Source of the DNA: Scheffersomyces stipitis CBS 6054
Lineage: Eukaryota; Ascomycota; Pichiomycetes; Serinales; Debaryomycetaceae
Direction: 5' to 3'
Length of the DNA: 64,000 bases
NCBI RefSeq assembly: GCF_000209165.1
Contig: NC_009043.1
Location: forward strand, 558,001 to 622,000
Shown here: one piece after another, positions 1-64,000 of the stretch
How the letters are laid out: the number at the start of each line of letters is the position of its first letter
How positions within the stretch are numbered: the first letter of the stretch is position 1
Notes under the pieces: generated by a model
What the model was told of the DNA's origin: nothing
The model's input: only the letters and a program-made list of their open reading frames with translations
The model's database searches: none
Position numbers and translations under genes: made by a program

Positions 1-2067
1 AGCATCCGTTGCGTATGTCTTGCAATTGAGAATTATCGACTACAAAATACTAACCAACTTAGCTGCGATCGATGCAAACTGAAAAAAACCAAGTGTTTGG
101 GAGGATTTCCTTGCACGAAATGTAAACTCTCTAAGGAGGAGTGTGTGATAACTCCCAAGGTTATAGAGGATGTTCTGAAGGATTACAAGTATGTCCATAT
201 CAAAAGCATCGAAGTACAGTGTCGAATATACTAACTTTGAGAATATAGAGAGTTGTACCTTTCAGTGAAAAGCTACAATTGCAAATTGGAGAGAATCGTT
301 CAGTATCTCTTTCCAGATGCAAGTCTTGATATGCTCCGAAACAATATTGACATGTTTGAGAAGAAAATGTGCATAGACAAACTGTTGGTACCACAGAGAA
401 CGAGACTAGAAGGCAAACCAGCTGATGGAGAAACAATAAACAATTTCAGAAGGCTGTTTGTAATGACAACAGATCGAAGTTTCCTTGATTTTATTGAGAA
501 CAATGATCATGTTGTCAAGAATGAGGCTGCCAGAGGGCAAAGCTTGAGGCCATATGTGGCCAATCCTAGAACTATTTCAATGTTGTCTTCAGCTATAAAG
601 GAAGCTCTCGCTATACTACCATCAGATGAAAAGATCACGATGTTTGTCCAGATCTTTCTAAATATCTGTGAAACCAATTATTTCTACGCTATTCATCTGG
701 AAGTGTATGGAAAATTGGTCGATCTCTACGAAGCAAGACGGGTCGGAGACTTGGAATACTTCTATCGAGAATGGCCCTTTTTGGTAATCGTTTTGTCAAT
801 GCTTTCGGTGTCGGCTGGTTTTGATTATATTGGATCCAAATTGCCCATACCTCAAGAAGAATACAGTGTTAATCCCGGATACAATTACTACTTCGCTTCA
901 ATGCCCTTTGTAGGTTTCTTATTAGACAGTAAAGCTATCGAAGGTGCACAAGCTCTTTTGATGTTGGGAGTGTTTTTGACTACAAACAAGAATGAACAAT
1001 TTGGATTGGCTGATGGAGGTTACTCATTCATGGCTTTGGCTTTAGAGATAGCTATTTCCAATAAACTTTATACCAAGGACACATTTAGTCGTCTACCTGA
1101 TTACGAAGCTGAAGCCATGAAGCGCCTTTGGTGGTCATGTTACACTTTAGAGAGAAGACATGGGTTCAATCTTGGAAAACCAGAGTTATTCCGAATCGAA
1201 GACATCACCGTTGGATTACCAGAGTACAGTTTTGAACTAAGGAATAACAGTGGCTCGTCAAACCATCTCAATCAAAGAGTAGTGATTCAGTTAACAATGG
1301 TTTTCATCAAGCTAACTAAACTAGAATACACTAAAACCACCTCAGCTAATAGAGTTGAAATCGATACAAAGATGATCAGAGCACTAGCTGACGATGTGGA
1401 AGAATGCAGAGCAAGCTTCCCAGAATACGCTTTGATAGAAAACCTCGATCCTTCAGCGGACTTATATAGAGGTAACGTCCATCTCCATTTGAACTACTAC
1501 CTTGCAAAGATCTACATCGGAAAGCCGTTTTTGCTTTACAAAGTTGAGAACCAACTGAAAATCCAAGAAAATAGCTACGAGACTGCTATTGTCGATCACT
1601 TGTCTTCTATTTGCATCGATGCTGCTTTCTGCTCTATTGAGCTACTCAGCGTTCTTGAAAAAAACTCTAAATTGGGGCAATTTTCCTTTACCGACCTCAA
1701 CTTTTGTAATATTTCACTTTTTGTCATATTGGTGTATTTGAACATTGACAAATCTGACAATACACTTCTTTTCCTTCTGAAAGGGTTAGGTATTCTTCGA
1801 ACCCTTTCTCGTGGTTCAGCTACAGCAAAGCTGTCATTGAACAAACTTCAAAAATTTATTGACTTAGTCTCTGTAGTTGACACAAAGACTACAGATTCTA
1901 GCCAAGCACCGTATGCTCTTGTAGATCTTGAAGCCGGAGGAATGGGCTTTCCTGAACTTCCTTCAGACATTGATGGTTTTCTCCAGTTGGAGAATTTTGG
2001 GTTCATGGACTTCAACCTATTTGATTCCGGTCTGGTCTTGCAAGATATATCTGACCATATAGTATGA
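1..2067 (+). CDS. Zn(2)Cys(6) fungal transcription factor, 5'-partial, two introns
   Basis: Gal4-type sequence-specific transcription factor; its target genes cannot be told from the sequence. Coding segments in the window are 1-12, 63-188 and 249-2067, giving 651 visible residues; the start codon lies left of the window. Splicing out 13-62 and 189-248 yields a complete zinc cluster starting SVACDRCKLKKTKC, with spacing C-x2-C-x6-C-x5-C-x2-C-x6-C, followed by a short linker (KELYLSVKSYNCKLER). The middle carries the Fungal_trans signature (WWSCYTLERRHGF, near 1130-1165). The C-terminus is rich in acidic and aromatic residues, as in activation regions. Without splicing, the frame is interrupted at 232-234 and the cluster is cut off from the rest. 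The family is certain; the orthologue is not recognised. Confidence 0.9.
13..62 (+). other. Spliceosomal intron 1 of the Zn-cluster gene
   Basis: This 50-nt intron has 5' splice site GTATGT (13-18), a perfect branch site TACTAAC (48-54) and 3' splice site TAG (60-62). Its removal joins ...GCATCCGTTGC to CTGCGATCG and restores the expected ASVACDRC sequence at the start of the zinc cluster. It is near the lower size limit for yeast introns. Confidence 0.88.
189..248 (+). other. Spliceosomal intron 2 of the Zn-cluster gene
   Basis: This 60-nt intron has 5' splice site GTATGT (189-194), branch site TACTAAC (229-235) and 3' splice site TAG (246-248). The branch-site TAA is also an in-frame stop, so the intron must be spliced for the zinc cluster to join the regulatory region. 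Removal gives ...DYK-E-LYLSVKSYN in one frame. Confidence 0.9.
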
Positions 2068-2504
2068 GTGCAGAGCATCGTAGACTTATTCACTTATTGT
2101 ACAAAAAGCTCTATGAAAGGAGAAGTGATACACTCATAAACTTCACCAATAAACGTATTTCTACATTTCTATTAAGACCATTTAAGCTATTCGACAGAAC
2201 TATCAAGAAGTCACTTACGAGACGTTCCGAACAATTCTCGCATTTTACGAGAATCGTAAATGATTGCAAAATCGCATCTGCATGCGCAGAGATGACAAAA
2301 AAAATATTAAGACCGTTTTTTGGAGCAATATGAAAAAGTAAAATGCTTCAATTCACTTTTAGTTTAATTTCCGTCTAATCTAATTCATCACAACCAAATA
2401 CAGTCGTCATAGATGATCGTGATAATATCTCCGTTTCACATTTAAAGACATTCTCCTTTCGCATACAACTTTTGCATGGATATTAAGCACACACAACCGA
2501 CAGA
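2068..2504. other. Intergenic region before SET6
   Basis: No supported gene. A plus-strand open frame at 2064-2333 has no recognisable family and basic, low-information composition; it overlaps the stop of the preceding gene. The stretch probably holds the 3' end of the regulator and the promoter of the SET-domain gene. Confidence 0.6.
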
Positions 2505-3704
2505 ATGGTACCTTCAGAAATCATAGATCCAATGCCCACAAGCTCAGACGAACTTGAAGTACTTACGAATGTGACTTCCGAAGACGTAACTGCATATTTG
2601 AATCAAATATCTCCATATTTCAAAGTAGATAAGACAAAGTATGGAGGCAGAGGGTGTTTTTCATACTCTGAAATACCAGCTGGAACAGTGCTCTTAACTT
2701 GCGAGCAGTCGTTAAGTTCAACCATAGTAAAACCTTTCAGGAAGGAAGCATGTACTTTTTGTTTCTCGTACTACGATGGAAGAATCCTCAAGCTGAAAAT
2801 CCAAAAGAAGTTTGGTAAAGATGTAGTTTCTTTGTTCTTCTGCTCTGAAAAATGCAAGGAACAGTTTTGCAATCAGGACATAGATGATATATACCAGGAT
2901 TCTCTTTTGGAAGTGGAAAAACATTATATCAATGGATTGAATAAACATGAAGAAGAACTCAAAGAACCACCAAAGAATATGGATTTGGACGAAGTCATTA
3001 AGCAGGAGTGGGTAAACGTTTCATTATGGGAAAAGAAAGTTTCATCTACAAAAGCTTCCAAAAGAGCCAATATGATCCCCAGAATATCTGATAGTGAATA
3101 CATAGAAATCAAATATGTCATTGGAGTCCTCTTCAAGTTGTTTTCTAATGAGAAAAACCAGACCACATTGAGTATAAATCAATATTTGCATGAATTGCCA
3201 AGATGTGAAAGAGACCTCTTTGAATTGAATCTTTTCCGCATTTTACAATCAACTGAGTTAGAAAAGGTACACAAGTATCCGTATCTTTTGTATTCCTATA
3301 TCAACATCTATAAATTCATAAAGCTAACTGCTCTACCTCCATTGCAGCCTTTCATCACTTCTGATTTGGTGAGATCTTCCATCGGAAGAAATATTTCCAA
3401 TGCCTTTGGCATTTGGTCCGATTCCAGTTCTTCTGAAGAGGAAAGAGAATACTTTGGATTTGGAGTATACCCATCTGCATCTTATTTCAATCATTCATGT
3501 GGACCCAACGTAGTTAAGAAAAGAATCGAGAACAAATTGACATTCACAACCTTGAGAGATATTTCAGCTGGTGAAGAACTCTGTATCGACTACGGTAATT
3601 ACATCAATGAACCGGTGGAGGTAAGGCAAAAGGAATTGAGTGAATGGTTCTTTAATTGTGGTTGTGACAAATGTGTTGCTGAACTTCAACAATTGTCTTC
3701 ATGA
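2505..3704 (+). CDS. SET6: SET-domain protein, Set6-like
   Basis: A 399-residue SET/MYND-like protein of the Set6 type (S. cerevisiae Set6 is of similar length); a presumed lysine methyltransferase of unknown substrate. A split SET domain begins with GGRGCFSYSEIPAGT (about residues 47-61). A MYND-like Cys cluster follows (CTFCF about 84-88, FFCSEKCKEQFC about 113-124). The catalytic half includes NHSCGPNVV and GEELCIDYGNY (about 329-366), and a post-SET CGCDKC lies at the C-terminus. The ATG at 2505 is the first in frame. The gene converges on DRN1, with about 50 bp between stop codons. Assignment to Set6 rather than Set5 rests on length and on the cysteine-rich insert near the N-terminus. 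Confidence 0.85.
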   Translation: MVPSEIIDPMPTSSDELEVLTNVTSEDVTAYLNQISPYFKVDKTKYGGRGCFSYSEIPAGTVLLTCEQSLSSTIVKPFRKEACTFCFSYYDGRILKLKIQKKFGKDVVSLFFCSEKCKEQFCNQDIDDIYQDSLLEVEKHYINGLNKHEEELKEPPKNMDLDEVIKQEWVNVSLWEKKVSSTKASKRANMIPRISDSEYIEIKYVIGVLFKLFSNEKNQTTLSINQYLHELPRCERDLFELNLFRILQSTELEKVHKYPYLLYSYINIYKFIKLTALPPLQPFITSDLVRSSIGRNISNAFGIWSDSSSSEEEREYFGFGVYPSASYFNHSCGPNVVKKRIENKLTFTTLRDISAGEELCIDYGNYINEPVEVRQKELSEWFFNCGCDKCVAELQQLSS

Positions 3705-3754
3705 ATTCTATAAGCATCTATAATAGTTCTTCAATTTACTACGTAATTCGTTCT

Positions 3755-5293
3755 TCAAAGTGTAAAATCGAAATCATGGTAGAACTTTTTGAATTCTTCA
3801 CAATCCTTCGATTCTTGTAGCATTGGCTGTTGACATTTATCCCAGTACACCCTTTTCGGCAAGTTCAAGAGATGTGCCAACACTCGTCTGGGGAATTGCA
3901 AATCTACTGATTTGGAAGAATCCGTCAAACGTGCAACAAAGTACATTTTATCATTTTCATCCAGATAAACAGTGAACATAATATAATCGTATTCGTTAAT
4001 TGTTTGTATTAAGCCAGGATCCTTTTCATCTTTGTAACTTTTAAACTCGAGTTTATGGTTTCTTTCGTAGCGTTCGTTGTTGGAATGTGCTTTGTTCTCT
4101 AGAGTCTGAGAAAATTTATTTAGAAAGTATTCGGGAATTGGCACAACTTGTACACTGGCATGGACGTTTTCCAATCTATTAATTTCAAAGAAAACAAGAC
4201 GGTAGAAAGGGTTGCTCTTCAAAAATGCCTTAACAAGTGAGTTTTGGTACTGTAATATCTCTTTATAAATTGGCGATTCAATTACATTGGATGTTTTCTC
4301 TCGTATGGATGCAATATGTTCAATGGGTAAGATGATAGCATGGCCAGGGAAGCGCAAATGTTTATTTGGCCGTGTTAATGGTCCCTTAGCAATGGTCATG
4401 TAGGTATGAGATGCAATTGATATGATCATATGAGTCTCTGTGTTTGGGTTTGAGAGACAAAAGAAACATTGATCAGAAGTGACTTTCTTAGCCTTCTTGG
4501 GGACGATATTAGATTGGGTAATTTCTTTAATGTCCGTTTCATCCTCAGCAGGTCTCTTTTTTGACACAAACGGTACATGTACCGTCGTGAAAGGATTTGG
4601 GCCAACCTGTGTCCCAACATTCTGCGGTTGAAGACCCAATCCAAATGCATAGAACCATTTTTCTCCTGAACCTTCTTCTCCCAAACTGATGAAACGCGTA
4701 AATTCACCAGATTCCCACTTGAAAGGCTTGTATTCAAAGAACTTGCCGCGTTCGTTTCCCACAGCAAAATGGTATCTTGGTTTTGTTTCTTTGACAACTT
4801 CATCGATAAACGAGTCTCCTACGAGAAGTAGTTTCTCTTCGGCTGCAATAGCTTTTGGCCAATTGTATGTTACTAGTATATCTATCTTCGATCTGTTCTC
4901 TCTAACCAATAGGAGAGCTTCGGATTTATGGTCATCCAATTCAGCTCTTCCAGCAATCATCATCACTACTACGCCCGATTGTAATTTGAAGATTTTCACT
5001 AACAGTTTCAGCATTGTAAAGTTCGCTTTGATGTCAATTAAATCTGAAGAACCATTTTGCTCATTCTCTTCAATAACAGACTCGTGAAATCCATTTTTAC
5101 CCTCAGTGAAATAAGCAGGGGCATTTAAATCTGTTGCTGGAATTGAAGATGCCAGACTAGGAAGGACATCACCAAGGAGAAGAATGGCCTCAAATGGGCC
5201 GTTTTTCGAGTTCTGAACATTAGCCTTGGCCAAGACCTTGTCAAGATTGACAGGCAGTGGATTCAAAACCAAGAACTTGGATTTGTCAGCCAT
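3755..5293 (-). CDS. DRN1: Lariat debranching-associated CwfJ/Cwf19-family protein
   Basis: A 512-residue protein resembling yeast Drn1 (about 507 residues), a partner of the lariat debranching enzyme Dbr1 and related to Cwf19. It probably acts in the nucleus in turnover of excised intron lariats. The N-terminal half (about 1-250) is a metallophosphatase-like fold as in Dbr1, without an obvious full set of metal ligands. The C-terminal half has the CwfJ domains: FFCLSNPN...H (about 275-290), the HIT-like stretch GHAIILPIEHIAS (about 317-329), then the second CwfJ region ending RVYWDKCQQP. It converges on SET6 and diverges from the kinesin gene across about 280 bp. Confidence 0.88.
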   Translation of the reverse strand: MADKSKFLVLNPLPVNLDKVLAKANVQNSKNGPFEAILLLGDVLPSLASSIPATDLNAPAYFTEGKNGFHESVIEENEQNGSSDLIDIKANFTMLKLLVKIFKLQSGVVVMMIAGRAELDDHKSEALLLVRENRSKIDILVTYNWPKAIAAEEKLLLVGDSFIDEVVKETKPRYHFAVGNERGKFFEYKPFKWESGEFTRFISLGEEGSGEKWFYAFGLGLQPQNVGTQVGPNPFTTVHVPFVSKKRPAEDETDIKEITQSNIVPKKAKKVTSDQCFFCLSNPNTETHMIISIASHTYMTIAKGPLTRPNKHLRFPGHAIILPIEHIASIREKTSNVIESPIYKEILQYQNSLVKAFLKSNPFYRLVFFEINRLENVHASVQVVPIPEYFLNKFSQTLENKAHSNNERYERNHKLEFKSYKDEKDPGLIQTINEYDYIMFTVYLDENDKMYFVARLTDSSKSVDLQFPRRVLAHLLNLPKRVYWDKCQQPMLQESKDCEEFKKFYHDFDFTL

Positions 5294-5570
5294 TTTTTGT
5301 ACCTAAAATTGTTCGTAGCTCAGTATATTTTCGTAGTAAAGCAGAAGTGAAAAGTTACAAGTTACCAGAATCTGAAATCGATGAGATTGAGCTGGGGAAG
5401 CAATTCCGAGGTAATGTATTTTGACGATATTCACGTGATGTAATATATTCCGGTCTTTTTGTTTACTTTTCGGCTCGCAGTACAAATTAGTATTTCTAGA
5501 ACTCACGAATTGTTTTCTTTCTAATTGAACCTCATAATCATTGATTTCCGTTTCGATTTTCCAGACAGTC

Positions 5571-7169
5571 ATGTCAAATTCTAAAGGCACCAATATTAAA
5601 GTTTTGGTTCGTGTGCGGCCGCTTTTGCCGCGTGAAGAAGCCCTAGAAGATGAGTCTTCCAAGCAATGTTTAATCACAATGCCTGTAGAGAGTCCTATGA
5701 CTACGATTCTAAAAGTACCAACCACATCTACTTTCCATTCACAAAAGAATAAACAAAATCGTCCAGGGTCGCCTTCAATTTCAGAAGAAGAATTCAAAAA
5801 GTACACCTTTGACGAGTCGATATGGTCTTTTGACAGACATCAGGATAACTTTGTAGACAACTCTGCCTTCTATGAGAAAACAGGGCCAGATATCATTAAC
5901 CACTTTTTCCAGGGTTACAACGTCTGTCTACTAGCATATGGACAAACGAGTTCAGGTAAAACTCACACGATGATGGGCAATAGAAACGACCCTGGCCTTA
6001 TACCTTTGATCATTAAAGATATTCTTGGTCAAAAAGAGCTATTAATTAACGAGAAAATCAATTGCGAAGTTAAGATTTCGTATATAGAGATTTATAACGA
6101 GCAGGTTAATGATTTGCTTGGATCAGAAGAATCTACCAAATGCCGCGTAAGAGAACATCCCATAACAGGTCCGTATGTGGAAAATGTGAAAGATTTCATT
6201 GTTAATGATTACGACGATTTCAAGAACTTGCTAAACAAGGGCAATTTAAAACGGTCTACTGCCTCAACCTCTATGAATGACAAGAGTTCTAGATCACATG
6301 CAATAATAACATTGACTCTTAAGCAGACCAAGTTTGCTGACGCGGATTCGTCGTTAGATATTGGTGATGCTGATGAGGAAATGGTGTCGAACATTAAATT
6401 AGTAGACTTAGCAGGCTCTGAGCGTTTGGCTAAAACAAAAGTGTATGGACAGCAGGACAGAATAAAGGAAGGAACTTTAATCAACAAGTCTCTAAGTGTA
6501 TTGGGAAGATGTATAAACTTACTCTCTGCCAATTCTTCAAACCCAAATTCCAAACCAGCACTTGTTCCTTACCGAGATTCTATTTTGACATACCTTCTCA
6601 AAGAGAATTTGGCAGGTAATTCGCGTAGTTTTATGATCTTCTGTGTTTCACCTATAGACTTTGAGGAAACGTACCAGACCCTTAATTACGCCACACAAGT
6701 CAAAACCATCAAAACAGCAGCCAGGGCCAACAAAACTAAGTTGTCCACAATTCCTGTGCAATGGGATTTGTTGCGTCAAAGTGATCAGGATGCTATCACT
6801 TCTCTTAAACAAGAGGTCCAAGAATTAACCGACAAATTGAAAAGAATGGAAAGCTCGGAACAGACGCCATCGCTGGCGAGCGATAATTTCAATAAGCTAA
6901 TAAACTACTTGGAAAACGAGACACGCAGACTTAGGTTTGAGAACAAGTATTTGAAAAATCAGTTGAATAAGAAAGATAAGGAAGTCGAAGAGCTCAATAA
7001 ACATGTCAACTACATCGATCACGAATTTGACGAATTTGCCTTTCAGATTCAACAGATCCAAAGTGACAGTGTTAGTCAAGAGAAGAATCATTTACAAGTG
7101 AATTGTCAGACGACGGTCGAAGAGCTTGAGAAAGAACTCGAGATGTTTGACCCCGTTAGGGCATTTTAG
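5571..7169 (+). CDS. Kinesin-3-family motor with short coiled-coil tail
   Basis: Plus-end-type microtubule motor of 532 residues. I chose the ATG at 5571 (MSNSKGTNIKVLVRVRP); the frame is open upstream to a TTG at 5541 but has no ATG there. Motor motifs are complete: P-loop GQTSSGKT (about 125-132), switch I NDKSSRSH (about 235-242) and switch II VDLAGSERL (about 277-285). Class features are kinesin-3 (Unc104/KIF1): FDESIWSF, GYNVCLLAYGQT, and RVREHPITGPYVENV. The tail (about 400-530) is coiled coil and then stops. The FHA and PH domains normal for long kinesin-3 motors are absent, and nothing similar follows in the next 500 bp. S. cerevisiae has no kinesin-3, so no standard symbol is given. 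Confidence 0.9.
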   Translation: MSNSKGTNIKVLVRVRPLLPREEALEDESSKQCLITMPVESPMTTILKVPTTSTFHSQKNKQNRPGSPSISEEEFKKYTFDESIWSFDRHQDNFVDNSAFYEKTGPDIINHFFQGYNVCLLAYGQTSSGKTHTMMGNRNDPGLIPLIIKDILGQKELLINEKINCEVKISYIEIYNEQVNDLLGSEESTKCRVREHPITGPYVENVKDFIVNDYDDFKNLLNKGNLKRSTASTSMNDKSSRSHAIITLTLKQTKFADADSSLDIGDADEEMVSNIKLVDLAGSERLAKTKVYGQQDRIKEGTLINKSLSVLGRCINLLSANSSNPNSKPALVPYRDSILTYLLKENLAGNSRSFMIFCVSPIDFEETYQTLNYATQVKTIKTAARANKTKLSTIPVQWDLLRQSDQDAITSLKQEVQELTDKLKRMESSEQTPSLASDNFNKLINYLENETRRLRFENKYLKNQLNKKDKEVEELNKHVNYIDHEFDEFAFQIQQIQSDSVSQEKNHLQVNCQTTVEELEKELEMFDPVRAF

Positions 7170-7683
7170 AAATATCACAAAGATGAAGATCAATAGGTGT
7201 GAATTGGACGAACTAGTCAGATAACTTGACATCGTCTAGCTTATTCGTGAAGTAACCACTTATATTTCCACATATAATTCACATATCGTCCCAAACACAT
7301 CTAATTGAGAAATGTGGACAGAAAAAAAACTCAAAGTAGTAACAATATTGAATAGTCAAAAATACACAAACCTGTCCTATCTCCTGTTTCTTCTCCACTC
7401 CATATTTTCTTTCCCGAACCTCTCCCTTGTCACCTTACAAACATTCAGCCTAACATATTGGAGGACCCTGGATGTCATACGTTCCTATCAATGTCCTGCA
7501 TGTACACTTTTTTTTTTCCGCGCGCACATAACATACAGCGATAATATGCCTATTCCATTTTGCCCCACTGAAAATCACACACTTGACATTTTTGAACCAC
7601 TGATTCTTTTATCGAGATTTCTGAGTTAAGTTTCTTTCAGAAAGATTTATAGAATCCGTACGACTTTCACAGTTCAGCACAGA
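7170..7683. other. Intergenic region between kinesin and UBX gene
   Basis: No supported gene. A 105-codon open frame at 7312-7629 begins with a lysine-rich tract, has no recognisable domain, and runs through T-rich promoter-like sequence (a T10 run near 7509-7518). This is probably the promoter of the UBX-domain gene. Confidence 0.6.
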
Positions 7684-9384
7684 ATGGATACGATTCCCGT
7701 CTTTGGATCCTCGGTTCAAGAGGCCGTACAGGCCACAGTTCGTCTCGGTAAACCACTCTTTGTCTTCTTATCGGTGAACTCGGAAGAGAATCTGGCTACG
7801 TTCCTCGAGCAGTTCTTCCACAGCCAGGAGGCAATAGATAGCGAAATAGGACAACTTGTCACGGAGTCATTTGTGACATTGAAGCTTGTAGAAGACACGG
7901 TAGAGTTTGGCTATTTCCAGCAGATATTTTCGAACTTGATTGTTCCTAGCTTCTATATTATCCAGAATGGAAAATTGCTAGACGTGATTTCTGGAGAGAC
8001 CACTGAAGCACAATTTGTCGAAAAAGTAACCAATGTAATTATAGCTGAAACAAACCAAATCTCAACAGGTCCAGAAACATCACAAACTGATACAAATGGT
8101 GCAAATGCCGCTAATATTTCTAATTCTTCCATTTCATCGGTTCCTGCTCCTAACACAGCCACACAAATACATTCAGATCCAGTATCAGATACATCTGCAA
8201 CAAATTCGACAGTCGCAAATGTAGATCTGCCAACAGCTTCTTCATCTTCGGATAACCAGAGACATTCTCAAAGCCCGGTTGGACAAGTGGAAACTGTCAA
8301 ATCTACCAAGCCACAATCAGCCCATGACAGAACAGCTTCGGAGTACCATAAACAATATCTAGCTTCTAGAAAGAAGCAGGAAGAAGAGAGACTCAGGCTT
8401 CGAGTACTCCTTCAGGCGGATCAAAAAGAAAGACTCTCGAGACAAAGAGAGATGGACGAAATTCTTCATGGTTCAGAATCAACTTCTCCACAGCCCAAAT
8501 CACAATCTCCAGCACACCCAGCACAACATGATGTGTGTTTTCTCTCAATAAAGCTTTTCGATGGAAGTTCATTGAAGCACGAGTTTCTGTCATCAGATAC
8601 ATTGAATACTGTAAGGGAGTGGTTGGATAAAGAAACAGAAATAATACCTCCCACAGACTCCCTACCATCTTTTGCAAGCTCTTCGTATCCGCAGCCTACA
8701 AATTACGCCTTTCACCGCCCGATATTACCGAGAGAGACTTATACAGATGAGCAAGAGTTCCAGAAGCTTGTTGACCTTGGATTGTGCCCTAGATCTGCAT
8801 TGATCTTGAAGCCTATTTATGACGATAAGTACCTGAGTTCGTATCCTACCAATAAGACTTCAGGAGGTATATTGAGGGGTGTAGGCGGAACTTTAGCCAG
8901 AGTAGGAAGTGCTTTATATTCGTTCTTTGATTATGGGGTAGATGACACTCAGGAACATCAGCATCAAGACTATGATGAACCGGATGGTTCCAGAAGTCCA
9001 CGTGATCCCACCAGTCCTTCCAGACCTTCAGCTACAGCATCTGGTTCGTCTCGTGTAGATTTCCCTGTGAGACCACCATTGTTTTCAATCGACAATAACG
9101 TGCCTTCATCGTCTTCTCTCATCAACATCTCGGAACCTGCGAACAACAATTCGTCTTCTTCTTTACAACAGGAAGGGCCTACGTCGTTCTTCATTGACGA
9201 GTCTAATAATCCTTCAGTATACAACAGTAGAGCCTCAACACCCAAACCGTTAGGATTGTCGCTGATTAGTAGAGTCCAGACTATTCATGATGAGCAAGAT
9301 GATAAGGACAAGAAAGACGTGGATACATATAATGGTAACTCAGTGAACCTTCGTGGAAAGGATGATGAAGATAAGAGAGGTTAA
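7684..9384 (+). CDS. UBX7: UBX-domain Cdc48 adaptor, Ubx7/UBXN4-like
   Basis: A 566-residue adaptor for the AAA-ATPase Cdc48/p97. An N-terminal thioredoxin-like UAS region (about 1-120) begins with VFGSSVQEAVQATVRLGKPL. A Ser/Thr-rich linker follows, then a charged helix (EYHKQYLASRKKQEEERLRL, about 220-240) typical of UBXN4/Ubx7. The UBX domain (about 278-380) contains SIKLFDGSSLKHEF and the loop FHRPILPRETYT before LGLCPRSALILKP. The tail after residue 400 is long and disordered. The order UAS-helix-UBX separates it from Shp1/Ubx1-type cofactors. The choice between Ubx6 and Ubx7, paralogues in S. cerevisiae, is not secure. It presumably recruits Cdc48 to ubiquitylated substrates. Confidence 0.75.
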   Translation: MDTIPVFGSSVQEAVQATVRLGKPLFVFLSVNSEENLATFLEQFFHSQEAIDSEIGQLVTESFVTLKLVEDTVEFGYFQQIFSNLIVPSFYIIQNGKLLDVISGETTEAQFVEKVTNVIIAETNQISTGPETSQTDTNGANAANISNSSISSVPAPNTATQIHSDPVSDTSATNSTVANVDLPTASSSSDNQRHSQSPVGQVETVKSTKPQSAHDRTASEYHKQYLASRKKQEEERLRLRVLLQADQKERLSRQREMDEILHGSESTSPQPKSQSPAHPAQHDVCFLSIKLFDGSSLKHEFLSSDTLNTVREWLDKETEIIPPTDSLPSFASSSYPQPTNYAFHRPILPRETYTDEQEFQKLVDLGLCPRSALILKPIYDDKYLSSYPTNKTSGGILRGVGGTLARVGSALYSFFDYGVDDTQEHQHQDYDEPDGSRSPRDPTSPSRPSATASGSSRVDFPVRPPLFSIDNNVPSSSSLINISEPANNNSSSSLQQEGPTSFFIDESNNPSVYNSRASTPKPLGLSLISRVQTIHDEQDDKDKKDVDTYNGNSVNLRGKDDEDKRG

Positions 9385-9876
9385 TTATGGTGTATGTTCA
9401 TATATATAGTTCTACGATATTCATGTTTTCACATTTACCTCAATGAGAAAATATATATGAGAAGAAACAAAGTTATAGTTGTAATTAAAGTCAGATGAGT
9501 GAAGACCTGGAGTCTGCTGTAGCTATAGGATTGAGCAAAGAAATTATAGGCTGCGAAAAATTACCAACAGAATCAAAGACACCAAAATCAGCAAGAAAAA
9601 CTAGTAGCAAATAAACGATAACACACAAGAGAAATAAGTATAAATATTGCCACATTCACAAAGTGTTCACTTCTTCGTTTACGACAATTTTTCTCCATAC
9701 AAACACTGGCACCAAAATCCAAATCTCATGAAGCCTCTTCTTTATCTCTATCTCCAACTTTTGTCTCTCCTGTACGGCTCAAGTCGCATAGATTAGATTA
9801 TCTGAGAATTTTCACCCAAGGATATCCTTATTTCTTCAAATATGCGATATATTTCCCATTATCTCTAACTCTTCTA
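9385..9876. other. Intergenic region before PTR3
   Basis: No gene is supported. The sequence is AT-rich, with pyrimidine tracts near 9660-9780 of the kind found in yeast promoters just upstream of the PTR3-like ATG. Confidence 0.6.
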
Positions 9877-12117
9877 ATGAACGACTTGAAATCAATGGAG
9901 AAGATCAAGATCTCCAGCTTGGAGTCGTTGCTTCGATTTCCGGGCTATTCACAGTTGGTTTCTGATGCATCTGTGCTTACATGTGGATGTCTCGCTTCAG
10001 AGTCTGGATTTTCAATTGATAAAGTCAATAATAGTGGCAAATGTCCCAATTGCAATACAGAAAACGTCTCAATACTCAGTGAAATCAAACCACTTAGAGA
10101 CCTCTTTAAGATAGTTCAACTGTTGAACTATCAACTCACGTCACAGTCTTCTTCTTCGTTCCAGACTTCTTCGAGGAGAAGAAGGTCCTCTTCCAAAAAA
10201 AGTGTGAGAGGAGGAATTGAGTCTGCAATAGCTGAAGGATCTTCTGCTTCTGACTCAATGGATTTTATTACACTTTTCTACAAGTTTGCCAAAGAAGAGG
10301 ATCAGGCATCGATGCCTGAAAAGCCAGCATCGCCTGACCATGCTAAGGTACAGCCTATAGCGATTCAGCCTGGAAAGGCCCTGGCGGACTTGCCTGTAGC
10401 AAATTCTTCATTGCCTCTGTACCATAACTCGACATCTCTATCACCACAACATAACACGCCTAATTTCGGTCTAGAATCAAGTTTCCATAGAGCAGAGTCT
10501 ACTTTCAATACCAACAACTTGATCTTTGATGAGTCACTTGTAAAGAGTTACAGTGAAGAAAAAGAGTACAACTTCTCGAAATGTTTTCCTTACCATCGGA
10601 AACTATCTACATTTGCTACCCAACTGAGCAAATTGCATTTGTCCTTTAAGCTGGGCTCCATCATCAAGCGTAATTTTATAGGCAGTAACATCCACACCTA
10701 CTTGGACTTCAATATTGGGAAGGAGGTGACGCGTTTTGTTCTTATAACTGAGAAGAAGTGGGAATTGTACGAGTACGTAGTTCCAATCAGTGGCTCGGAC
10801 AATTATGGAGTCAAACCCCAGCTTATTTGCTGTGGGAAGCTGACAGGAGAGTATGGAGACAGTAGTAGTAGTCTCAATCTGTTCAACGGAGCAAAGTCGG
10901 CGACTGGCGAAATTGTCATAAAAAACGACTTCAACACCAGCAATGATGGCGTTAGTACTTCTGACTCAGATTTGAAAAAGAAACTCCAACTGTGGGACCA
11001 TTTATACTGTCGTTTGTCAAAGAATTATCTTGTCATATCGGGAACAAAAGGCATGATGAGAGTGTTTAACGTTAATAGAATGTCACCTTATCAGTTTGGT
11101 CAGCCTGTTTATACATACATCACCAACTTCCCCATAAGATGTATAGCTATAGCACCTAATGACGGACTAGTAGCGTGTGGTATTACTGCCAGAGAACGGT
11201 TATCTGGAAAAGAACAGCCATTCATCATCTTGCATAGACTCTTATCCTCGGAGGACAATTACCTTCACCAAGTCGACCCCATCACCATCACTATACCTTA
11301 CAGAGATCCCATTAAAATCATGCGCTTTAATCTTACTTCTACGCATTTGCTATGTTGCACGGCCTGGGAGTCGCGGTACCTAGTGATTAAGCTTAGAAGT
11401 ACCAACGAAAACGGTGAAAATTACAGAAGACCGCGCATGATATGGTCTGATACAACGTACAAGAGTAAAAGATTCAGAAGTGATGTAGAGGGTGAGGATA
11501 AACTAGCCGAAGAAACAGCAGATGCCGACTACGAGTTAATGATGACCAATGAAGGCATCACTGATTTGCAGTTTGGAGCACTTAACTCGAACACCGTGGT
11601 GATCTCGTCATGCTCGCTAAAGAGTAGACCCCCAGTAGTAATCCGGTTGGATGGAGCGTTGATAGACTCTATGAAACACCATACGTTTTCTGACAATTAC
11701 AGTGTACAGAATAGTTTTAACAGTATGGAAGATGAAGAGTATAGCAGTATTAAGGCAGCAGAGACGGTCATGAAGATATCTGAGGTAGGATCTTTGATCC
11801 ATGGATTCTCACTCTCTCCCAGAGGAGATGGTATAGTCTTCTTGGACAAAGATGGCCGTCTCTATTTAATCCCTACCCCTAACCTTCTGTCGAAGTCTAC
11901 TACTTCTACCTCTGGAGCAAGTAAGAAGGTGGTAATTCTCCTTGGAGAGGTTTCAAATGCCGAACGTTTCACAGAAGCTGCAGCCATTAAATTCTCCTCT
12001 GATGGAGGTAAGATCTTTGCAGTTGACAGAAAAGGTGTATTTTCGGTTTTTGACTTTACTAAAGGTGTTCCTGGCGAAGACCTTGATGTGGTTAAGTGTA
12101 AGATTCTTACATTCTAA
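9877..12117 (+). CDS. PTR3: SPS amino-acid sensor component Ptr3-like
   Basis: A 746-residue protein resembling Ptr3, the peripheral plasma-membrane scaffold of the Ssy1-Ptr3-Ssy5 sensor. That complex triggers processing of Stp factors when extracellular amino acids are present. The N-terminus has a U-box/RING-like Cys pattern (LTCGCLASESGFS, then CPNCNTENVSILSEIKPLRDLF, about 30-80). A Ser-rich linker follows (about 90-200). The C-terminal two thirds (about 250-746) contain WD-like beta-propeller strands such as IRCIAIAPNDGLVACG, IHGFSLSPRGDGIVFLD and AAIKFSSDGGKIFAVD. Length is slightly above S. cerevisiae Ptr3. The assignment rests on the combination of N-terminal Cys motif, propeller and length. 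No catalytic residues are expected. Confidence 0.75.
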   Translation: MNDLKSMEKIKISSLESLLRFPGYSQLVSDASVLTCGCLASESGFSIDKVNNSGKCPNCNTENVSILSEIKPLRDLFKIVQLLNYQLTSQSSSSFQTSSRRRRSSSKKSVRGGIESAIAEGSSASDSMDFITLFYKFAKEEDQASMPEKPASPDHAKVQPIAIQPGKALADLPVANSSLPLYHNSTSLSPQHNTPNFGLESSFHRAESTFNTNNLIFDESLVKSYSEEKEYNFSKCFPYHRKLSTFATQLSKLHLSFKLGSIIKRNFIGSNIHTYLDFNIGKEVTRFVLITEKKWELYEYVVPISGSDNYGVKPQLICCGKLTGEYGDSSSSLNLFNGAKSATGEIVIKNDFNTSNDGVSTSDSDLKKKLQLWDHLYCRLSKNYLVISGTKGMMRVFNVNRMSPYQFGQPVYTYITNFPIRCIAIAPNDGLVACGITARERLSGKEQPFIILHRLLSSEDNYLHQVDPITITIPYRDPIKIMRFNLTSTHLLCCTAWESRYLVIKLRSTNENGENYRRPRMIWSDTTYKSKRFRSDVEGEDKLAEETADADYELMMTNEGITDLQFGALNSNTVVISSCSLKSRPPVVIRLDGALIDSMKHHTFSDNYSVQNSFNSMEDEEYSSIKAAETVMKISEVGSLIHGFSLSPRGDGIVFLDKDGRLYLIPTPNLLSKSTTSTSGASKKVVILLGEVSNAERFTEAAAIKFSSDGGKIFAVDRKGVFSVFDFTKGVPGEDLDVVKCKILTF

Positions 12118-12652
12118 GACTATGTATGCATATTTATGAATAACACATCTAATGACTTTTTCCAATTCATTTTATTCTCCTTATCGGTTAAAATTGGCAC
12201 AAAGTTGCGATTGCCCTTTGAAGCATTCTGTAACTTCACCTTTATTATCCACCATCAGAATCATAAATTGTAAACTTTTCGCAGCTACCGCCCTGCGGCT
12301 CATCCATTCCATGCGGCAGTTCCTGTACATTAATAGAGCCACAGTAGTGGATTTTTCTGATGAGCACCGTGTGAAAAGTCGGTATCACCAGACCTTGGCG
12401 ATGAATCTATCAGCCAATTATACAATTCTTCTCTTAGAAATAGTTGCTAATATTGGAGCTGTAGTGTTTTGTAAGAATATCCATACAAAAAAAAGCTACA
12501 ATTTTTAACGCAATTAAGCTTCTGAGCCATTTGCCGTACTACCTCATCTCAGCTAGTCTCAGACCAGTCTCATTTTATTTGTGTAGGCCTATAATTTTTC
12601 ACTAGTTCAATTTAATTTCATTCAGAAGACTTCATTCTAAATCGACAACAAA
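12118..12652. other. Intergenic region before CYS4
   Basis: No supported gene. A 118-codon open frame at 12152-12508 has no recognisable family. The 3' part should contain the CYS4 promoter; I see no perfect CACGTG there. Confidence 0.6.
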
Positions 12653-14137
12653 ATGTCTTCAGTTCCACCATTATATGAAAACGCTTTGGATCTCATCGGT
12701 AACACTCCCTTGATCAAGTTAAACAAGATCCCCCAATCGTATGGTATCAAGGCTAAGGTGTATGCCAAAGTAGAGTTGTTCAATGCTGGAGGGTCCATCA
12801 AGGACAGAATCTCCAAGAACATGATTTTGGAAGCTGAAAAGTCTGGAAGAATAAAGCCAGGTTACACTTTGATCGAACCTACTTCTGGTAACACCGGTAT
12901 CGGTTTGGCACTTGTCGCTGCCGTAAAGGGCTACAGAACCATCATCACTTTACCAGAAAAGATGTCCAACGAAAAGGTCTCTGTCTTGAAGGCTTTGGGT
13001 GCTGAAATCATTAGAACTCCTACTGAAGCTGCTTGGGATGCTCCTGAATCGCACATTGGAGTTGCCAAGAAGTTGGAAAAGGAAATTCCTAACTCAGTCA
13101 TCTTGGACCAGTACTCTAACCCAGCCAACCCAGATGCCCATTACTACGGAACTGGTTTCGAGATTTGGGAACAAACCAAGGGTAAGGTCACTCACCTCGT
13201 AGCTGGTGCAGGTACTGGAGGAACTATTACCGGTATTTCCAGATACTTGAAGGAAAAGAACCCAAAGGTTGAAGTCACTGGTGCTGACCCTAAGGGTTCT
13301 ATCTTGGCCCAGCCAGAATCATTAAACACTAGTACTGAAGGTTACTTAGTTGAAGGTATTGGTTACGACTTTATTCCTGACGTGTTGAACAGAAAGTATG
13401 TCGACAACTGGATCAAGACAGAAGATGCTGAGTCATTCAAGTTGGCCAGAAGAATCATCAGAGAAGAAGGTATCTTGGTTGGAGGTTCTTCCGGCTCTGC
13501 TTTGCAAGCTGCTTTGCAAGTAGCCAAGGACTTGACCGAAGACGATGTAGTCGTTGTAGTTTTCCCAGACTCTATCAGATCGTACTTGTCCAAGTTTGCT
13601 GATGACGAATGGATGAAGATCAATAACTTCGCTGTAGATGAAACCAGCTCGTCCGGTAACAAATCTGATGACTTCTTGGCCAGCAAGACCATCAGGGACT
13701 TGGTTGCTGGTAAGGCTCCTGTCGTCACTGTCACCTTGTCTGACACTGTTGGAAAGACCTTTGACTTGTTGCACGACAACGGCTTTGACCAGTTGCCAGT
13801 GTTGAACAACAGTGGTAAATTGGTTGGTTTGGTCACATTATCCAAGATCTTGAAGTCGTTGTCTACCAAAAAAGTTCAATTAACGAACTCGATCGCCTCT
13901 GTCATTATCGACTTCAGAAAGTTGGCTGATTTTGAGAAATCATTCACCATCGCCAAGGAGTCTGGATTTACTAAGAGATCCTACGAGCCAATTACCTTGG
14001 ATACTCCCTTGGCATTGTTGAATAAGTTCTTTGAAACCAACTCCAATGCTATCATTACTGATGATGAATTGAAGCCAGTTCAAATCGTCACCAAGGTCGA
14101 CTTGATCTCATTCTTAACCAAAAATGTTGCTTTCTAA
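12653..14137 (+). CDS. CYS4: Cystathionine beta-synthase
   Basis: PLP enzyme joining serine and homocysteine to cystathionine, the first step of transsulfuration, in the cytosol. The 494 residues match the yeast Cys4 length (about 507). The beta-family PLP fold starts IGNTPLIKLNKIP. The Schiff-base lysine is K50 in NAGGSIKDRIS, the substrate loop is TSGNTGIGLA, and the phosphate-binding glycine loop is GAGTGGTITGI. A C-terminal pair of CBS motifs (about 340-490, DLVAGKAPVVTV and QLPVLNNSGKLVGLVT) is expected. As in yeast Cys4, no N-terminal heme-binding extension is present. Codon use is strongly biased (TTG, AAG, GGT), suggesting high expression. Confidence 0.97.
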   Translation: MSSVPPLYENALDLIGNTPLIKLNKIPQSYGIKAKVYAKVELFNAGGSIKDRISKNMILEAEKSGRIKPGYTLIEPTSGNTGIGLALVAAVKGYRTIITLPEKMSNEKVSVLKALGAEIIRTPTEAAWDAPESHIGVAKKLEKEIPNSVILDQYSNPANPDAHYYGTGFEIWEQTKGKVTHLVAGAGTGGTITGISRYLKEKNPKVEVTGADPKGSILAQPESLNTSTEGYLVEGIGYDFIPDVLNRKYVDNWIKTEDAESFKLARRIIREEGILVGGSSGSALQAALQVAKDLTEDDVVVVVFPDSIRSYLSKFADDEWMKINNFAVDETSSSGNKSDDFLASKTIRDLVAGKAPVVTVTLSDTVGKTFDLLHDNGFDQLPVLNNSGKLVGLVTLSKILKSLSTKKVQLTNSIASVIIDFRKLADFEKSFTIAKESGFTKRSYEPITLDTPLALLNKFFETNSNAIITDDELKPVQIVTKVDLISFLTKNVAF

Positions 14138-14405
14138 GTGAAAGAAACTAAGCCCTGGATGAGAAACTAAACAGTATAAGATATACATTCTTGAAGACTC
14201 GTATCTTCCAAGATTCCTTTAGAAGTCTTATATAGCTTTAGATGTAATAATTAATATAATACAAATACAAAAGAGAATGCTAATATGCCATGACCAAGCC
14301 GGAGCAACACTATACCGAATATAGAATGCTGGTACAAAAATTTATGTAAATTACAGCGACAGTAACAATGAGGTTACTGTCATCATCAACAAGTGTAACA
14401 AGTCT

Positions 14406-15290
14406 CTATGAGAACTTCCACCTATTTCCACAGTTCTCACAGGTACAGAACGTAGTCAAAGGTTCATCTGCTGACCTAGTTTGCATCTGGTAGTACGACA
14501 CTTTCTTGTGCTTACACTTGCCACAGGTGAATCTGTCCGTAACAGCTCTCTTTTCGGTGGCACCTTGGGCATCAAACAAGTTCTTCTTGTGCAATTTTTC
14601 AATCTCCTTCTTCAAAGCCTCTGGAGCCATTTCGTTAGGAGACATCTTGATGAACTCTGCTGGTTTGATTCCTCCAGACAACAATCTTTCCCTCAACTCC
14701 GGGTTCTTTTTGTTGCGTAGATTCATGGTAAAAGTTCTCAACTTGTTTCTGTAGTTGTCGTTGACATTCAGATACTCGGACTTGAACACTTCACTCTCTA
14801 TTTCTCTGGCCACGCTCAAGATATGCGACAGACGATCATCACGTTCAATAGCCAAAGCAGTATAAAGTGCGCTGACAGATGCATTTCTGGTACTGTTATC
14901 ATACAAAGTTGTGTTTACTCCATCAGTCTTGGGGTTCCTGGGTCCCTGGTGGAACTTGCTATTGGTAGAACCGGCCTCACTTTTCACTTCTTCCTTGACT
15001 GAACTTGCAGCATTTCCATTTGAAACAGGCGAGGCCGTCTTCTTTTTGCTGTTTTTCTCATTCTGGACAGATTCCTTCCATGTGCGGATCATCTTCTTGA
15101 CCAACGAGTTGATGTCGCTGTTGCTGTGGGATCTGTACTTGTTAACAGCGACACCAACCTTTGTTTCCCTCAACAATTTTTCAGAGGGCTTGACTCCATC
15201 ATTCAAGATGTTCAAGAGCTTCAAAATGGTGGCATCGTCTGAAGCTTTGTCGAGATTCAGCACTGTCGACTTGATTTCTTTAGTGTCCAT
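14406..15290 (-). CDS. DST1: Transcription elongation factor TFIIS
   Basis: A 294-residue TFIIS, which rescues backtracked RNA polymerase II by stimulating transcript cleavage. The three domains are in order: an N-terminal helical bundle (about 1-78), a central Pol II-binding domain (about 130-240) and a C-terminal zinc ribbon (FTCGKCKHKKVSYYQMQTR... then CTCENCGNRWKFS). The ribbon has the invariant acidic hairpin SADEPLTT (RSADE), whose D and E reach the polymerase active site. The length matches S. cerevisiae Dst1 (309). The gene diverges from RNA15, so the interval 15291-15761 serves both. Confidence 0.96.
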   Translation of the reverse strand: MDTKEIKSTVLNLDKASDDATILKLLNILNDGVKPSEKLLRETKVGVAVNKYRSHSNSDINSLVKKMIRTWKESVQNEKNSKKKTASPVSNGNAASSVKEEVKSEAGSTNSKFHQGPRNPKTDGVNTTLYDNSTRNASVSALYTALAIERDDRLSHILSVAREIESEVFKSEYLNVNDNYRNKLRTFTMNLRNKKNPELRERLLSGGIKPAEFIKMSPNEMAPEALKKEIEKLHKKNLFDAQGATEKRAVTDRFTCGKCKHKKVSYYQMQTRSADEPLTTFCTCENCGNRWKFS

Positions 15291-15761
15291 AGTGTAACGG
15301 AAGACGTGAAGTATGAATGAAAGACAAAGATTAGGGTATATTTCCAGTTATTTGATTAAAGATATATTTGTTAGATTAGTTCGAAATCTTTTTCTCGTGA
15401 GGCAGTCTGTACAGGACATTGAATTCAGTCAAGAGCTGAACTGGAGAAAAACGAACCAGTCTTTCTATTAGAGTATACTGTTTCTTCATATATAATACAT
15501 TTGTTCAAGAAGTTATTAAAGGATCCTATAAACGGACGTGTTGCATATGGTAGCTGATATCTGATTCTTTATTCGCATTCTTTCCATAAAAACTTAATAT
15601 TAAAATTTTCATATACTTCTTGCGATTCTTCAGTTTCATAAACTTATAAAGCACATTAGTAATAGAACTCCTATTAGAAGAGGAGTCATTTCATTAACAA
15701 ATAGCATTAATAGTGTCACATCCACTGAACTGACATACATTTCCACAAACTTCATATCATT
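15291..15761. other. Divergent promoter DST1/RNA15
   Basis: No gene is seen. AT-rich sequence separates the two divergent start codons; TATA-like AT runs lie near 15590-15650. Confidence 0.6.
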
Positions 15762-16466
15762 ATGGACTCTACAAGTACAACTGTATCAATAGGGAAGTTC
15801 CCCTTTGACTATACTGAAGAACAGGTACTAGAAATAGCCAGATCTGTAGGGCCAGTTCTTGATTTGAAGCTTCTTTTTGACGAATTGACTGGCAAATCTA
15901 AAGGTTATGCCATTATTAACTTTGGAGACAACGAAACGGCGGCTTCAGCAGTGAGAAACTTAAACTACATGACTTTGCCCAATGGCAGATTCTTGAGATG
16001 CACTTTCATCAACGACTACGACATTTCAAACCAGGAAAGATTGCCTCCTTTACCTTTGGGGGTGCAGATCCACCCCAATGAGAACCTGCAGCAGGTGATA
16101 TCAAACATCTTGTCGAGTATCGACTCGAATTCAGCCCTCCGTATTCTAAAAGAAGCCAAGACTATGAGTACAGAGAATCCGAAATTGACCAAGTTGCTTT
16201 TAGAAAGATTCCCGCAGTTGGCGCACGCTTTAGTGGAACTCAGTTTGATCTCTAACATTACTAATGGGGATCTAATCGAGATGACTCTCAACAAGAAAGG
16301 GTTGCCTTTGAACGAATTGTCATTGGACCATATAACGTTGCTTCGGAGTGTTCATAACCTCACTGATAAAGATATTGCAACTTTAGATGAGAGCAAGAAA
16401 GACATCATCAACCAGATACGGAAGGAAATAGACAAGGGATCCTACGGCGAGGTGTTGCAAGAATAA
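15762..16466 (+). CDS. RNA15: Cleavage factor IA subunit Rna15-like
   Basis: RNA-binding subunit of cleavage factor IA for pre-mRNA 3'-end formation, partner of Rna14. The 234 residues comprise an N-terminal RRM (about 6-85; RNP2 VSIGKFPFD, RNP1-like KSKGYAIINF), a hinge that holds Rna14 (about 105-165, ISNILSSIDSNSALRILKEAK), and a C-terminal helical bundle (about 190-230, LDHITLLRSVHNLTDKDIATL) that binds Pcf11. The fold order is that of CstF-64/Rna15. At 234 residues it is shorter than S. cerevisiae Rna15 (296), mainly because the Q/N-rich linker is missing. The ATG at 15762 begins just before the first RRM strand. Confidence 0.9.
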   Translation: MDSTSTTVSIGKFPFDYTEEQVLEIARSVGPVLDLKLLFDELTGKSKGYAIINFGDNETAASAVRNLNYMTLPNGRFLRCTFINDYDISNQERLPPLPLGVQIHPNENLQQVISNILSSIDSNSALRILKEAKTMSTENPKLTKLLLERFPQLAHALVELSLISNITNGDLIEMTLNKKGLPLNELSLDHITLLRSVHNLTDKDIATLDESKKDIINQIRKEIDKGSYGEVLQE

Positions 16467-17253
16467 TTGTTGAGTTTACATATGACAGTCAAAAATAGTA
16501 GTGGAACAGCAGCACCACTACAGTTACGAAGTTCGAGAAGATTCAGTTGAAAGGAAACAGTAATGCATCGCAGAATTTTGAAAAAAAAAGATCTGAAATC
16601 TATGTATAGTAGTACGTAAATACTTGTAAATATAGGTACAAAATAATGCTGCAAGATTGTATGGCAACACCTTTGTAGAACACAGCAGAACTAACTTGAA
16701 AAAGCACATGCCAATGGCAACTTGGTCTCACATCTATTTCTGTATCTTGCTCTGTTAAAGCATTTGTGCTCTGTCTGCCGGTTTTGGGAAATTGCGACCT
16801 TCCGCACTGTACAATTTTAACTATGCGATTATAGCTGCGATTTCTTGCGAACCTCAACAATTTCTACCACCAATTGCTCTTCACGGAAAGAAGAATAGAA
16901 GAATCGTTTCATAACTATACGGAAACGTTGGACCTGGCAATATGAGGAGATTTAAAAAAAACGTGTCGTTTCACCTCTCGCCCAACAGTGTCATCTTCTC
17001 CGTTTTGTTGGCTCATGCAATATGGCTTTACAGGATTTATCACATGCTACAATTCCTTGCACCCAAAAGAAGGTGCACCATATATTGATCCAGGTACAGT
17101 TCACTAACAGCCTGAATCTTCTCATATCTGTATAAATAGAGGTCTGCTCCAGGATATAATTACAACTGGAAAAGCTAACGTAGCCTGAAACTTCAATTGA
17201 CCAATAGGTGCAAGAACAGTTGCGATTCTAGCTACAATACATTGATTCCAAAC
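16467..17253. other. Intergenic region RNA15 to RhoGDI-like gene
   Basis: No supported gene; open frames on the minus strand here (61-92 codons) have no recognisable features. A TATA-like TATAAATAG near 17131-17141 lies about 115 bp upstream of the next ATG (17254). Confidence 0.6.
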
Positions 17254-17745
17254 ATGACTGTCAAGAAAACGAGAGAAGAGATTATGGCTGACTTCGAGAA
17301 CGAGCAGCTTCGTATCGAAGCCATGGAGCTCCACATCGACGGCCATGACGACAAGCCTCTTGTTTATCACCGCGAGATGGAAGACATGCCCCAGAGACTT
17401 CACTTTATTCTTCCTGAAAACTGTGTCTACAGTGTTACTATAAAGTACAAGGTCAAGAAACAGCCTTTGAGAAATCTCACCTACAAGCAGATGGTGAAGA
17501 AGGCTGGAATCGTTGTCAACCTGAGGAAACTCCATATGGGAGACGAAGCACATGTCAACATTGACCAAGACGACCATACTCACGAGGTTACGTTCCCTCC
17601 TGACAATGTTCCTGGAGGTACTTTCTTCAGAGGTAAGCACCCGGCTGTGAGCACAGTATATGCTGACGGAAAAGAAGTGTGGAAGACTAAATGGTACATT
17701 GAGATTGTTAAGGAAGGAAGTCTTCCCGAGATCGGTGGGTACTAA
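17254..17745 (+). CDS. RhoGDI-like beta-sandwich protein lacking the N-terminal arm
   Basis: A 163-residue protein resembling the immunoglobulin-like (E-set) domain of Rho GDP-dissociation inhibitors. The start is ATG 17254 (MTVKKTREEIMADF); the frame is open upstream to a TTG at 17197 with no ATG. RhoGDI core motifs are recognisable: a strand VYSVTIKYKVKKQPLRNLTY, then KKAGIVVN, the loop PPDNVPGGTFFRGKHPAVS corresponding to EEAPKGMLARGSY, and the final strand KWYIEIVKEG. Canonical RhoGDI (about 200 residues) begins with a 60-residue arm that grips switch regions of Rho; only about 15-25 residues are here. It may be a divergent RDI1 or a paralogue that binds prenyl groups or another ligand. 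Function is uncertain. Confidence 0.8.
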   Translation: MTVKKTREEIMADFENEQLRIEAMELHIDGHDDKPLVYHREMEDMPQRLHFILPENCVYSVTIKYKVKKQPLRNLTYKQMVKKAGIVVNLRKLHMGDEAHVNIDQDDHTHEVTFPPDNVPGGTFFRGKHPAVSTVYADGKEVWKTKWYIEIVKEGSLPEIGGY

Positions 17746-18733
17746 GTATGACTTTAATGTGAAATGGTATGTAGGTATGTAGAGGTATATAGATAAATAT
17801 AGGGCTTAATAAATACTAATTAGAAATAGCAAATGACACGCTAGTAGAAGGACGCTAAAATAGTGAACAATATCCCAAGCAGCACCTACTTCACGTCCTG
17901 ATAACACTAAGTGATTCTACTCAAAATGAAGTGGAGAGAGGTCAAAAAAGGACGCTGTAGCTATAAGCTGGAAATAGTTTTCGCAATAATTTGACTAAAA
18001 GTTCTAAAATCTGGCAATACACAATTATCAATTAACGAATCATAATATACGAGACAAAAAAGACAAAACGATAGAAGCAAATATACGAGCCAATTGCCTA
18101 ACCATTACAAGAAAACAGAGCAGAGAAATAATGGGATTCAAGTGAATTAATTAGTTGTAGTGTGACTATGGCTGCAACGTCCTGTATGTGCTCTGGCGAT
18201 TTTAAATATCGGGATCCCCTGACAATGGGAGCCACCGGAAATTATAGACTAGTGTATCTAAATTGTTGTTCAATGGCACATCCTGAAAATTGTATACGTT
18301 CACAATTATACCATCTAGATGACAACTCTCTTCTTCCGTTGCTACCACACATTTTGTACCGAAAAAAACACCGTTCCCTCCTCCCCTTGCAGGCTCTATC
18401 TCCACATCCATCACGTGATGATAAACCCGTTTGTGCCACTTTCCCTATAAACGTCTTAGTCACGTAGCATTCTGTCAGATAAGCCCACATATTCTTCTTG
18501 AGAAGGAGTTATTCTTTCTAGGCACCCTATTAGATCTTGCTTCTTAGGATTATTCGTATACAACCATATATGCGTATCTAGCGGGGGCAAATCACAGAAA
18601 ACGCTGGCAAAATTGAAACTTTTACACCGCTCTTTGCTCCATACGTAACCACCCCAGAATAGGCAGAATTGTCTTATTAGACCCAACAATTCTACGAATA
18701 CCCTCAGTTACATAACCACAAAGTATTCGCAAC
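17746..18733. other. Long intergenic region before UBC8
   Basis: No gene is supported in nearly 1 kb; open frames of 70-101 codons on both strands look spurious. One palindrome ATCACGTGAT (core TCACGTGA 18411-18418), matching the Cbf1 centromere/promoter-type E-box, lies about 320 bp before the UBC8 ATG. Confidence 0.6.
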
Positions 18734-19306
18734 ATGAGCTCGCCTAAGAGACGGATTGAGAAGGATGTCATGGAGCTCATGATGTCTGACCACGATGTCA
18801 CGCTTATCGACGACTCCATCCAACAGTTCTACGTGATATTCCACGGGCCAAAAGATACACCCTATGAGGGAGGCATCTGGAAGATCAGGGTAGAGTTACC
18901 GGACCAGTATCCGATCAAGTCACCCTCGATTGGCTTTACCAACAAGATCTACCACCCTAACATTGACGAAGGCTCCGGCTCTGTGTGTCTAGATGTGATC
19001 AATCAGACTTGGTCGCCGATGTTCGGACTCTTGAACATTTTTGAGAACTTTCTTCCGCACTTGCTACGCTACGCAAACCCGAGTGATCCATTGAATACGG
19101 AGGCTTCCAACTTGATGACAAAGGACGAACCGAAGTACAACGAGACTGTAAAGCAGTACGTGCAACAGTACGCTAAGCATGTAGCCATCGACAACGACAA
19201 TGATGATGACGATGGAGCTGACGACGACGACGACGAACTTAGTGATGTCGGAAGCTTATCCAGTGATGATGAAGACGAAGAAGCTGCTGGAACCCTAGAT
19301 TTGTAA
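18734..19306 (+). CDS. UBC8: Ubiquitin-conjugating enzyme E2, Ubc8-like
   Basis: Class II E2, the yeast enzyme linked to catabolite degradation of gluconeogenic enzymes through the GID ligase. The 190 residues start [13 protein letters not shown], like S. cerevisiae Ubc8. The UBC fold is complete: HPN at 74-76 (YHPNID), active-site Cys at 85 in [15 protein letters not shown], and the final helices. The tail after residue 150 is strongly acidic (runs of D and E), as in Ubc8. S. cerevisiae UBC8 has an intron near its start; here the frame is uninterrupted from the ATG. It converges on the small ORF at 19527-19931. Confidence 0.93.
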
Positions 19307-19526
19307 CCGTTGGGTACCAGATACGTACTTCGTTACCTAATAGGAACTGAAACTGAGGTTCATAGTTTTTGTTCAATGGCGATGGCTGTATCAGCCCAGA
19401 AGCTACGTTTGTTATACACATATAGAACTCATCTAGCATAATATAATATTGATTGGAAAGTACGAAAAAAGACCATAAAAGAGACGAAAAATCTAACCAA
19501 CTCAGTTGACTCCCTATTTGGAGATT

Positions 19527-19931
19527 CTAACTGACTTGTCTATTCTTCTTGGGAATCGTAACCACAAGCAAATCATATTCAGAACTGTGTCTATCAGACT
19601 TCCACGAGATGCTGCTGTGCTCAATTTCATCGTGGTCAAATATGTATGTTCCTGTTTCCAGCTGCTGAGAAGATCCTACCACAAGCTTAAGCTTATTATT
19701 ACGTTGTCTTACTAAGCGCATTTCGAAATCTTCAAAATTGTATTCGCTCTCGCCTTCACCCTTCAAACGGGTAATGGTGATTTCATATTTGCTCGGTGAT
19801 TCGAATGTATTGAATCTGAACCTGCCATTTGGAAGGTGACTCCCAGTGTGTTGAATCAGATATGACCTTCTATGAACAGTTGACTTGACTGTGCGAACAG
19901 GCAAAACTGTGGGGATAGAAACCAATAACAT
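19527..19931 (-). CDS. Candidate small heat-shock (alpha-crystallin-like) protein
   Basis: A 134-residue protein with no sure family match. Its second half can be aligned by eye to an alpha-crystallin domain. FESPSKYEITITRL stands for the strand before the LPG turn, EDFEMRLVRQRNNKLKLVVG for the strand pair ending L-x-I-x-G, and YDLLVVTIPKKN for the hallmark GVLTVTIPKK. The canonical GVL triplet is degenerate. The upstream region holds heat-shock elements and a TATA-like tract, which supports a stress role. An upstream intron or longer N-terminus cannot be excluded. Alternative: an unrelated small beta protein. It converges with UBC8 and lies tandem to the amidase gene. Confidence 0.6.
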   Translation of the reverse strand: MLLVSIPTVLPVRTVKSTVHRRSYLIQHTGSHLPNGRFRFNTFESPSKYEITITRLKGEGESEYNFEDFEMRLVRQRNNKLKLVVGSSQQLETGTYIFDHDEIEHSSISWKSDRHSSEYDLLVVTIPKKNRQVS

Positions 19932-20014
19932 TATGAACTGAAACTGAAATTGGAGAGTATGGAAATCCAGTAGAAATTATAAATATATATGTATCAATAT
20001 AATAGAAAGCTCCT

Positions 20015-20094
20015 TTCCCGAAACTTCTTCTTTCCAGAGTATTTATAGTGTGGATATGAGGGCAAATGATGACTTATCTAGAAAGTTCCACGAA
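20015..20094 (-). promoter_or_regulatory. Heat-shock elements upstream of the small HSP candidate
   Basis: TTCCCGAAACTTC at 20015-20027 is a perfect three-unit HSE (TTCnnGAAnnTTC), the Hsf1 binding consensus. A second, GAAAGTTC at 20081-20088 followed by GAA at 20092-20094, is a two-unit site with an off-register third unit. They lie about 85-160 bp upstream of the ATG at 19931. A TATA-like AT tract at 19978-19990 lies between. Confidence 0.65.
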
Positions 20095-20209
20095 TGCGCC
20101 TACATGAATTTTTGTTCGCAGCCAAAAAATGGTTGCAATCTGACTGCGCAATTTTTATATTTCGTTTCTATTTTATAAACGGATTCTTTTTGGTATCCTT
20201 CAAGAATTT

Positions 20210-21955
20210 TCATACTACTGGGATATTCTTAGCTAAATAATCCAAGAATTTAGGCTTGGTTCTACCTTGGATGAGGTCCTCTATGGCCGAGCCATACTTG
20301 ATCAATTGTGGTTCTGCCCACGCTGTCTGCATAATTCCCAAACCGTAAGGCAATCCAACACTGGTCTCATTCACAGGAATGGTTATCATTGGGTATCCCG
20401 CCTTGGCTGCTTGCTGATATGTGATAGAGTGGCCCGATGGCACAAGCAAACCGTCCAATTGAAAGTTCTCCCCTGTTCCAGAATCAGTGTAGTTTAAAGC
20501 GTAGTCAATACCCTCGTCTCTGGAAGTGCGGTGAACAAACTCAATGGCCTGGTAATAGGTCTCATTCTTGATTCCACTCCATTCCAATGAAGCCAATAAC
20601 CCATCTTGGCCAGATTCAAAAGCAGGATGCGTCCCAGGATTACCACCTTCAGTTCCGTCATTAGCGTAGTTGTAGTCTACAATATCTTGAAGTGACCTGA
20701 TCTTGGTATTCTCAAGCTCCGAAAGATAGCTTGCAATATTGTTGAAGAAATCAACCTTGACAATGGTGTACTCAGACTCGTTAACACTTCCGAAATCCCA
20801 GTTCCAGCCATCGTCGGAAATGACGTCCAAGTTACCAAAGTCGGTGTTGTTGTAAACAGTTGCGCCAGCTTCTTCAATCAACTTGATTGCCTCCAACAAA
20901 CCTTCCACTTGTTCTGGATCTGCTGACGACCAGAGTTTAGCCCATGGCAAACCAAATTTGGCTCCCTTCAAAGCAGTTTTGTCACTCAAGAACTTCAAGT
21001 AGTCACCGTCTTCAGGAACTTTTCCAACTTGTGCCAAAGTGTAGTTGTCTCTGGCGTCAACTCCATACATATACTGGAAAGCGTATACAGCATCTCTTAC
21101 AGTTCTAGCAAATGGACCTGTAGTATCTTGATGTTCAGATTCTGGAATTACACCAGCTCTTGAAGTGAGTCCAACAGTAGGCTTGAAGCCAACTACTCCA
21201 TTATTACCGGCCGGAGAGATGATACTACCGTCAGTTTCAGTACCTAGGGCAAACATAATCAAGTTGGCGGCAACAGATCCTCCGGAGCCAGTAGAACTTC
21301 CTCCTCCATTAAGAGTGAGATTGTACGGACATCTAGCTTGTCCACCAACAGCTGAGTAACCTTCACTGTAAGAGTTTGATCTCATATCTGCCCATTCAGA
21401 AAGGGTAGCATGACCAAAGAGAACAGCCCCGGCTTCTCTGAGCTTGGATACCACATGGGCATCTCTGGGAACAACTGAACCCAACAAGGCATTGGAACCA
21501 CAGGTGGTTTGCATCTTGTCCTTGGTAGCATAGTTATCCTTGACAAGAAAAGGAATTCCGTGAAGTGGTCCCCTGACAATTCCCAGCTTTCTTTCATTAT
21601 CCAAAGTAGAAGCGATCGAAAACATGTCCGGGTTCAACTGAAGAACACCGTTGACAAAGTCGTTGATCTGGAAGTATCTCTCTAAGTAGCATTGAACCAA
21701 ATCCACTGAAGATAACTTCCCCTGCGCCATGTAATCTTGCAACTGGTCTATGGTAGCTTCCTCGAGGGTTATACCTTTACATTCAGGCATCGGAAAGAGC
21801 TCAGCACTCTCAGTCTGTGCGAAGTTATATGTGGTATCATTAAGTGCCTGAGACTCGGCAAGAACATCAAAAGTGGATCTTATGGAGTAGGAAGATATGG
21901 CTGCACCGTTGACCAACGAAGCTATCACAAAGACACCAAGCGACTGGACCTTCAT
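20210..21955 (-). CDS. Secreted amidase-signature hydrolase
   Basis: A 581-residue amidase-signature (AS) enzyme, hydrolysing amide bonds of unknown substrates. The N-terminus MKVQSLGVFVIASLVNGAAI is a probable signal peptide, and several NxT/NxS sequons suggest a glycosylated, exported or vacuolar protein. The AS core runs from about 85 to 560. The catalytic Lys is K139 in PFLVKDN, the bridging Ser lies in the GGGSSTGSG loop (about S220), and the nucleophile is S244 in GTETDGSIISPAG. FKPTVGLTSRAG follows, as in the family. It is longer than the bacterial family by the leader and insertions. It resembles fungal GatA-like amidases. The site CCGATTCCGG at 22214-22223 lies 260 bp upstream. Confidence 0.9.
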   Translation of the reverse strand: MKVQSLGVFVIASLVNGAAISSYSIRSTFDVLAESQALNDTTYNFAQTESAELFPMPECKGITLEEATIDQLQDYMAQGKLSSVDLVQCYLERYFQINDFVNGVLQLNPDMFSIASTLDNERKLGIVRGPLHGIPFLVKDNYATKDKMQTTCGSNALLGSVVPRDAHVVSKLREAGAVLFGHATLSEWADMRSNSYSEGYSAVGGQARCPYNLTLNGGGSSTGSGGSVAANLIMFALGTETDGSIISPAGNNGVVGFKPTVGLTSRAGVIPESEHQDTTGPFARTVRDAVYAFQYMYGVDARDNYTLAQVGKVPEDGDYLKFLSDKTALKGAKFGLPWAKLWSSADPEQVEGLLEAIKLIEEAGATVYNNTDFGNLDVISDDGWNWDFGSVNESEYTIVKVDFFNNIASYLSELENTKIRSLQDIVDYNYANDGTEGGNPGTHPAFESGQDGLLASLEWSGIKNETYYQAIEFVHRTSRDEGIDYALNYTDSGTGENFQLDGLLVPSGHSITYQQAAKAGYPMITIPVNETSVGLPYGLGIMQTAWAEPQLIKYGSAIEDLIQGRTKPKFLDYLAKNIPVV

Positions 21956-22795
21956 CGTTTTAGAAAACTGAAGATAATATCAAGAATGTTTGAAGTAATA
22001 GTACAACTACTATGCTCCCCGAGAGATACACAATTATTCATGGCTAGCAAGTCTCTATTTATATAATGCCGGTCGATATCATTGTCCTATCGGAAGAAAA
22101 TCCTCGAGCTATATCTAACCGTTATCTTGCATGAAGAGCCGCGATTGATTGCCTAAACCAGGTCTCTGTATACCATTTTGGAATCTGTCAATGCATCTAA
22201 TTTGACCAACTTCCCGATTCCGGGTGGATATTTCCGCATAATAAAGGGGTATCTCTTTCAAATTATTTCTGTGCAATAGAGGCCCGAAGAAGAAGAAGGT
22301 AGAGAAATATGAAGAATTACTTGAACTCACAAGACCTTAGTGAATTGCCTACACACAAAATGGAATTTATTAGAGAATATGCATTTACCTCTCTTTATTC
22401 TTGAGAGATAAGCAGAACTTGAATTGAATAATTTGAAATGGTAACAATTTATATATCTAGAGGAAAATGTCGAAAAGACATGAATCATTTCCTCGATCTG
22501 AATTTTTCATTAATTTAGAAATAATTTTTATAAACTAATTTTACAATAAGAAAGAAAATCTGGAGAGTATGATCCACTGATGTTTTTTTGCATCTCTCAT
22601 TCCTTGCTCTGCCAATGGCTTGAAATAACAATAGTAGGAGCAAATAATTACTTTAACTTTCAAAGTCAGATCCCAGAACCACTATTTAGCACAGAAGAAT
22701 ATTGGTATTAGTGTACAGGAATATCTAGAGTCCATTTTTCAGTTTTGCTAATATATGGAGCTATCTCTTTTTCTCTTCTAGCACCACACATCAAG
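21956..22795. promoter_or_regulatory. Divergent promoter amidase/CCL1
   Basis: No gene seen in 840 bp. CCGATTCCGG at 22214-22223 has the CCG-N4-CGG form bound by Zn(2)Cys(6) factors such as Uga3 or Leu3. The rest is AT-rich, particularly 22430-22560. Confidence 0.45.
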
Positions 22796-24010
22796 ATGTC
22801 TGTAGGCACAGAAATAAAAAGGGAAGCCGAGGAGAATGTAGAACAACCGGAAGCCAAAAAGAAACGGATTTCCAATGACGATTTGTTCAGAAGATCCACC
22901 CAATTTGAGATCTGGTCATATACTCAAGAATCTCTAGACAAGACCAAGCGGGCTGCCAATGCTGCTGGAGCCAAGATAGCGACACAGAAGTTCAACGAAA
23001 CATTTGAAACAATCGAAAAGGAACAGCCTGAAGTTTTTCAGACACATAACGAGACTTTGAATAAAGATAAGTTGCTTACATTGCTCAGTTTCGAAGAGGA
23101 AGCAAAGTACTTGAATTACTACACGCAGAATATTATCCCCATAGCCAAATTCTTCAAGATGCCCACCCAGGTGAAATTGACGGCAGTGTCGTTCTTCAGA
23201 AAGTTCTATCTTTCCAATTCGGTCATGCAATACCATCCCAAGAATATCATGTATACGAGTGTATTCCTAGCAGCAAAGTCAGAAAACTATTTCATCTCTA
23301 TAGATTCATTCATCAAAGCGTTGAAAGATACTGAAGCTAAAGACATTTTAGATCTTGAATTTATCATCTTGCAGAGCTTACAGTTTACATTGCTTGTGCA
23401 CCACGCCTTTCGTCCATTGTACGGATTCTTTCTTGATTTCCAAGCTGTGCTATTGCACCCATCCCCATTGATGTATGACGTATCGGTCAACACGTTAGGA
23501 AGCTTATACGATAAAGCAAAGACATGGCTAAACGACAATGTGGTGCTTAGCGAGGTCGCATTCTTATTTACTCCACCACAGATAGCTCTTGCTGCCATGT
23601 ATGAAGTAGATAAAAGAATCACAGATAGATACTTGAAGAGAAAGTTCTTGAAGGAACACCACGAACTTGATGCTATCAAAGAAGAAGATTCTGGAGTTAA
23701 GAAAGAAGATTCGGAAGTAATTGAGAAGATTGAAAGTACCGAAAGTGTAGAAAACGGCGAAGACAAGAAGGATGGAGAAAACGAAACAGCTAATGAGCAC
23801 AAAGAAAAGTCTACAGTGGAGAGTCAAAGAGAGCAGTATGAGACTTTAGTGAGGACAATCAGAAAGTGTATCAAGATAGCGAAACAGGTTCAGACATCCT
23901 CTCGTGAAGAAGTGAAGGAGATTGACCGTAAATGCTTCTATGCTTTGAACCCTAAGAGATTGATAGAGAAACAGGTGAAAAAGGTCACCAAAGAAGCCAC
24001 CACTTCATAG
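22796..24010 (+). CDS. CCL1: TFIIH cyclin H homologue Ccl1
   Basis: Cyclin partner of the TFIIH kinase Kin28, needed for phosphorylation of the Pol II C-terminal domain. Start ATG 22796 (MSVGTEIKREAEEN) gives 404 residues, matching yeast Ccl1 (393); the frame is open upstream to a TTG at 22745 but no earlier ATG exists. The cyclin-box region starts after FEIWSYTQESLDKTKRAAN and includes EEAKYLNYYTQNII, AVSFFRKFYL and VFLAAKSENY (about 95-165), then the second fold (to about 290). The acidic E/K-rich insert (about 300-355) is followed by a helical end, CIKIAKQ...KCFYALNPKRL, characteristic of cyclin H. Confidence 0.93.
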   Translation: MSVGTEIKREAEENVEQPEAKKKRISNDDLFRRSTQFEIWSYTQESLDKTKRAANAAGAKIATQKFNETFETIEKEQPEVFQTHNETLNKDKLLTLLSFEEEAKYLNYYTQNIIPIAKFFKMPTQVKLTAVSFFRKFYLSNSVMQYHPKNIMYTSVFLAAKSENYFISIDSFIKALKDTEAKDILDLEFIILQSLQFTLLVHHAFRPLYGFFLDFQAVLLHPSPLMYDVSVNTLGSLYDKAKTWLNDNVVLSEVAFLFTPPQIALAAMYEVDKRITDRYLKRKFLKEHHELDAIKEEDSGVKKEDSEVIEKIESTESVENGEDKKDGENETANEHKEKSTVESQREQYETLVRTIRKCIKIAKQVQTSSREEVKEIDRKCFYALNPKRLIEKQVKKVTKEATTS

Positions 24011-24346
24011 ATGCCAGAAACTACATTTCTCAAGAAACGATAACTTTGATAACGCAAAATTTGTCATATTTGGTAAATACATAGATGTATATATTTCTGT
24101 AAAGACAGGGAGGAATATGTTTAGCCAATTATATACAATAGGGTATGGTGTTAATGCTCTTCATGATAATTATTCGAAGCATCTTTTTTGAAGTCCAAAT
24201 TGGTGCAGCCGCTTAGACTGATTAGGGTGCGGAAATGCGTCCGATTTTTCCGTAATAATGGAATTCACAGCCATTGAATTTCCAAATTTCAATTCCTCAT
24301 CTTTTTCCCTTATCCTTAAACTTCCTTCCTTTTTCATCTATGCAAG
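24011..24346 (+). promoter_or_regulatory. UGA2 upstream region with an everted CGG site
   Basis: No gene seen. CGG-N8-CCG at 24230-24243 (CGGAAATGCGTCCG) is an everted-repeat site of the kind recognised by dimeric Zn(2)Cys(6) factors. It lies about 105 bp upstream of the UGA2 ATG. Pyrimidine-rich tracts follow up to the start. Confidence 0.45.
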
Positions 24347-25861
24347 ATGCTTAAGGTATTCACCCGACTGGCTCTGTCGAAGCAGGTGTTAACTCAATTC
24401 AAGAATAAGGAATTGCTCAAGTTCAAAGGATATGTGAATGGAAAATGGCTAGAAAGTAACGACAAAGCTACTTTCAAGGTATACAACCCAGCCCAAAAAG
24501 ATGGCCAATCTGACGAAATTGCTGAAGTTTACTCTTTCTCTCCAGAAGAGTACGGTACAGCAATTGAGGCTGCCCAGACATCGTTCAATTCCTTCAAGAA
24601 GACTACAGGAAGGTACCGTTCAGATTTACTTTTGAAGTTGTACGATTTGATGCTCAAGTACGAAGACGACCTAGCAACTCTCATAGTTCTTGAAAATGGA
24701 AAGCCGTATGCTGATGCTCTTGGAGAGGTCCGATATGCTGCTTCGTTTTTCCAATGGTTTGCCGAAGCTGCACCGCATGTCACAGGAGATGTAATTCAAT
24801 CAGCCAATGCCTCTGCTAGGATACTTACAATGAAACAGCCTATTGGTGTGTGCGGAATTCTTACACCTTGGAACTTTCCCTCTGCAATGATAACAAGAAA
24901 ACTCGGAGCTGCAATTGCTGTAGGATGTACTAGTGTGATCAAGCCAGCTTCTGAAACCCCATTGTCTGCTTTGCTGCTTGCCTACTTAGCCCATGAAGCC
25001 GGCTTTCCTCCAGGTGTAGTGAATGTCTTGCCTACTCTGGAAACTTCAATGGTAGGAAAATATATCTGTGAGCATCCTTTGATCAAAAAGGTCTCCTTTA
25101 CAGGTTCCACGAATGTCGGTAAGCTCTTGATGAATCAGCTGTCGTCGACACTTAAGAAATTGACATTTGAGTTGGGAGGAAACGCGCCATTTATTGTCTT
25201 TGAAGGCAGCGACATAGACAAGGCAGTGGATGGCGCAATCAAGGCTAAGTTCAGATCCAGTGGACAAACCTGCGTTTGTGCCAATCGTATCTACGTCCAC
25301 GAATCGATATATGACGATTTCGCAGCCAAATTTGTAGAAAAGGTTCAGCAAGAAACCATTCTTGGCAATGGCTTGGATGAAAATGTAACTCATGGTCCCG
25401 TTATCCACGACAGATCTCTTGCCAAAGTCGAGCACCACGTAACAGATGCATTGGATAAAGGTGCAAAGCTTCTTCTTGGAGGGAAAGCCCGCCCTGACAT
25501 AGGTGACTACTTTCACGAGTTAACTATCTTGGGAGATGTCACTGAAGATATGGCCATTGCTTCTGAAGAGACATTTGGACCAGTCGCTCCATTGTTCAAG
25601 TTTAAGACAGAACAGGAAGTTCTTGAACGTGCAAATAGTGCCGATGTAGGATTAGCAGGCTACTTCTACTCACCAGACATAAGCCAAGTCTTCAGAGTCG
25701 CAGAAGAACTTGAAGTGGGAATGATTGGTGTCAACACTGGTTCAATTTCAGAGGCAGCCTTGCCATTTGGAGGTGTTAAGGAGTCCGGTTTCGGTAGAGA
25801 AGGTTCCAAATACGGCTTGAGCGACTACTTAGTCGTCAAGAGTGTAGTTGTAGGAGTTTGA
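24347..25861 (+). CDS. UGA2: Succinate-semialdehyde dehydrogenase
   Basis: NAD(P)-dependent aldehyde dehydrogenase of the SSADH class, converting succinate semialdehyde from GABA to succinate. The 504 residues contain the ALDH pattern: TPWNFPSAMITRKLGAAIA (about 173-191), KPASETPLSALLLA, FTGSTNVGKLLM, general base E275 in FELGGNAPF, nucleophile C309 in SSGQTCVCANRI with a second Cys at 311 (seen in redox-regulated SSADHs), and EETFGPVAPLF. The first 20 residues (MLKVFTRLALSKQV) are basic and acid-free and could be a weak mitochondrial targeting signal; S. cerevisiae Uga2 is reported cytosolic. It converges on the 281-residue ORF. Confidence 0.92.
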   Translation: MLKVFTRLALSKQVLTQFKNKELLKFKGYVNGKWLESNDKATFKVYNPAQKDGQSDEIAEVYSFSPEEYGTAIEAAQTSFNSFKKTTGRYRSDLLLKLYDLMLKYEDDLATLIVLENGKPYADALGEVRYAASFFQWFAEAAPHVTGDVIQSANASARILTMKQPIGVCGILTPWNFPSAMITRKLGAAIAVGCTSVIKPASETPLSALLLAYLAHEAGFPPGVVNVLPTLETSMVGKYICEHPLIKKVSFTGSTNVGKLLMNQLSSTLKKLTFELGGNAPFIVFEGSDIDKAVDGAIKAKFRSSGQTCVCANRIYVHESIYDDFAAKFVEKVQQETILGNGLDENVTHGPVIHDRSLAKVEHHVTDALDKGAKLLLGGKARPDIGDYFHELTILGDVTEDMAIASEETFGPVAPLFKFKTEQEVLERANSADVGLAGYFYSPDISQVFRVAEELEVGMIGVNTGSISEAALPFGGVKESGFGREGSKYGLSDYLVVKSVVVGV

Positions 25862-25961
25862 TATTCGTAAATACAAGTTAAAAAGACACTGAAAATAAAA
25901 TTTTTATTGTACAAGGTCGTAATATACATATGACTTAATATGAAGTAAAACTAGAAGAAAA

Positions 25962-26807
25962 TCAAAAATGAAGAGTTTGAACTGCTTCTGGCTCTGTTGT
26001 TGGATTCCCTACAGCTTCTGACACAGCTTGAGTCTCTTGAGCTACTAGTTGAGCTTCTGTTGAAACTGCTTCCGCACCTAAAGATCCTGTTGCTGTTTCA
26101 AATACTGTTTCAGTTACTGCCAGCACTATTGGCTCAGTTGCTGAGTCGGCTTTAGCCACTATTTCTACTGGTTGCGTTTCCTTTTGTGGTATCAGTTCTA
26201 TTGGAACTTTTTCAGTTCCTGGCTGTGGTTCTTCCTTTTCTGATTGACTAATGAGATGTGGGTTCTTGACGTCATCAATACTATCAACCTTAACCTCAGG
26301 AATTTCCAAAGTCAAGCTAGTATATTCTTTGTCACTGAAAGCAAGTACTTTGGTGGGGTTTCTAGCCTCATACTCTTGCTTCAACTTTTCACCAAATTCA
26401 GATAAATTCAGGTCATTTTCCAATATGACCTGTAATTGTCTCTGCAACTCATCTACTGGGGTAACATCGGTATCCGTCATGACCTTCTCTGCCTCAACTT
26501 CAGTTTTTAAATTGTTCAAGATATCTTTGTAATCTACCTTATGGTCGATTATGCGGGAAAGCTCGACTTTTTCAGGGGGGAAAATAGCCCTACGCATCAA
26601 ATCATAGTTTTCCACCAATGTGGCACATGTGACAGACTTGAAAGTCAACGAAAACAAACCACCCTCGGCAGTAACTCCATTGACTATAGAAGATGGAAAG
26701 TTTCTCAAAGATGCAGGTGCTGGTTCATATTTCGTGGGTGGAATTAAAGGAGGTGCTCCGGTCTCCAAAACGGCAACCTTCTGTCTCTTGTATGGTTGTC
26801 TGGCCAT
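25962..26807 (-). CDS. Uncharacterised protein with basic N-terminus and acidic tail
   Basis: I do not recognise this 281-residue protein. It starts MARQPYKRQKVAVL, whose basic run could be a nuclear localisation signal. It has one compact conserved-looking region (about 28-150: SSIVNGVTAEGGLFSLTFKS, then helical VDELQRQLQVILENDLNLSE). A long acidic tail follows, rich in E, T, V and A with degenerate repeats (about 195-281). The composition of the tail resembles low-complexity segments of chromatin or transcription factors, but this is only compositional. It ends about 100 bp from the UGA2 stop, convergent. The ATG at 26807 is in frame and is preceded by an AT-rich 5' region. Confidence 0.7.
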   Translation of the reverse strand: MARQPYKRQKVAVLETGAPPLIPPTKYEPAPASLRNFPSSIVNGVTAEGGLFSLTFKSVTCATLVENYDLMRRAIFPPEKVELSRIIDHKVDYKDILNNLKTEVEAEKVMTDTDVTPVDELQRQLQVILENDLNLSEFGEKLKQEYEARNPTKVLAFSDKEYTSLTLEIPEVKVDSIDDVKNPHLISQSEKEEPQPGTEKVPIELIPQKETQPVEIVAKADSATEPIVLAVTETVFETATGSLGAEAVSTEAQLVAQETQAVSEAVGNPTTEPEAVQTLHF

Positions 26808-27110
26808 CCTGGTCTTCTAAGGCTATTATATTATGAAATGGCTTGGGCAAGGAAGACTTCAAGTAGGATTGATAAATTCAGAAGTAGGTAAAATGTCTCG
26901 CTCGGTTGTCAACAGAGACGTGATTGATGCGCACACGAAAATCACGACATTGTGATAATACCCAGTAAACGAGACATATTTGCAATCATTTAACAAAAGT
27001 ATATACTCCAATAGATGTACAATAATGGTATTGATGCTAGAATGTCTGCGACATTCCAAGTGTCTATGCTAAATAATACATGTACAAACGAACTAAATAC
27101 GAATGAATCT
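26808..27110. other. Intergenic region between unknown gene and SWI4-like 3' end
   Basis: About 300 bp with no gene; probably the promoter of the minus-strand unknown gene and the 3' region of the SWI4-like gene. Confidence 0.55.
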
Positions 27111-29250
27111 TCACGACATATTCTCCACCAACGATTCTTCAATGCCATCTATCAAACTGTCAATGTCTTCCACCTTCAAACCACAACTTAAGCTAATCAA
27201 TTTTCTGTATTTGTACATTTTCGAATCAATGCCAAACGTCTTTATTCCTTGAGTCAATTTGCTTACCAATTTATTGCGTTTGATTTGCATCTTGGTAAGC
27301 TCTACAGCGTAGTCGATCTTGTTCTGGTCTATGAGCTCAAGCTCGTCTTCTACAGATTCGCCCTTATCCTGATTTACCATCAAGTCAATCTCTTGCTTTT
27401 CAACAAGGGTTGCTAGTTGGTAGGCCTGGTTTCTTTCCAAAACCCTAATTAACGATTGTTCCTTTGTGCGAATTTCTTCTTCGTGCAAATCGATGGCATC
27501 TGTCAACTTCTGCTTTCCTTCTTCTACATTGCTAAATTGTTCAATTCCAACTCGGTTCAACATTTTGGTAAAGTACTGAGTAGATTCGTCATTGGCGTTC
27601 TGCTTACTCTTCAATTGTTCTTCTAGCTCATTTATCTTTCCCTCGTATTGCTGAAATTCATGATTGTACGAGTCAGATAAGGAGTTGATCATACCAGTGA
27701 TCATTGAAGACAAGTCGAGCATCAGCAACTTCATATCAACATTTTCTTCGAGTTTATTCTTCACCTTTTCTTCGACGATCTTTCCGTTTTCATCCAACCT
27801 GGGAGGCTGTGGCTTGTATGTCTGATGAATAGTCGAAAGTTGAAACTTTTTGTCATGAATAGGAGTACTTTCTACTGTTCTTTCTGATATCACAGCTAAC
27901 GGTTGGTGAGTAGATGCTGAAGCGTTTTGGTGAGGCTTCAGAATAGGCGTAGACACAGCATTATAGCCTTTGCCATCTACGAAGATATTCTCCTTATTGT
28001 CCTCTCCTTTGATTAAATGTTCAATGTGATTCTTGTCCACTCGTTCAGTGGTGGTATCGTCCTCGTCCATGTCATCATCTTGAATCATTGTACGCTGAGT
28101 GTCTGGAGTTTCTATACCGTTCGCTACAGTTTGCATAGGTGTCGCCAATACCTGGTATTGACCCTCAGACTCGTGTTTAACGGCTGGAGCCAGGTAGTTT
28201 AGTCCAGCAGCTGGATACTGCGTTGGTAGAGCCAGCTGTGAACGTTGTCCATGATACGTAGTAGGAATAGCAGATGCTAACAATCCTCTTTGTGAAATAT
28301 TATCAGAATTGGAAGCAATGTTCGTCGAGAATAGATTGGTATGCTCGATAAGATTTCGAGCTGTTTCCTTATCGATATTTTCCAAATCGTCTCTGGCTCC
28401 ATACTGCAATAACAACTTTGCAAGTTTGGCACTGGAGAATCGTACAGCCAAATGCAAACAGGTGTCACCATTAACGTCCTGATGGTCTAGAACATTTTTC
28501 AATAAGTCTATCTGTTTACTGGGGTTGTAGTTAGACATCGCTGTCAACTTGTTTAAGATAATGTTCATGTAGTAGCGCAAACTTTCGTACTTGGACTTCA
28601 CCTTAGAATACTGGCACAAGTAGTGCAAAGGTGTACGACCATTAATGTCCGTATTGATCAAACACAATTCCAAATCGTCTAGCACTTTAGGGAAGTTTTT
28701 GAGTTCCGAACAGTTGTTGAACGAAATCAACTTCGATAAGGGGTTCAATCCAAAGCTGTTTACTACCAATGGACTGGCTCCTTTACTGAGTAGAAGATGG
28801 ATCATCTGATAATTGCCTATAGATGCAGCCCAGTGCAAAGGCGTATGCCCCTCGTCGTCTATGGCTTCGTTAATGTTGAAGTTGTATGGTGGATTGTGGA
28901 TGAAATATGGAATCTGCGCATTATCTTCACTGAAAAACTTCAACAACTGAGCCGAATAAGTATTCTCTTCCTGGCTCAGTTTTGGACTTTGAGTGATATC
29001 AGCTGTCATTGAGTCGTTCATCCCGTTCTGGATGTGTTTGGGATCCTCATTTGTCGATACAGATGTGTCGCTGTCTTTTTGGGTGTTTCCTAGTTCGTCC
29101 TGAGACCAATTTTCATTAGACAGAGGCTTACTACTGTGTTGGAAATTGCCCATCATTTGTGCAGCCAACGGGGTTTGGGAGTACCCATTAGCTCCATTTG
29201 GATTTGGTTGATTTGGATAAAACTTTACTTGGTGCTGTTGGTGTTGTTGT

Positions 29251-29283
<33 letters not shown>

Positions 29284-30475
29284 ATTCTCTGGAATTGCAT
29301 CTGGTAGTTCTGGAATTCGTTCTGGACTGCCTGGTTATGTGGAGTGAAATTCGGAATATTGGACATACCGTTTCCGCTCACGTTCCCATTAATGTGGATA
29401 TAGTCTTGTTGAGGTGGTTGTGGTGGTTGTTGAGTGAATGTCAGCATTTGTGGGGCTTGCATTTTCATCATGGCATTATTGGAAGGAATCTGGTACTGAA
29501 GATGTGGAGGTTGTTGCTGCTGAAGAAGCTGTGGGTGTGGAGGAACGGCATGGCTATGGCTGGAAGCACCCTGGCCCAAATAAGAGCTTTGTCTGGAAAG
29601 AGTATTGAAATCCTGACCGTTTTCGTCGGTTTTCAACTTCTTGTTGTCTTCCGGCTTTTTTGCCTTTTTGGTATATTTCCGCTTCAGCAGCGATGGTTCT
29701 TTTGGCTGTGGCTTGACCTTCTGGGGGATTACCAAATTGGGGTCTTCCAAGTTGAGAAAGAGGACCGGTGCTGCGTCAGCTGTTACTCCATACATGGTAG
29801 CTAATCTTTGGGCATCAGGCAAAGGAATCCACGTTCCTTGGAAACGACCAAACCCACCTTGGACCTTTTCGTGAAGACCCTGTTGGACGCCTTTCTCCAA
29901 GATTTTGGTTCTTTTCGCTTTGGGGAAGTTGCAGCACTTAAGAATCTGGGTAGCATTGACCCAGTCGTCCTTGCAACGACGCATGATGGGCGAGTCGTTC
30001 ATAGTACACTCGTACACATCGGTCTGTAAATATTGTTAGTATGAAAAGTCATGACGATGATAGTGAGAATGTTGAAGCATATATGATCATATTGTATAGC
30101 ATAGGCTAATGGTTTCAATTTGGTGTACTTAATGTGTCAATCCTCAGTGAGAAGTTGCGCGTAATCCACTGAAAAATGGAAATTGTTAACTGATAAATAA
30201 ATCAATAACGAGTGAACAATTGATAATTGACTTCCATGATTGACGAGATCACTTGGTATAAGTTGATTCCCATACGCCAGTAGTTGTGAATGTCTACTGT
30301 AGCTATGTTATTTGTTGGAATTATGAAGCAGTCCTTTGTAGTATGTTGTAGTCCGTGATTGTCCTCCTAGGGATCCCTAGACTCTCACTTGATTTGCCTT
30401 TCTCACCATTCACATTTGAAATCTACTTACACTCAGGTAGGTGGCTCGAAACACTCGCGGCTCAGTGGCAGACAT
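27111..30475 (-). CDS. SWI4: APSES/ankyrin cell-cycle transcription factor, Swi4-like, one intron
   Basis: DNA-binding subunit of an SBF/MBF-type G1/S regulator. Exon 1 is 30431-30475 (15 codons, ATG 30475) and exon 2 is 27111-30023, giving 985 residues. Splicing completes the APSES/KilA-N domain: exon 1 supplies MSATEPRVFRATY, a CTG codon and S; exon 2 continues TDVYECTMNDSPIMRRCKDD. KVQGGFGRFQGTWIPL follows. A Q/N-rich linker with a Q13 tract (about residue 262) precedes three ankyrin repeats (DEGHTPLHWAASIGNY, DINGRTPLHYL, DVNGDTCLHLAVR). A C-terminal coiled coil probably binds Swi6. VYEC, IMRR and total length favour Swi4; WVNATQ and FPKAKRT look like Mbp1. An upstream MCB also suits SWI4. 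Confidence 0.88.
29232..29282 (-). repeat. CAA/CAG polyglutamine tract in SWI4-like gene
   Basis: Thirteen consecutive glutamine codons, mixed CAA and CAG (29244-29282), then H-Q-Q-H. This is a mixed-codon tract, so it is less prone to pure replication slippage. Confidence 0.9.
30024..30430 (-). other. 407-nt intron interrupting the APSES domain of the SWI4-like gene
   Basis: On the minus strand: 5' splice site GTAAGT at 30430-30425, branch site TACTAAC at 30041-30035, 3' splice site TTTACAG ending at 30024. It falls between codons (phase 0). Removal gives ...ATY-[CTG]-S joined to TDVYEC, matching the start of APSES domains (YSxTDVYEC in Swi4). Confidence 0.9.
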
Positions 30476-31167
30476 GTCGAAGAGGGCCACACCGAAGCTT
30501 TGAAGACTGTAGTAGTAATACACTGGAAAAAGAAAAAAAGATCAACTGAATTTTGGAGCCCTTTCTTCACTATAGGTGGCTCCTTTTTTGGGCGGGAGAA
30601 AAAACTAAGTACGCGTGTATTTGTGCAGGAATGCTGGATTGGGGCAATTAATGAATAACTGCGAGTAATGAAAGAACAATTGGTGGGTGTTAGAGAAGCT
30701 TGGAAGCTGAAATATACGAAGCATTTACCAAATGCAATTCTGAAGTTGTAATGGTGTGTAATTTCTATTTCAATTACGTGTCAGTTTTCTTAACGTTCAA
30801 TTTTCAATTATTCTTCATTTTGATTCTAATCTGTAGGACGTATGTTACACAAAACCACAGCCGACATTCGCCCGCTAAAAGATGCTATTACTGTCGCTTC
30901 AACATGAGCAGTTTGCTCCGTATATATGATTGGAGAGATGTTTGTACTCTCATGGACAACTTGTGTAATTTTCCTGTTCCAGAATTCATTTATACGTTTG
31001 CTTCCATCTAGCAGCGCTACAGTTTGTTGTTGCATTATTTCGAATTGCTGCGAAATTTCGCGAATAAATAATTTTTGTAAAATGATTGCAAAATCGAACA
31101 GTGAAGATATCAAATATCCATTATTGTTGCATTACCAGATACACAGATAGTAAGCGTTATATAACTT
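30476..31167 (-). promoter_or_regulatory. SWI4-like promoter with MluI cell-cycle box
   Basis: No gene is seen here. ACGCGT at 30611-30616 is an MCB core, 136 bp upstream of the exon-1 ATG. S. cerevisiae SWI4 is known to be controlled through MCB-type sites in its own promoter. The part near 31140 is the 3' flank of the aminotransferase gene. Confidence 0.55.
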
Positions 31168-32565
31168 CTACAATTCGCCTGTTTCCTTCAACTCATCAAC
31201 AATTTCCCCTACAGACTTGGTGACAACCGAAACTATGGTTTCAATCTCGTCCTCAGATACTATGAAGTGAGGTGCGATGCAGATGTGATCTCCAACCCCT
31301 CCATTGCATCCCTGGTTACCCATGACAGTCAATCCGTTATCAAAGCACTTATCCTGAACAAGACGGGTGACATTGAGTGGCATGGGGAAACTCTCTTTGG
31401 TGTCCTTATTCTTGACAAACTCAATGGACCAGAATCCTCCAAGTCCACGAACGTCACCTACAATTGGCAGTTCTGCCAAACTCTCCTGGAGCTTTGCACC
31501 CATGTGGTTACCCATTTCAAAGATGTTCTTTGTCAATCCAAGAGCTTTGATTTTCTCTTGAATCTTTAAGGCAACCAAACAGTTGAAACCGTGGCCAGAA
31601 TATGTGTGGGCACCTGCAATGCGTCCTGAACCAGCAAGAAACACATTTCTGATCTTAGGAGAAATTAAAATACCGGCAATGGTAACATATCCAGATCCCA
31701 AAGTTTTTCCTACAGTTTGGATGTCTGGACCTTCTTCGGCAGTCAAGAAGTTTTCCCAACAGTTCAATCCTCCGTTTGGTGAAACTCTACCAGTTCCACA
31801 CATAACTTCATCTAACATCATTACGATATCGTATTTGTTACACAACTTTCTGATGCCATTCAAGTAACCTGGAGGAGGAGGCGAGGTTCCTAAAGAACTA
31901 CCTGGCAATGTTTCAACAATGACCGCAGCTACTGTTTCAGGATCTTCTCCGGTGATGATATCTTCCAAATTAGCAAGAAGTCTTTGCACGTACGCTTCAG
32001 TTGTTTCCGTCTTCTTTTGATGTCTATATGGGTAACAAACATCCATCTTCAAGAACTGTTCCTTGGGTAACAAGATATCAGAAAAAGCAGCTGCCTTGGC
32101 ATTGTCGGAAATAGACATAGCGCCAGTAGTAAAACCATGGTACGAAGTCTTTCTTGAGATGAACTTGATCTTCTTCATGTTTCCCTTTTCCATGTGGTAC
32201 TGTCTGATGATCTTGAGGGCATTCTCGTTCGACTCGGATCCAGAACCGCACCACTGGGCAGCAGCGAAAGCGCCCTTGGGAGAATTGTCAATGTAGAACT
32301 TGGCAAGAGCTTCACTGTACTTATTTCCAATGAAAGCAGGGTACGAATAGGAAGTGACCTTGGCAGCTTCATTGATCATTTCCAATACATCAGGGTCTCC
32401 CCAACCCAAGGCACCTACAGCTGCGCCGGTGACACCATCAAGCAATTCTCTAGTTTCACCATCTTTTTCAACTGTGATTTTTGTGCCTTCCCCTTTGAGA
32501 ACGACTGGAACTTGTTCATCAATCTTGGCTTGGAAAATGTAAGATTTTTGGTCTTCAACGGTCAT
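31168..32565 (-). CDS. Class III PLP aminotransferase (omega-amino-acid/GABA-type)
   Basis: A 465-residue class III (subgroup II) aminotransferase, moving an amino group from an omega-amino acid or similar donor to an oxo-acid. Motifs: early GAAVGALGWGDPDV, the AAQWCGSGSESNENALKI substrate/PLP region (about 103-120), SYHGFTTGAMS (about 140-150), MMLDEVMCGTGR with the PLP-binding Asp (about 250-262), and the Schiff-base Lys in VGKTLGSGYVTIAG (about residue 289). ARG-like arginine switch residues cannot be placed by eye. No targeting peptide is visible. It is not clearly Uga1, which is more divergent; it could be a beta-alanine, GABA or amine transaminase. It diverges from the HOL1-like transporter across 1.6 kb containing GATA sites. 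Confidence 0.87.
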   Translation of the reverse strand: MTVEDQKSYIFQAKIDEQVPVVLKGEGTKITVEKDGETRELLDGVTGAAVGALGWGDPDVLEMINEAAKVTSYSYPAFIGNKYSEALAKFYIDNSPKGAFAAAQWCGSGSESNENALKIIRQYHMEKGNMKKIKFISRKTSYHGFTTGAMSISDNAKAAAFSDILLPKEQFLKMDVCYPYRHQKKTETTEAYVQRLLANLEDIITGEDPETVAAVIVETLPGSSLGTSPPPPGYLNGIRKLCNKYDIVMMLDEVMCGTGRVSPNGGLNCWENFLTAEEGPDIQTVGKTLGSGYVTIAGILISPKIRNVFLAGSGRIAGAHTYSGHGFNCLVALKIQEKIKALGLTKNIFEMGNHMGAKLQESLAELPIVGDVRGLGGFWSIEFVKNKDTKESFPMPLNVTRLVQDKCFDNGLTVMGNQGCNGGVGDHICIAPHFIVSEDEIETIVSVVTKSVGEIVDELKETGEL

Positions 32566-34162
32566 GATAGCGAATCTGCAAATATACTAAAATATGGGTG
32601 CAAATTAAATATAAAATAATATTCTGAAATCTTATTCAATACTTTATTCTAAATTCAATTCAGAACTAACTCAAAGTGTCTCGGAAATAGCAATTGCCCA
32701 CCTATATATACATATTTAGACGGCAGATCTCGATTAGAAGTATTTGGCAGCTAACCGTTATCAGCTTCAGATAGCGCGTTTAACTCTTTCTAGAAAGGAG
32801 TGGGTCCACAAATTCCGGTCGCAGAGATAAGCGCTATCTATGACTGGATTCGGGAAGCGCCCCATACTGAGCAGATGGGATATTTTCGAGATCCCGAGTA
32901 ATTGGACTAGGGAAGCCGCTCACCGGGCCCTACATACCTCTACAGTGGATCGTCTCTACATACCTATTAGGGATTATTGCTGTGTCCTTATATCTACAAG
33001 TTAACAAAATGGAAGCGTTTGTTAGTCGCCCAGAAACAAGAAGGAAAACCAGAATTGTTCACACTTCATTGACTTATGGCACTACTAACAGAAAGCTTCT
33101 GTAACACTAGACCTTATAAGAACGAGGGCCACCTAACTAGAGTTTCTAAAGTCTTAGATCAATAAGCTGATATCGTGCTGATATCGTGTATCGCGCTCCA
33201 ACAGTTTGCCTAATTTGGACGAGGAATTTTAAAGGCTTACAGTATAATACAAGCTTGTTGAAACTGGTTCATTTTGCAACTCGTGGACGCAATTGCAAGA
33301 TTAGATTCATCAACTTATTAACTGATTTCTCTGAATGGTTGAATGGATATGTTTTTAGGAAAGGGTATTCTCAGGCTCGGACTCTTAAATCTGACTTTCT
33401 CAAAGGAATAGCAACCAATAGCTGCGTCAATCCAGACATTCTCACCCCTTCACAAATTTCTTCGCTAACGCATGTTTAGGCTTAAGCACGTTTCTGTAAT
33501 CATTCATCCCCCACCTTGGCTTTCCAAGCAAATCTGCAATGGCGATGTTTTTGTTTTCGCAAGCTCATTACGTCATAAAGAACATGCACCTCACAGAAAA
33601 TAACTCTATTCGGCGCCCAGTCTCAACACTCCGAGGGCGATAAACGAAGAGATATGGTGGGTAACACTACCAGCCACTAACCAGATCGTAACTTGACACC
33701 GTCATAACCCTCCTAGAATTATACCGAAGAGACTTACGAAGAATCGTGCAGAGAGACAAATTATTGGTGCTATAAATACTTTACTGGCCATAAACTATTT
33801 GGTGAAACAGTGAACACTAAAGGTTGAACTCTCAACGCGGTTTGCTTTCAATTTCTACCATAGTCATTTCAAGTGGAGGAACAGAAACACTCTTGGCATA
33901 GAAACGAGCATATTCAATATTGTTGTCCATCATTGTCTTTCTTCGGCCGCAGCTAACTACTGAGGTGTTGCATTTGCGCCCCGCTGTCTCCGCATCGCGC
34001 TATCAGACACTCTTTTCGTCTGTATATATATATCCATAGTGAATCTCACCACCTCAAATTCCAGCTCTTTACATTTGAACCATCTATATTTATTGCACTT
34101 TTCTGTCCAAATCCAAATCCTTAGCTACCCTATTTGCATAGCTTTGTCTCTTGCCCTTCAAA
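32566..34162. promoter_or_regulatory. Divergent control region with several GATA sites
   Basis: No gene in 1.6 kb. GATA-type sites: TTATC 32758-32762, GATAG near 32770, GATAAG 32826-32831 with CTATC 32834-32838 (an inverted pair, GATAAGCGCTATC), GATAA 33639-33643 and CTATC near 34000. Such sites bind Gln3/Gat1-type nitrogen regulators. A TATA-like run (TATATATATATCC) lies near 34022. A 97-codon open frame at 33186-33479 is unsupported. Confidence 0.45.
33167..33188. repeat. Perfect 11-bp tandem duplication
   Basis: CTGATATCGTG occurs twice without gap (33167-33177 and 33178-33188). Each unit contains the palindrome GATATC. Role unknown. Confidence 0.85.
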
Positions 34163-36133
34163 ATGACTTCCCGTCTAGGCATCCGACAAGCGCGGGTCGA
34201 AGAAGTCACTGGGACCATCATAATGATGGATGATCCAGATGACATGCCACTTGATTCTACTTCGGCTCAAGATGGCTCGCTTCACAGAGAGTCACTTACC
34301 ATCAAGAAAACTGCCACCGGTGTGATTCTCAATCCACAACCACACGACTCGCCCAACGATCCTCTCAACTGGTCTGTATGGAAAAGAGACTTGTGTCTAT
34401 TAATCATTGGATTTCAGTCATTTCTAGGAGGCGGCCAGTCTCCGTTGCTTGCTGCTGGTATGAGTTCATTAGCAACTGAGTTTCACAAATCTACAGCAAC
34501 AGTTGCCTATCTTGTAGGAGGGTTCATGTTGTCTTTAGGTGTAGGTTCCGTATTTGCCAGTCCTTCTGCCGTTCTCTTCGGCAAGAGATTGGTGTATTTG
34601 GTTGGGATCCTTGTATTTCTTCTCGGCTCTGTCTGGGGAGCCTCGTCTAAATCGTTTGGCAGCTTAATGGGTGCCAGAGTGATGACCGGGTTTGGTGCGT
34701 CTCCTACCGAATGTTTGCCCAGTTCTACTATTGCCGAAATTTACTTTGCTCATGAAAGAGCCTATAGAGTCGGCATATACACCATGTTGATGTTGGGAGG
34801 CAAAAATATCATTCCTTTGCTTTCGGGTTTGGTGTTCCAGAACCTAGACAGACACTGGCTATTCTGGATCCAAGCAATGTTTTTGGGTGCAAATCTCATT
34901 CTCACCTTCTTGTTTGTTCCAGACACTTTCTGGGACAGATCGCCTACACCTAATAAGAGATCTCAAGAGGAAACAGAAGCTGCCATGAAGGTGAAATCGT
35001 ATCACCCACCAGAGCAAAGACCAAATGCATATGCTTTGCAGCGTCCTTCACAAATGAATGTGTTGGATTTGGAAAGCATTTCATCCACAGTAAACCCCAC
35101 TAATTCTCAAACAGGACAGCCCATCGGCATAACCGAAGCCGAGACTACTCATTACAATATACCCAAACAAACCTTTCGTCAGGATTTGGCCATTTATTCT
35201 GGTAGACACACAAAAGACAGTTGGTGGATGGTGGCTCTAAGACCCTTCTTCTTGTACACATATCCCTCTGTTCTCTTTGGTTCGTTTATATACTCCTTCG
35301 CTGTAGTGTGGTTGATTGTGATTTCTGAAACTATCTCAGAAATTTTTAGAGGCGAAGGGTATGGATATTCCCAAGGAACAGTTGGATTATTCTATGTTTC
35401 TCCATTTGTTGGAGGTATCTTAGGCTCACTCACTGCTGGTTTAGTTAGTGATAGATTGAGTCGATTCCTAGTGAGCAAGAATAAGGGAGTATATGAACCT
35501 GAGTTCAGATTGTTCATGATCATACCTTCTACATTTTTCATAGCTTTTGGTCTTATGGGATTTGGATGGTCTGCGCAAGACAAGGATTTGTGGATTGGAC
35601 CCGTTATCTTCTTTGGATGTTTGAGTTTTGGAAGTTCCATGGCAAGTACCACTGCGATAACATTCACAGTGGATTCTTATAAGGTTTTCTCTGCTGAAGC
35701 ATTAGTATCCTTCAACTTCTTAAAAAACTTGATTGGTTTCATATTTTCGTTGTTCAATAACAACTTCGCTAATGCCCGTGGAAATCGTACTGCTTTTGTA
35801 ACTTATGGAGCAGTGCAAATCTTTGTGAGTTTATGGGCAATCCCATTGTACATTTACGGGAAACGTTTGAGAAGTTGGACTGATAAGAAGGAATTCTTGA
35901 AAAAGTTGTACCATGTTGATAATATTCCTAGAAATGTCTACAAGGAAAGCATGGCCACCAGTGCTGCGAATATCTCCTCGCCCAAGGAAGCAAGCACTCC
36001 ATCAGGGCCAATCTCTTCTTCACTCTCTGTTGACGACAACACGGTTCATAATAGTGAGGTGGAAAAAGTCAGTAGCAATAAGGACGATAGTGTTACGTCT
36101 GAAGATACCGCACCACCACAAAAGAGCATTTGA
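34163..36133 (+). CDS. Major facilitator transporter, Hol1-like (DHA1 type)
   Basis: A 656-residue plasma-membrane-type MFS permease. Start ATG 34163 (MTSRLGIRQARVEE); the frame is open upstream to a TTG at 34151 with no ATG. The signature DSPNDPLNWSVWKRD just before the first membrane helix is typical of the fungal DHA1/Hol1-type group. Twelve hydrophobic helices lie in two sets of six, separated by a long hydrophilic loop (about 260-345). RLVYLVGILVFLLGSVWGA and ARVMTGFGASPTECLPSSTIAEIYF belong to the N-half, and VGLFYVSPFVGGILGSLTAG to the C-half. The cytosolic tail is Ser/Thr-rich. Hol1 in S. cerevisiae is linked to polyamine uptake; substrate here is inferred only. It converges on MAK32. 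Confidence 0.85.
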   Translation: MTSRLGIRQARVEEVTGTIIMMDDPDDMPLDSTSAQDGSLHRESLTIKKTATGVILNPQPHDSPNDPLNWSVWKRDLCLLIIGFQSFLGGGQSPLLAAGMSSLATEFHKSTATVAYLVGGFMLSLGVGSVFASPSAVLFGKRLVYLVGILVFLLGSVWGASSKSFGSLMGARVMTGFGASPTECLPSSTIAEIYFAHERAYRVGIYTMLMLGGKNIIPLLSGLVFQNLDRHWLFWIQAMFLGANLILTFLFVPDTFWDRSPTPNKRSQEETEAAMKVKSYHPPEQRPNAYALQRPSQMNVLDLESISSTVNPTNSQTGQPIGITEAETTHYNIPKQTFRQDLAIYSGRHTKDSWWMVALRPFFLYTYPSVLFGSFIYSFAVVWLIVISETISEIFRGEGYGYSQGTVGLFYVSPFVGGILGSLTAGLVSDRLSRFLVSKNKGVYEPEFRLFMIIPSTFFIAFGLMGFGWSAQDKDLWIGPVIFFGCLSFGSSMASTTAITFTVDSYKVFSAEALVSFNFLKNLIGFIFSLFNNNFANARGNRTAFVTYGAVQIFVSLWAIPLYIYGKRLRSWTDKKEFLKKLYHVDNIPRNVYKESMATSAANISSPKEASTPSGPISSSLSVDDNTVHNSEVEKVSSNKDDSVTSEDTAPPQKSI

Positions 36134-36224
36134 ATAACAGTCAAATCAGCCTGGAATCTTACGAAATGACGATTGCATTAATTCTGTACACTAGTCTATT
36201 AAAATACGCTTTATAGAAAAATAA

Positions 36225-37286
36225 CTATACTTGTTTCAATACGTTCAAACCCTGTAATAGTTGTTCATTTTGAACCTCGATAATCTGAGGATTATTTTTC
36301 AAATAAGTGTCTAATCTTTCTGAAACTGTCAGACCATTCCATTTGTTGGTTTCAGACTGTCTAAGAGGCATTCCCAACTTCTCTATAACACACCCACTGA
36401 CCAAATTTCCACTTACTCCTGCTACTAGCCAGTTACCTCCTGACAAGTAAAATCCTGCTATGCATCCTCCACAGAAAGAGTTTCCACCTCCAGTGACATC
36501 TACTACCTTTGTCTGATCGCTGTGATAAGCAGGCAACAAGACATTGTAGTCGTCTATGGTATTTATGAAACAACCAAGTGGACCACATCTCAAGATAATT
36601 CCTGAGTTCTTGAGCTTTAAATAGGGCATAAAATGGGACGCTACTTCCTTAAGCTTTTCCGATGTGCTAGGAAGTGAACCTGATCTGCCCAAGAGTGCCT
36701 GGGCCTCATCGAGATTGGGTGTGAAAATGTCAATCTTAGGAAGCAAGAGTTTGAGCCTGTCAAAGTTGGTAGAGATACAGTCGTCTGGGAGAGGCTCATA
36801 TATGTAAACTGGAGTATGGTCTAGTTTAGAGTTAAGATCGTCTATGATCGATTCACAACGTTCAATAGAGCAAATCAAATGAAAACATCGCGAAGTCGAC
36901 AATTTATCCAGTTGCAATATATCAACGACTTCGATACGTTTCTTGGGATTCTTGTAGGAAAAATGACGGATATGGTTCTCGTCATAGGTGTTTACTCCTC
37001 TGGTTGTGAGTCTTTCTGGGTTCTCTCGAAAGATGACTCCAGACTGCCATGAATTCAACTGCTCCTCAACCTTTTTAGGAAAGTCCAGACCCTTATCGAT
37101 TATGCCACTGACCCTGTGTCCATTTTCCCGTCCTGCTATCATGGTAGCTCCTACAATGGCATACGGACCACCTCCGCCAATAATGTCTGTGTCGTTCTTT
37201 CTGTTCCAAGACGGAGGATATATATTGTCGTCAATGATGAACATGCCCATCGAAGTGACTATAACACTTTCGCTGTTGTTAGTCAT
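36225..37286 (-). CDS. MAK32: PfkB-family protein Mak32-like
   Basis: A 353-residue PfkB/ribokinase-fold protein; the nearest yeast type is Mak32 (363 residues), needed for stability of L-A double-stranded RNA virus particles, molecular role unclear. The N-terminal glycine motif is IIGGGGPYAIVGAT (about 35-48). The C-terminal PfkB signature is DVTGGGNSFCGGCIAGF (263-279). Here the position of the catalytic base (normally Asp in GAGD) is Asn 269. I recall the same change in Mak32, so it may be a non-kinase member. It converges on the transporter with 90 bp between stops and diverges from KHA1. Confidence 0.85.
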   Translation of the reverse strand: MTNNSESVIVTSMGMFIIDDNIYPPSWNRKNDTDIIGGGGPYAIVGATMIAGRENGHRVSGIIDKGLDFPKKVEEQLNSWQSGVIFRENPERLTTRGVNTYDENHIRHFSYKNPKKRIEVVDILQLDKLSTSRCFHLICSIERCESIIDDLNSKLDHTPVYIYEPLPDDCISTNFDRLKLLLPKIDIFTPNLDEAQALLGRSGSLPSTSEKLKEVASHFMPYLKLKNSGIILRCGPLGCFINTIDDYNVLLPAYHSDQTKVVDVTGGGNSFCGGCIAGFYLSGGNWLVAGVSGNLVSGCVIEKLGMPLRQSETNKWNGLTVSERLDTYLKNNPQIIEVQNEQLLQGLNVLKQV

Positions 37287-38443
37287 GCTGTTGGATGCTA
37301 ATAATCTCGATTATGGTAATTCTAGAAATTCACGTGAACAAATGATTGCAAAAAGATAGCAATCAGTGTCTGGTGCAATCAACAGTGAGGACAAATTGTC
37401 TGTCTGCCCCACCAGGCACAAATGCAAGATATTTCACGTGACAAAATCAGATCTTCTGCAGAAGAAAAGGTAAACAACAAGAGGGGAATGCAGGCGCGTG
37501 GCCAGTTGATAGGTAGTGCTGTCGTGCGTGCTATTCTTATCTAAGAGATGACCAGAATGATAATTGATCTGAAACAACAGAGCACACAATAACAGAAACT
37601 AAAAAAAGACAAGAATATTTGCACTGGTAGTCTGCTCTATTTTTGTGGCACAGCCGACATTTTTTAACTGGATCTGTTCTGCCTACGTGTGGATCTTGAA
37701 GCAGACAATTCTAATATTTTGTGAGTGGAAAGAACATGTGTCTGGAGTCGAACCAAAATATAAGTTGGCGCTAGCAGACACTGGATGATAGCTGCAAGAT
37801 GCACCAATTATAGACCCATGATAATCCCATGGGTATACCAGAATTGTTTAGATGTATCAGACTGTAACTACAGTGATGCCATACCCCGGAATGTTCGATT
37901 GACAACAGCAGGCATTTCGAGTGTGGTTGATAAGAAATGTTCACACAGAAATGTGAAACGAAAAGTGGGTTATCTCTCTTGGCTGCTCTGTCAATGGAAA
38001 CTTCTTTATTACTGACGCACGCACAGATTCTCCTGCAGCCTGTGCACATTCACTCGCGCGTGGGGAGCAACCGAAGAGTCACGTATACTGAACCTCTCCT
38101 AACGAAGATCTGAACAGATAGATCCCTTCTCCATTCTCGGTCTCGGTTCAGATTATCAGTGTAATTGGAATTTTTGATATCTACTCTATTATAAATCCTT
38201 CTCGGCCACGTTATTGTCTTTACTGCGGTATTTTTAGCAAAAAAGTGGCGCATATACGTTCCAGCAAGTCGATTATAACCATAACCTCTCCAAAAAGATA
38301 GAAGATCCATTTTGTGCAGGTGTATACTTGGACTTTTCAGGGTGATTATTTAGATAATTTCCGCAGCATTTAAAACTCTTGCTGAAGCCTTTGCTTCATT
38401 TTTTTCAGTTTTCTTCTTGTAACTTCATTGGTATCTCTCTATA
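37287..38443. promoter_or_regulatory. Divergent promoter MAK32/KHA1
   Basis: No gene seen in about 1.15 kb. Two CACGTG E-boxes lie near MAK32: 37331-37336 (within TTCACGTGAA) and 37435-37440. A GC-rich patch with CGCGCGTGGGG lies near 38053-38064. Short open frames on either strand are unsupported. Confidence 0.5.
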
Positions 38444-40894
38444 ATGGCTGTAGAAACAAGCACCGTAGCCGGTGTTGTGTCAGGGAGAAATCCTTTGGCC
38501 TACTCGGCTTCTTCTCCATACACACTTTTTATGTTCCAAGCAGTGTTCATCATTCTCTTTGCTCACATCATCCACTATCCACTTAAGAAGCTCCGTCAAC
38601 CACGAGTCATTGCTGAAGTCATTACGGGTATCCTTTTAGGTCCGACGGTCATGGGAAGAATCCCCAACTTCACCGCAACCTGCTTCCCAGCAGCTTCTAT
38701 TCCTGGCTTGACTTTGTTCGCCAACATAGGTATCATTTTGTTCTTGTTCATTATTGGTTTGGAAGTTGACATTTCGTTTATTCGCAAGAACTTGAGAGTT
38801 GCCGCCACCGTCGGTTTGATAAACATGGCTGTTCCATTTGCTTTGGGTTGTGCCATTGCCAAAGGGTTCTACGATCAGTATCGTGTGGACGACGACACTG
38901 CGCCTCCTATCAAATTCACTACCTACATGGTATTTATAGCTGTAGCAATGTGTATCACTGCTTTCCCAGTGTTGGCCCGTATCTTGACTGAGTTGAACTT
39001 GATTGGCGACAGAGTGGGAACCATTGTTTTGGCTGCTGGTATCACCAACGACTTGACTGGTTGGATCTTATTGGCTTTGACTGTTACATTGGCTAATTCC
39101 TCTAGAGGCATCAATACCCTCTACATCTTGCTTTTGACTGTGGCCTGGTTCATTTTCTTGTTGTACCCTGTTCGTTTGGCGTTGAGATTCGTCTTGAAGA
39201 AGTTCACCAACGATTTGGTCTCTGGAGAACCTTCGCAGGTTTCCATGATGTTGATTGTGGTGATGGTTTTCATCTCTGCTTTCTACACTGACATCATTGG
39301 AGTTCATCCAATTTTTGGAGCTTTCATGGTTGGTATCATTGTCCCAAGAGATAAAGGATATGTCATTAGAATCACCGAGAAATTGGAAGATTTGGTTCAT
39401 ATAGTATTGATTCCCCTTTATTTCGCTATAGCTGGGTTGAACGTCAACTTGGGTTTGTTAAACAAAGGTATTGACTGGGGTTATACAATTGGTATCATTA
39501 TTCTTGCCATGGTAGGTAAGATCTTTGGAGGTTTCATCTCTGCCAAGATGAACAAATTGTTGTGGAGGGAGTCTCTCGCTGTTGGTGTGCTTATGTCTTG
39601 TAAGGGTATTGTTGAAATCGTTGTATTGAATGTTGGTTTGAACGCCGGAATCCTTAGTCACAAGGTCTATTCCATGTTCATTGTTATGGCGTTAGTGACA
39701 ACTTTTGCTACAACTCCATTGACTCTTTTGGTGTACCCAGTCTCATACAGAGAAAAGAGAGACAAGTTCATCAGGGGTGAAATCACTTGGGATGGACAAG
39801 CCATTGAAGGGTCTACCGACTCTGTCTCAACCAATCTTTTGGATGAAGATGGAAACAAAATCTCGTTCGTCAAGTACTCAATTGAAGACTTGTCCAACTA
39901 CAGAATCTCTAAGGTTGTCTTGTTGTTGAAGAAAATCGATACTATCTCGTACCTTATGACGTTTATACAGAATTTCAGTTCTTCTGATACAAACATCAGA
40001 GCCGTTCACCTTCGTGAATTCACCTCTAGAACTTCTCATCTTTTGGAAGCCTCTTCTACTCAGTACTATGACCAGGAAAAGGAAAAAGTGGCACATGACT
40101 TTGAGTACAGTGATTCATTCTCAATCTTGTCGATAATCAAGGTATTCAGTGAAATGTTGGGAATCAACTGCTCGTCCAGATCCATATTGACAACGACCAG
40201 GAATCAAGTTTTGTCTATCAATGACCAAATTTCCGATTCTTCTAACTTATTGGTCAGCAGCATAAAGTTGAACCAGTTGTCGACTGAATCTCAGGAATAT
40301 GAGTTGTACAAGAATTTGTTCCTTGAGTGTAGGTCCCATATTGGATTATTGCTTGTCAATGAACCTAACAGTAAACCTAGCACGTCAGCCATCCAACATG
40401 CCAAAGACTCCAAGGCTTTCAGCTTTGTAGAAGATGATCTGTTCACCAAGAGAGTCATCGACTTGAATTCAATCAATTTGGTTCTTACCCACGACAACTT
40501 AGTTAGTTCCAGTGATTTGTTGTCAATCCAGTTGGTTTCTCAAATCATTTCTACGAATCAGAAGTTGCACAAGGTAAACATTTTTATAAAGTCTTCAGGT
40601 CAATCAGGTCCTTCTTCAGATAATTTCGAGAATCAAATCAAGGAATTGTTTTCCTCAAAGAATCCTCACATTGACTTGAGCATTAACTACATTAAGCCAT
40701 CTGCCAACTACAGAAACGAAATTCTCAAAATTAATCCAAATTTGGCCAATGAGATCTTTATTATTGCCAACAACTCTAGTGGAGAGACTAACTTGTCACA
40801 AGATGCATTGTTCGACGAAGATGTTGACCAGCTTGTCAACTTGAGTCTTATCGAATCCTTTCACATATTGGTTGTTAAGGCTAGTCGGGAATAA
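38444..40894 (+). CDS. KHA1: K+/H+ antiporter, CPA2 family, Kha1-like
   Basis: An 816-residue monovalent cation/proton antiporter like yeast Kha1 (873 residues), an endomembrane (Golgi-type) exchanger affecting pH and K+ homeostasis. About 12 membrane helices occupy residues 25-440. LRQPRVIAEVITGILLGPTV, GLTLFANIGIILFLFIIGLE and AMCITAFPVLARILTEL are CPA2 signatures. GITNDLTGWILLA carries the conserved Asp of the transport site. The hydrophilic C-terminal half (about 450-816) is typical of fungal KHA1 proteins. It converges on the MFS gene with 78 bp between stop codons. Confidence 0.94.
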   Translation: MAVETSTVAGVVSGRNPLAYSASSPYTLFMFQAVFIILFAHIIHYPLKKLRQPRVIAEVITGILLGPTVMGRIPNFTATCFPAASIPGLTLFANIGIILFLFIIGLEVDISFIRKNLRVAATVGLINMAVPFALGCAIAKGFYDQYRVDDDTAPPIKFTTYMVFIAVAMCITAFPVLARILTELNLIGDRVGTIVLAAGITNDLTGWILLALTVTLANSSRGINTLYILLLTVAWFIFLLYPVRLALRFVLKKFTNDLVSGEPSQVSMMLIVVMVFISAFYTDIIGVHPIFGAFMVGIIVPRDKGYVIRITEKLEDLVHIVLIPLYFAIAGLNVNLGLLNKGIDWGYTIGIIILAMVGKIFGGFISAKMNKLLWRESLAVGVLMSCKGIVEIVVLNVGLNAGILSHKVYSMFIVMALVTTFATTPLTLLVYPVSYREKRDKFIRGEITWDGQAIEGSTDSVSTNLLDEDGNKISFVKYSIEDLSNYRISKVVLLLKKIDTISYLMTFIQNFSSSDTNIRAVHLREFTSRTSHLLEASSTQYYDQEKEKVAHDFEYSDSFSILSIIKVFSEMLGINCSSRSILTTTRNQVLSINDQISDSSNLLVSSIKLNQLSTESQEYELYKNLFLECRSHIGLLLVNEPNSKPSTSAIQHAKDSKAFSFVEDDLFTKRVIDLNSINLVLTHDNLVSSSDLLSIQLVSQIISTNQKLHKVNIFIKSSGQSGPSSDNFENQIKELFSSKNPHIDLSINYIKPSANYRNEILKINPNLANEIFIIANNSSGETNLSQDALFDEDVDQLVNLSLIESFHILVVKASRE

Positions 40895-40972
40895 TTCTAT
40901 TATTTACATACTGAACAAAATATGATTAGCTATTAAGACATAAAGTAGCTCTATGTAGAATGTCTCGGGTTT

Positions 40973-42847
40973 CTACGCGGTCGATAATTCTGTCTGGTCC
41001 TCTATTTCTTCTGCGATTGGATCTTTCAAGTCCTCGTCGTAATCTTCCATGAAGAAGTAAGCTTGAATACAACAAATTAAGGACAACATGGACAACAAGA
41101 GCCAAGAAACCTCACCAATAGAGTATTTTTCACAGAGGGACATTATATAACCCCATAGCACAGGACCAATACATCTTGCCAAAGATGAGAGACTCAAAGC
41201 CAGACCGTTGATGAATGCACGGTGTTTGGCAGGAGATGCTCTGTGAATTAAAATTAGAATATTAGGAAATCCTACAGCACCGAAGAAGGTAGAGGTACAA
41301 CACAAGGCATACAAACATGCTTTGGTTAACCATTCTGGTCTGGCAGGATTATAAGCATGCAAAGTGAAGATCAAGTAGGGTAAAATGAAGTAAGAAAATG
41401 GAAAGATAGATGCAGATGCTCTGTATGAGTTCACAGTCTTAAAGTTTCGATCAATTAAAGGAAAGACAAACATGATCCCAAGACCACCAATCAAACCTGT
41501 AGTAGACAAAAGTGTACCAATGTCGCTAGATTCGTAGCCAAAACCACCCTTAATGGTGAAAGGGAACTTCAACTTGTCTACCATCAAGTCACCAGCCAAC
41601 ATTACCGGTAAGAACTCAGAATAAACAATACTATGGAAAGAAGTAAGGAAGTTAGCAATAATCGTTTGAACCACAGGTTTGGTAAAAATTTCCCTATTAA
41701 AGCCCTGGGCATTGGTGGTTAGTACAGACATATTGGTAGTGGTATTCGAGATGACCGGTCCAAGTTGGTTGGAAGAGTATCTACGAACAAGAGCATTAGA
41801 GTATCTCCTGGTAAGAAGAGGACCAGCAGAGTCAATAGAATCTGTAGAAGAGTTCCCTTCAACAGCTGAGTACAATTGCTGTGGTCTATTGAATGGAGTC
41901 ACTTCATTAGATTCGTCATCGCTTTCCAAAGGTGGAGGTGTAGATGTTTGAATTGTGGGTTCCACCGTTTTGGTAGGTTTGCTCTTTTTCAGTCTGGACT
42001 TTTGTTTTCTACTCTTTTGCCATGGTCTGACAGGTGGGTTGAAACCAAGGAGTCGGAGGATTACGTCCCCGATCTCAAGACCTCTGTCTCTCTTCCTCTT
42101 GTACCTTTCGTGAGTTTCTTCCAAGAACAAGAAGCCAACAAGCATACTGAACCACAAGAATATAGCAACTACTATGTTAGACAAGGCGTATGGGTGTTTC
42201 GTGATGAAACTTTCGTAAAAGCTATCTTTACCAGTATCGATAAAGCTGGTTTTGTCGATAGCCATAGTGGTGATTCTCAATAAAAAGTTGGAAGGTTCAT
42301 CGTCGTACGCTGGGTTACCCTTTGGTCTTGTCAAGTACTTGGACCCACCGATCATGGGTCCGATCACAGACCCCACATTCCACAAAAGTGGTAAAGTCGA
42401 GAAAGCAATGGCTTGATGTCTCCTTTCAGTAGCAATCTCACCAATAGCTGTTCTCAACACTGCGATATTTCCATTTACCATCCCCATGGTTGATCTGGCC
42501 AACAAGGCGATGTAGAAGTTCTTTGAGAAACCAAAGAGTAGAAGCGAGCAAGAAGTACCAAACAAGCCTATAAGCAAGATTACCTTTCTACCTACTTTGT
42601 CGGAAGCTTTTCCCCATTGAACACAGCACATGAACTGGAAAAAGGCAAACGAGGCCGAAAGGTAACCTGAATACGTAGCAATGTCTTCCTTTTTATCGGC
42701 GATGCCAAAGTCTCTGATCATGAAATATACATAGGGAAATAAAGATGTGAAAGCAACTGGCTCTGAGAATCTGATGATAGAAATCACAATGATCTGCCAG
42801 AGGGGAAACCCCTTCATCTGCTCTTTGAAAGTGAGCTTTGGAGGCAT
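40973..42847 (-). CDS. MFS transporter resembling YCR023C/ZIFL family
   Basis: A 624-residue MFS protein similar in length and layout to S. cerevisiae YCR023C (611 residues, vacuolar, function unknown) and to plant ZIF-like carriers. Motif A is WGKASDKVGRKVILLIG (about 78-94). Around 12 membrane helices flank a long cytosolic loop (about 270-375) rich in K, P and S with RRYSNALVRRYSSN repeats. The last helices include GFPNILILIHRASP and LALSLSSLARCIGPVLWGY. The substrate cannot be told from sequence. The promoter region to the right is a long, gene-poor interval with LINE remnants. Confidence 0.85.
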   Translation of the reverse strand: MPPKLTFKEQMKGFPLWQIIVISIIRFSEPVAFTSLFPYVYFMIRDFGIADKKEDIATYSGYLSASFAFFQFMCCVQWGKASDKVGRKVILLIGLFGTSCSLLLFGFSKNFYIALLARSTMGMVNGNIAVLRTAIGEIATERRHQAIAFSTLPLLWNVGSVIGPMIGGSKYLTRPKGNPAYDDEPSNFLLRITTMAIDKTSFIDTGKDSFYESFITKHPYALSNIVVAIFLWFSMLVGFLFLEETHERYKRKRDRGLEIGDVILRLLGFNPPVRPWQKSRKQKSRLKKSKPTKTVEPTIQTSTPPPLESDDESNEVTPFNRPQQLYSAVEGNSSTDSIDSAGPLLTRRYSNALVRRYSSNQLGPVISNTTTNMSVLTTNAQGFNREIFTKPVVQTIIANFLTSFHSIVYSEFLPVMLAGDLMVDKLKFPFTIKGGFGYESSDIGTLLSTTGLIGGLGIMFVFPLIDRNFKTVNSYRASASIFPFSYFILPYLIFTLHAYNPARPEWLTKACLYALCCTSTFFGAVGFPNILILIHRASPAKHRAFINGLALSLSSLARCIGPVLWGYIMSLCEKYSIGEVSWLLLSMLSLICCIQAYFFMEDYDEDLKDPIAEEIEDQTELSTA

Positions 42848-44144
42848 GTTGAAACCTAAGTGAAGCTTGAATCAGTAGAACAATTGGAGTATAGAAGATA
42901 TTAGATCAATCTTCAAATACGACTTCGAGCAAATAACAGATCAGCTGAGAAGATCACTAGGCTCATATACTGCAGTTGAATCAGCTTCAAGCAAAATGGA
43001 AATACTGAAATATTCTATAGTGTCCAAATCGATTTTGAAATTTTTTAGATTTTTCAAAAAACCGAAGGAATATAAAGTATTCAGGGATGAATGTAATTTT
43101 CCAGTTCTCTGCTAATAGGTCTTGATATAAGCGATGTCTTGTCTGACCAACAGGTTTGCCGTTTATAAGAAGAATTGAACCTGGTTTTATATTCGGAAAC
43201 TCGTCAACAATTCCTTCACACTAAGCCGTAAACAATACGGACAATGTGTTTGTGCAATGAGTTGGTGACGTAGAAATGGCTTATATTTTCTAGCGATAAA
43301 AAAGGTAAATGCCTTATTGTGTTGCTTGCGCTTATAATGCGCTCTTACGTTATTGGGGATGAAAAAGTGGAGTGAAAAATCAGAAAATGGCTTTTCGCTT
43401 TCTGTTCACTTCTCGCTCAGACTCGATGCTTGTCGATTTATACTCTCAATTTTCAAATACAACTTTGGTCGGATTTTACAGAATCTTCACCTCTCGCTCT
43501 TATCTCAAGAGCCCAGAAAACCGACCTCCACAGTTTGCCCATCTATTGGATCTATGAGTAATCAACGGTGAACAGTCTGCAGGCTGAAGATATTGTGCTG
43601 CCGTTTGTGGTCTATAAACTCGACCGAAGTCTCATTACTCATAGCACAAATTCTAATAATAACTCGTCTATCTGGAGTTTCCACTGCCAGAGTGCTCGAT
43701 TCGTCATAAGCTGACCAGATCTTGAGAGTCACAGCGTCTCAGAGTCACACCTTCATTTGTTTCGTCGCTCCACCAAATCGACACGAACCTTGCTTGTGAC
43801 TAACAGTGTAAGCTCTCTAGGCTTTCTATACACTGAGAAGCTTGCTTATTCGTCTTTGAAATCAGCAGCAATGTGTGTTTTGATCAGATAAATGGCACGT
43901 CTAGGTAAAGCTAAGATACGGAGAAAGCTTTAATCAGCTTTTTGTACGTGATTAGGAAAAGGATATACCCAAGAAGCGGTATAGTTCTAACTTAGTACAA
44001 GTATAGTCGGCTTCGAGTGCTTTTAATTTAACGACTCTGTGTTTCTAAATGCGCCGTATATCCAAGAGTCTTATATTGACTCCTTTATGAAAATGTCACA
44101 ACCTCTACCAACACAAGAGTGAATTGACGTTCTCTTCAAGAAAG
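42848..44144. other. Gene-poor interval left of the LINE remnants
   Basis: No gene, RNA gene or recognisable LTR seen in about 1.3 kb. The 70-codon open frames at 43353-43571 look like chance. A pair of inverted heptamers TGAGTAA/TTACTCA (about 43555 and 43633) could be a Gcn4/AP1-like site or coincidence. Older mobile-element debris is possible but not identifiable by eye. Confidence 0.45.
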
Positions 44145-44308
44145 TGATGTGTATTGCGATTAAAGTCGAACTTATTCACTACGCAGTATATATATCATCC
44201 TCTAAACGAAATCTACTGTTGGAGAAACTCCAGAGATATGGTTCTCCGGGTGATTTTGACTAGATCCTAGGTGATCCTTGGAAAACTATAGAATTTGTCG
44301 AAAAGTGC
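44145..44308 (-). mobile_element. 5'-truncated LINE tail, copy B (older)
   Basis: Resembles the 3' untranslated region of the complete LINE at 44635-44831 in the same orientation. GTATTGCGATTAAAGTC at about 44151-44167 matches GTATTGCGACTAAAGTC; ATATCATCCTCTAA matches AAATCATCCTCTAA; CTAGGTGATCCTTGGAAAAC matches CTAGGTGATATCCTTAGAAAAC. It is truncated before ORF2, ends abruptly where copy C's T-run begins, and has substitutions throughout, so it is an older insertion. Confidence 0.75.
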
Positions 44309-44441
44309 TTTTTCATGTGTTACAACTAAAGTGGAACCTAACTACTACTGACTATCTAAATCTTTCTCTAATCCATACCGAAAGGAAGGAGATCCTACGA
44401 TAAAAAGCCCCAGATGCTATTACCTAAAATCAATGGCGATA
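44309..44441 (-). mobile_element. 5'-truncated LINE tail, copy C (older)
   Basis: Starts with T5 (44309-44313, an A5 tail on the minus strand). It then follows the LINE 3' UTR order: ACTAAAGTGGAACCTAACTACTAC, CTCTAATCCATACCGAA (identical in the intact element), and GATCCTACGATAAAAAGC against AATCCTAGGATAAAAACC, to about 44441. It abuts copy B, in the same orientation. Confidence 0.75.
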
Positions 44442-44831
44442 AGCTTGCAAAATTGCAAAAAAATGCCTTTTTTAATGTAGTAGCATACATTGAACGTACT
44501 AACCCATATAAACAGCTATAAACTAGGGATCAAGGTCATTATCACCCAATGTAGGATGGGCCAGAAATCAAATTAAAGGTATAAGAGGTATAAGAATCCT
44601 ATTTTGTCCTGCATATTACGCCTATTTTTTTTTTGACGAAATGGCATGTATTGCGACTAAAGTCTAACCTATCTACTACAAAGTATATAAATCATCCTCT
44701 AATCCATACCGAATGGTGGAGGAAATCCTAGGATAAAAACCTCCGAGTGAAATTACCTAAAAACTAGGTGATATCCTTAGAAAACTGTAGAAAACTTGAC
44801 AACGGTATATGCTACCGGACTTGTAAAATGT

Positions 44832-47800
44832 TTAAATAAGACGTCTAGACTGCAAAATCGATACCCAAGTAGAAAGTGTTGACAGAGAGAAGGATTCCCT
44901 GTCTTCACTGTTCCGCCGTCGAACTTGAAATAAGTAGACAGTAAGGAAGTATCGATTTAGAGAAAGGAAAGCAGCCACGGGAAGTTCAAACTTACCAATG
45001 ATGTTGTTTAAATCTAGGTTCATACCTTCAGGCCCTAACAAATTCCAAAACGTGCGGCTAGCCTCACAGTCTTGGTAGGTATGGTGAAAGTATTTCCGTC
45101 TTTCAATTGAGTTGAGGCACATTACACAATCTTCAAGAGCCTCCGGATTGCCCTGGCGTTCGCGGTGACCAAGGTGGACCCTGTGTAATTCCTCTGTCCC
45201 TTTGGGATGAAGAAGTTGTACTTTATAAAGAGCCTTCCAAAACTTGGGGTAATTGTCCTGTAGCAGGGGAAACTTTTGAAGTAGCGTACTGGAGCTACAC
45301 ACCGGTGCTTGTTGCTCATATTTGGCTGATCTACGAGTAAATGTCATGCGATCAACACGGCTGGTGATGTGTTTATCCCAGTCCAGCTGAAGTGGCGGAT
45401 TACGCACCATCTCTTGTTTCTCGTTAAGCGTGAAAGGCTTTTTAAAATATGAATTAATCCAAAACCTCCTACCCCTTTCATCCGGGATATGGTAGCGGTT
45501 TTTCGGCTTAATGATGGTAAACCATGCTTCGAGCCATGCTATTTCGGCTCTGGTGAATTGAGTGTAGGTCTTGTACGCTGACATTGCATGATCTTTGTTT
45601 TGGACCGCGTAGTTCACAAGGAAAAGGTACCACGGTACGATGTCCCATTTCAGGGGATCAAGTTGATTGCGTGTCGGAGGGTAAATTGTATCAATGAAGG
45701 ATTGAAGTTTGTCACGGAGAACTATGAGATTCCAATCCACCAGATTCGTCAACGTTTCGTAGATAACTTTTGCCCGTCTTCCTAAGAGCTGTTGCTTGAC
45801 ATTGAGTAGTCCGAAGCCCCCTTTCTTTTTCAAGCTACTAAGGTTTCTGTCGCTAATGCGAGGGAGATGTCCCTTTACCATCTTTTTGATGTGCTTGATA
45901 TTGTCATTTGCCATGGGATCATGTAGGTCTCGGAAGTAAATTTTCGAGAAGATGTAAGTATTGAACCCCGTGCATCTGAGATGAATTGGCAATTCTTGTA
46001 TGGTGTGGAAATGTAGCTGTGTGGAAAGAGAGGAGATATACGAATCCCATCGGAAGCCGTTAAGCGGAACTCCGAGGTATTTGTAGTCAGTGGTGCTAAT
46101 GTCAAGGACTTCAAAGCCAAGGATCTTGGTAACATCTTCGGGAGGTGACTGGCCCCAGTGGCAGGTCCGGGACTTGGCGATACTGACCAACGAGTTGGAT
46201 GCTTGTTCAAATAGAGTAAGTTCTTCTTTGAGAATTTCATGATCTCTGGTTCCCTTCACAAAAACTGTGAGATCATCTGCAAAGGCTGAATATTTCGCTG
46301 TTAGCGGTGGTAGATGGTCGAGTTGAATCGGAATTCCCTCGAGCCGACTCTGTAATCGTTGTAAAAGAGGCTCCAAGCAGAGATTGAAAAGGATAGGCAG
46401 CACTGGGTTGCCTTGTCTCGTTCCCTGTTTGAGTGGAAAGGTCTCTGACTTTGTGTTGTTGGTAAAAATGGCTGCAAATTGTTGTGTCGTTACCAGGAGC
46501 AAGATCCGCTTGAATCTGGGGCCAAAGCCAAGTTGGTCGAGTACTGCAGACAAATAGTCGTGCGATATCCGATCAAATGCTTTAGTCAAGTCCAATATAA
46601 TGACATTTGCACTTTTCAGAGTCTCGGGGTCTTTTGATACTTTGTCGATGAGGGCCCGGAACCGTTGGATTTGAAAGTCCATCTGGCGTTCGGGCATAAA
46701 GCCGCATTGGTCATAGCCGATGAGGTCCTTGGTCACCTTTTGAAGGCGCATATTAAGGACCTGCGAAATCACCCTTAAAGAAGTATTAATAAGGGAGATG
46801 GGACGGAAATCATCGACCGTGAGGTCCTTACGTTTTCTCTTGGGTATCAAACGGATGAGAACTAGAGCCATTGACTCTGGTAATATTCCCGTTTGCATGA
46901 TATTCTCCGCGTCCTTTGTTAATAGTGGGCCTGCCTTGTCCCAGATAGCCTTTAGGAAAAGATAGGTCACTCCATCTTCTCCTGGCGTGGAGCTGTTGGC
47001 AGTCCGCTGTAATCCGGACGTAAGTTCTTCATATGTGATTGGCTTTTCAAGCTCCACACTGTCGCTGGCTGATACTTTGCGACGGAACAGCTGTACATAC
47101 CTCCTAATGGAGAGTTTGGCTTCTTGGGCCTGGGAATCCAGGTAAAGCGCTGCAAGGTGTTCTCGTTGTATCTCTAGTATATCTTTGGTTGTGATGGCGG
47201 TGCGAGCCCGATCTGCGGTTGTGAGTGTACTCACAATTGTTGCTGCATGGGTTGCCCCTTTGAACCGGTCGTTGAGATCCTTGAAGATCTTTGGTGGTTG
47301 CCTCTCTTCTATTTGGGAAGTGACCGACTGTTGATTTCTAAGATAGCCTATTATTCTAGGCAATCGTTTTATGAATGCAGTGTAGTCGGAAAATCTTGTT
47401 TGTTGTAAGATACTGAAGAGATGTGTGTTGTCTAGCCAGTGGTCCTTTACGATGAAGCGGGGTTTTCTGATTTTTAAGGTCGCTTTTGGAAGGATAATAA
47501 GGTCTATTTCAACTGTTATATGAGTTGATGAGATTATGCCTTCTTTGTGTTGATGGTATCGCCAAACCCTGTCTTTAAGAGACGTGGGGAGATAGATACG
47601 ATCGAGGCGGCGACAATTTCGGAAATTGTCATTCGTGAATAATTTGATTTGAGGATCGAGCCCTCTGAGAGTGTCGTGGAGTTGTAAGCCATGGAAGATA
47701 GCATTGAATGCATCGCGTGATGCGACTTCCGTGTTTTGTCCGACGTGAAAGGAGTCAATTTCAGGGTCAAGGACCATGTTGAAATCGCCCCCTAGGCAGA

Positions 47801-48386
47801 CGTGGAATGTAGCTCCTGCGTTGTTTAGTTTGAAGCTTTGGGTGATGATGTCAATTTGGGAGTGTAATGAGGTAAACAACTTGGCCTGAGCCGGATAGTT
47901 CCCGCTTGGGCCGTACACGGATATTATGAGGATGTATTCCTCTTTCTCCGTTAGTTTGATGATGGCGTCAGTTGCATAGGGAGCAAGGTCGGCGTCTAGA
48001 TCAAGGTTGTTACTTGATATTTGCTGGAAGTGGGAGTACTGGAGATTTAAGATTATCCCAGTGCGTGATGAAGTGTTGGTGTAGATTAACTCCTTTTGGG
48101 AGTCTTTCAATGTATTCAGGAGCCCATGAATCCATTCCGGTGTCAAATTTGGCAGCGAAGTAGAAGAGGTTTCCTGGAACAGGTTGTTGTAGTTTAGGTT
48201 TTGAGAGTGGAAAACAGTTTCCTGGATGAGGAGAATGTCGCATTTATGTGCTAGTTCTCGAATTTTCGCAGGATCCTGGTTTCGTTGAATGTTCTTGGAT
48301 CTAATCGTTATTAAGTTGTTGCGATGATTCACTTCCGATGCCTTTAAGGTCGGATTGGTTATCGCCGTATCTAGTAGATTACTCAT
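44832..48386 (-). CDS. LINE ORF2: endonuclease-reverse transcriptase
   Basis: A 1184-residue polyprotein for target-primed reverse transcription. The AP-type endonuclease spans about 25-290: SKNIQ (Asn), CDILLIQETVF (Glu), CLGGDFNMV (Asp/Asn), RLDRIYLP, and SSTHITV where the usual SDH Asp is Thr. RT spans about 500-780: DDFRPISLINTS, VIILDLTKAFDRISH (motif A, about 600), GTRQGNPV-[CTG]-PILFNL (motif B), and AFADDLTVF (motif C, catalytic DD, about 702). A C-terminal zinc motif CVMCLNS...HHTYQDC (about 1088-1108) resembles zf-RVT of L1-like elements. Read as Ser, the motif-B CTG gives the consensus QGxPxSPxLF. The start ATG lies one base past the ORF1 stop. Confidence 0.93.
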   Translation of the reverse strand: MSNLLDTAITNPTLKASEVNHRNNLITIRSKNIQRNQDPAKIRELAHKCDILLIQETVFHSQNLNYNNLFQETSSTSLPNLTPEWIHGLLNTLKDSQKELIYTNTSSRTGIILNLQYSHFQQISSNNLDLDADLAPYATDAIIKLTEKEEYILIISVYGPSGNYPAQAKLFTSLHSQIDIITQSFKLNNAGATFHVCLGGDFNMVLDPEIDSFHVGQNTEVASRDAFNAIFHGLQLHDTLRGLDPQIKLFTNDNFRNCRRLDRIYLPTSLKDRVWRYHQHKEGIISSTHITVEIDLIILPKATLKIRKPRFIVKDHWLDNTHLFSILQQTRFSDYTAFIKRLPRIIGYLRNQQSVTSQIEERQPPKIFKDLNDRFKGATHAATIVSTLTTADRARTAITTKDILEIQREHLAALYLDSQAQEAKLSIRRYVQLFRRKVSASDSVELEKPITYEELTSGLQRTANSSTPGEDGVTYLFLKAIWDKAGPLLTKDAENIMQTGILPESMALVLIRLIPKRKRKDLTVDDFRPISLINTSLRVISQVLNMRLQKVTKDLIGYDQCGFMPERQMDFQIQRFRALIDKVSKDPETLKSANVIILDLTKAFDRISHDYLSAVLDQLGFGPRFKRILLLVTTQQFAAIFTNNTKSETFPLKQGTRQGNPVLPILFNLCLEPLLQRLQSRLEGIPIQLDHLPPLTAKYSAFADDLTVFVKGTRDHEILKEELTLFEQASNSLVSIAKSRTCHWGQSPPEDVTKILGFEVLDISTTDYKYLGVPLNGFRWDSYISSLSTQLHFHTIQELPIHLRCTGFNTYIFSKIYFRDLHDPMANDNIKHIKKMVKGHLPRISDRNLSSLKKKGGFGLLNVKQQLLGRRAKVIYETLTNLVDWNLIVLRDKLQSFIDTIYPPTRNQLDPLKWDIVPWYLFLVNYAVQNKDHAMSAYKTYTQFTRAEIAWLEAWFTIIKPKNRYHIPDERGRRFWINSYFKKPFTLNEKQEMVRNPPLQLDWDKHITSRVDRMTFTRRSAKYEQQAPVCSSSTLLQKFPLLQDNYPKFWKALYKVQLLHPKGTEELHRVHLGHRERQGNPEALEDCVMCLNSIERRKYFHHTYQDCEASRTFWNLLGPEGMNLDLNNIIGKFELPVAAFLSLNRYFLTVYLFQVRRRNSEDRESFSLSTLSTWVSILQSRRLI

Positions 48387-48387
48387 A

Positions 48388-51366
48388 TTAATAATCTATT
48401 GTGTTGGAGGGGTTGGCTTCGTGTGAGCCAATCGTGACAGTTACCGGTTGATGAGCCAAATTAGTATGGTCAACAATGTCCTGGTGTATACTTGGAGAGT
48501 CGACTTGTGTTGGGTCGACGCTTTGACTTTGAAATCTTAGTGAAGGGTCAGATCTTTCCATGTTGTCCAAAATTGTGGATTCCGGTTCCCCTAGAGTGGA
48601 TCCTAGTGGGGAATCCGTGATATCCATGACTCTGGCAGGAGGATCTGTTATTGGCGGAGGATCTCGTAGTGTTGGGATGCGGCTGGCTGAGGTGTTTTGT
48701 GCCTGCAGTTCGTCGCGGCTTAAACTAAGAGTCTTATTAAGTGCTTCATGCACCCTTTGGGACTGTCTTAGAGTCTGACTTTTGTTGGAGTGGGAGAGTC
48801 CTATAATAGGAGAGTAAGGGGTCGGTTGCTTCCTTGTGAGAGGGGCTAGGCGACCCGAGTAGGATGGTGAAGAGATTGGGGTTGCTAGGGGTTTGGTTTT
48901 TGATGTGACAAGGGATTTACCTTGCTTTCTTGGGCGAGGCGTGATTGGTTGAAGGAGCGGTTGTGTTCTGGTCGGTTTGTTGCCAGCGGCATTGATTGTA
49001 GTTTCTGGGAGGAGCTCCATTTCTTGGTCCTGAACCTGGTGGCTAAGGATGACGGATGCTTCATCGTCACGGATATCTTCATCTTCGTCTGAATCGGTGT
49101 ATCTTACTGTTTCGTCATCATCATCTTGGATGTATTCCCTTTGGATTTGATCTTGTGGTCTCTCGTTGTTTGAGGTATTGCGAGGTACCCCTGTAGATTT
49201 AGGGTGCATGATAGCTCTCATGGTTTGGTGGGAGTCAGGTTGTGCTGACTGGTTATGGCTCACGTGTTCTGTTACTCCCGATTCTGGGAGGTCGGCGAGT
49301 GGCGCGAATCGATTACCTCCTTGTCTATGTTGGGAGATTAAGGGTTGTGGTTCCTTTCGGCGTGGAGCGCCTTTGGTCACCGGGTTAAACCCATCGTCGT
49401 CCTTTTGATGTTGTTTGTATGGACGTGCGTTGTTAGGGGATTCGTTCTGATAAAAATAGGGTACCTTTGCAACCGGGGCCTTGAATGTTGGGCATCGTTT
49501 GGTTGAGTGCTGATTGGTGTGACATTTGAAACAGAATTGGTATGAGGAGATAATGTCTAGTTGTACACCCTGCATGAAGGCGTTCTTTCTGTTTGGAATC
49601 CTATCCGATTCCGTCGCAATCAAATAGAAAGCAGACTGGAATCTTGACAGAGTCGATCTGCCTTTGTGGAGTGGTACTTCCCTTCGGTGTTTAGCTAGAA
49701 TATCGTATACGATAGGCTCTCGTTCTTCCCTGCGTAAAGACCTGTATTGAGGTACTTGATACGTGTCAAGCGTATTTGGGTTGAACATTGCTTCTAATAG
49801 ATTGTCTAAGTTTTTGTTTCCAATTGGGGCTTTTATACCCACAAGAAAGACGTTGGGATAACTAGAAAGAGGAATAAGTTTAAGTGTAAATCTGTAGTTG
49901 CCTTCTTCCCCTGTGTAGTAAGGGTCGAATATTTCTTCAAATTTAGTCTTCAGCCATTTCTTTGGACCTTGAGATTTGAAGCGTGGAACTACAGTATTAC
50001 TTTCAGTAATGGAGAAGTTAAAGTTTAAGTGCAGATTGTCCCGGATATGTATGTGGAAATACTCCTTTATGTCATAAATCCTTTGAGTGATTTGAAGTGT
50101 TTTCTCCAACTCTTCAATTTCAAGTTGGGTATTGTTGATGCCCCGCTTCAACTCCTGCTCCAGAGGGTCCCCTGGGGATATCTGGTTTTGGTAAAATTGA
50201 AGTGATTTTTTGAGACTGGCAATACTCTGCTCGGTGTGTTCTTCTAACTCATCTAACCTATCAGGTATAGTCTCCTTAAAGTGGGTAAGAATTATCCTAG
50301 CTTTGTCCTCGATGCTCATTTGGGGTTTTAACAGGTTCAGTCTGTATTCAAATGAGTCAATGTGGACTCTTACATCTAACTTTTCAGCAACGTTTCTGCC
50401 GATTGTGCTGAGGGTTGACACTCTTACCTCCTCAGGCGTATCCCAGTCGTCGAACCTTTTCTGTTGGCCCTTATAGTTTGCTTCCGATAACCCTTCTAAG
50501 TGACTGATAAGTGTCGAGTATGTGTCAAACTGGTCAAAGACTTCATTGGTGGTAGGAACGTCCATCTTCATCTGTTCTTGGAGGGCCTCCATTTTCAGTC
50601 TGTATGTTTGAAGTATTTTGTCGGATTCTTTATCGGGAACATCTTGAAGAATATCTGCCCATTTTGCCTTATTAGGGTTTGGAAGAGGAGTAGATCTAAT
50701 TGCCTTGGGGTTTGAGGGATGAATCCTTTTCTTAGAAGAACTCTTTGAGGTTCCTAAGAGTGGGTATTCCTCTGCTTCAAGGTCTTGTGTATTTTTTTCT
50801 GGGAGTTTTGTATTTTCGGAGTTTTTTTGGTTTTTATTTAAGTATTGTAAGGATTCAGAATTTTTTTGGGTTTTTGTATTTTCTTTAAGTTGGTGTACAA
50901 GGAGAGAATCTTCTTGTTCGGGCAAGTTCGAGAGGCTGGTTGTAGAATTTAAAGAAATGTGATCCATTTCATTATCATCGTTTGCAGCCATTTCCTGGTC
51001 GTGTACCTCGTCAAGCACGTGACTTTGAAAAATTTCCGAAACTGAGGTTTCAAAACTTTCCATAGTAGGACTTAATGGGGTCTGGTTCTGAATAACCAGC
51101 TCGTCCATGGGATTATCCCGTAGTTGGGCCGGTTCCTCAGAGGTAGATGACACTGCAGTCACGAAGGATGGCTCTAAATTGCCGTTTTCATCGGCATCTG
51201 TGGACTCGCCATCGAGGTCCATCAGATCAGGGGGTGCGACATGGTCGTGTGGATTTCGGTCAATATCCGGTGGTTTTGGCTCGTTTAAGGCTTGATTTGA
51301 AGAGCTTTCACCAGAGAAAACCCCTAGAGGTCCCTCTGGCTGATTGATTGGTCGTAGTTCTGACAT
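48388..51366 (-). CDS. LINE ORF1: Gag-like RNA-binding protein
   Basis: A 992-residue ORF1 protein, presumed RNA chaperone and ribonucleoprotein subunit. An acidic, low-complexity N-terminus (about 1-220) precedes helical and coiled-coil stretches (QELKRGINNTQLEIEELEK, about 405-423). A folded, RRM-like or nucleic-acid-binding region follows (about 450-600). One CCHC zinc knuckle lies at about 610-625 (CFKCHTNQHSTKRC, spacing C-x2-C-x4-H-x4-C). The C-terminal third is Q/P/S-rich and disordered. It is far longer than mammalian L1 ORF1 (about 340 residues). It ends IDY with TAA. The start ATG 51366 is near the element's 5' end. Confidence 0.85.
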   Translation of the reverse strand: MSELRPINQPEGPLGVFSGESSSNQALNEPKPPDIDRNPHDHVAPPDLMDLDGESTDADENGNLEPSFVTAVSSTSEEPAQLRDNPMDELVIQNQTPLSPTMESFETSVSEIFQSHVLDEVHDQEMAANDDNEMDHISLNSTTSLSNLPEQEDSLLVHQLKENTKTQKNSESLQYLNKNQKNSENTKLPEKNTQDLEAEEYPLLGTSKSSSKKRIHPSNPKAIRSTPLPNPNKAKWADILQDVPDKESDKILQTYRLKMEALQEQMKMDVPTTNEVFDQFDTYSTLISHLEGLSEANYKGQQKRFDDWDTPEEVRVSTLSTIGRNVAEKLDVRVHIDSFEYRLNLLKPQMSIEDKARIILTHFKETIPDRLDELEEHTEQSIASLKKSLQFYQNQISPGDPLEQELKRGINNTQLEIEELEKTLQITQRIYDIKEYFHIHIRDNLHLNFNFSITESNTVVPRFKSQGPKKWLKTKFEEIFDPYYTGEEGNYRFTLKLIPLSSYPNVFLVGIKAPIGNKNLDNLLEAMFNPNTLDTYQVPQYRSLRREEREPIVYDILAKHRREVPLHKGRSTLSRFQSAFYLIATESDRIPNRKNAFMQGVQLDIISSYQFCFKCHTNQHSTKRCPTFKAPVAKVPYFYQNESPNNARPYKQHQKDDDGFNPVTKGAPRRKEPQPLISQHRQGGNRFAPLADLPESGVTEHVSHNQSAQPDSHQTMRAIMHPKSTGVPRNTSNNERPQDQIQREYIQDDDDETVRYTDSDEDEDIRDDEASVILSHQVQDQEMELLPETTINAAGNKPTRTQPLLQPITPRPRKQGKSLVTSKTKPLATPISSPSYSGRLAPLTRKQPTPYSPIIGLSHSNKSQTLRQSQRVHEALNKTLSLSRDELQAQNTSASRIPTLRDPPPITDPPARVMDITDSPLGSTLGEPESTILDNMERSDPSLRFQSQSVDPTQVDSPSIHQDIVDHTNLAHQPVTVTIGSHEANPSNTIDY

Positions 51367-51447
51367 TTTTTACAATCACTAAATCTGCCTCATCACGTGA
51401 TTTTAAATGATCGAAATGCGATTGTTTCAATACTACTCCCAAATAAT
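51367..51447. other. LINE 5' boundary / tRNA upstream flank
   Basis: Only 81 bp separate the LINE ORF1 ATG from the tRNA. It holds the LINE 5' UTR, the unknown 5' junction and the tRNA's upstream flank. TCACGTGA (51393-51400) is a perfect E-box, 27 bp before the ORF1 ATG in LINE orientation, possibly part of the element's promoter. Confidence 0.5.
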
Positions 51448-51519
51448 GCCCGCTTGGCCAAGTGGTAAGGCGCTCCACTCGTAATGGAGCGATCGCCGGT
51501 TCGATTCCGGCAGTGGGCA
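51448..51519 (+). tRNA. tRNA-Thr (anticodon CGU)
   Basis: Full cloverleaf: acceptor GCCCGCT pairs with AGTGGGC (one G-T), D-arm GCC/GGC around AAGTGGTAA, anticodon stem CTCCA/TGGAG enclosing CTCGTAA (anticodon CGT, reads ACG), T-arm GCCGG/CCGGC around TTCGATT, discriminator A. A box TGGCCAAGTGG is at 51455-51465 and B box GGTTCGATTCC at 51498-51508. No intron. Similar to yeast tRNA-Thr(CGU). Confidence 0.97.
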
Positions 51520-51522
51520 TTA

Positions 51523-51528
51523 TTTTTT
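51523..51528 (+). terminator. RNA polymerase III terminator
   Basis: Six consecutive T residues begin 4 nt after the discriminator base of tRNA-Thr. Confidence 0.93.
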
Positions 51529-51607
51529 GAAATTCATTTTTCCTACTGTTTACTATTTTACTACAGATAACGTATACTGTGATATTCGAGATTGATATTT
51601 ACATAAA

Positions 51608-52864
51608 CTAAGTAGCTTTTGGTGGTGGAGGGGGTAAAGAATCACTGCTGGCACCAGTACGTGCCTGGCTATCCAATACTTTAGACTTGGCCAACTCTTC
51701 GTTCATGTAGTCACTCAAGCCTCCAAGAGCAGCGGTATTAGCTACTGGATGCTTCTTCTTCTTAGCAGCAGTAGAACGAGGAGGAGCTGACAGGACAGTC
51801 AGAGGAATGAATGAACCGGCAGTTGGAGGTGGAGCAGAAGGAAGAGATGTAGCTTCCGGAGGACCGGTAGGAGACTTTTCAGAGAATTGGTAGGCGACGT
51901 TTTGCTCGTTTTCAAACAAGACGTCGTCAGTGAATTCGTTATTCTCAAACTTGCCTATCACTTCAGGAATCCTGTGGAGCAAACCGTAGCCCACATCGCA
52001 ACCAAGTATACCTTTGTTCTGACCCGTTCCCCAGGACCTGGAGAGGTTCACTGTGACAGGCCTCAAGATGTCGTAGTCGTGGTTATAGACGTACAATGTA
52101 ATAGGAACATTGTCTTCCTGTGAAACAGCATAATGCTGGTTATAGTAGTTAGAGACTACACGTGATAAAAGTGATTCGCCACCTCTGGCCAAAAGACCTT
52201 TTCCATCGGGATCCAGTGGATAGGCAGAATCACACCCAATGATGTAATCTGAATATGGCACCAATTGTGATACGAATGCAGGAGAGCCTTGATGTGTAGT
52301 CAAGATTCTCCATACATAGGCCGCAGATGTGATATGCTGAGATTCCAAAGTTAAGCCCAATCTGGCGAAATTGTCTTTGAATAGGGATTGAACTGAAGAG
52401 TCTAGATCTTCCTGAGGAGATTCTACAAAGTCCTCAAGGGGCAACAGGACTTGTCTTAATACGCCTCCTTTGGCACTCCAGACGTCGAAAATGATTGATT
52501 TTTCAGTCTTGAAGATGTTGGCTATTTCCTTCAAGAGAAGCTCAAAATTCACCGCTCCCACTTGTTCCAGTGTAGCATTACCTCCGTAATTGACAGAACC
52601 GTCCTCATTGATGCTATAACTATAATTCAGCAATGAGGGATACAACATAGGCAACTCATGATTGTTGATCCGGACAATGTAGTCAAACCACGACTCAAAT
52701 CCCTGCTGGTGGGCACTAGAATGGGGCACGACATTCAACACTCGGAGTCCATAGCCATTGTTGTTCAATTGCAAAGCATTTTTGAAATACGAGTCGCTTG
52801 CGGGATCAGATGATCCTGTGTTGCCTTCCAATCGGTCTACGAGTTTCTTAGCAAACGAAAACAT
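51608..52864 (-). CDS. GRH1: Golgi reassembly stacking protein, GRASP family
   Basis: A 418-residue GRASP55/65 homologue, yeast Grh1 (372). It acts at early Golgi and ER exit sites, and in unconventional secretion. Two tandem PDZ-like GRASP repeats: the first from GLRVLNVVPHSSAHQQGFES (about 38-57) with IFDVWSAKGG; the second with VWRILTTHQGSPAFVSQLVPYSDYIIGCDSA and LGCDVGYGLLHRIP (about 301-314), the hallmark ending. The amphipathic N-terminus MFSFAKKLVDRLEG matches the Grh1 start (MFRIAKNLV...), which is N-acetylated for membrane attachment and binds Bug1. The C-terminal third is proline-rich. It is upstream, tandem to ENG1 in map order but separately transcribed. Confidence 0.94.
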   Translation of the reverse strand: MFSFAKKLVDRLEGNTGSSDPASDSYFKNALQLNNNGYGLRVLNVVPHSSAHQQGFESWFDYIVRINNHELPMLYPSLLNYSYSINEDGSVNYGGNATLEQVGAVNFELLLKEIANIFKTEKSIIFDVWSAKGGVLRQVLLPLEDFVESPQEDLDSSVQSLFKDNFARLGLTLESQHITSAAYVWRILTTHQGSPAFVSQLVPYSDYIIGCDSAYPLDPDGKGLLARGGESLLSRVVSNYYNQHYAVSQEDNVPITLYVYNHDYDILRPVTVNLSRSWGTGQNKGILGCDVGYGLLHRIPEVIGKFENNEFTDDVLFENEQNVAYQFSEKSPTGPPEATSLPSAPPPTAGSFIPLTVLSAPPRSTAAKKKKHPVANTAALGGLSDYMNEELAKSKVLDSQARTGASSDSLPPPPPKAT

Positions 52865-53168
52865 GCTGTTTCTGTAAAGACTGTGAGGAGTAGGACTAAA
52901 TGTGATATTGAATGTTTAGAAAATGTAGGTCTGTCTTTAAAGGATTGGTGAAAAGAAAATGTCGCGCGTGGATGAACCTGCGAAACCAGGATTGCATTCT
53001 AGTTCGCACAAAAACAGTAATCCGGATTTTGCAGCCGTGACAGATCACTATCTACAATATTCTGGTTTATCTTCGTATCTAAATCATGCATTTTATCATC
53101 AATAGCTAATATACATAGGATTTCCTAGCAATGCCTAGAACATTAACAGTAGCAATCCTTTTTGGTGT
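52865..53168. other. Intergenic region between GRH1 and ENG1
   Basis: About 300 bp between the 3' end of ENG1 and the start of GRH1 on the minus strand. It should hold the GRH1 promoter; no other feature is seen. Confidence 0.55.
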
Positions 53169-56100
53169 CTAGGTAGAACCGGCAATACCTCCGGAAAACG
53201 CCAAACTCCAAGTTCTACTCAAGCCGTTGTCCAAATATGTGGACGACCAGCTGTCCGACGAGAAGAAGGAGTAGGCTGAATTGGAATCAAACAAAGCCTG
53301 GTTCAATCTCAAGATACCAGTCCAACCGCTGTTGACATTTCCAATGAAAGTGGAAACTTGGTCGGTCCATTCCTCTTGAACGTAGGAAGCACCTCTGATC
53401 AACGAAGAGGCTGGAGTGACGGGCAACATGTGAACACCATGGACGTATTCCGGATGTTGGTCTGGAGAACCAAAGTAAGTGGTGTAGTCAACCTTGTTAT
53501 CGAAGAAAATACCACTAACTTTGTTTGGAAGAATTTCTGCTGGTTGAATAGTGTTGTCGCTCTTGTAGAGGAAGTACAAGTTCATAGACCTTGCCATGAT
53601 AGCCAACATCAAGTCACCCCTTGATTCCATTGATTGGTCACCGATAATCTGGCCCCACAATTTCATACCGTAGGCAAAGTTGTAGTCCTCGGATGTCGAT
53701 TCTTCGTTTTTACCATCACCACTGGCAAACAAACCTGCAGCCCAAGAGTGACCAGCAAACCAATCAAACATTCTTGACACTGGGAAGTAATTGTCTTCTT
53801 CTGATGGGTTGGCTACATCTCTTATCAATGCATTGACCCAGTCCTTGTTGTCTTCTACCCAAGTACCACCTTGCTTGTTGTCGATGTAACCAACTATAGC
53901 AGCAGCATGGACGAAATAACCGTAATGAAAGTGGTGATCATTGTAGTAAGCAGATCCAAAGTCTGCACCAGTATCTCCACCTTGTGAGGCTGTAGATGTA
54001 ATACCTCCGAATTTTGTATCATACATAAGTGGATAATATTGCTGGTTGTTCAAGAAAGGCTCGAACGCTTGTTTCAAAGAAGACAAGGTACTGGCTGTTA
54101 CTTCGTCATCCTTGAGAATTTCACTAACGACCAAAAGGATGTATGCGTACTTGTCAATGACCTTACCTGAAAAGTAATTTGAATCCATAGAAGCAACAGT
54201 TTCAGCCATGTCAACCTGGAGTTCCGAGTTTGCTACTTCGGCTATAAGCTTAAGTAAATCAGCGGAGTAAGTCAAAGTTCCTGACAAACCTTGAACCCAT
54301 GGCAAGAACTGGATATTTGTTTCCAAAGTCTCTGTCATGGTCAATTTGTTCGTCAAGTAACCTGTCATTTGACCCTTGGTTGTCGATGACAATTGAATAC
54401 CTGTAGAGGCACCTGCGACGGAACCGTCTAACGACTCAACGTGATGTGGGAAGGCAAAAACAAGTGGATATCCAGAGTTCGACCTACCTTCAGTTGTATA
54501 AGCAAATTCGTAGGTAGCAGAAGTACTACATGCAACAGATCCTTGTACAACAGCACTAACAACATACTGACCTGCAGCCTCGTCATAAAATCCATCGAGT
54601 GAAGACTCTTCTGGAGCAGAAGCGATCTGAATAATAAGACCATCAATAGCTTGAGAACCTTCAAGGTTATATGGATCCTTGGCAGTCAATTCAAAGTCAA
54701 CCGAAGAACTTGGCAAAGTAACATAAACCAACCATTCACCACCAGTAAACAAAGTGGCACGGTATTTCAAGATGGTAGATGGCAAAGCAGAAGAAGACTC
54801 TTTGGTAAGAGTTTCGATACCAACCAAAGAATTCAAAAGAGGAACCATGTCACCGTGGTAGATTCCAGTGACAAACCCCATACCTTGGACAATTGGAATT
54901 TCAATGAAATTGGTAGGATCGCCTTGGGAAGCAGATATAGCAACAGAAACAGACATACTCTTCATTTCCGAAACTCCCAAATAGTTGTTGCTTTCTGACA
55001 ATGAAGTAGATGAAAGAATCATTTCCCCAACTTGGATAGGATTGAAGTAATAAGAATCGACGCCAACGTTATTGGTGTTTTGAGAGCCAAATACACGGTT
55101 GGATGTATTAGTGTGTTGGATAGCGAAACCATAGTAGTCAGCCTTTGTCCAGAACAACCCGTATGGGTAAGACCAGATCTGATCAGTTTGGTCCCCTAAG
55201 AACAAGTTGGCATAGAACTTGTTGGTTTCGATAGGAACTCCGTCATTATTGATCCCAGCTGGAATTGAGAGAGGAAGTTCTTGCCTGGCAAAAACTGATG
55301 GAGGAGAAGAAGTTGAAATGACTTCAAATAAATCTCCAGAGTAACAAGTCTGAGGTTCTGGAACAACTGACGTTTCAACAGGAGCTGGGCTACTAGAAGA
55401 AGAAGACGACGAAACTGAGGAAGAAGAAGTAGTACCAGCCGATGAAGAAGTAAGCAGCGAACTCGACAAGACATAAGAGCTGGAGTATCCAGATGATACG
55501 CAATCACTCGTTGAGTTATGGTAGATTCCAAATGTAGACTTGCTTGTGGTGGCGTAGACAGGTTCTTCTGAAAGTCTCAAATCGATAGTCAGAACTGTTT
55601 GAGCTTTGGAAGAAAGTAAGTTGTCATCTCCAGCAGAATCGGTAGTTGTTGTAATACAAATAGTCACAGGACTAGAATACTGATCAGTATTAATAGTCTT
55701 GGAGTTAGCCAGAGAAATTGGAGATTGGGTAATTAAAGGATTCTTTTTTGTAGTTGCAATAGTTTCCTTCGAAGTGCAAGACTCGAATAAGGTGGTAGGT
55801 ACTGTAGTGGCACTGAACACAGTGGTTGTCGTTGTTGGTGCAGTCATCGTGATGGTAGCTTCCTTGATGACAGATTCGGTGTCTGTCTCATAGAGATATT
55901 TGGTATTTTTGATTGACAGAGAAGTACTATAACTTGAACTTCTCTCGTTAGCACCGATAGCAACGACTCCTGCCGACTCTAAATACGAGTAGGAAGTTAC
56001 TGTAGCAGTAGCAGACGTGGTAGTTGTATAAGTGACACAAGCTGTTGTCTTGTACACTGTGTTGACAATATGTTCAATTGACGTAGTTTGACATGATAGA

Positions 56101-56390
56101 AAACCACAATTAGTGACAGTTTCGGTGACAGTAGATTTCTCACTAACAGTGTACTCAAATGTCGAGGTGTTTATAATGGTATTAGGCTTGTCATTGTTGG
56201 CGTAGACAAAGACTATAGGAATCCCAGTAGTCTGCGATGGAGGATTGTTGGACATGATAGAAGAAACTTGTCCATCCAAACACGCGTTTGTCACATACTT
56301 GGTTTCGGTGGACGTAACTTCTTCTTCGGCCTTACTTTGAGTGAGAGCTAGGAGAATTGACCCGAAAATGGCTAATCTCTTGAATATCAT
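53169..56390 (-). CDS. ENG1: Secreted endo-1,3-beta-glucanase, GH81
   Basis: A 1073-residue cell-wall glucanase (Eng1/Dse4, about 1117 in S. cerevisiae), secreted to the septum to separate mother and daughter cells. A signal peptide [21 protein letters not shown] opens the protein. The Ser/Thr-rich N-terminal third (to about 370, with poly-Ser and SSS-PAP) is likely O-mannosylated. GH81 runs from about 375 ([18 protein letters not shown]) with the two catalytic landmark stretches DHHFHYGYF (about 817) and [17 protein letters not shown] (about 902). The end is compact, [18 protein letters not shown]. No GPI or cell-wall repeat domain is visible. Upstream Ace2-like sites fit daughter-specific expression. 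Confidence 0.94.
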
Positions 56391-57949
56391 TGTTAGATAG
56401 TATTTTCCAAATTGATAGGATTATAAAGGTTGGAGGTGAAAAAAGAAGGGGAAAAGGTTGGTAATTTAGGTTTCTAATATATGCAAATGAAGGACGCGTC
56501 TGTAGAGTGCACGGGGAAAGGAATGTAAAGGTTTCTAGTCTTATTATTTGTCTTGGTTAAGGAGTGTAGATGATTGATCATTTCCAACTTTTTGGCTCTT
56601 ACTCGGTACTTATAGCGATTTATACAAATACAAATTGTTAGACGATCGTTCTCGAATAACCAGCTATCGAACCATTGTTAAGCCTATTTTTCTTGACTCC
56701 TCCGGTTAATGTAACCAATTTCTGCTCATAGTTTGGCCTTTCTTTGTCAACGAGGCTTCATTCCCTTCATGGCTGGAGTCGCTTCACCGATTTGGTTCAG
56801 GAAGCTAGCACATATTTTTTCTGCACAGTCTTTTTTGCAGCCGCGAATTTTCACGCCAGCCATTTTCATTTTAGTTACACGCATAATCTTAAATTTTAGA
56901 CCATGAGACGGCATCAGATCTTCGAAAAGCAGAAGCCAGCCTTTGGAAACTATATACTACATTCTAAAGTACCCTTGCTAGACGAGCTACAACATCCATA
57001 CAGTACTTAAAGTACAACAAGACGTTGCACAATGGATGATGAATTTGCGACAGAAGCCTTTTCTCTTGGAACGAATTGCATTATGCCAAATTATTGAAAC
57101 GACTCAATGGGTTGTCAATGTTTCCGTATATCGTTCTCGAAGTTCATCAGCACTTGTTCGTTGGGTCTCTTGTTAGAGAAGCTTTAAAAACGTTTCTCCG
57201 TTTTTGAAACATCCATATAGTTCTTTCAGTTTGCTTTTGAGCCAGTTATTTAGATACTCTGAATCGCAAGTCTTCCAGCTTCCAGACGATGTGATTGAAC
57301 CTTGTTGAACTGTTTGCAATACCTACTTCCGTCTTATTGCTGGTCGAGCCTATTCGATTCCTCTGCAAAACGACTAAGCTTTCAATGTCCCTGCATCGCG
57401 CATAATAGTTCTGATCTGGACTTAGATTTCCAACTGCACCGTGCTACCTTGATTCTGACGATTCCAGTTGACGATCTGAAATCGCTTTCCGTGTCATGTC
57501 GGCTATGTCAAAATGAATGGTTGCAATCTGAGATAATCGTTAACTGATCACGAAAAGTCGAACCGTCGTCTACTTCCAATTAGGATTCAATTCCGAGCCC
57601 GTGGCGAGAAATAAAAGTACGACACAACACAAGGAGTACTTTCCTCAGAATTTATGAGCGATTTTTTCGTCATCCATAACCATATGATCATCAAATACAC
57701 CGTTGCACTGATCAATGATGTTACTTGGTTGTATTCACAATTGAACATTCTGTTCCAGAAGGAAACGCACAACCAGCATAAAGATGCATATGCAGGCTGT
57801 CCGACTTACAGGAAGTCAAATGAGATCATGTCGTCTAGATACCTTCCATATCAGGAACCTCCCTAACTGACGGTCTTTGTTCAATTTCCAATTCAATTTT
57901 CGATTCCCGTTATTCCAAATTTAGGAATTTCAATCTTATTGTTTGCATT
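56391..57949. promoter_or_regulatory. Divergent promoter ENG1/DAO with Ace2-like sites
   Basis: No gene in 1.56 kb. AACCAGC at about 56658-56664 and two GCCAGC (near 56868 and 56935) resemble the Ace2/Swi5 core (RRCCAGCR). ACGCGT (56494-56499) is an MCB core about 105 bp before the ENG1 ATG. Short open frames (61-81 codons) are unsupported. Confidence 0.45.
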
Positions 57950-59032
57950 ATGACGTCAAAGGTTGTAGTTGTAGGCGCTGGTGTCATTGGCTTGACAACA
58001 GCCTTACAGCTCAAACGAGCCAATCCCGATTACTCGATCTCCATTGTTGCTCACCATTTGCCAGGAGACTTAGATATTGAATACACTTCTCCATTTGCGG
58101 GAGCGAATTGGCACTCATTTGCCAGCAAAAATGACAGAGAACTTCAGGAACTAGATAAACCTGGCTACTGGAAGTTTTTGGAGCTCTCCAATGAGCCGAG
58201 ATCCGGTGTCTGGATAACTACCAACAAGTCCTATGTTACCGAAGTTGAATTCAACTCTAAAGGAAGGGACCCTGCCAAATTTGTTCCCTGGTTCAAGAAC
58301 TTCGTTAAGAATTTCAAAACTATTGAAAATTCTTCAGAACTACCTGATGGTATAGCCTTTGGGTATTCGTTCGATGGTGTAGTCATCTCTGTGCCTATCT
58401 ACTTGAACTATTTGCTTCAGGAGAATCTTGGGGCTGGAAACTCTGTGAGAAGAATCCTGAAAATTTCTAATATCCATGAAGCTAGGGACCTTCACTCTTC
58501 AGGAGCCAAAGCAGATATTGTAGTCAATGCCACAGGTGGTTTGGCCAATCGTATCGTTGGTTTCAAAGACGATAAACGTAATTTCCCAGTCCGGGGACAA
58601 GTTCTTCTTGTCAGAAATAATGCAAAATGTGAAGTTAGTGTAGAGGGATTTCCTGAATTGGACAATGAAATGTTGTATCTCATGCCTCGAAAGGAAGGTG
58701 GCTGTATTATTGGAGGTTGTTTCCTTGAGAATTTCGCCAGTACTGATGTGGATGAACAATTGACTAAGAGAATTATCGATAGGGCCCTCAAGTATGTGCC
58801 AGAGATTGTAGATCCTTCTTACAAGAACAATCCCCCCAAAGTTGATATTGTGAGGACTCAGGTAGGTTTACGTCCCTTTAGAGAGGGAGGTGCCAGAATT
58901 GAGCAAGATAGCGATAATGGTTGGCTATTCCATAACTACGGAGCTGGAGGAGGAGGATACCAAGGAAGCTATGGAATGAGTTCAAAACTTGTTGAATTAA
59001 TACAGAAACATGTGGGCAATAGCAAGTTCTAG
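57950..59032 (+). CDS. D-amino-acid oxidase with C-terminal SKF
   Basis: A 360-residue FAD enzyme oxidising D-amino acids to imino acids and H2O2. The dinucleotide-binding N-terminus is VVVVGAGVIGLTTALQL (about 5-21). The DAAO signature is FHNYGAGGGGYQGSYGMS (about 331-348), with VGLRPFREGG carrying the substrate-carboxylate Arg (about 305-311). VPIYLNYLLQENL and IVVNATGGLANRI fit the substrate/FAD-domain order. The C-terminal tripeptide is SKF, a variant of the SKL peroxisomal signal PTS1, consistent with the peroxisome where H2O2 is removed by catalase. Length matches yeast DAAOs (about 350-370). A D-aspartate oxidase is possible but not distinguished. Confidence 0.93.
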   Translation: MTSKVVVVGAGVIGLTTALQLKRANPDYSISIVAHHLPGDLDIEYTSPFAGANWHSFASKNDRELQELDKPGYWKFLELSNEPRSGVWITTNKSYVTEVEFNSKGRDPAKFVPWFKNFVKNFKTIENSSELPDGIAFGYSFDGVVISVPIYLNYLLQENLGAGNSVRRILKISNIHEARDLHSSGAKADIVVNATGGLANRIVGFKDDKRNFPVRGQVLLVRNNAKCEVSVEGFPELDNEMLYLMPRKEGGCIIGGCFLENFASTDVDEQLTKRIIDRALKYVPEIVDPSYKNNPPKVDIVRTQVGLRPFREGGARIEQDSDNGWLFHNYGAGGGGYQGSYGMSSKLVELIQKHVGNSKF

Positions 59033-59305
59033 ACAAGATGGTTACCATACCTACAAGTAGAAATAAAGTTAATAAATTAAGTTACAAATAGACATACACT
59101 TAAACAGTTAAAGAACGATTCATAAAAATATCAATTGGTAAATTATACAATATAAAAACATGAAATAATATACAACTGAGTGAATACTTATTAAGCTGAC
59201 TATCTTTAACTCATAAGAATATCAGCATTGAGAAGCTGGTTCTCTCCTTGACCATAGGTATCCTTCTTTCCTATTTGACCAAATAGGACCCCTCTGCTAA
59301 CAAAA

Positions 59306-59527
59306 TCATCTACAGAGAACGTTCAAAAGAAGTTGCAACCCCTTTTTGGCGTACTTCTTCTGGTGTTCTCTATCGGTATGGTTGGCCAAGAACTCATTGG
59401 CCTTGCTCTGTGAAGCTTCATATGGAGTTGGTTGGTCGCTATACTGTTCAGTATGGACCTGTATATCGGCATACCCATGTTGGACCGGGAAGGGCCCAAC
59501 AGATGAAGGATGTTCAGGAATAGACAT
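59306..59527 (-). CDS. Small conserved-looking ORF of unknown function
   Basis: A 73-residue ORF starting MSIPEHPSSVGPFPVQHGYAD. It is hydrophilic, with an unremarkable P/Q/Y-rich N-half and a helical end (HTDREHQKKYAKKGLQLLLN). Composition looks like a real small protein rather than a random open frame, and it is in the promoter-bearing orientation. I do not recognise a family. It could be one exon of a longer gene, but no GTATGT-type site was found just past its end. Confidence 0.5.
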   Translation of the reverse strand: MSIPEHPSSVGPFPVQHGYADIQVHTEQYSDQPTPYEASQSKANEFLANHTDREHQKKYAKKGLQLLLNVLCR

Positions 59528-60041
59528 AAGTATTAGGACTTCCTGAAGTCAAGAAGCAAGCAATTGAGCAAAACTGAACGTCTTTGAGTAAAAGGTGCTG
59601 GTTGAATTTTGAAATTCACAAATCTGAAAAGCCCATATATCCATTGTCTCCTGAAATTGGCACGTGCCCTATATCATGTGTCTGAGTTTTGCCCATTGAA
59701 AGTTAAATGAAACCGGACAGCGGCTGATTGAAGTTTGACGTCATGGAACTGTTTAGTCCGGTCAGTTCTCACTGGTACACTTGCAGTTGTGAGAATTCAG
59801 CGAGTTCTAGCATGTTCTTTCTTGTATTATCGGTGGTTCCGAGTTCAACCTGCACTTTTGAGATAAGAAGAAACTGCAGATGAACACATGCAACAGCGCA
59901 GCAGCGATTTAACTGAGGTCACATGATGCGGCATGTGACTGCTCAAACTTTTCACTTTTAAATATTTCAGTATAACCAACCAAATGATTTTCACAATATT
60001 GAATCTCCAGCTTTTCTGCACAAACCAAGAGCCAAGAAAAC
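59528..60041. other. Divergent promoter, 73-residue ORF / MRPL27
   Basis: About 510 bp with no gene. It contains a CACGTG (within GGCACGTGCC near 59660). An AT-rich TATA-like stretch TTTTAAATATTTC lies near 59955, about 85 bp before the MRPL27 ATG. Confidence 0.5.
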
Positions 60042-60542
60042 ATGAGAGCGTCGCAAGTGCTTAACTTTCAGCAGACGGCTGTGGCCAATTTGAGAAGACC
60101 ATGGCAAACGTTTCGTGACGGACAGATTTGGTACGGGATTACCAAGTTGGGAACAAAGAGACTTCCATTAACAACGAAACAGGGTAACAAGCACTATTAT
60201 AAGGGAACAGGTTCTTCGGGTTACGGGAAGTTGAATTCCAGCGGAACTTACATTATCAACTGGAACAAAGTCAGAACGTATGTAGTACCAGCTGATTTGC
60301 AAAACACAGAATTAAAAGCTCTTGTTTCTCCAAACACCCCTCAAATCTGGCAAAAGGTGGTTGGCTACCAGGATGGTTTCAAGAGTCCAGAATTGGCTTT
60401 TGACAATGTCGTTAATTTCGTGGAGTATGGTGAAAACTACAGCAACGAGGACTTGGAACTGAATCAGTACTTGGAGAAGATCGTCAGTCCCAGAGTAATC
60501 GAAGCTGAACAAGCTGAAAATATAGAGGTAGAAAAGAGTTAG
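60042..60542 (+). CDS. MRPL27: Mitochondrial large-subunit ribosomal protein mL41
   Basis: A 166-residue mitochondrial ribosomal protein; the core matches S. cerevisiae Mrpl27 (146): RPWQTFRDGQIWYGITKLG, then RLPLTTKQGNKHYYKGTGSSG, then YIINWNKVRTYVVPADLQN. It belongs to the bacterial-origin-less mL41 group of the mitochondrial large subunit. The basic N-terminus (MRASQVLNFQQTAVANLRR) is fit for mitochondrial import. The C-terminal extension is acidic and longer than in S. cerevisiae. A single exon is sufficient. Confidence 0.93.
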   Translation: MRASQVLNFQQTAVANLRRPWQTFRDGQIWYGITKLGTKRLPLTTKQGNKHYYKGTGSSGYGKLNSSGTYIINWNKVRTYVVPADLQNTELKALVSPNTPQIWQKVVGYQDGFKSPELAFDNVVNFVEYGENYSNEDLELNQYLEKIVSPRVIEAEQAENIEVEKS

Positions 60543-61122
60543 GCACAGACAGTGATTTTCTTGTTTCGAGCAATTTCTAGTAGACTGCTAGCTATTTGTT
60601 ACCAATTTTCCAGCTATCTGACGTTGTCTAAGTATTGATCTGCAAGATAGTAGAGAATGCCTGATTTTCGAAGTCTGAAGATATAAAGAGAGCAATATGC
60701 TCATATTCATAATTGGGACGAAAGTCTCTAGAACTCTCTCCATGTACATAGTCATAATACAAGTAATGCATTAGAACTTTGTAGAAATGAAATAGAATTA
60801 TGAAGCTATATTAGTTCAATATTGGATTTGATATAGTCACGTGACGTCACTTTTATACTTTTTCAAAATGATGAAAAGAAGTATATTCTTCCGTAACTGC
60901 TAGTAAAATTTCCACTATTCTATGTCTGGTATTATATCTAGGCTATTGATACTTAGAACAGTACCTACCGCTTCGGATCCTACTGAAATATTGCCAACTC
61001 TGCGGTCGGAAGTTTTTAGGTTCTCACGTGCATGAAAATCCGAGGGGATGCGTATATCGAAGTTCCACCAACTGAATCTCCATATAATTCTACGAAACAT
61101 CTCATTACTACAAAAGAGTACC
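60543..61122 (+). promoter_or_regulatory. DPB3 upstream region with E-box/CRE composite
   Basis: No gene. TCACGTGA at 60837-60844 overlaps TGACGTCA at 60842-60849: a perfect Cbf1-type E-box overlapping a CRE/ATF-type palindrome. It lies about 275 bp before the DPB3 ATG at 61123. TTTTATACTTTTTC just downstream could serve as a TATA element. Confidence 0.5.
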
Positions 61123-61977
61123 ATGTCGTCCCCTGGGCCTAATATGAACAGTTCTCAAGCGGAGATTTCGGCCTATGAACAAACTCCGACCACGACCTCT
61201 CCACCAATGCCGTCAAATACGGCTACGCCTGATGTAGAAATGGAAGATCCAGGAGAACAAGTCGAACAGAATGAAGACCATAATGAACCAGAAGCTGAAA
61301 ACGCAGATATTGATGAAGATAAAAACGAAAATGCTGAAAATGACATCGACGATAATGAAGAGAACGATCTTGAGATTGAAACTGAGGACGAGCAGTTGCT
61401 TACCTTACCAATAGCCAAAATCAAGAGAATCTTCAAATTGGATCCAGACTATGTTTCTGCTTCTCAGAGTGCAGTATATGCTACTGGTTTAGCAACTGAG
61501 CTTTTTATCCAGTATTTCACAGAACAGGCCAGTTTGTTGGCGAAAATGGACAAGAGAAAGAAAATTCAGTATAGGGACTTCTCGACTTCTGTTGCCAGTC
61601 ATGATGCCTTGGCTTTCTTGCTGGATACTGTTCCTCGAACTCAACCCATCGGAGAGTTGATTCAGAAGAAACAAGTCAATTTGCTCGAAACCGAGGAAAT
61701 CCTTTCTGTGGTTAATCCAGAAGCATCTTCTGCAGCTATAGGAAACTCGTCTGCTGCAGTTCCCACGTCTACTTCTACGGATGCTGTGGTAGCAGATGCC
61801 TCTAATAATGTAAATAGAGAGGCACCAGTAGTAAAAGTCAAGTCGTTGCCCAAAGGTCAGCAAACACTCGATTTTGCCGTTGCTCGTCCTTTCAAGAAGG
61901 CCGTAATACACGACTTGATGTCCAATGACGATTCGAGTACATCACAGTCAAACTCGGATGACGTTGTCATTCTTTGA
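61123..61977 (+). CDS. DPB3: DNA polymerase epsilon histone-fold subunit Dpb3-like
   Basis: Histone-fold subunit that pairs with Dpb4 in the leading-strand DNA polymerase epsilon, and helps deposit or retain parental histones. Start ATG 61123 (MSSPGPNMNSSQAE), 284 residues; an in-frame ATG at 61048 would add 25 residues of poor composition and is judged 5' UTR. The acidic N-terminus (about 1-110) has runs of E and D. The NF-YC/H2A-like histone fold is LPIAKIKRIFKLDPDYVSAS...TGLATELFIQYFTEQA...KKIQYRDFSTSVASHDALAFL (about 112-185). The tail is Ser-rich. It is longer than S. cerevisiae Dpb3 (201) because of the tails. Could also be Dls1-type. Confidence 0.85.
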   Translation: MSSPGPNMNSSQAEISAYEQTPTTTSPPMPSNTATPDVEMEDPGEQVEQNEDHNEPEAENADIDEDKNENAENDIDDNEENDLEIETEDEQLLTLPIAKIKRIFKLDPDYVSASQSAVYATGLATELFIQYFTEQASLLAKMDKRKKIQYRDFSTSVASHDALAFLLDTVPRTQPIGELIQKKQVNLLETEEILSVVNPEASSAAIGNSSAAVPTSTSTDAVVADASNNVNREAPVVKVKSLPKGQQTLDFAVARPFKKAVIHDLMSNDDSSTSQSNSDDVVIL

Positions 61978-62138
61978 AGCTGTCATCTATGTATATTAGT
62001 CTATAAGTAAATTAAATAAGTTGTATAAATACACGAATAACATCATACATCGCAAGCATTCACTTTGAACTCGATCAGATATGTACATTAGTCTATAAAT
62101 ATTGGATAAATACATGAATATCATTACATCTTTGACAA

Positions 62139-64000
62139 CTAGTTGTCGTCCTCGTTCTTCACTATCCACAACGTATTCCTGACGTCTCTGCTCAACTTCA
62201 TGTCGGATGGTATGCCCATTCTATAACACACTCTAACAATATCCAAACGCACCAAGTCAGATACTGTCCTCTCATAGCAGTTGAGGCCTGTGATTAAGTA
62301 AGTCACAAGAAGATCATTGACTTTTGGATTCAACCGCGTCGTAGTTAATTGTTGTTCGATCCTACTTATCTGTTTCAGCTTACTGTTCAAGCTGAAACTA
62401 TCTCTCTTGCGAAGACGGCCGAAAATGGGCGAATGGTTGATGAGAAACTCCCAGGACTCTATGAATTTATTTCCTAGGAAATTCTCTCTATCACCATCTT
62501 CCTTCACGATCTCTATAACAAACTCCAAAGCTGGAACAATTAGAGCTTCCAGTTCTGGTAGGACACCTTCATGAACATCTTGGAAGACAGACAAGCTGCT
62601 GGACCCACTGATCAACGTCAAGAGAATGGGCCAGTTCTTAGTTAAGATCACCAACACCAACTTGTAGTTGGTAGTCAAAATCGGATAAGTCTGTTTCAAA
62701 GTCTTCAACACCTGCAACTTCATGCTGGTTGATTTCTGAGACAACACTACAAATCCGTAATTGAATATCCTTTGCACAAGAAAGTAGGTATTTTCAGGAA
62801 CAGGTGATGGCCATTTTTCTTCTTCTGCAACGTCAGGTTCTTGTTCATCGTCATCATCATCGTCAGAATCTGCAGCTTGCTCTGAAAAAGGAGTATCTGG
62901 TTTTCTTTTGAAGTATTCCTTTGTCGAATCATATGACTCAAATGGTTCAGTCAATTTGGCTGAATCGCTCAATAATTTCAACACCTGCTTAACACTAGTC
63001 AATCCCCATGGTTTATAGCTTGAAGTATTGAGGTCGGGATCTAATTCTATTTGAAGACTGTTTTGTGAGAGGTATCTTTCTTTCACTTGCTTGGTGACTT
63101 CTTCAAAAACCATAAACAAACCTTCTACAATAATCGAGTATCCGTGGTACGAATCGATAATTACAAACATCTCTGACAAGACGTCATTGAGTTGGTTCAT
63201 CTCAAGGAGGCTCTGACCAGCTACTTTTATAATGATCAATAAGATACCGGGAAGAGTTGGTACAAAATTGCTTGGAACAGTTAGTCTTAAGCTGATGTTA
63301 TCTATCAAGTAGTCCAGGTTATCAAGTATCAACGACTCTAACGAGTCGTTATAGTAATTCTTGAGAATAAACCCGACAGCTGTCTGAGCATGCGATTGAA
63401 TGAGTGTGTTTGATCGAAATGTCAATGCCTCTAGTAGAGAATACAAGAAGTCTCTGAGGAAGTTCGATCTAAACTCTTCCAAAGGTAATTTGCTTGAAAG
63501 AATTCCAATGGTATCTAAGGCTATCGAGTACGACATTTCGTTAACTTTCAAACTGTTCCCAGAAATTCCAGCATTGGCAAGTTCAAAAGAGGTATCATTA
63601 ATCAAGTCTTGAGACTTGCTGACCAATAGATACGACATTTCTTCCAACTCATCTTCTTCATCGGAGTCATTTTCAAGAATAATATAATCGTTCATATTGA
63701 TCTTATTCCTCGACGACTTCTGGTTAATGAAAAAGTTGTTGGCTACCCATAATGCGATTCCTCTGTCCAAAGTGTTCTTTTCGCTCTCCTCATCAAAAAG
63801 AGACTCCACCAATTCTAACTGTCCTGTCTGTTCATTTTCATCATCATCTGCTAGAGCAGCTATAAATTGAATAAGCCCAGCAAACTTTTCTTCGATTGTG
63901 TTGGAATATAGAGTAGAGAAGTAGTATTGAGGTTCGCTTCTTGTCACAGAATCTTCACTCCATTTGTTTGACAAAAGCATCAAATTGGATGAGTACAGCT
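62139..64000 (-). CDS. TTI1: TTT-complex subunit Tti1-like, 5'-partial
   Basis: C-terminal part of a long helical-repeat (HEAT/ARM) protein resembling Tti1, the scaffold of the Tel2-Tti1-Tti2 complex that stabilises PIKK kinases (Tor, Tel1, Mec1). 614 residues are visible from the ATG-like TTG at 63983, and the frame stays open to the window edge, so the true start is to the right; S. cerevisiae Tti1 has about 1038 residues. Features: DSDEEDELEEM and DDDDDDEQEPDVAEEE acidic loops, many amphipathic helices (ILSSKLPLEEFRSNFLRDFL; AHAQTAVGFIL-like), and a terminal ERTVSDLVRLDIVRVCYRMG. It converges on DPB3 with about 160 bp between stop codons. Confidence 0.8.
   Translation of the reverse strand, partial: LYSSNLMLLSNKWSEDSVTRSEPQYYFSTLYSNTIEEKFAGLIQFIAALADDDENEQTGQLELVESLFDEESEKNTLDRGIALWVANNFFINQKSSRNKINMNDYIILENDSDEEDELEEMSYLLVSKSQDLINDTSFELANAGISGNSLKVNEMSYSIALDTIGILSSKLPLEEFRSNFLRDFLYSLLEALTFRSNTLIQSHAQTAVGFILKNYYNDSLESLILDNLDYLIDNISLRLTVPSNFVPTLPGILLIIIKVAGQSLLEMNQLNDVLSEMFVIIDSYHGYSIIVEGLFMVFEEVTKQVKERYLSQNSLQIELDPDLNTSSYKPWGLTSVKQVLKLLSDSAKLTEPFESYDSTKEYFKRKPDTPFSEQAADSDDDDDDEQEPDVAEEEKWPSPVPENTYFLVQRIFNYGFVVLSQKSTSMKLQVLKTLKQTYPILTTNYKLVLVILTKNWPILLTLISGSSSLSVFQDVHEGVLPELEALIVPALEFVIEIVKEDGDRENFLGNKFIESWEFLINHSPIFGRLRKRDSFSLNSKLKQISRIEQQLTTTRLNPKVNDLLVTYLITGLNCYERTVSDLVRLDIVRVCYRMGIPSDMKLSRDVRNTLWIVKNEDDN

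Follow-up and report, generated by a model that had tools for sequence, protein, structure and literature searches.

LINEs of the yeast Scheffersomyces stipitis lie in ordered stacks upstream of tRNA genes and other Pol III genes

Four families of LINEs in Scheffersomyces stipitis CBS 6054 (families A to D) very probably integrate through target-primed reverse transcription under the guidance of the Pol III initiation complex, about 60 to 130 bp upstream of the gene, with the 5' end of the element toward the gene and with copies stacking outward. What the sequences demonstrate is where the copies lie (address, side, orientation and distance from the gene), the range of genes hit, the use of this address by all four families and stacking with outward ageing. 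The locus described here lies in the window, i.e., the whole 64,000-nucleotide stretch of contig NC_009043.1 that was analyzed, in which a full-length family A element adjoins a tRNA-Thr gene (Table 1).

Table 1. Features of the LINE locus and its target gene in the window
Feature	Position	Strand	Remarks
tRNA-Thr(CGU), target gene	51447..51520	+	ARAGORN; RF00005 match at G000:C3:609448-609519
Spacer between tRNA gene and LINE, 79 bp	51368..51446	.	CACGTG at 51394
Full-length LINE, family A, two ORFs	44635..51367	-	
LINE ORF1, 992 aa	48388..51366	-	One zinc knuckle CX2CX4HX4C, residue 612
LINE ORF2, 1184 aa	44832..48386	-	Reverse transcriptase and weakly matched endonuclease
LINE 3' UTR	44635..44831	-	Contained in the 301-bp probe used genome-wide
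A10 tail of LINE	44625..44634	-	
5'-truncated family C tail	44468..44563	-	92% to nearest reference copy
5'-truncated diverged tail, nearest family B	44314..44462	-	79% to nearest reference copy
5'-truncated tail, most diverged, nearest family A	44150..44293	-	75% to nearest reference copy

Judged from its sequence, the window element is an APE-type LINE, with a predicted reverse transcriptase and AP-type endonuclease in ORF2, and the 3' poly-A and frequent 5' truncation of LINE copies agree with this assignment. ORF2 matched the Pfam family RVT_1 with an E value of 3e-33 and Exo_endo_phos with an E value of 1e-3, which is below the curated cut-off of the latter; ORF1 had no match in the Pfam search. 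A search for ORF2 homologues returned two close relatives, the remainder being distant, and many of the distant ones carried both domains. No LTR was seen at the ends of the element, which is of the poly-A type. It starts one base ahead of the ORF1 ATG and thus has almost no 5' UTR. An earlier, sequence-only reading had placed the 5' end of a minus-strand LINE within 81 bp of the tRNA-Thr(CGU) gene and had reported an A10 tail; the first base of the element was indeed found at 51367, 80 bp away from the gene, and the tail was located as well. CACGTG, found in the spacer, recurs upstream of tRNA genes in this genome.

Beyond the LINE, that reading had described two further tails (44309-44441 and 44145-44308) in the same orientation. 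These match the outer two of three tails, all on the minus strand; the family C tail had been overlooked. Divergence of the tails increases outward. They differ in family and in truncation point and so are not tandem repeats of the 3' UTR of the window element, an explanation that was thereby ruled out.

For a survey starting from the LINEs, 111 LINE matches in the 15.44-Mb genome (the match lists are lower bounds) were grouped into 47 clusters, and the gene-side flank of each cluster was read. A divergently oriented Pol III gene was present on the 5' side of the LINE in 43 of the 47 clusters; these targets were 41 tRNA genes, one 5S rRNA gene and one snR52-like gene, the last with a clear alignment but a score of 39.2 against an Rfam gathering score of 45. 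More than 20 anticodons were represented among the target genes (ARAGORN) and the LINE-gene spacers were unrelated to one another, so the loci are not duplicated blocks. All four families share this siting, with ORF2 identity between them down to approximately 28%. If site and orientation were random, about 0.1 of 47 copies would be expected in a 70-bp upstream slot (p ~0.002), an estimate that takes all 857 first-look tRNA candidates as genes and a slot width set post hoc. Comparison of all LINE copies with tRNA genes, a check set in advance, thus revealed a fixed side, orientation and distance rather than a lack of enrichment, and the earlier proposal of tRNA-targeted insertion is supported genome-wide, except that the target proved to be Pol III genes and not tRNA genes alone. 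No Pol III gene was found in the DNA examined at the four other clusters (L029 at C7:561.8k, L038 at C6:1319k, L052 at C3:1569.7k and L077 at C7:467k), the gene-side stretch read being only about 350 to 425 bp for the last three. Within the fetched stretches, no LINE sequence lay on the 3' side of the target genes, and the opposite orientation was seen in two small fragments (L022:8584-8887 and an ORF2 scrap at C1:3180308). U6, SRP RNA and RNase P genes were rejected as targets, with none of the 111 matches, a lower-bound set, within 15 kb of them; not every Pol III gene is therefore hit.

The gap between LINE and gene was 62 to 128 bp, with a median of 92 bp (n = 40; distances are based on BLAST matches at an E value of 1e-3). 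Shorter, uncounted LINE scraps are present in some spacers (L043 and L055), and a few true distances are therefore smaller. Kept outside this set were an LTR-interrupted tRNA-Val (LINE 360 bp away, with 285 bp of the gap being LTR), the snR52-like gene, the tRNA-Lys of C1:1344k (LINE 96 bp away) and six flanks reached from their tRNA genes (L060, L062, L063, L064, L067 and L070), for which distances of 87 to 192 bp were worked out by hand. At L018 an LTR element splits the LINE, and the remaining 5' part of the LINE is found 79 bp away from tRNA-Thr(UGU). Elements start 0 to 7 nt ahead of the ORF1 ATG: for families A, B, and D the lead is 1 to 2 nt, for family C up to about 7 nt. The N terminus of ORF1 is conserved in families A, B, and C and not recognizable in family D, despite identical targeting; as a candidate targeting part it was left as a lead only. 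Safe sites are argued to be favored in gene-dense genomes by tRNA-targeting elements (PMC5006619), and random insertion with selective loss of copies away from tRNA genes could enrich such sites, but selection is not expected to yield one side, one orientation and a distance of 62 to 128 bp. Moreover, seven near-identical family A copies (99.6 to 99.9% identity to the window copy) follow the rule just as old copies do, and we give this explanation very little credence.

When the survey started from tRNA genes instead, LINE sequence was found within 380 bp upstream at 17 of 32 genes (the first 32 of the first-look list), in all cases antisense, and 15 of the 32 were without a clear LINE; weak matches at L059, L069, and L071 (E values of 3e-4 to 4e-3) were scored as misses. 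Seventeen stretches (L059 to L075) had been picked as tRNAs without a LINE match in the initial LINE searches. Clear LINE tails were present in six of them, so the initial probe search, which overlooked these tails, gives a lower bound. As a control, the 380 bp upstream of 46 non-LINE ORFs were examined; LINE sequence was present there for 2 of them, both of which belong to tRNA loci that bear LINEs.

The order of copies within stacks agrees with the earlier suggestion that new copies land just upstream of the tRNA gene, which the side, orientation and distance across the genome also support, and push older copies outward. Among 13 stacks in which the outermost copy had less than 95% identity, the innermost copy was the less diverged in 12. 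Stacks with an outermost copy of 95% or more were excluded from this ordering; one of these, L048, was reversed (inner copy, 98.6%; outer copy, 100% over 38 bp). At L016/L017, an inner A copy lies within the first ~10 nt of an outer D copy, so the D copy was inserted earlier. Near-identical copies of a single family do occur in some stacks (family C at C4:274-286k), as tandem duplication through unequal exchange rather than serial insertion would produce. Many stacks, however, mix families with separate truncation points, the examined junctions each have their own A tail and divergence mostly rises outward, which makes unequal exchange a most improbable source of the stacks.

What marks the site could be a DNA-bound upstream factor, or its nucleosome-free edge, rather than the Pol III machinery. 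Many tRNA genes have CACGTG centered 49 to 73 bp upstream (one at 85 bp) or an alternative motif, GCGGYRYGGRT, 58 to 65 bp upstream; the LINE end usually lies just past one of these, at a fixed distance from the gene. Of 41 LINE-gene spacers, 25 contained CACGTG, as did 7 of 14 upstream stretches of LINE-free tRNA genes, compared with 0 of 41 in one shuffle, and the snR52 spacer has three such sites. Neither motif was found, however, in 10 of the 41 spacers, that of the 5S gene included, yet the LINE distance there was unchanged, which rules out CACGTG as the sole cue; furthermore, the window contains 12 CACGTG sites, and 9 of these are more than 700 bp from any LINE match, the remaining three being the spacer site and two within the LINE. 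On balance, we regard an upstream factor as an unlikely cue. Targeting of A runs alone, with A runs upstream of tRNA genes and earlier poly-A tails seeding insertions, is considerably less probable still. Several copies adjoin an A run or a neighbor's poly-A tail, insertion at poly-A is reported for Zorro3 (PMC1965478) and, of 14 LINE-free tRNA genes, 9 have AAAAAA in the 200 bp upstream. Such runs are common, though (15 of 41 spacers versus 9 of 41 shuffled spacers), and alone would not confine copies to Pol III genes; at several junctions (L013, L014, and L019), an A run at the 5' end is absent.

Guidance by the Pol III complex would work as follows. The Pol III initiation complex assembled on the gene (TFIIIB/TFIIIC) would recruit the ribonucleoprotein of the element, the ORF2 endonuclease would nick the DNA just behind this complex and the LINE RNA would be copied into the nick by target-primed reverse transcription. 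A point against this is that target-site duplications are weak overall, at least 5 nt being common to 7 of 16 junction pairs versus 48 of 240 mismatched pairs. Because the nick site would lie between the gene and the earlier copy, each new copy would land inside the last and displace it outward, and because 5' truncation is frequent, many outer members of a stack are short 3' ends. More tentatively, these LINEs, which would lack both a promoter and a 5' UTR, might choose sites behind the bound upstream element of Pol III genes because a divergent promoter is available there. If so, targeting would serve both safety and expression, and only the innermost copy would be live, older ones being silenced by displacement. 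With the 5' UTR nearly absent, the promoter question is directly testable, and the ordered stacks offer a readable record of insertions at each tRNA gene.

Pol III-gene targeting by a fungal LINE was not found in a full-text literature search, and in the table of a 2018 review LINE targeting of Pol III genes is entered for social amoebae only (PMC5911963). Three LINE families, Ace, Bri, and Can, are described in S. stipitis in the available text of PMC8546629, which makes no mention of their targeting tRNA or Pol III genes; the present LINEs are probably these elements. Ty1, Ty3, Tca8/beta, and Tyl3, which also target the region upstream of Pol III genes (PMC5911963), are LTR elements with an integrase, unlike the poly-A-type element described here. 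Zorro3 of Candida albicans, like the present elements a yeast LINE with a very short 5' UTR, has poly-A at its insertion sites (PMC7175516, PMC1965478), and A runs were found at some of our junctions and absent at others; no Zorro protein appeared by name among the ORF2 homologues. Unlike the present LINEs, Zorro3 is reported to show no association with tRNA genes, which was looked for in 30 new insertions (PMC1965478). A retrotransposition assay for Zorro3 exists in both C. albicans and S. cerevisiae (PMC7175516), which provides a related bench system.

Among dictyostelid LINEs, NLTR-A and NLTR-B, from species other than Dictyostelium discoideum, lie 2 to 6 bp and 39 to 64 bp upstream of tRNA genes, respectively (PMC5911963), and differ in distance and host. 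A close parallel is the TRE5 group (TRE5-A and others) of D. discoideum, whose members insert upstream of tRNA genes, with 5S rRNA also hit; potential sites are present at 334 (83%) of the tRNA gene positions, and a new copy has formed in tandem with a resident one (PMC5391098, PMC5911963). Junctions are amplified in the same reports between one primer in the tRNA gene and another in ORF1, so the 5' end of the element faces the gene, as does that of the yeast LINEs, which likewise occur at a 5S rRNA gene and at the snR52-like gene that falls under the Rfam gathering score. TRE5-A inserts at 47 ± 3 bp (80% of distinguishable events), i.e., closer than the yeast LINEs, and carries A and B modules in its 5' UTR (PMC5911963), a region nearly absent here; its host is an amoeba rather than a yeast. 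A single Dictyostelium-named protein, without an element name, was returned by the ORF2 homologue search (24% identical over 35% of ORF2). The siting at Pol III genes is thus best explained by insertion under the guidance of the Pol III initiation complex, probably convergent with that of TRE5-A, and its use by four LINE families of a yeast suggests that this habit evolved convergently in a second kingdom.

The S. stipitis genome (15,441,179 bp in eight contigs, designated C1, C7, and so on) was searched with a 301-bp probe including the LINE 3′ UTR, with ORF2, and with the LINE 5′ end, CUG being taken as serine for protein translation. These queries gave 47, 36, and 28 matches, respectively, and the combined 111 hits formed 47 clusters when hits less than 8 kb apart were joined (LINE hit counts are lower bounds). 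The copies fall into family A, that of the window element, and families B, C, and D, whose ORF2 is 62%, 52%, and 28% identical to that of A; there are diverged tails (5′-truncated LINE 3′ ends) besides. Families A and B share 91% identity across their first 401 bp (window 51367 versus L021:8269; L numbers denote stretches fetched from the genome), whereas their ORF1 proteins are 37% identical overall, which looks as if 5′ ends had been exchanged between families. Five copies (L013:6341, L012:2334, L015:1720, L024:2705, and L030:2558) keep both ends and miss the middle, with 1 to 4 nt of overlap at the join in L012, L015, and L024; these are possibly template jumps or nonautonomous derivatives.

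The gene-side flank of all 47 clusters was scanned for tRNA genes, introns allowed, and 13 fetched loci were also scanned with Rfam. In 43 of the 47 clusters, a divergently oriented Pol III gene lay on the side where the LINE has its 5′ end (41 tRNA genes, one 5S rRNA gene, and one snR52-like gene). The sequence-only reading had described same-orientation LINE copies behind tRNA-Thr(CGU) and proposed insertion upstream of tRNA genes; both the observation and the proposal were right, and the scope is wider than stated, since the 5S and snR52-like genes are included. The innermost LINE base was 62 to 128 bp from the Pol III gene (median, 92; n = 40 measured) and 96 bp from an additional tRNA-Lys gene (C1:1344k). 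At tRNA-Val (C7:549k) the LINE is 360 bp off because a 285-bp LTR intervenes, and at the snR52-like gene it ends (C7:1012514) 223 bp before the mature RNA (1012737). The Rfam score of the latter gene is under the gathering cutoff, and its alignment is clear. In Saccharomyces cerevisiae, snR52 is a snoRNA transcribed by Pol III, and the B-box-like GGTTCGTTTCC in the leader of the snR52-like gene, together with three CACGTG motifs upstream, suggests the same for this gene. No Pol III gene was recognized at 4 of the 47 clusters (L029, L038, L052, and L077). In L077, CACGTG lies close to the LINE, so this cluster may have had a Pol III gene that was lost or may have one of unusual form. The 3′ sides of the scanned genes were free of LINE sequence as far as they were read, short loci giving little 3′ flank.

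Features of the window LINE and of selected loci
Feature	Location	Details
LINE ORF1	minus strand of window	992 aa, one zinc knuckle
LINE ORF2	minus strand of window	1184 aa, reverse transcriptase and weak endonuclease match
Window LINE 3′ end	minus strand	~200-bp 3′ UTR, then A10 tail
5S rRNA gene	L014	74 bp from LINE; close to partial large-subunit rRNA match
snR52-like gene	L050:172-361 (C7:1012.6-1012.8k)	Rfam match, score under gathering cutoff
Copia-type LTR element inside family A LINE	L018:7972-10000 to C1:1673099	~6.1 kb by position

One family A copy (L018) breaks off at element position 334 without a nearby tRNA gene. The first 285 bp after the break are 99% identical to the LTR sequence lying between the LINE tail and tRNA-Val at C7:549k, and the DNA after the break codes for a reverse transcriptase of the copia type (RVT_2, E 3e-82). 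An LTR element has thus split this LINE. The missing 5′ part should then border the tRNA gene at C1:1673517, and the 5′-end search did place it there (C1:1673099-1673438), 79 bp away from the gene.

Starting from tRNA genes, we took the first 32 of 63 ranked by score, a ranking blind to LINEs. LINE sequence was present within 380 bp upstream of 17 of these, at 73 to 192 bp and antisense every time, and was not found at E 1e-3 for the other 15. For C1:1068462 and C6:964872 (second in a tRNA tandem), the flank was taken from the upstream tRNA, and the flanks in L068 and L079 contain one more tRNA. As a control, we took from the window and loci L009 to L036, some overlapping, the non-LINE ORFs that were 150 aa or longer and had a complete upstream flank, 46 in all. 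The 380 bp upstream contained LINE sequence for 2 of the 46, and both of these are situated at tRNA loci that bear a LINE.

The window LINE begins at 51367, 80 bp from tRNA-Thr(CGU). Past its A10 tail, three other copies are represented by truncated 3′ ends that share its orientation; going outward, they are family C (92%), B-like (79%), and A-like (75%). Stacks were counted as loci with more than one separate match, and age order was read from the 13 whose outermost copy has an identity of less than 95%. The innermost copy was nearer its family than the outermost in all of them but L034 (12 of 13), by a rough clock of identity to one reference copy per family (for A, the window's own). In L016/L017, the first ~10 nt of a D copy are on the tRNA side of an A copy and the remaining D on its far side; D is therefore older, and A inserted at its tRNA-facing end. 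The same arrangement, with a few bases of A-type tail, seems to hold in L055 (family D, tRNA-Trp). Other stacks are mixed (B and A in L011/L012; C, C, and B in L020/L023) or repeat family C (L035 and L024/L025).

Intact 5′ ends of A and B, that of the window LINE included, start 1 nt ahead of the ORF1 ATG, and those of C start within ~7 nt of it. D copies start 2 nt ahead of an ATG open into ORF1 in L054 and L056, an ATG that is lost in L055 and L017. The start region is at 51360-51367 in the window and was read for the families in L009 to L028, L054, and L056 (0 to 7 nt before the ATG). Over the first 49 aligned codons, A and C differ 11, 13, and 24 times by codon position, which fits translation from the first ATG. 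From these sequences, neither a 5′ UTR nor an internal promoter seems to be present in any of the four families, and the near absence of a 5′ UTR suggests that flanking DNA may supply the LINE promoter. These 5′ ends disagree with the description, in the accessible text of PMC8546629, of an S. stipitis LINE coding part flanked on both sides by noncoding regions.

Side, orientation, and distance are constant, and 5S and snR52-like genes are hit as well, all of which suggests that the LINEs take their cue from the Pol III initiation complex. The cue could instead be an upstream element, either CACGTG, which is centered 49 to 73 bp upstream of many tRNA genes (one at 85), sometimes doubled (window site, 51394), or GCGGYRYGGRT, which lies 58 to 65 bp from the gene in tRNA upstream stretches and which resembles Rap1-type telomere-repeat sequence. 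Both motifs are also present at LINE-free tRNA genes, and 10 of the 41 spacers between innermost LINE base and gene contain neither, and we favor the initiation complex. Short target-site duplications occur only at some junctions (7 nt in L010 and 12 nt in L026), and at least 5 nt are shared by 7 of 16 true junction pairs versus 48 of 240 mismatched ones.

In the open-licence literature, as far as its texts were accessible and with subscription papers and preprints mostly outside this scope, no description of a fungal LINE that targets Pol III genes was found, an absence that is not proof of novelty. The accessible part of PMC8546629 names the S. stipitis LINE families Ace, Bri, and Can and mentions tRNA solely for LTR primer sites. 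According to the available portions of the respective papers, the authors' check of Zorro3 against tRNA genes gave no association (PMC1965478), and in Yarrowia LTR elements are adjacent to Pol III genes, an adjacency not seen for the Yarrowia LINE (PMC5014426). For TRE5-A of Dictyostelium, the accessible texts report that B-box mutation abolishes targeting (PMC5391098) and that the ORF1 protein contacts TFIIIB subunits (PMC5911963). The S. stipitis LINEs differ from TRE5-A in distance and 5′ UTR but work alike, a likeness in behavior rather than an assignment to the TRE elements.
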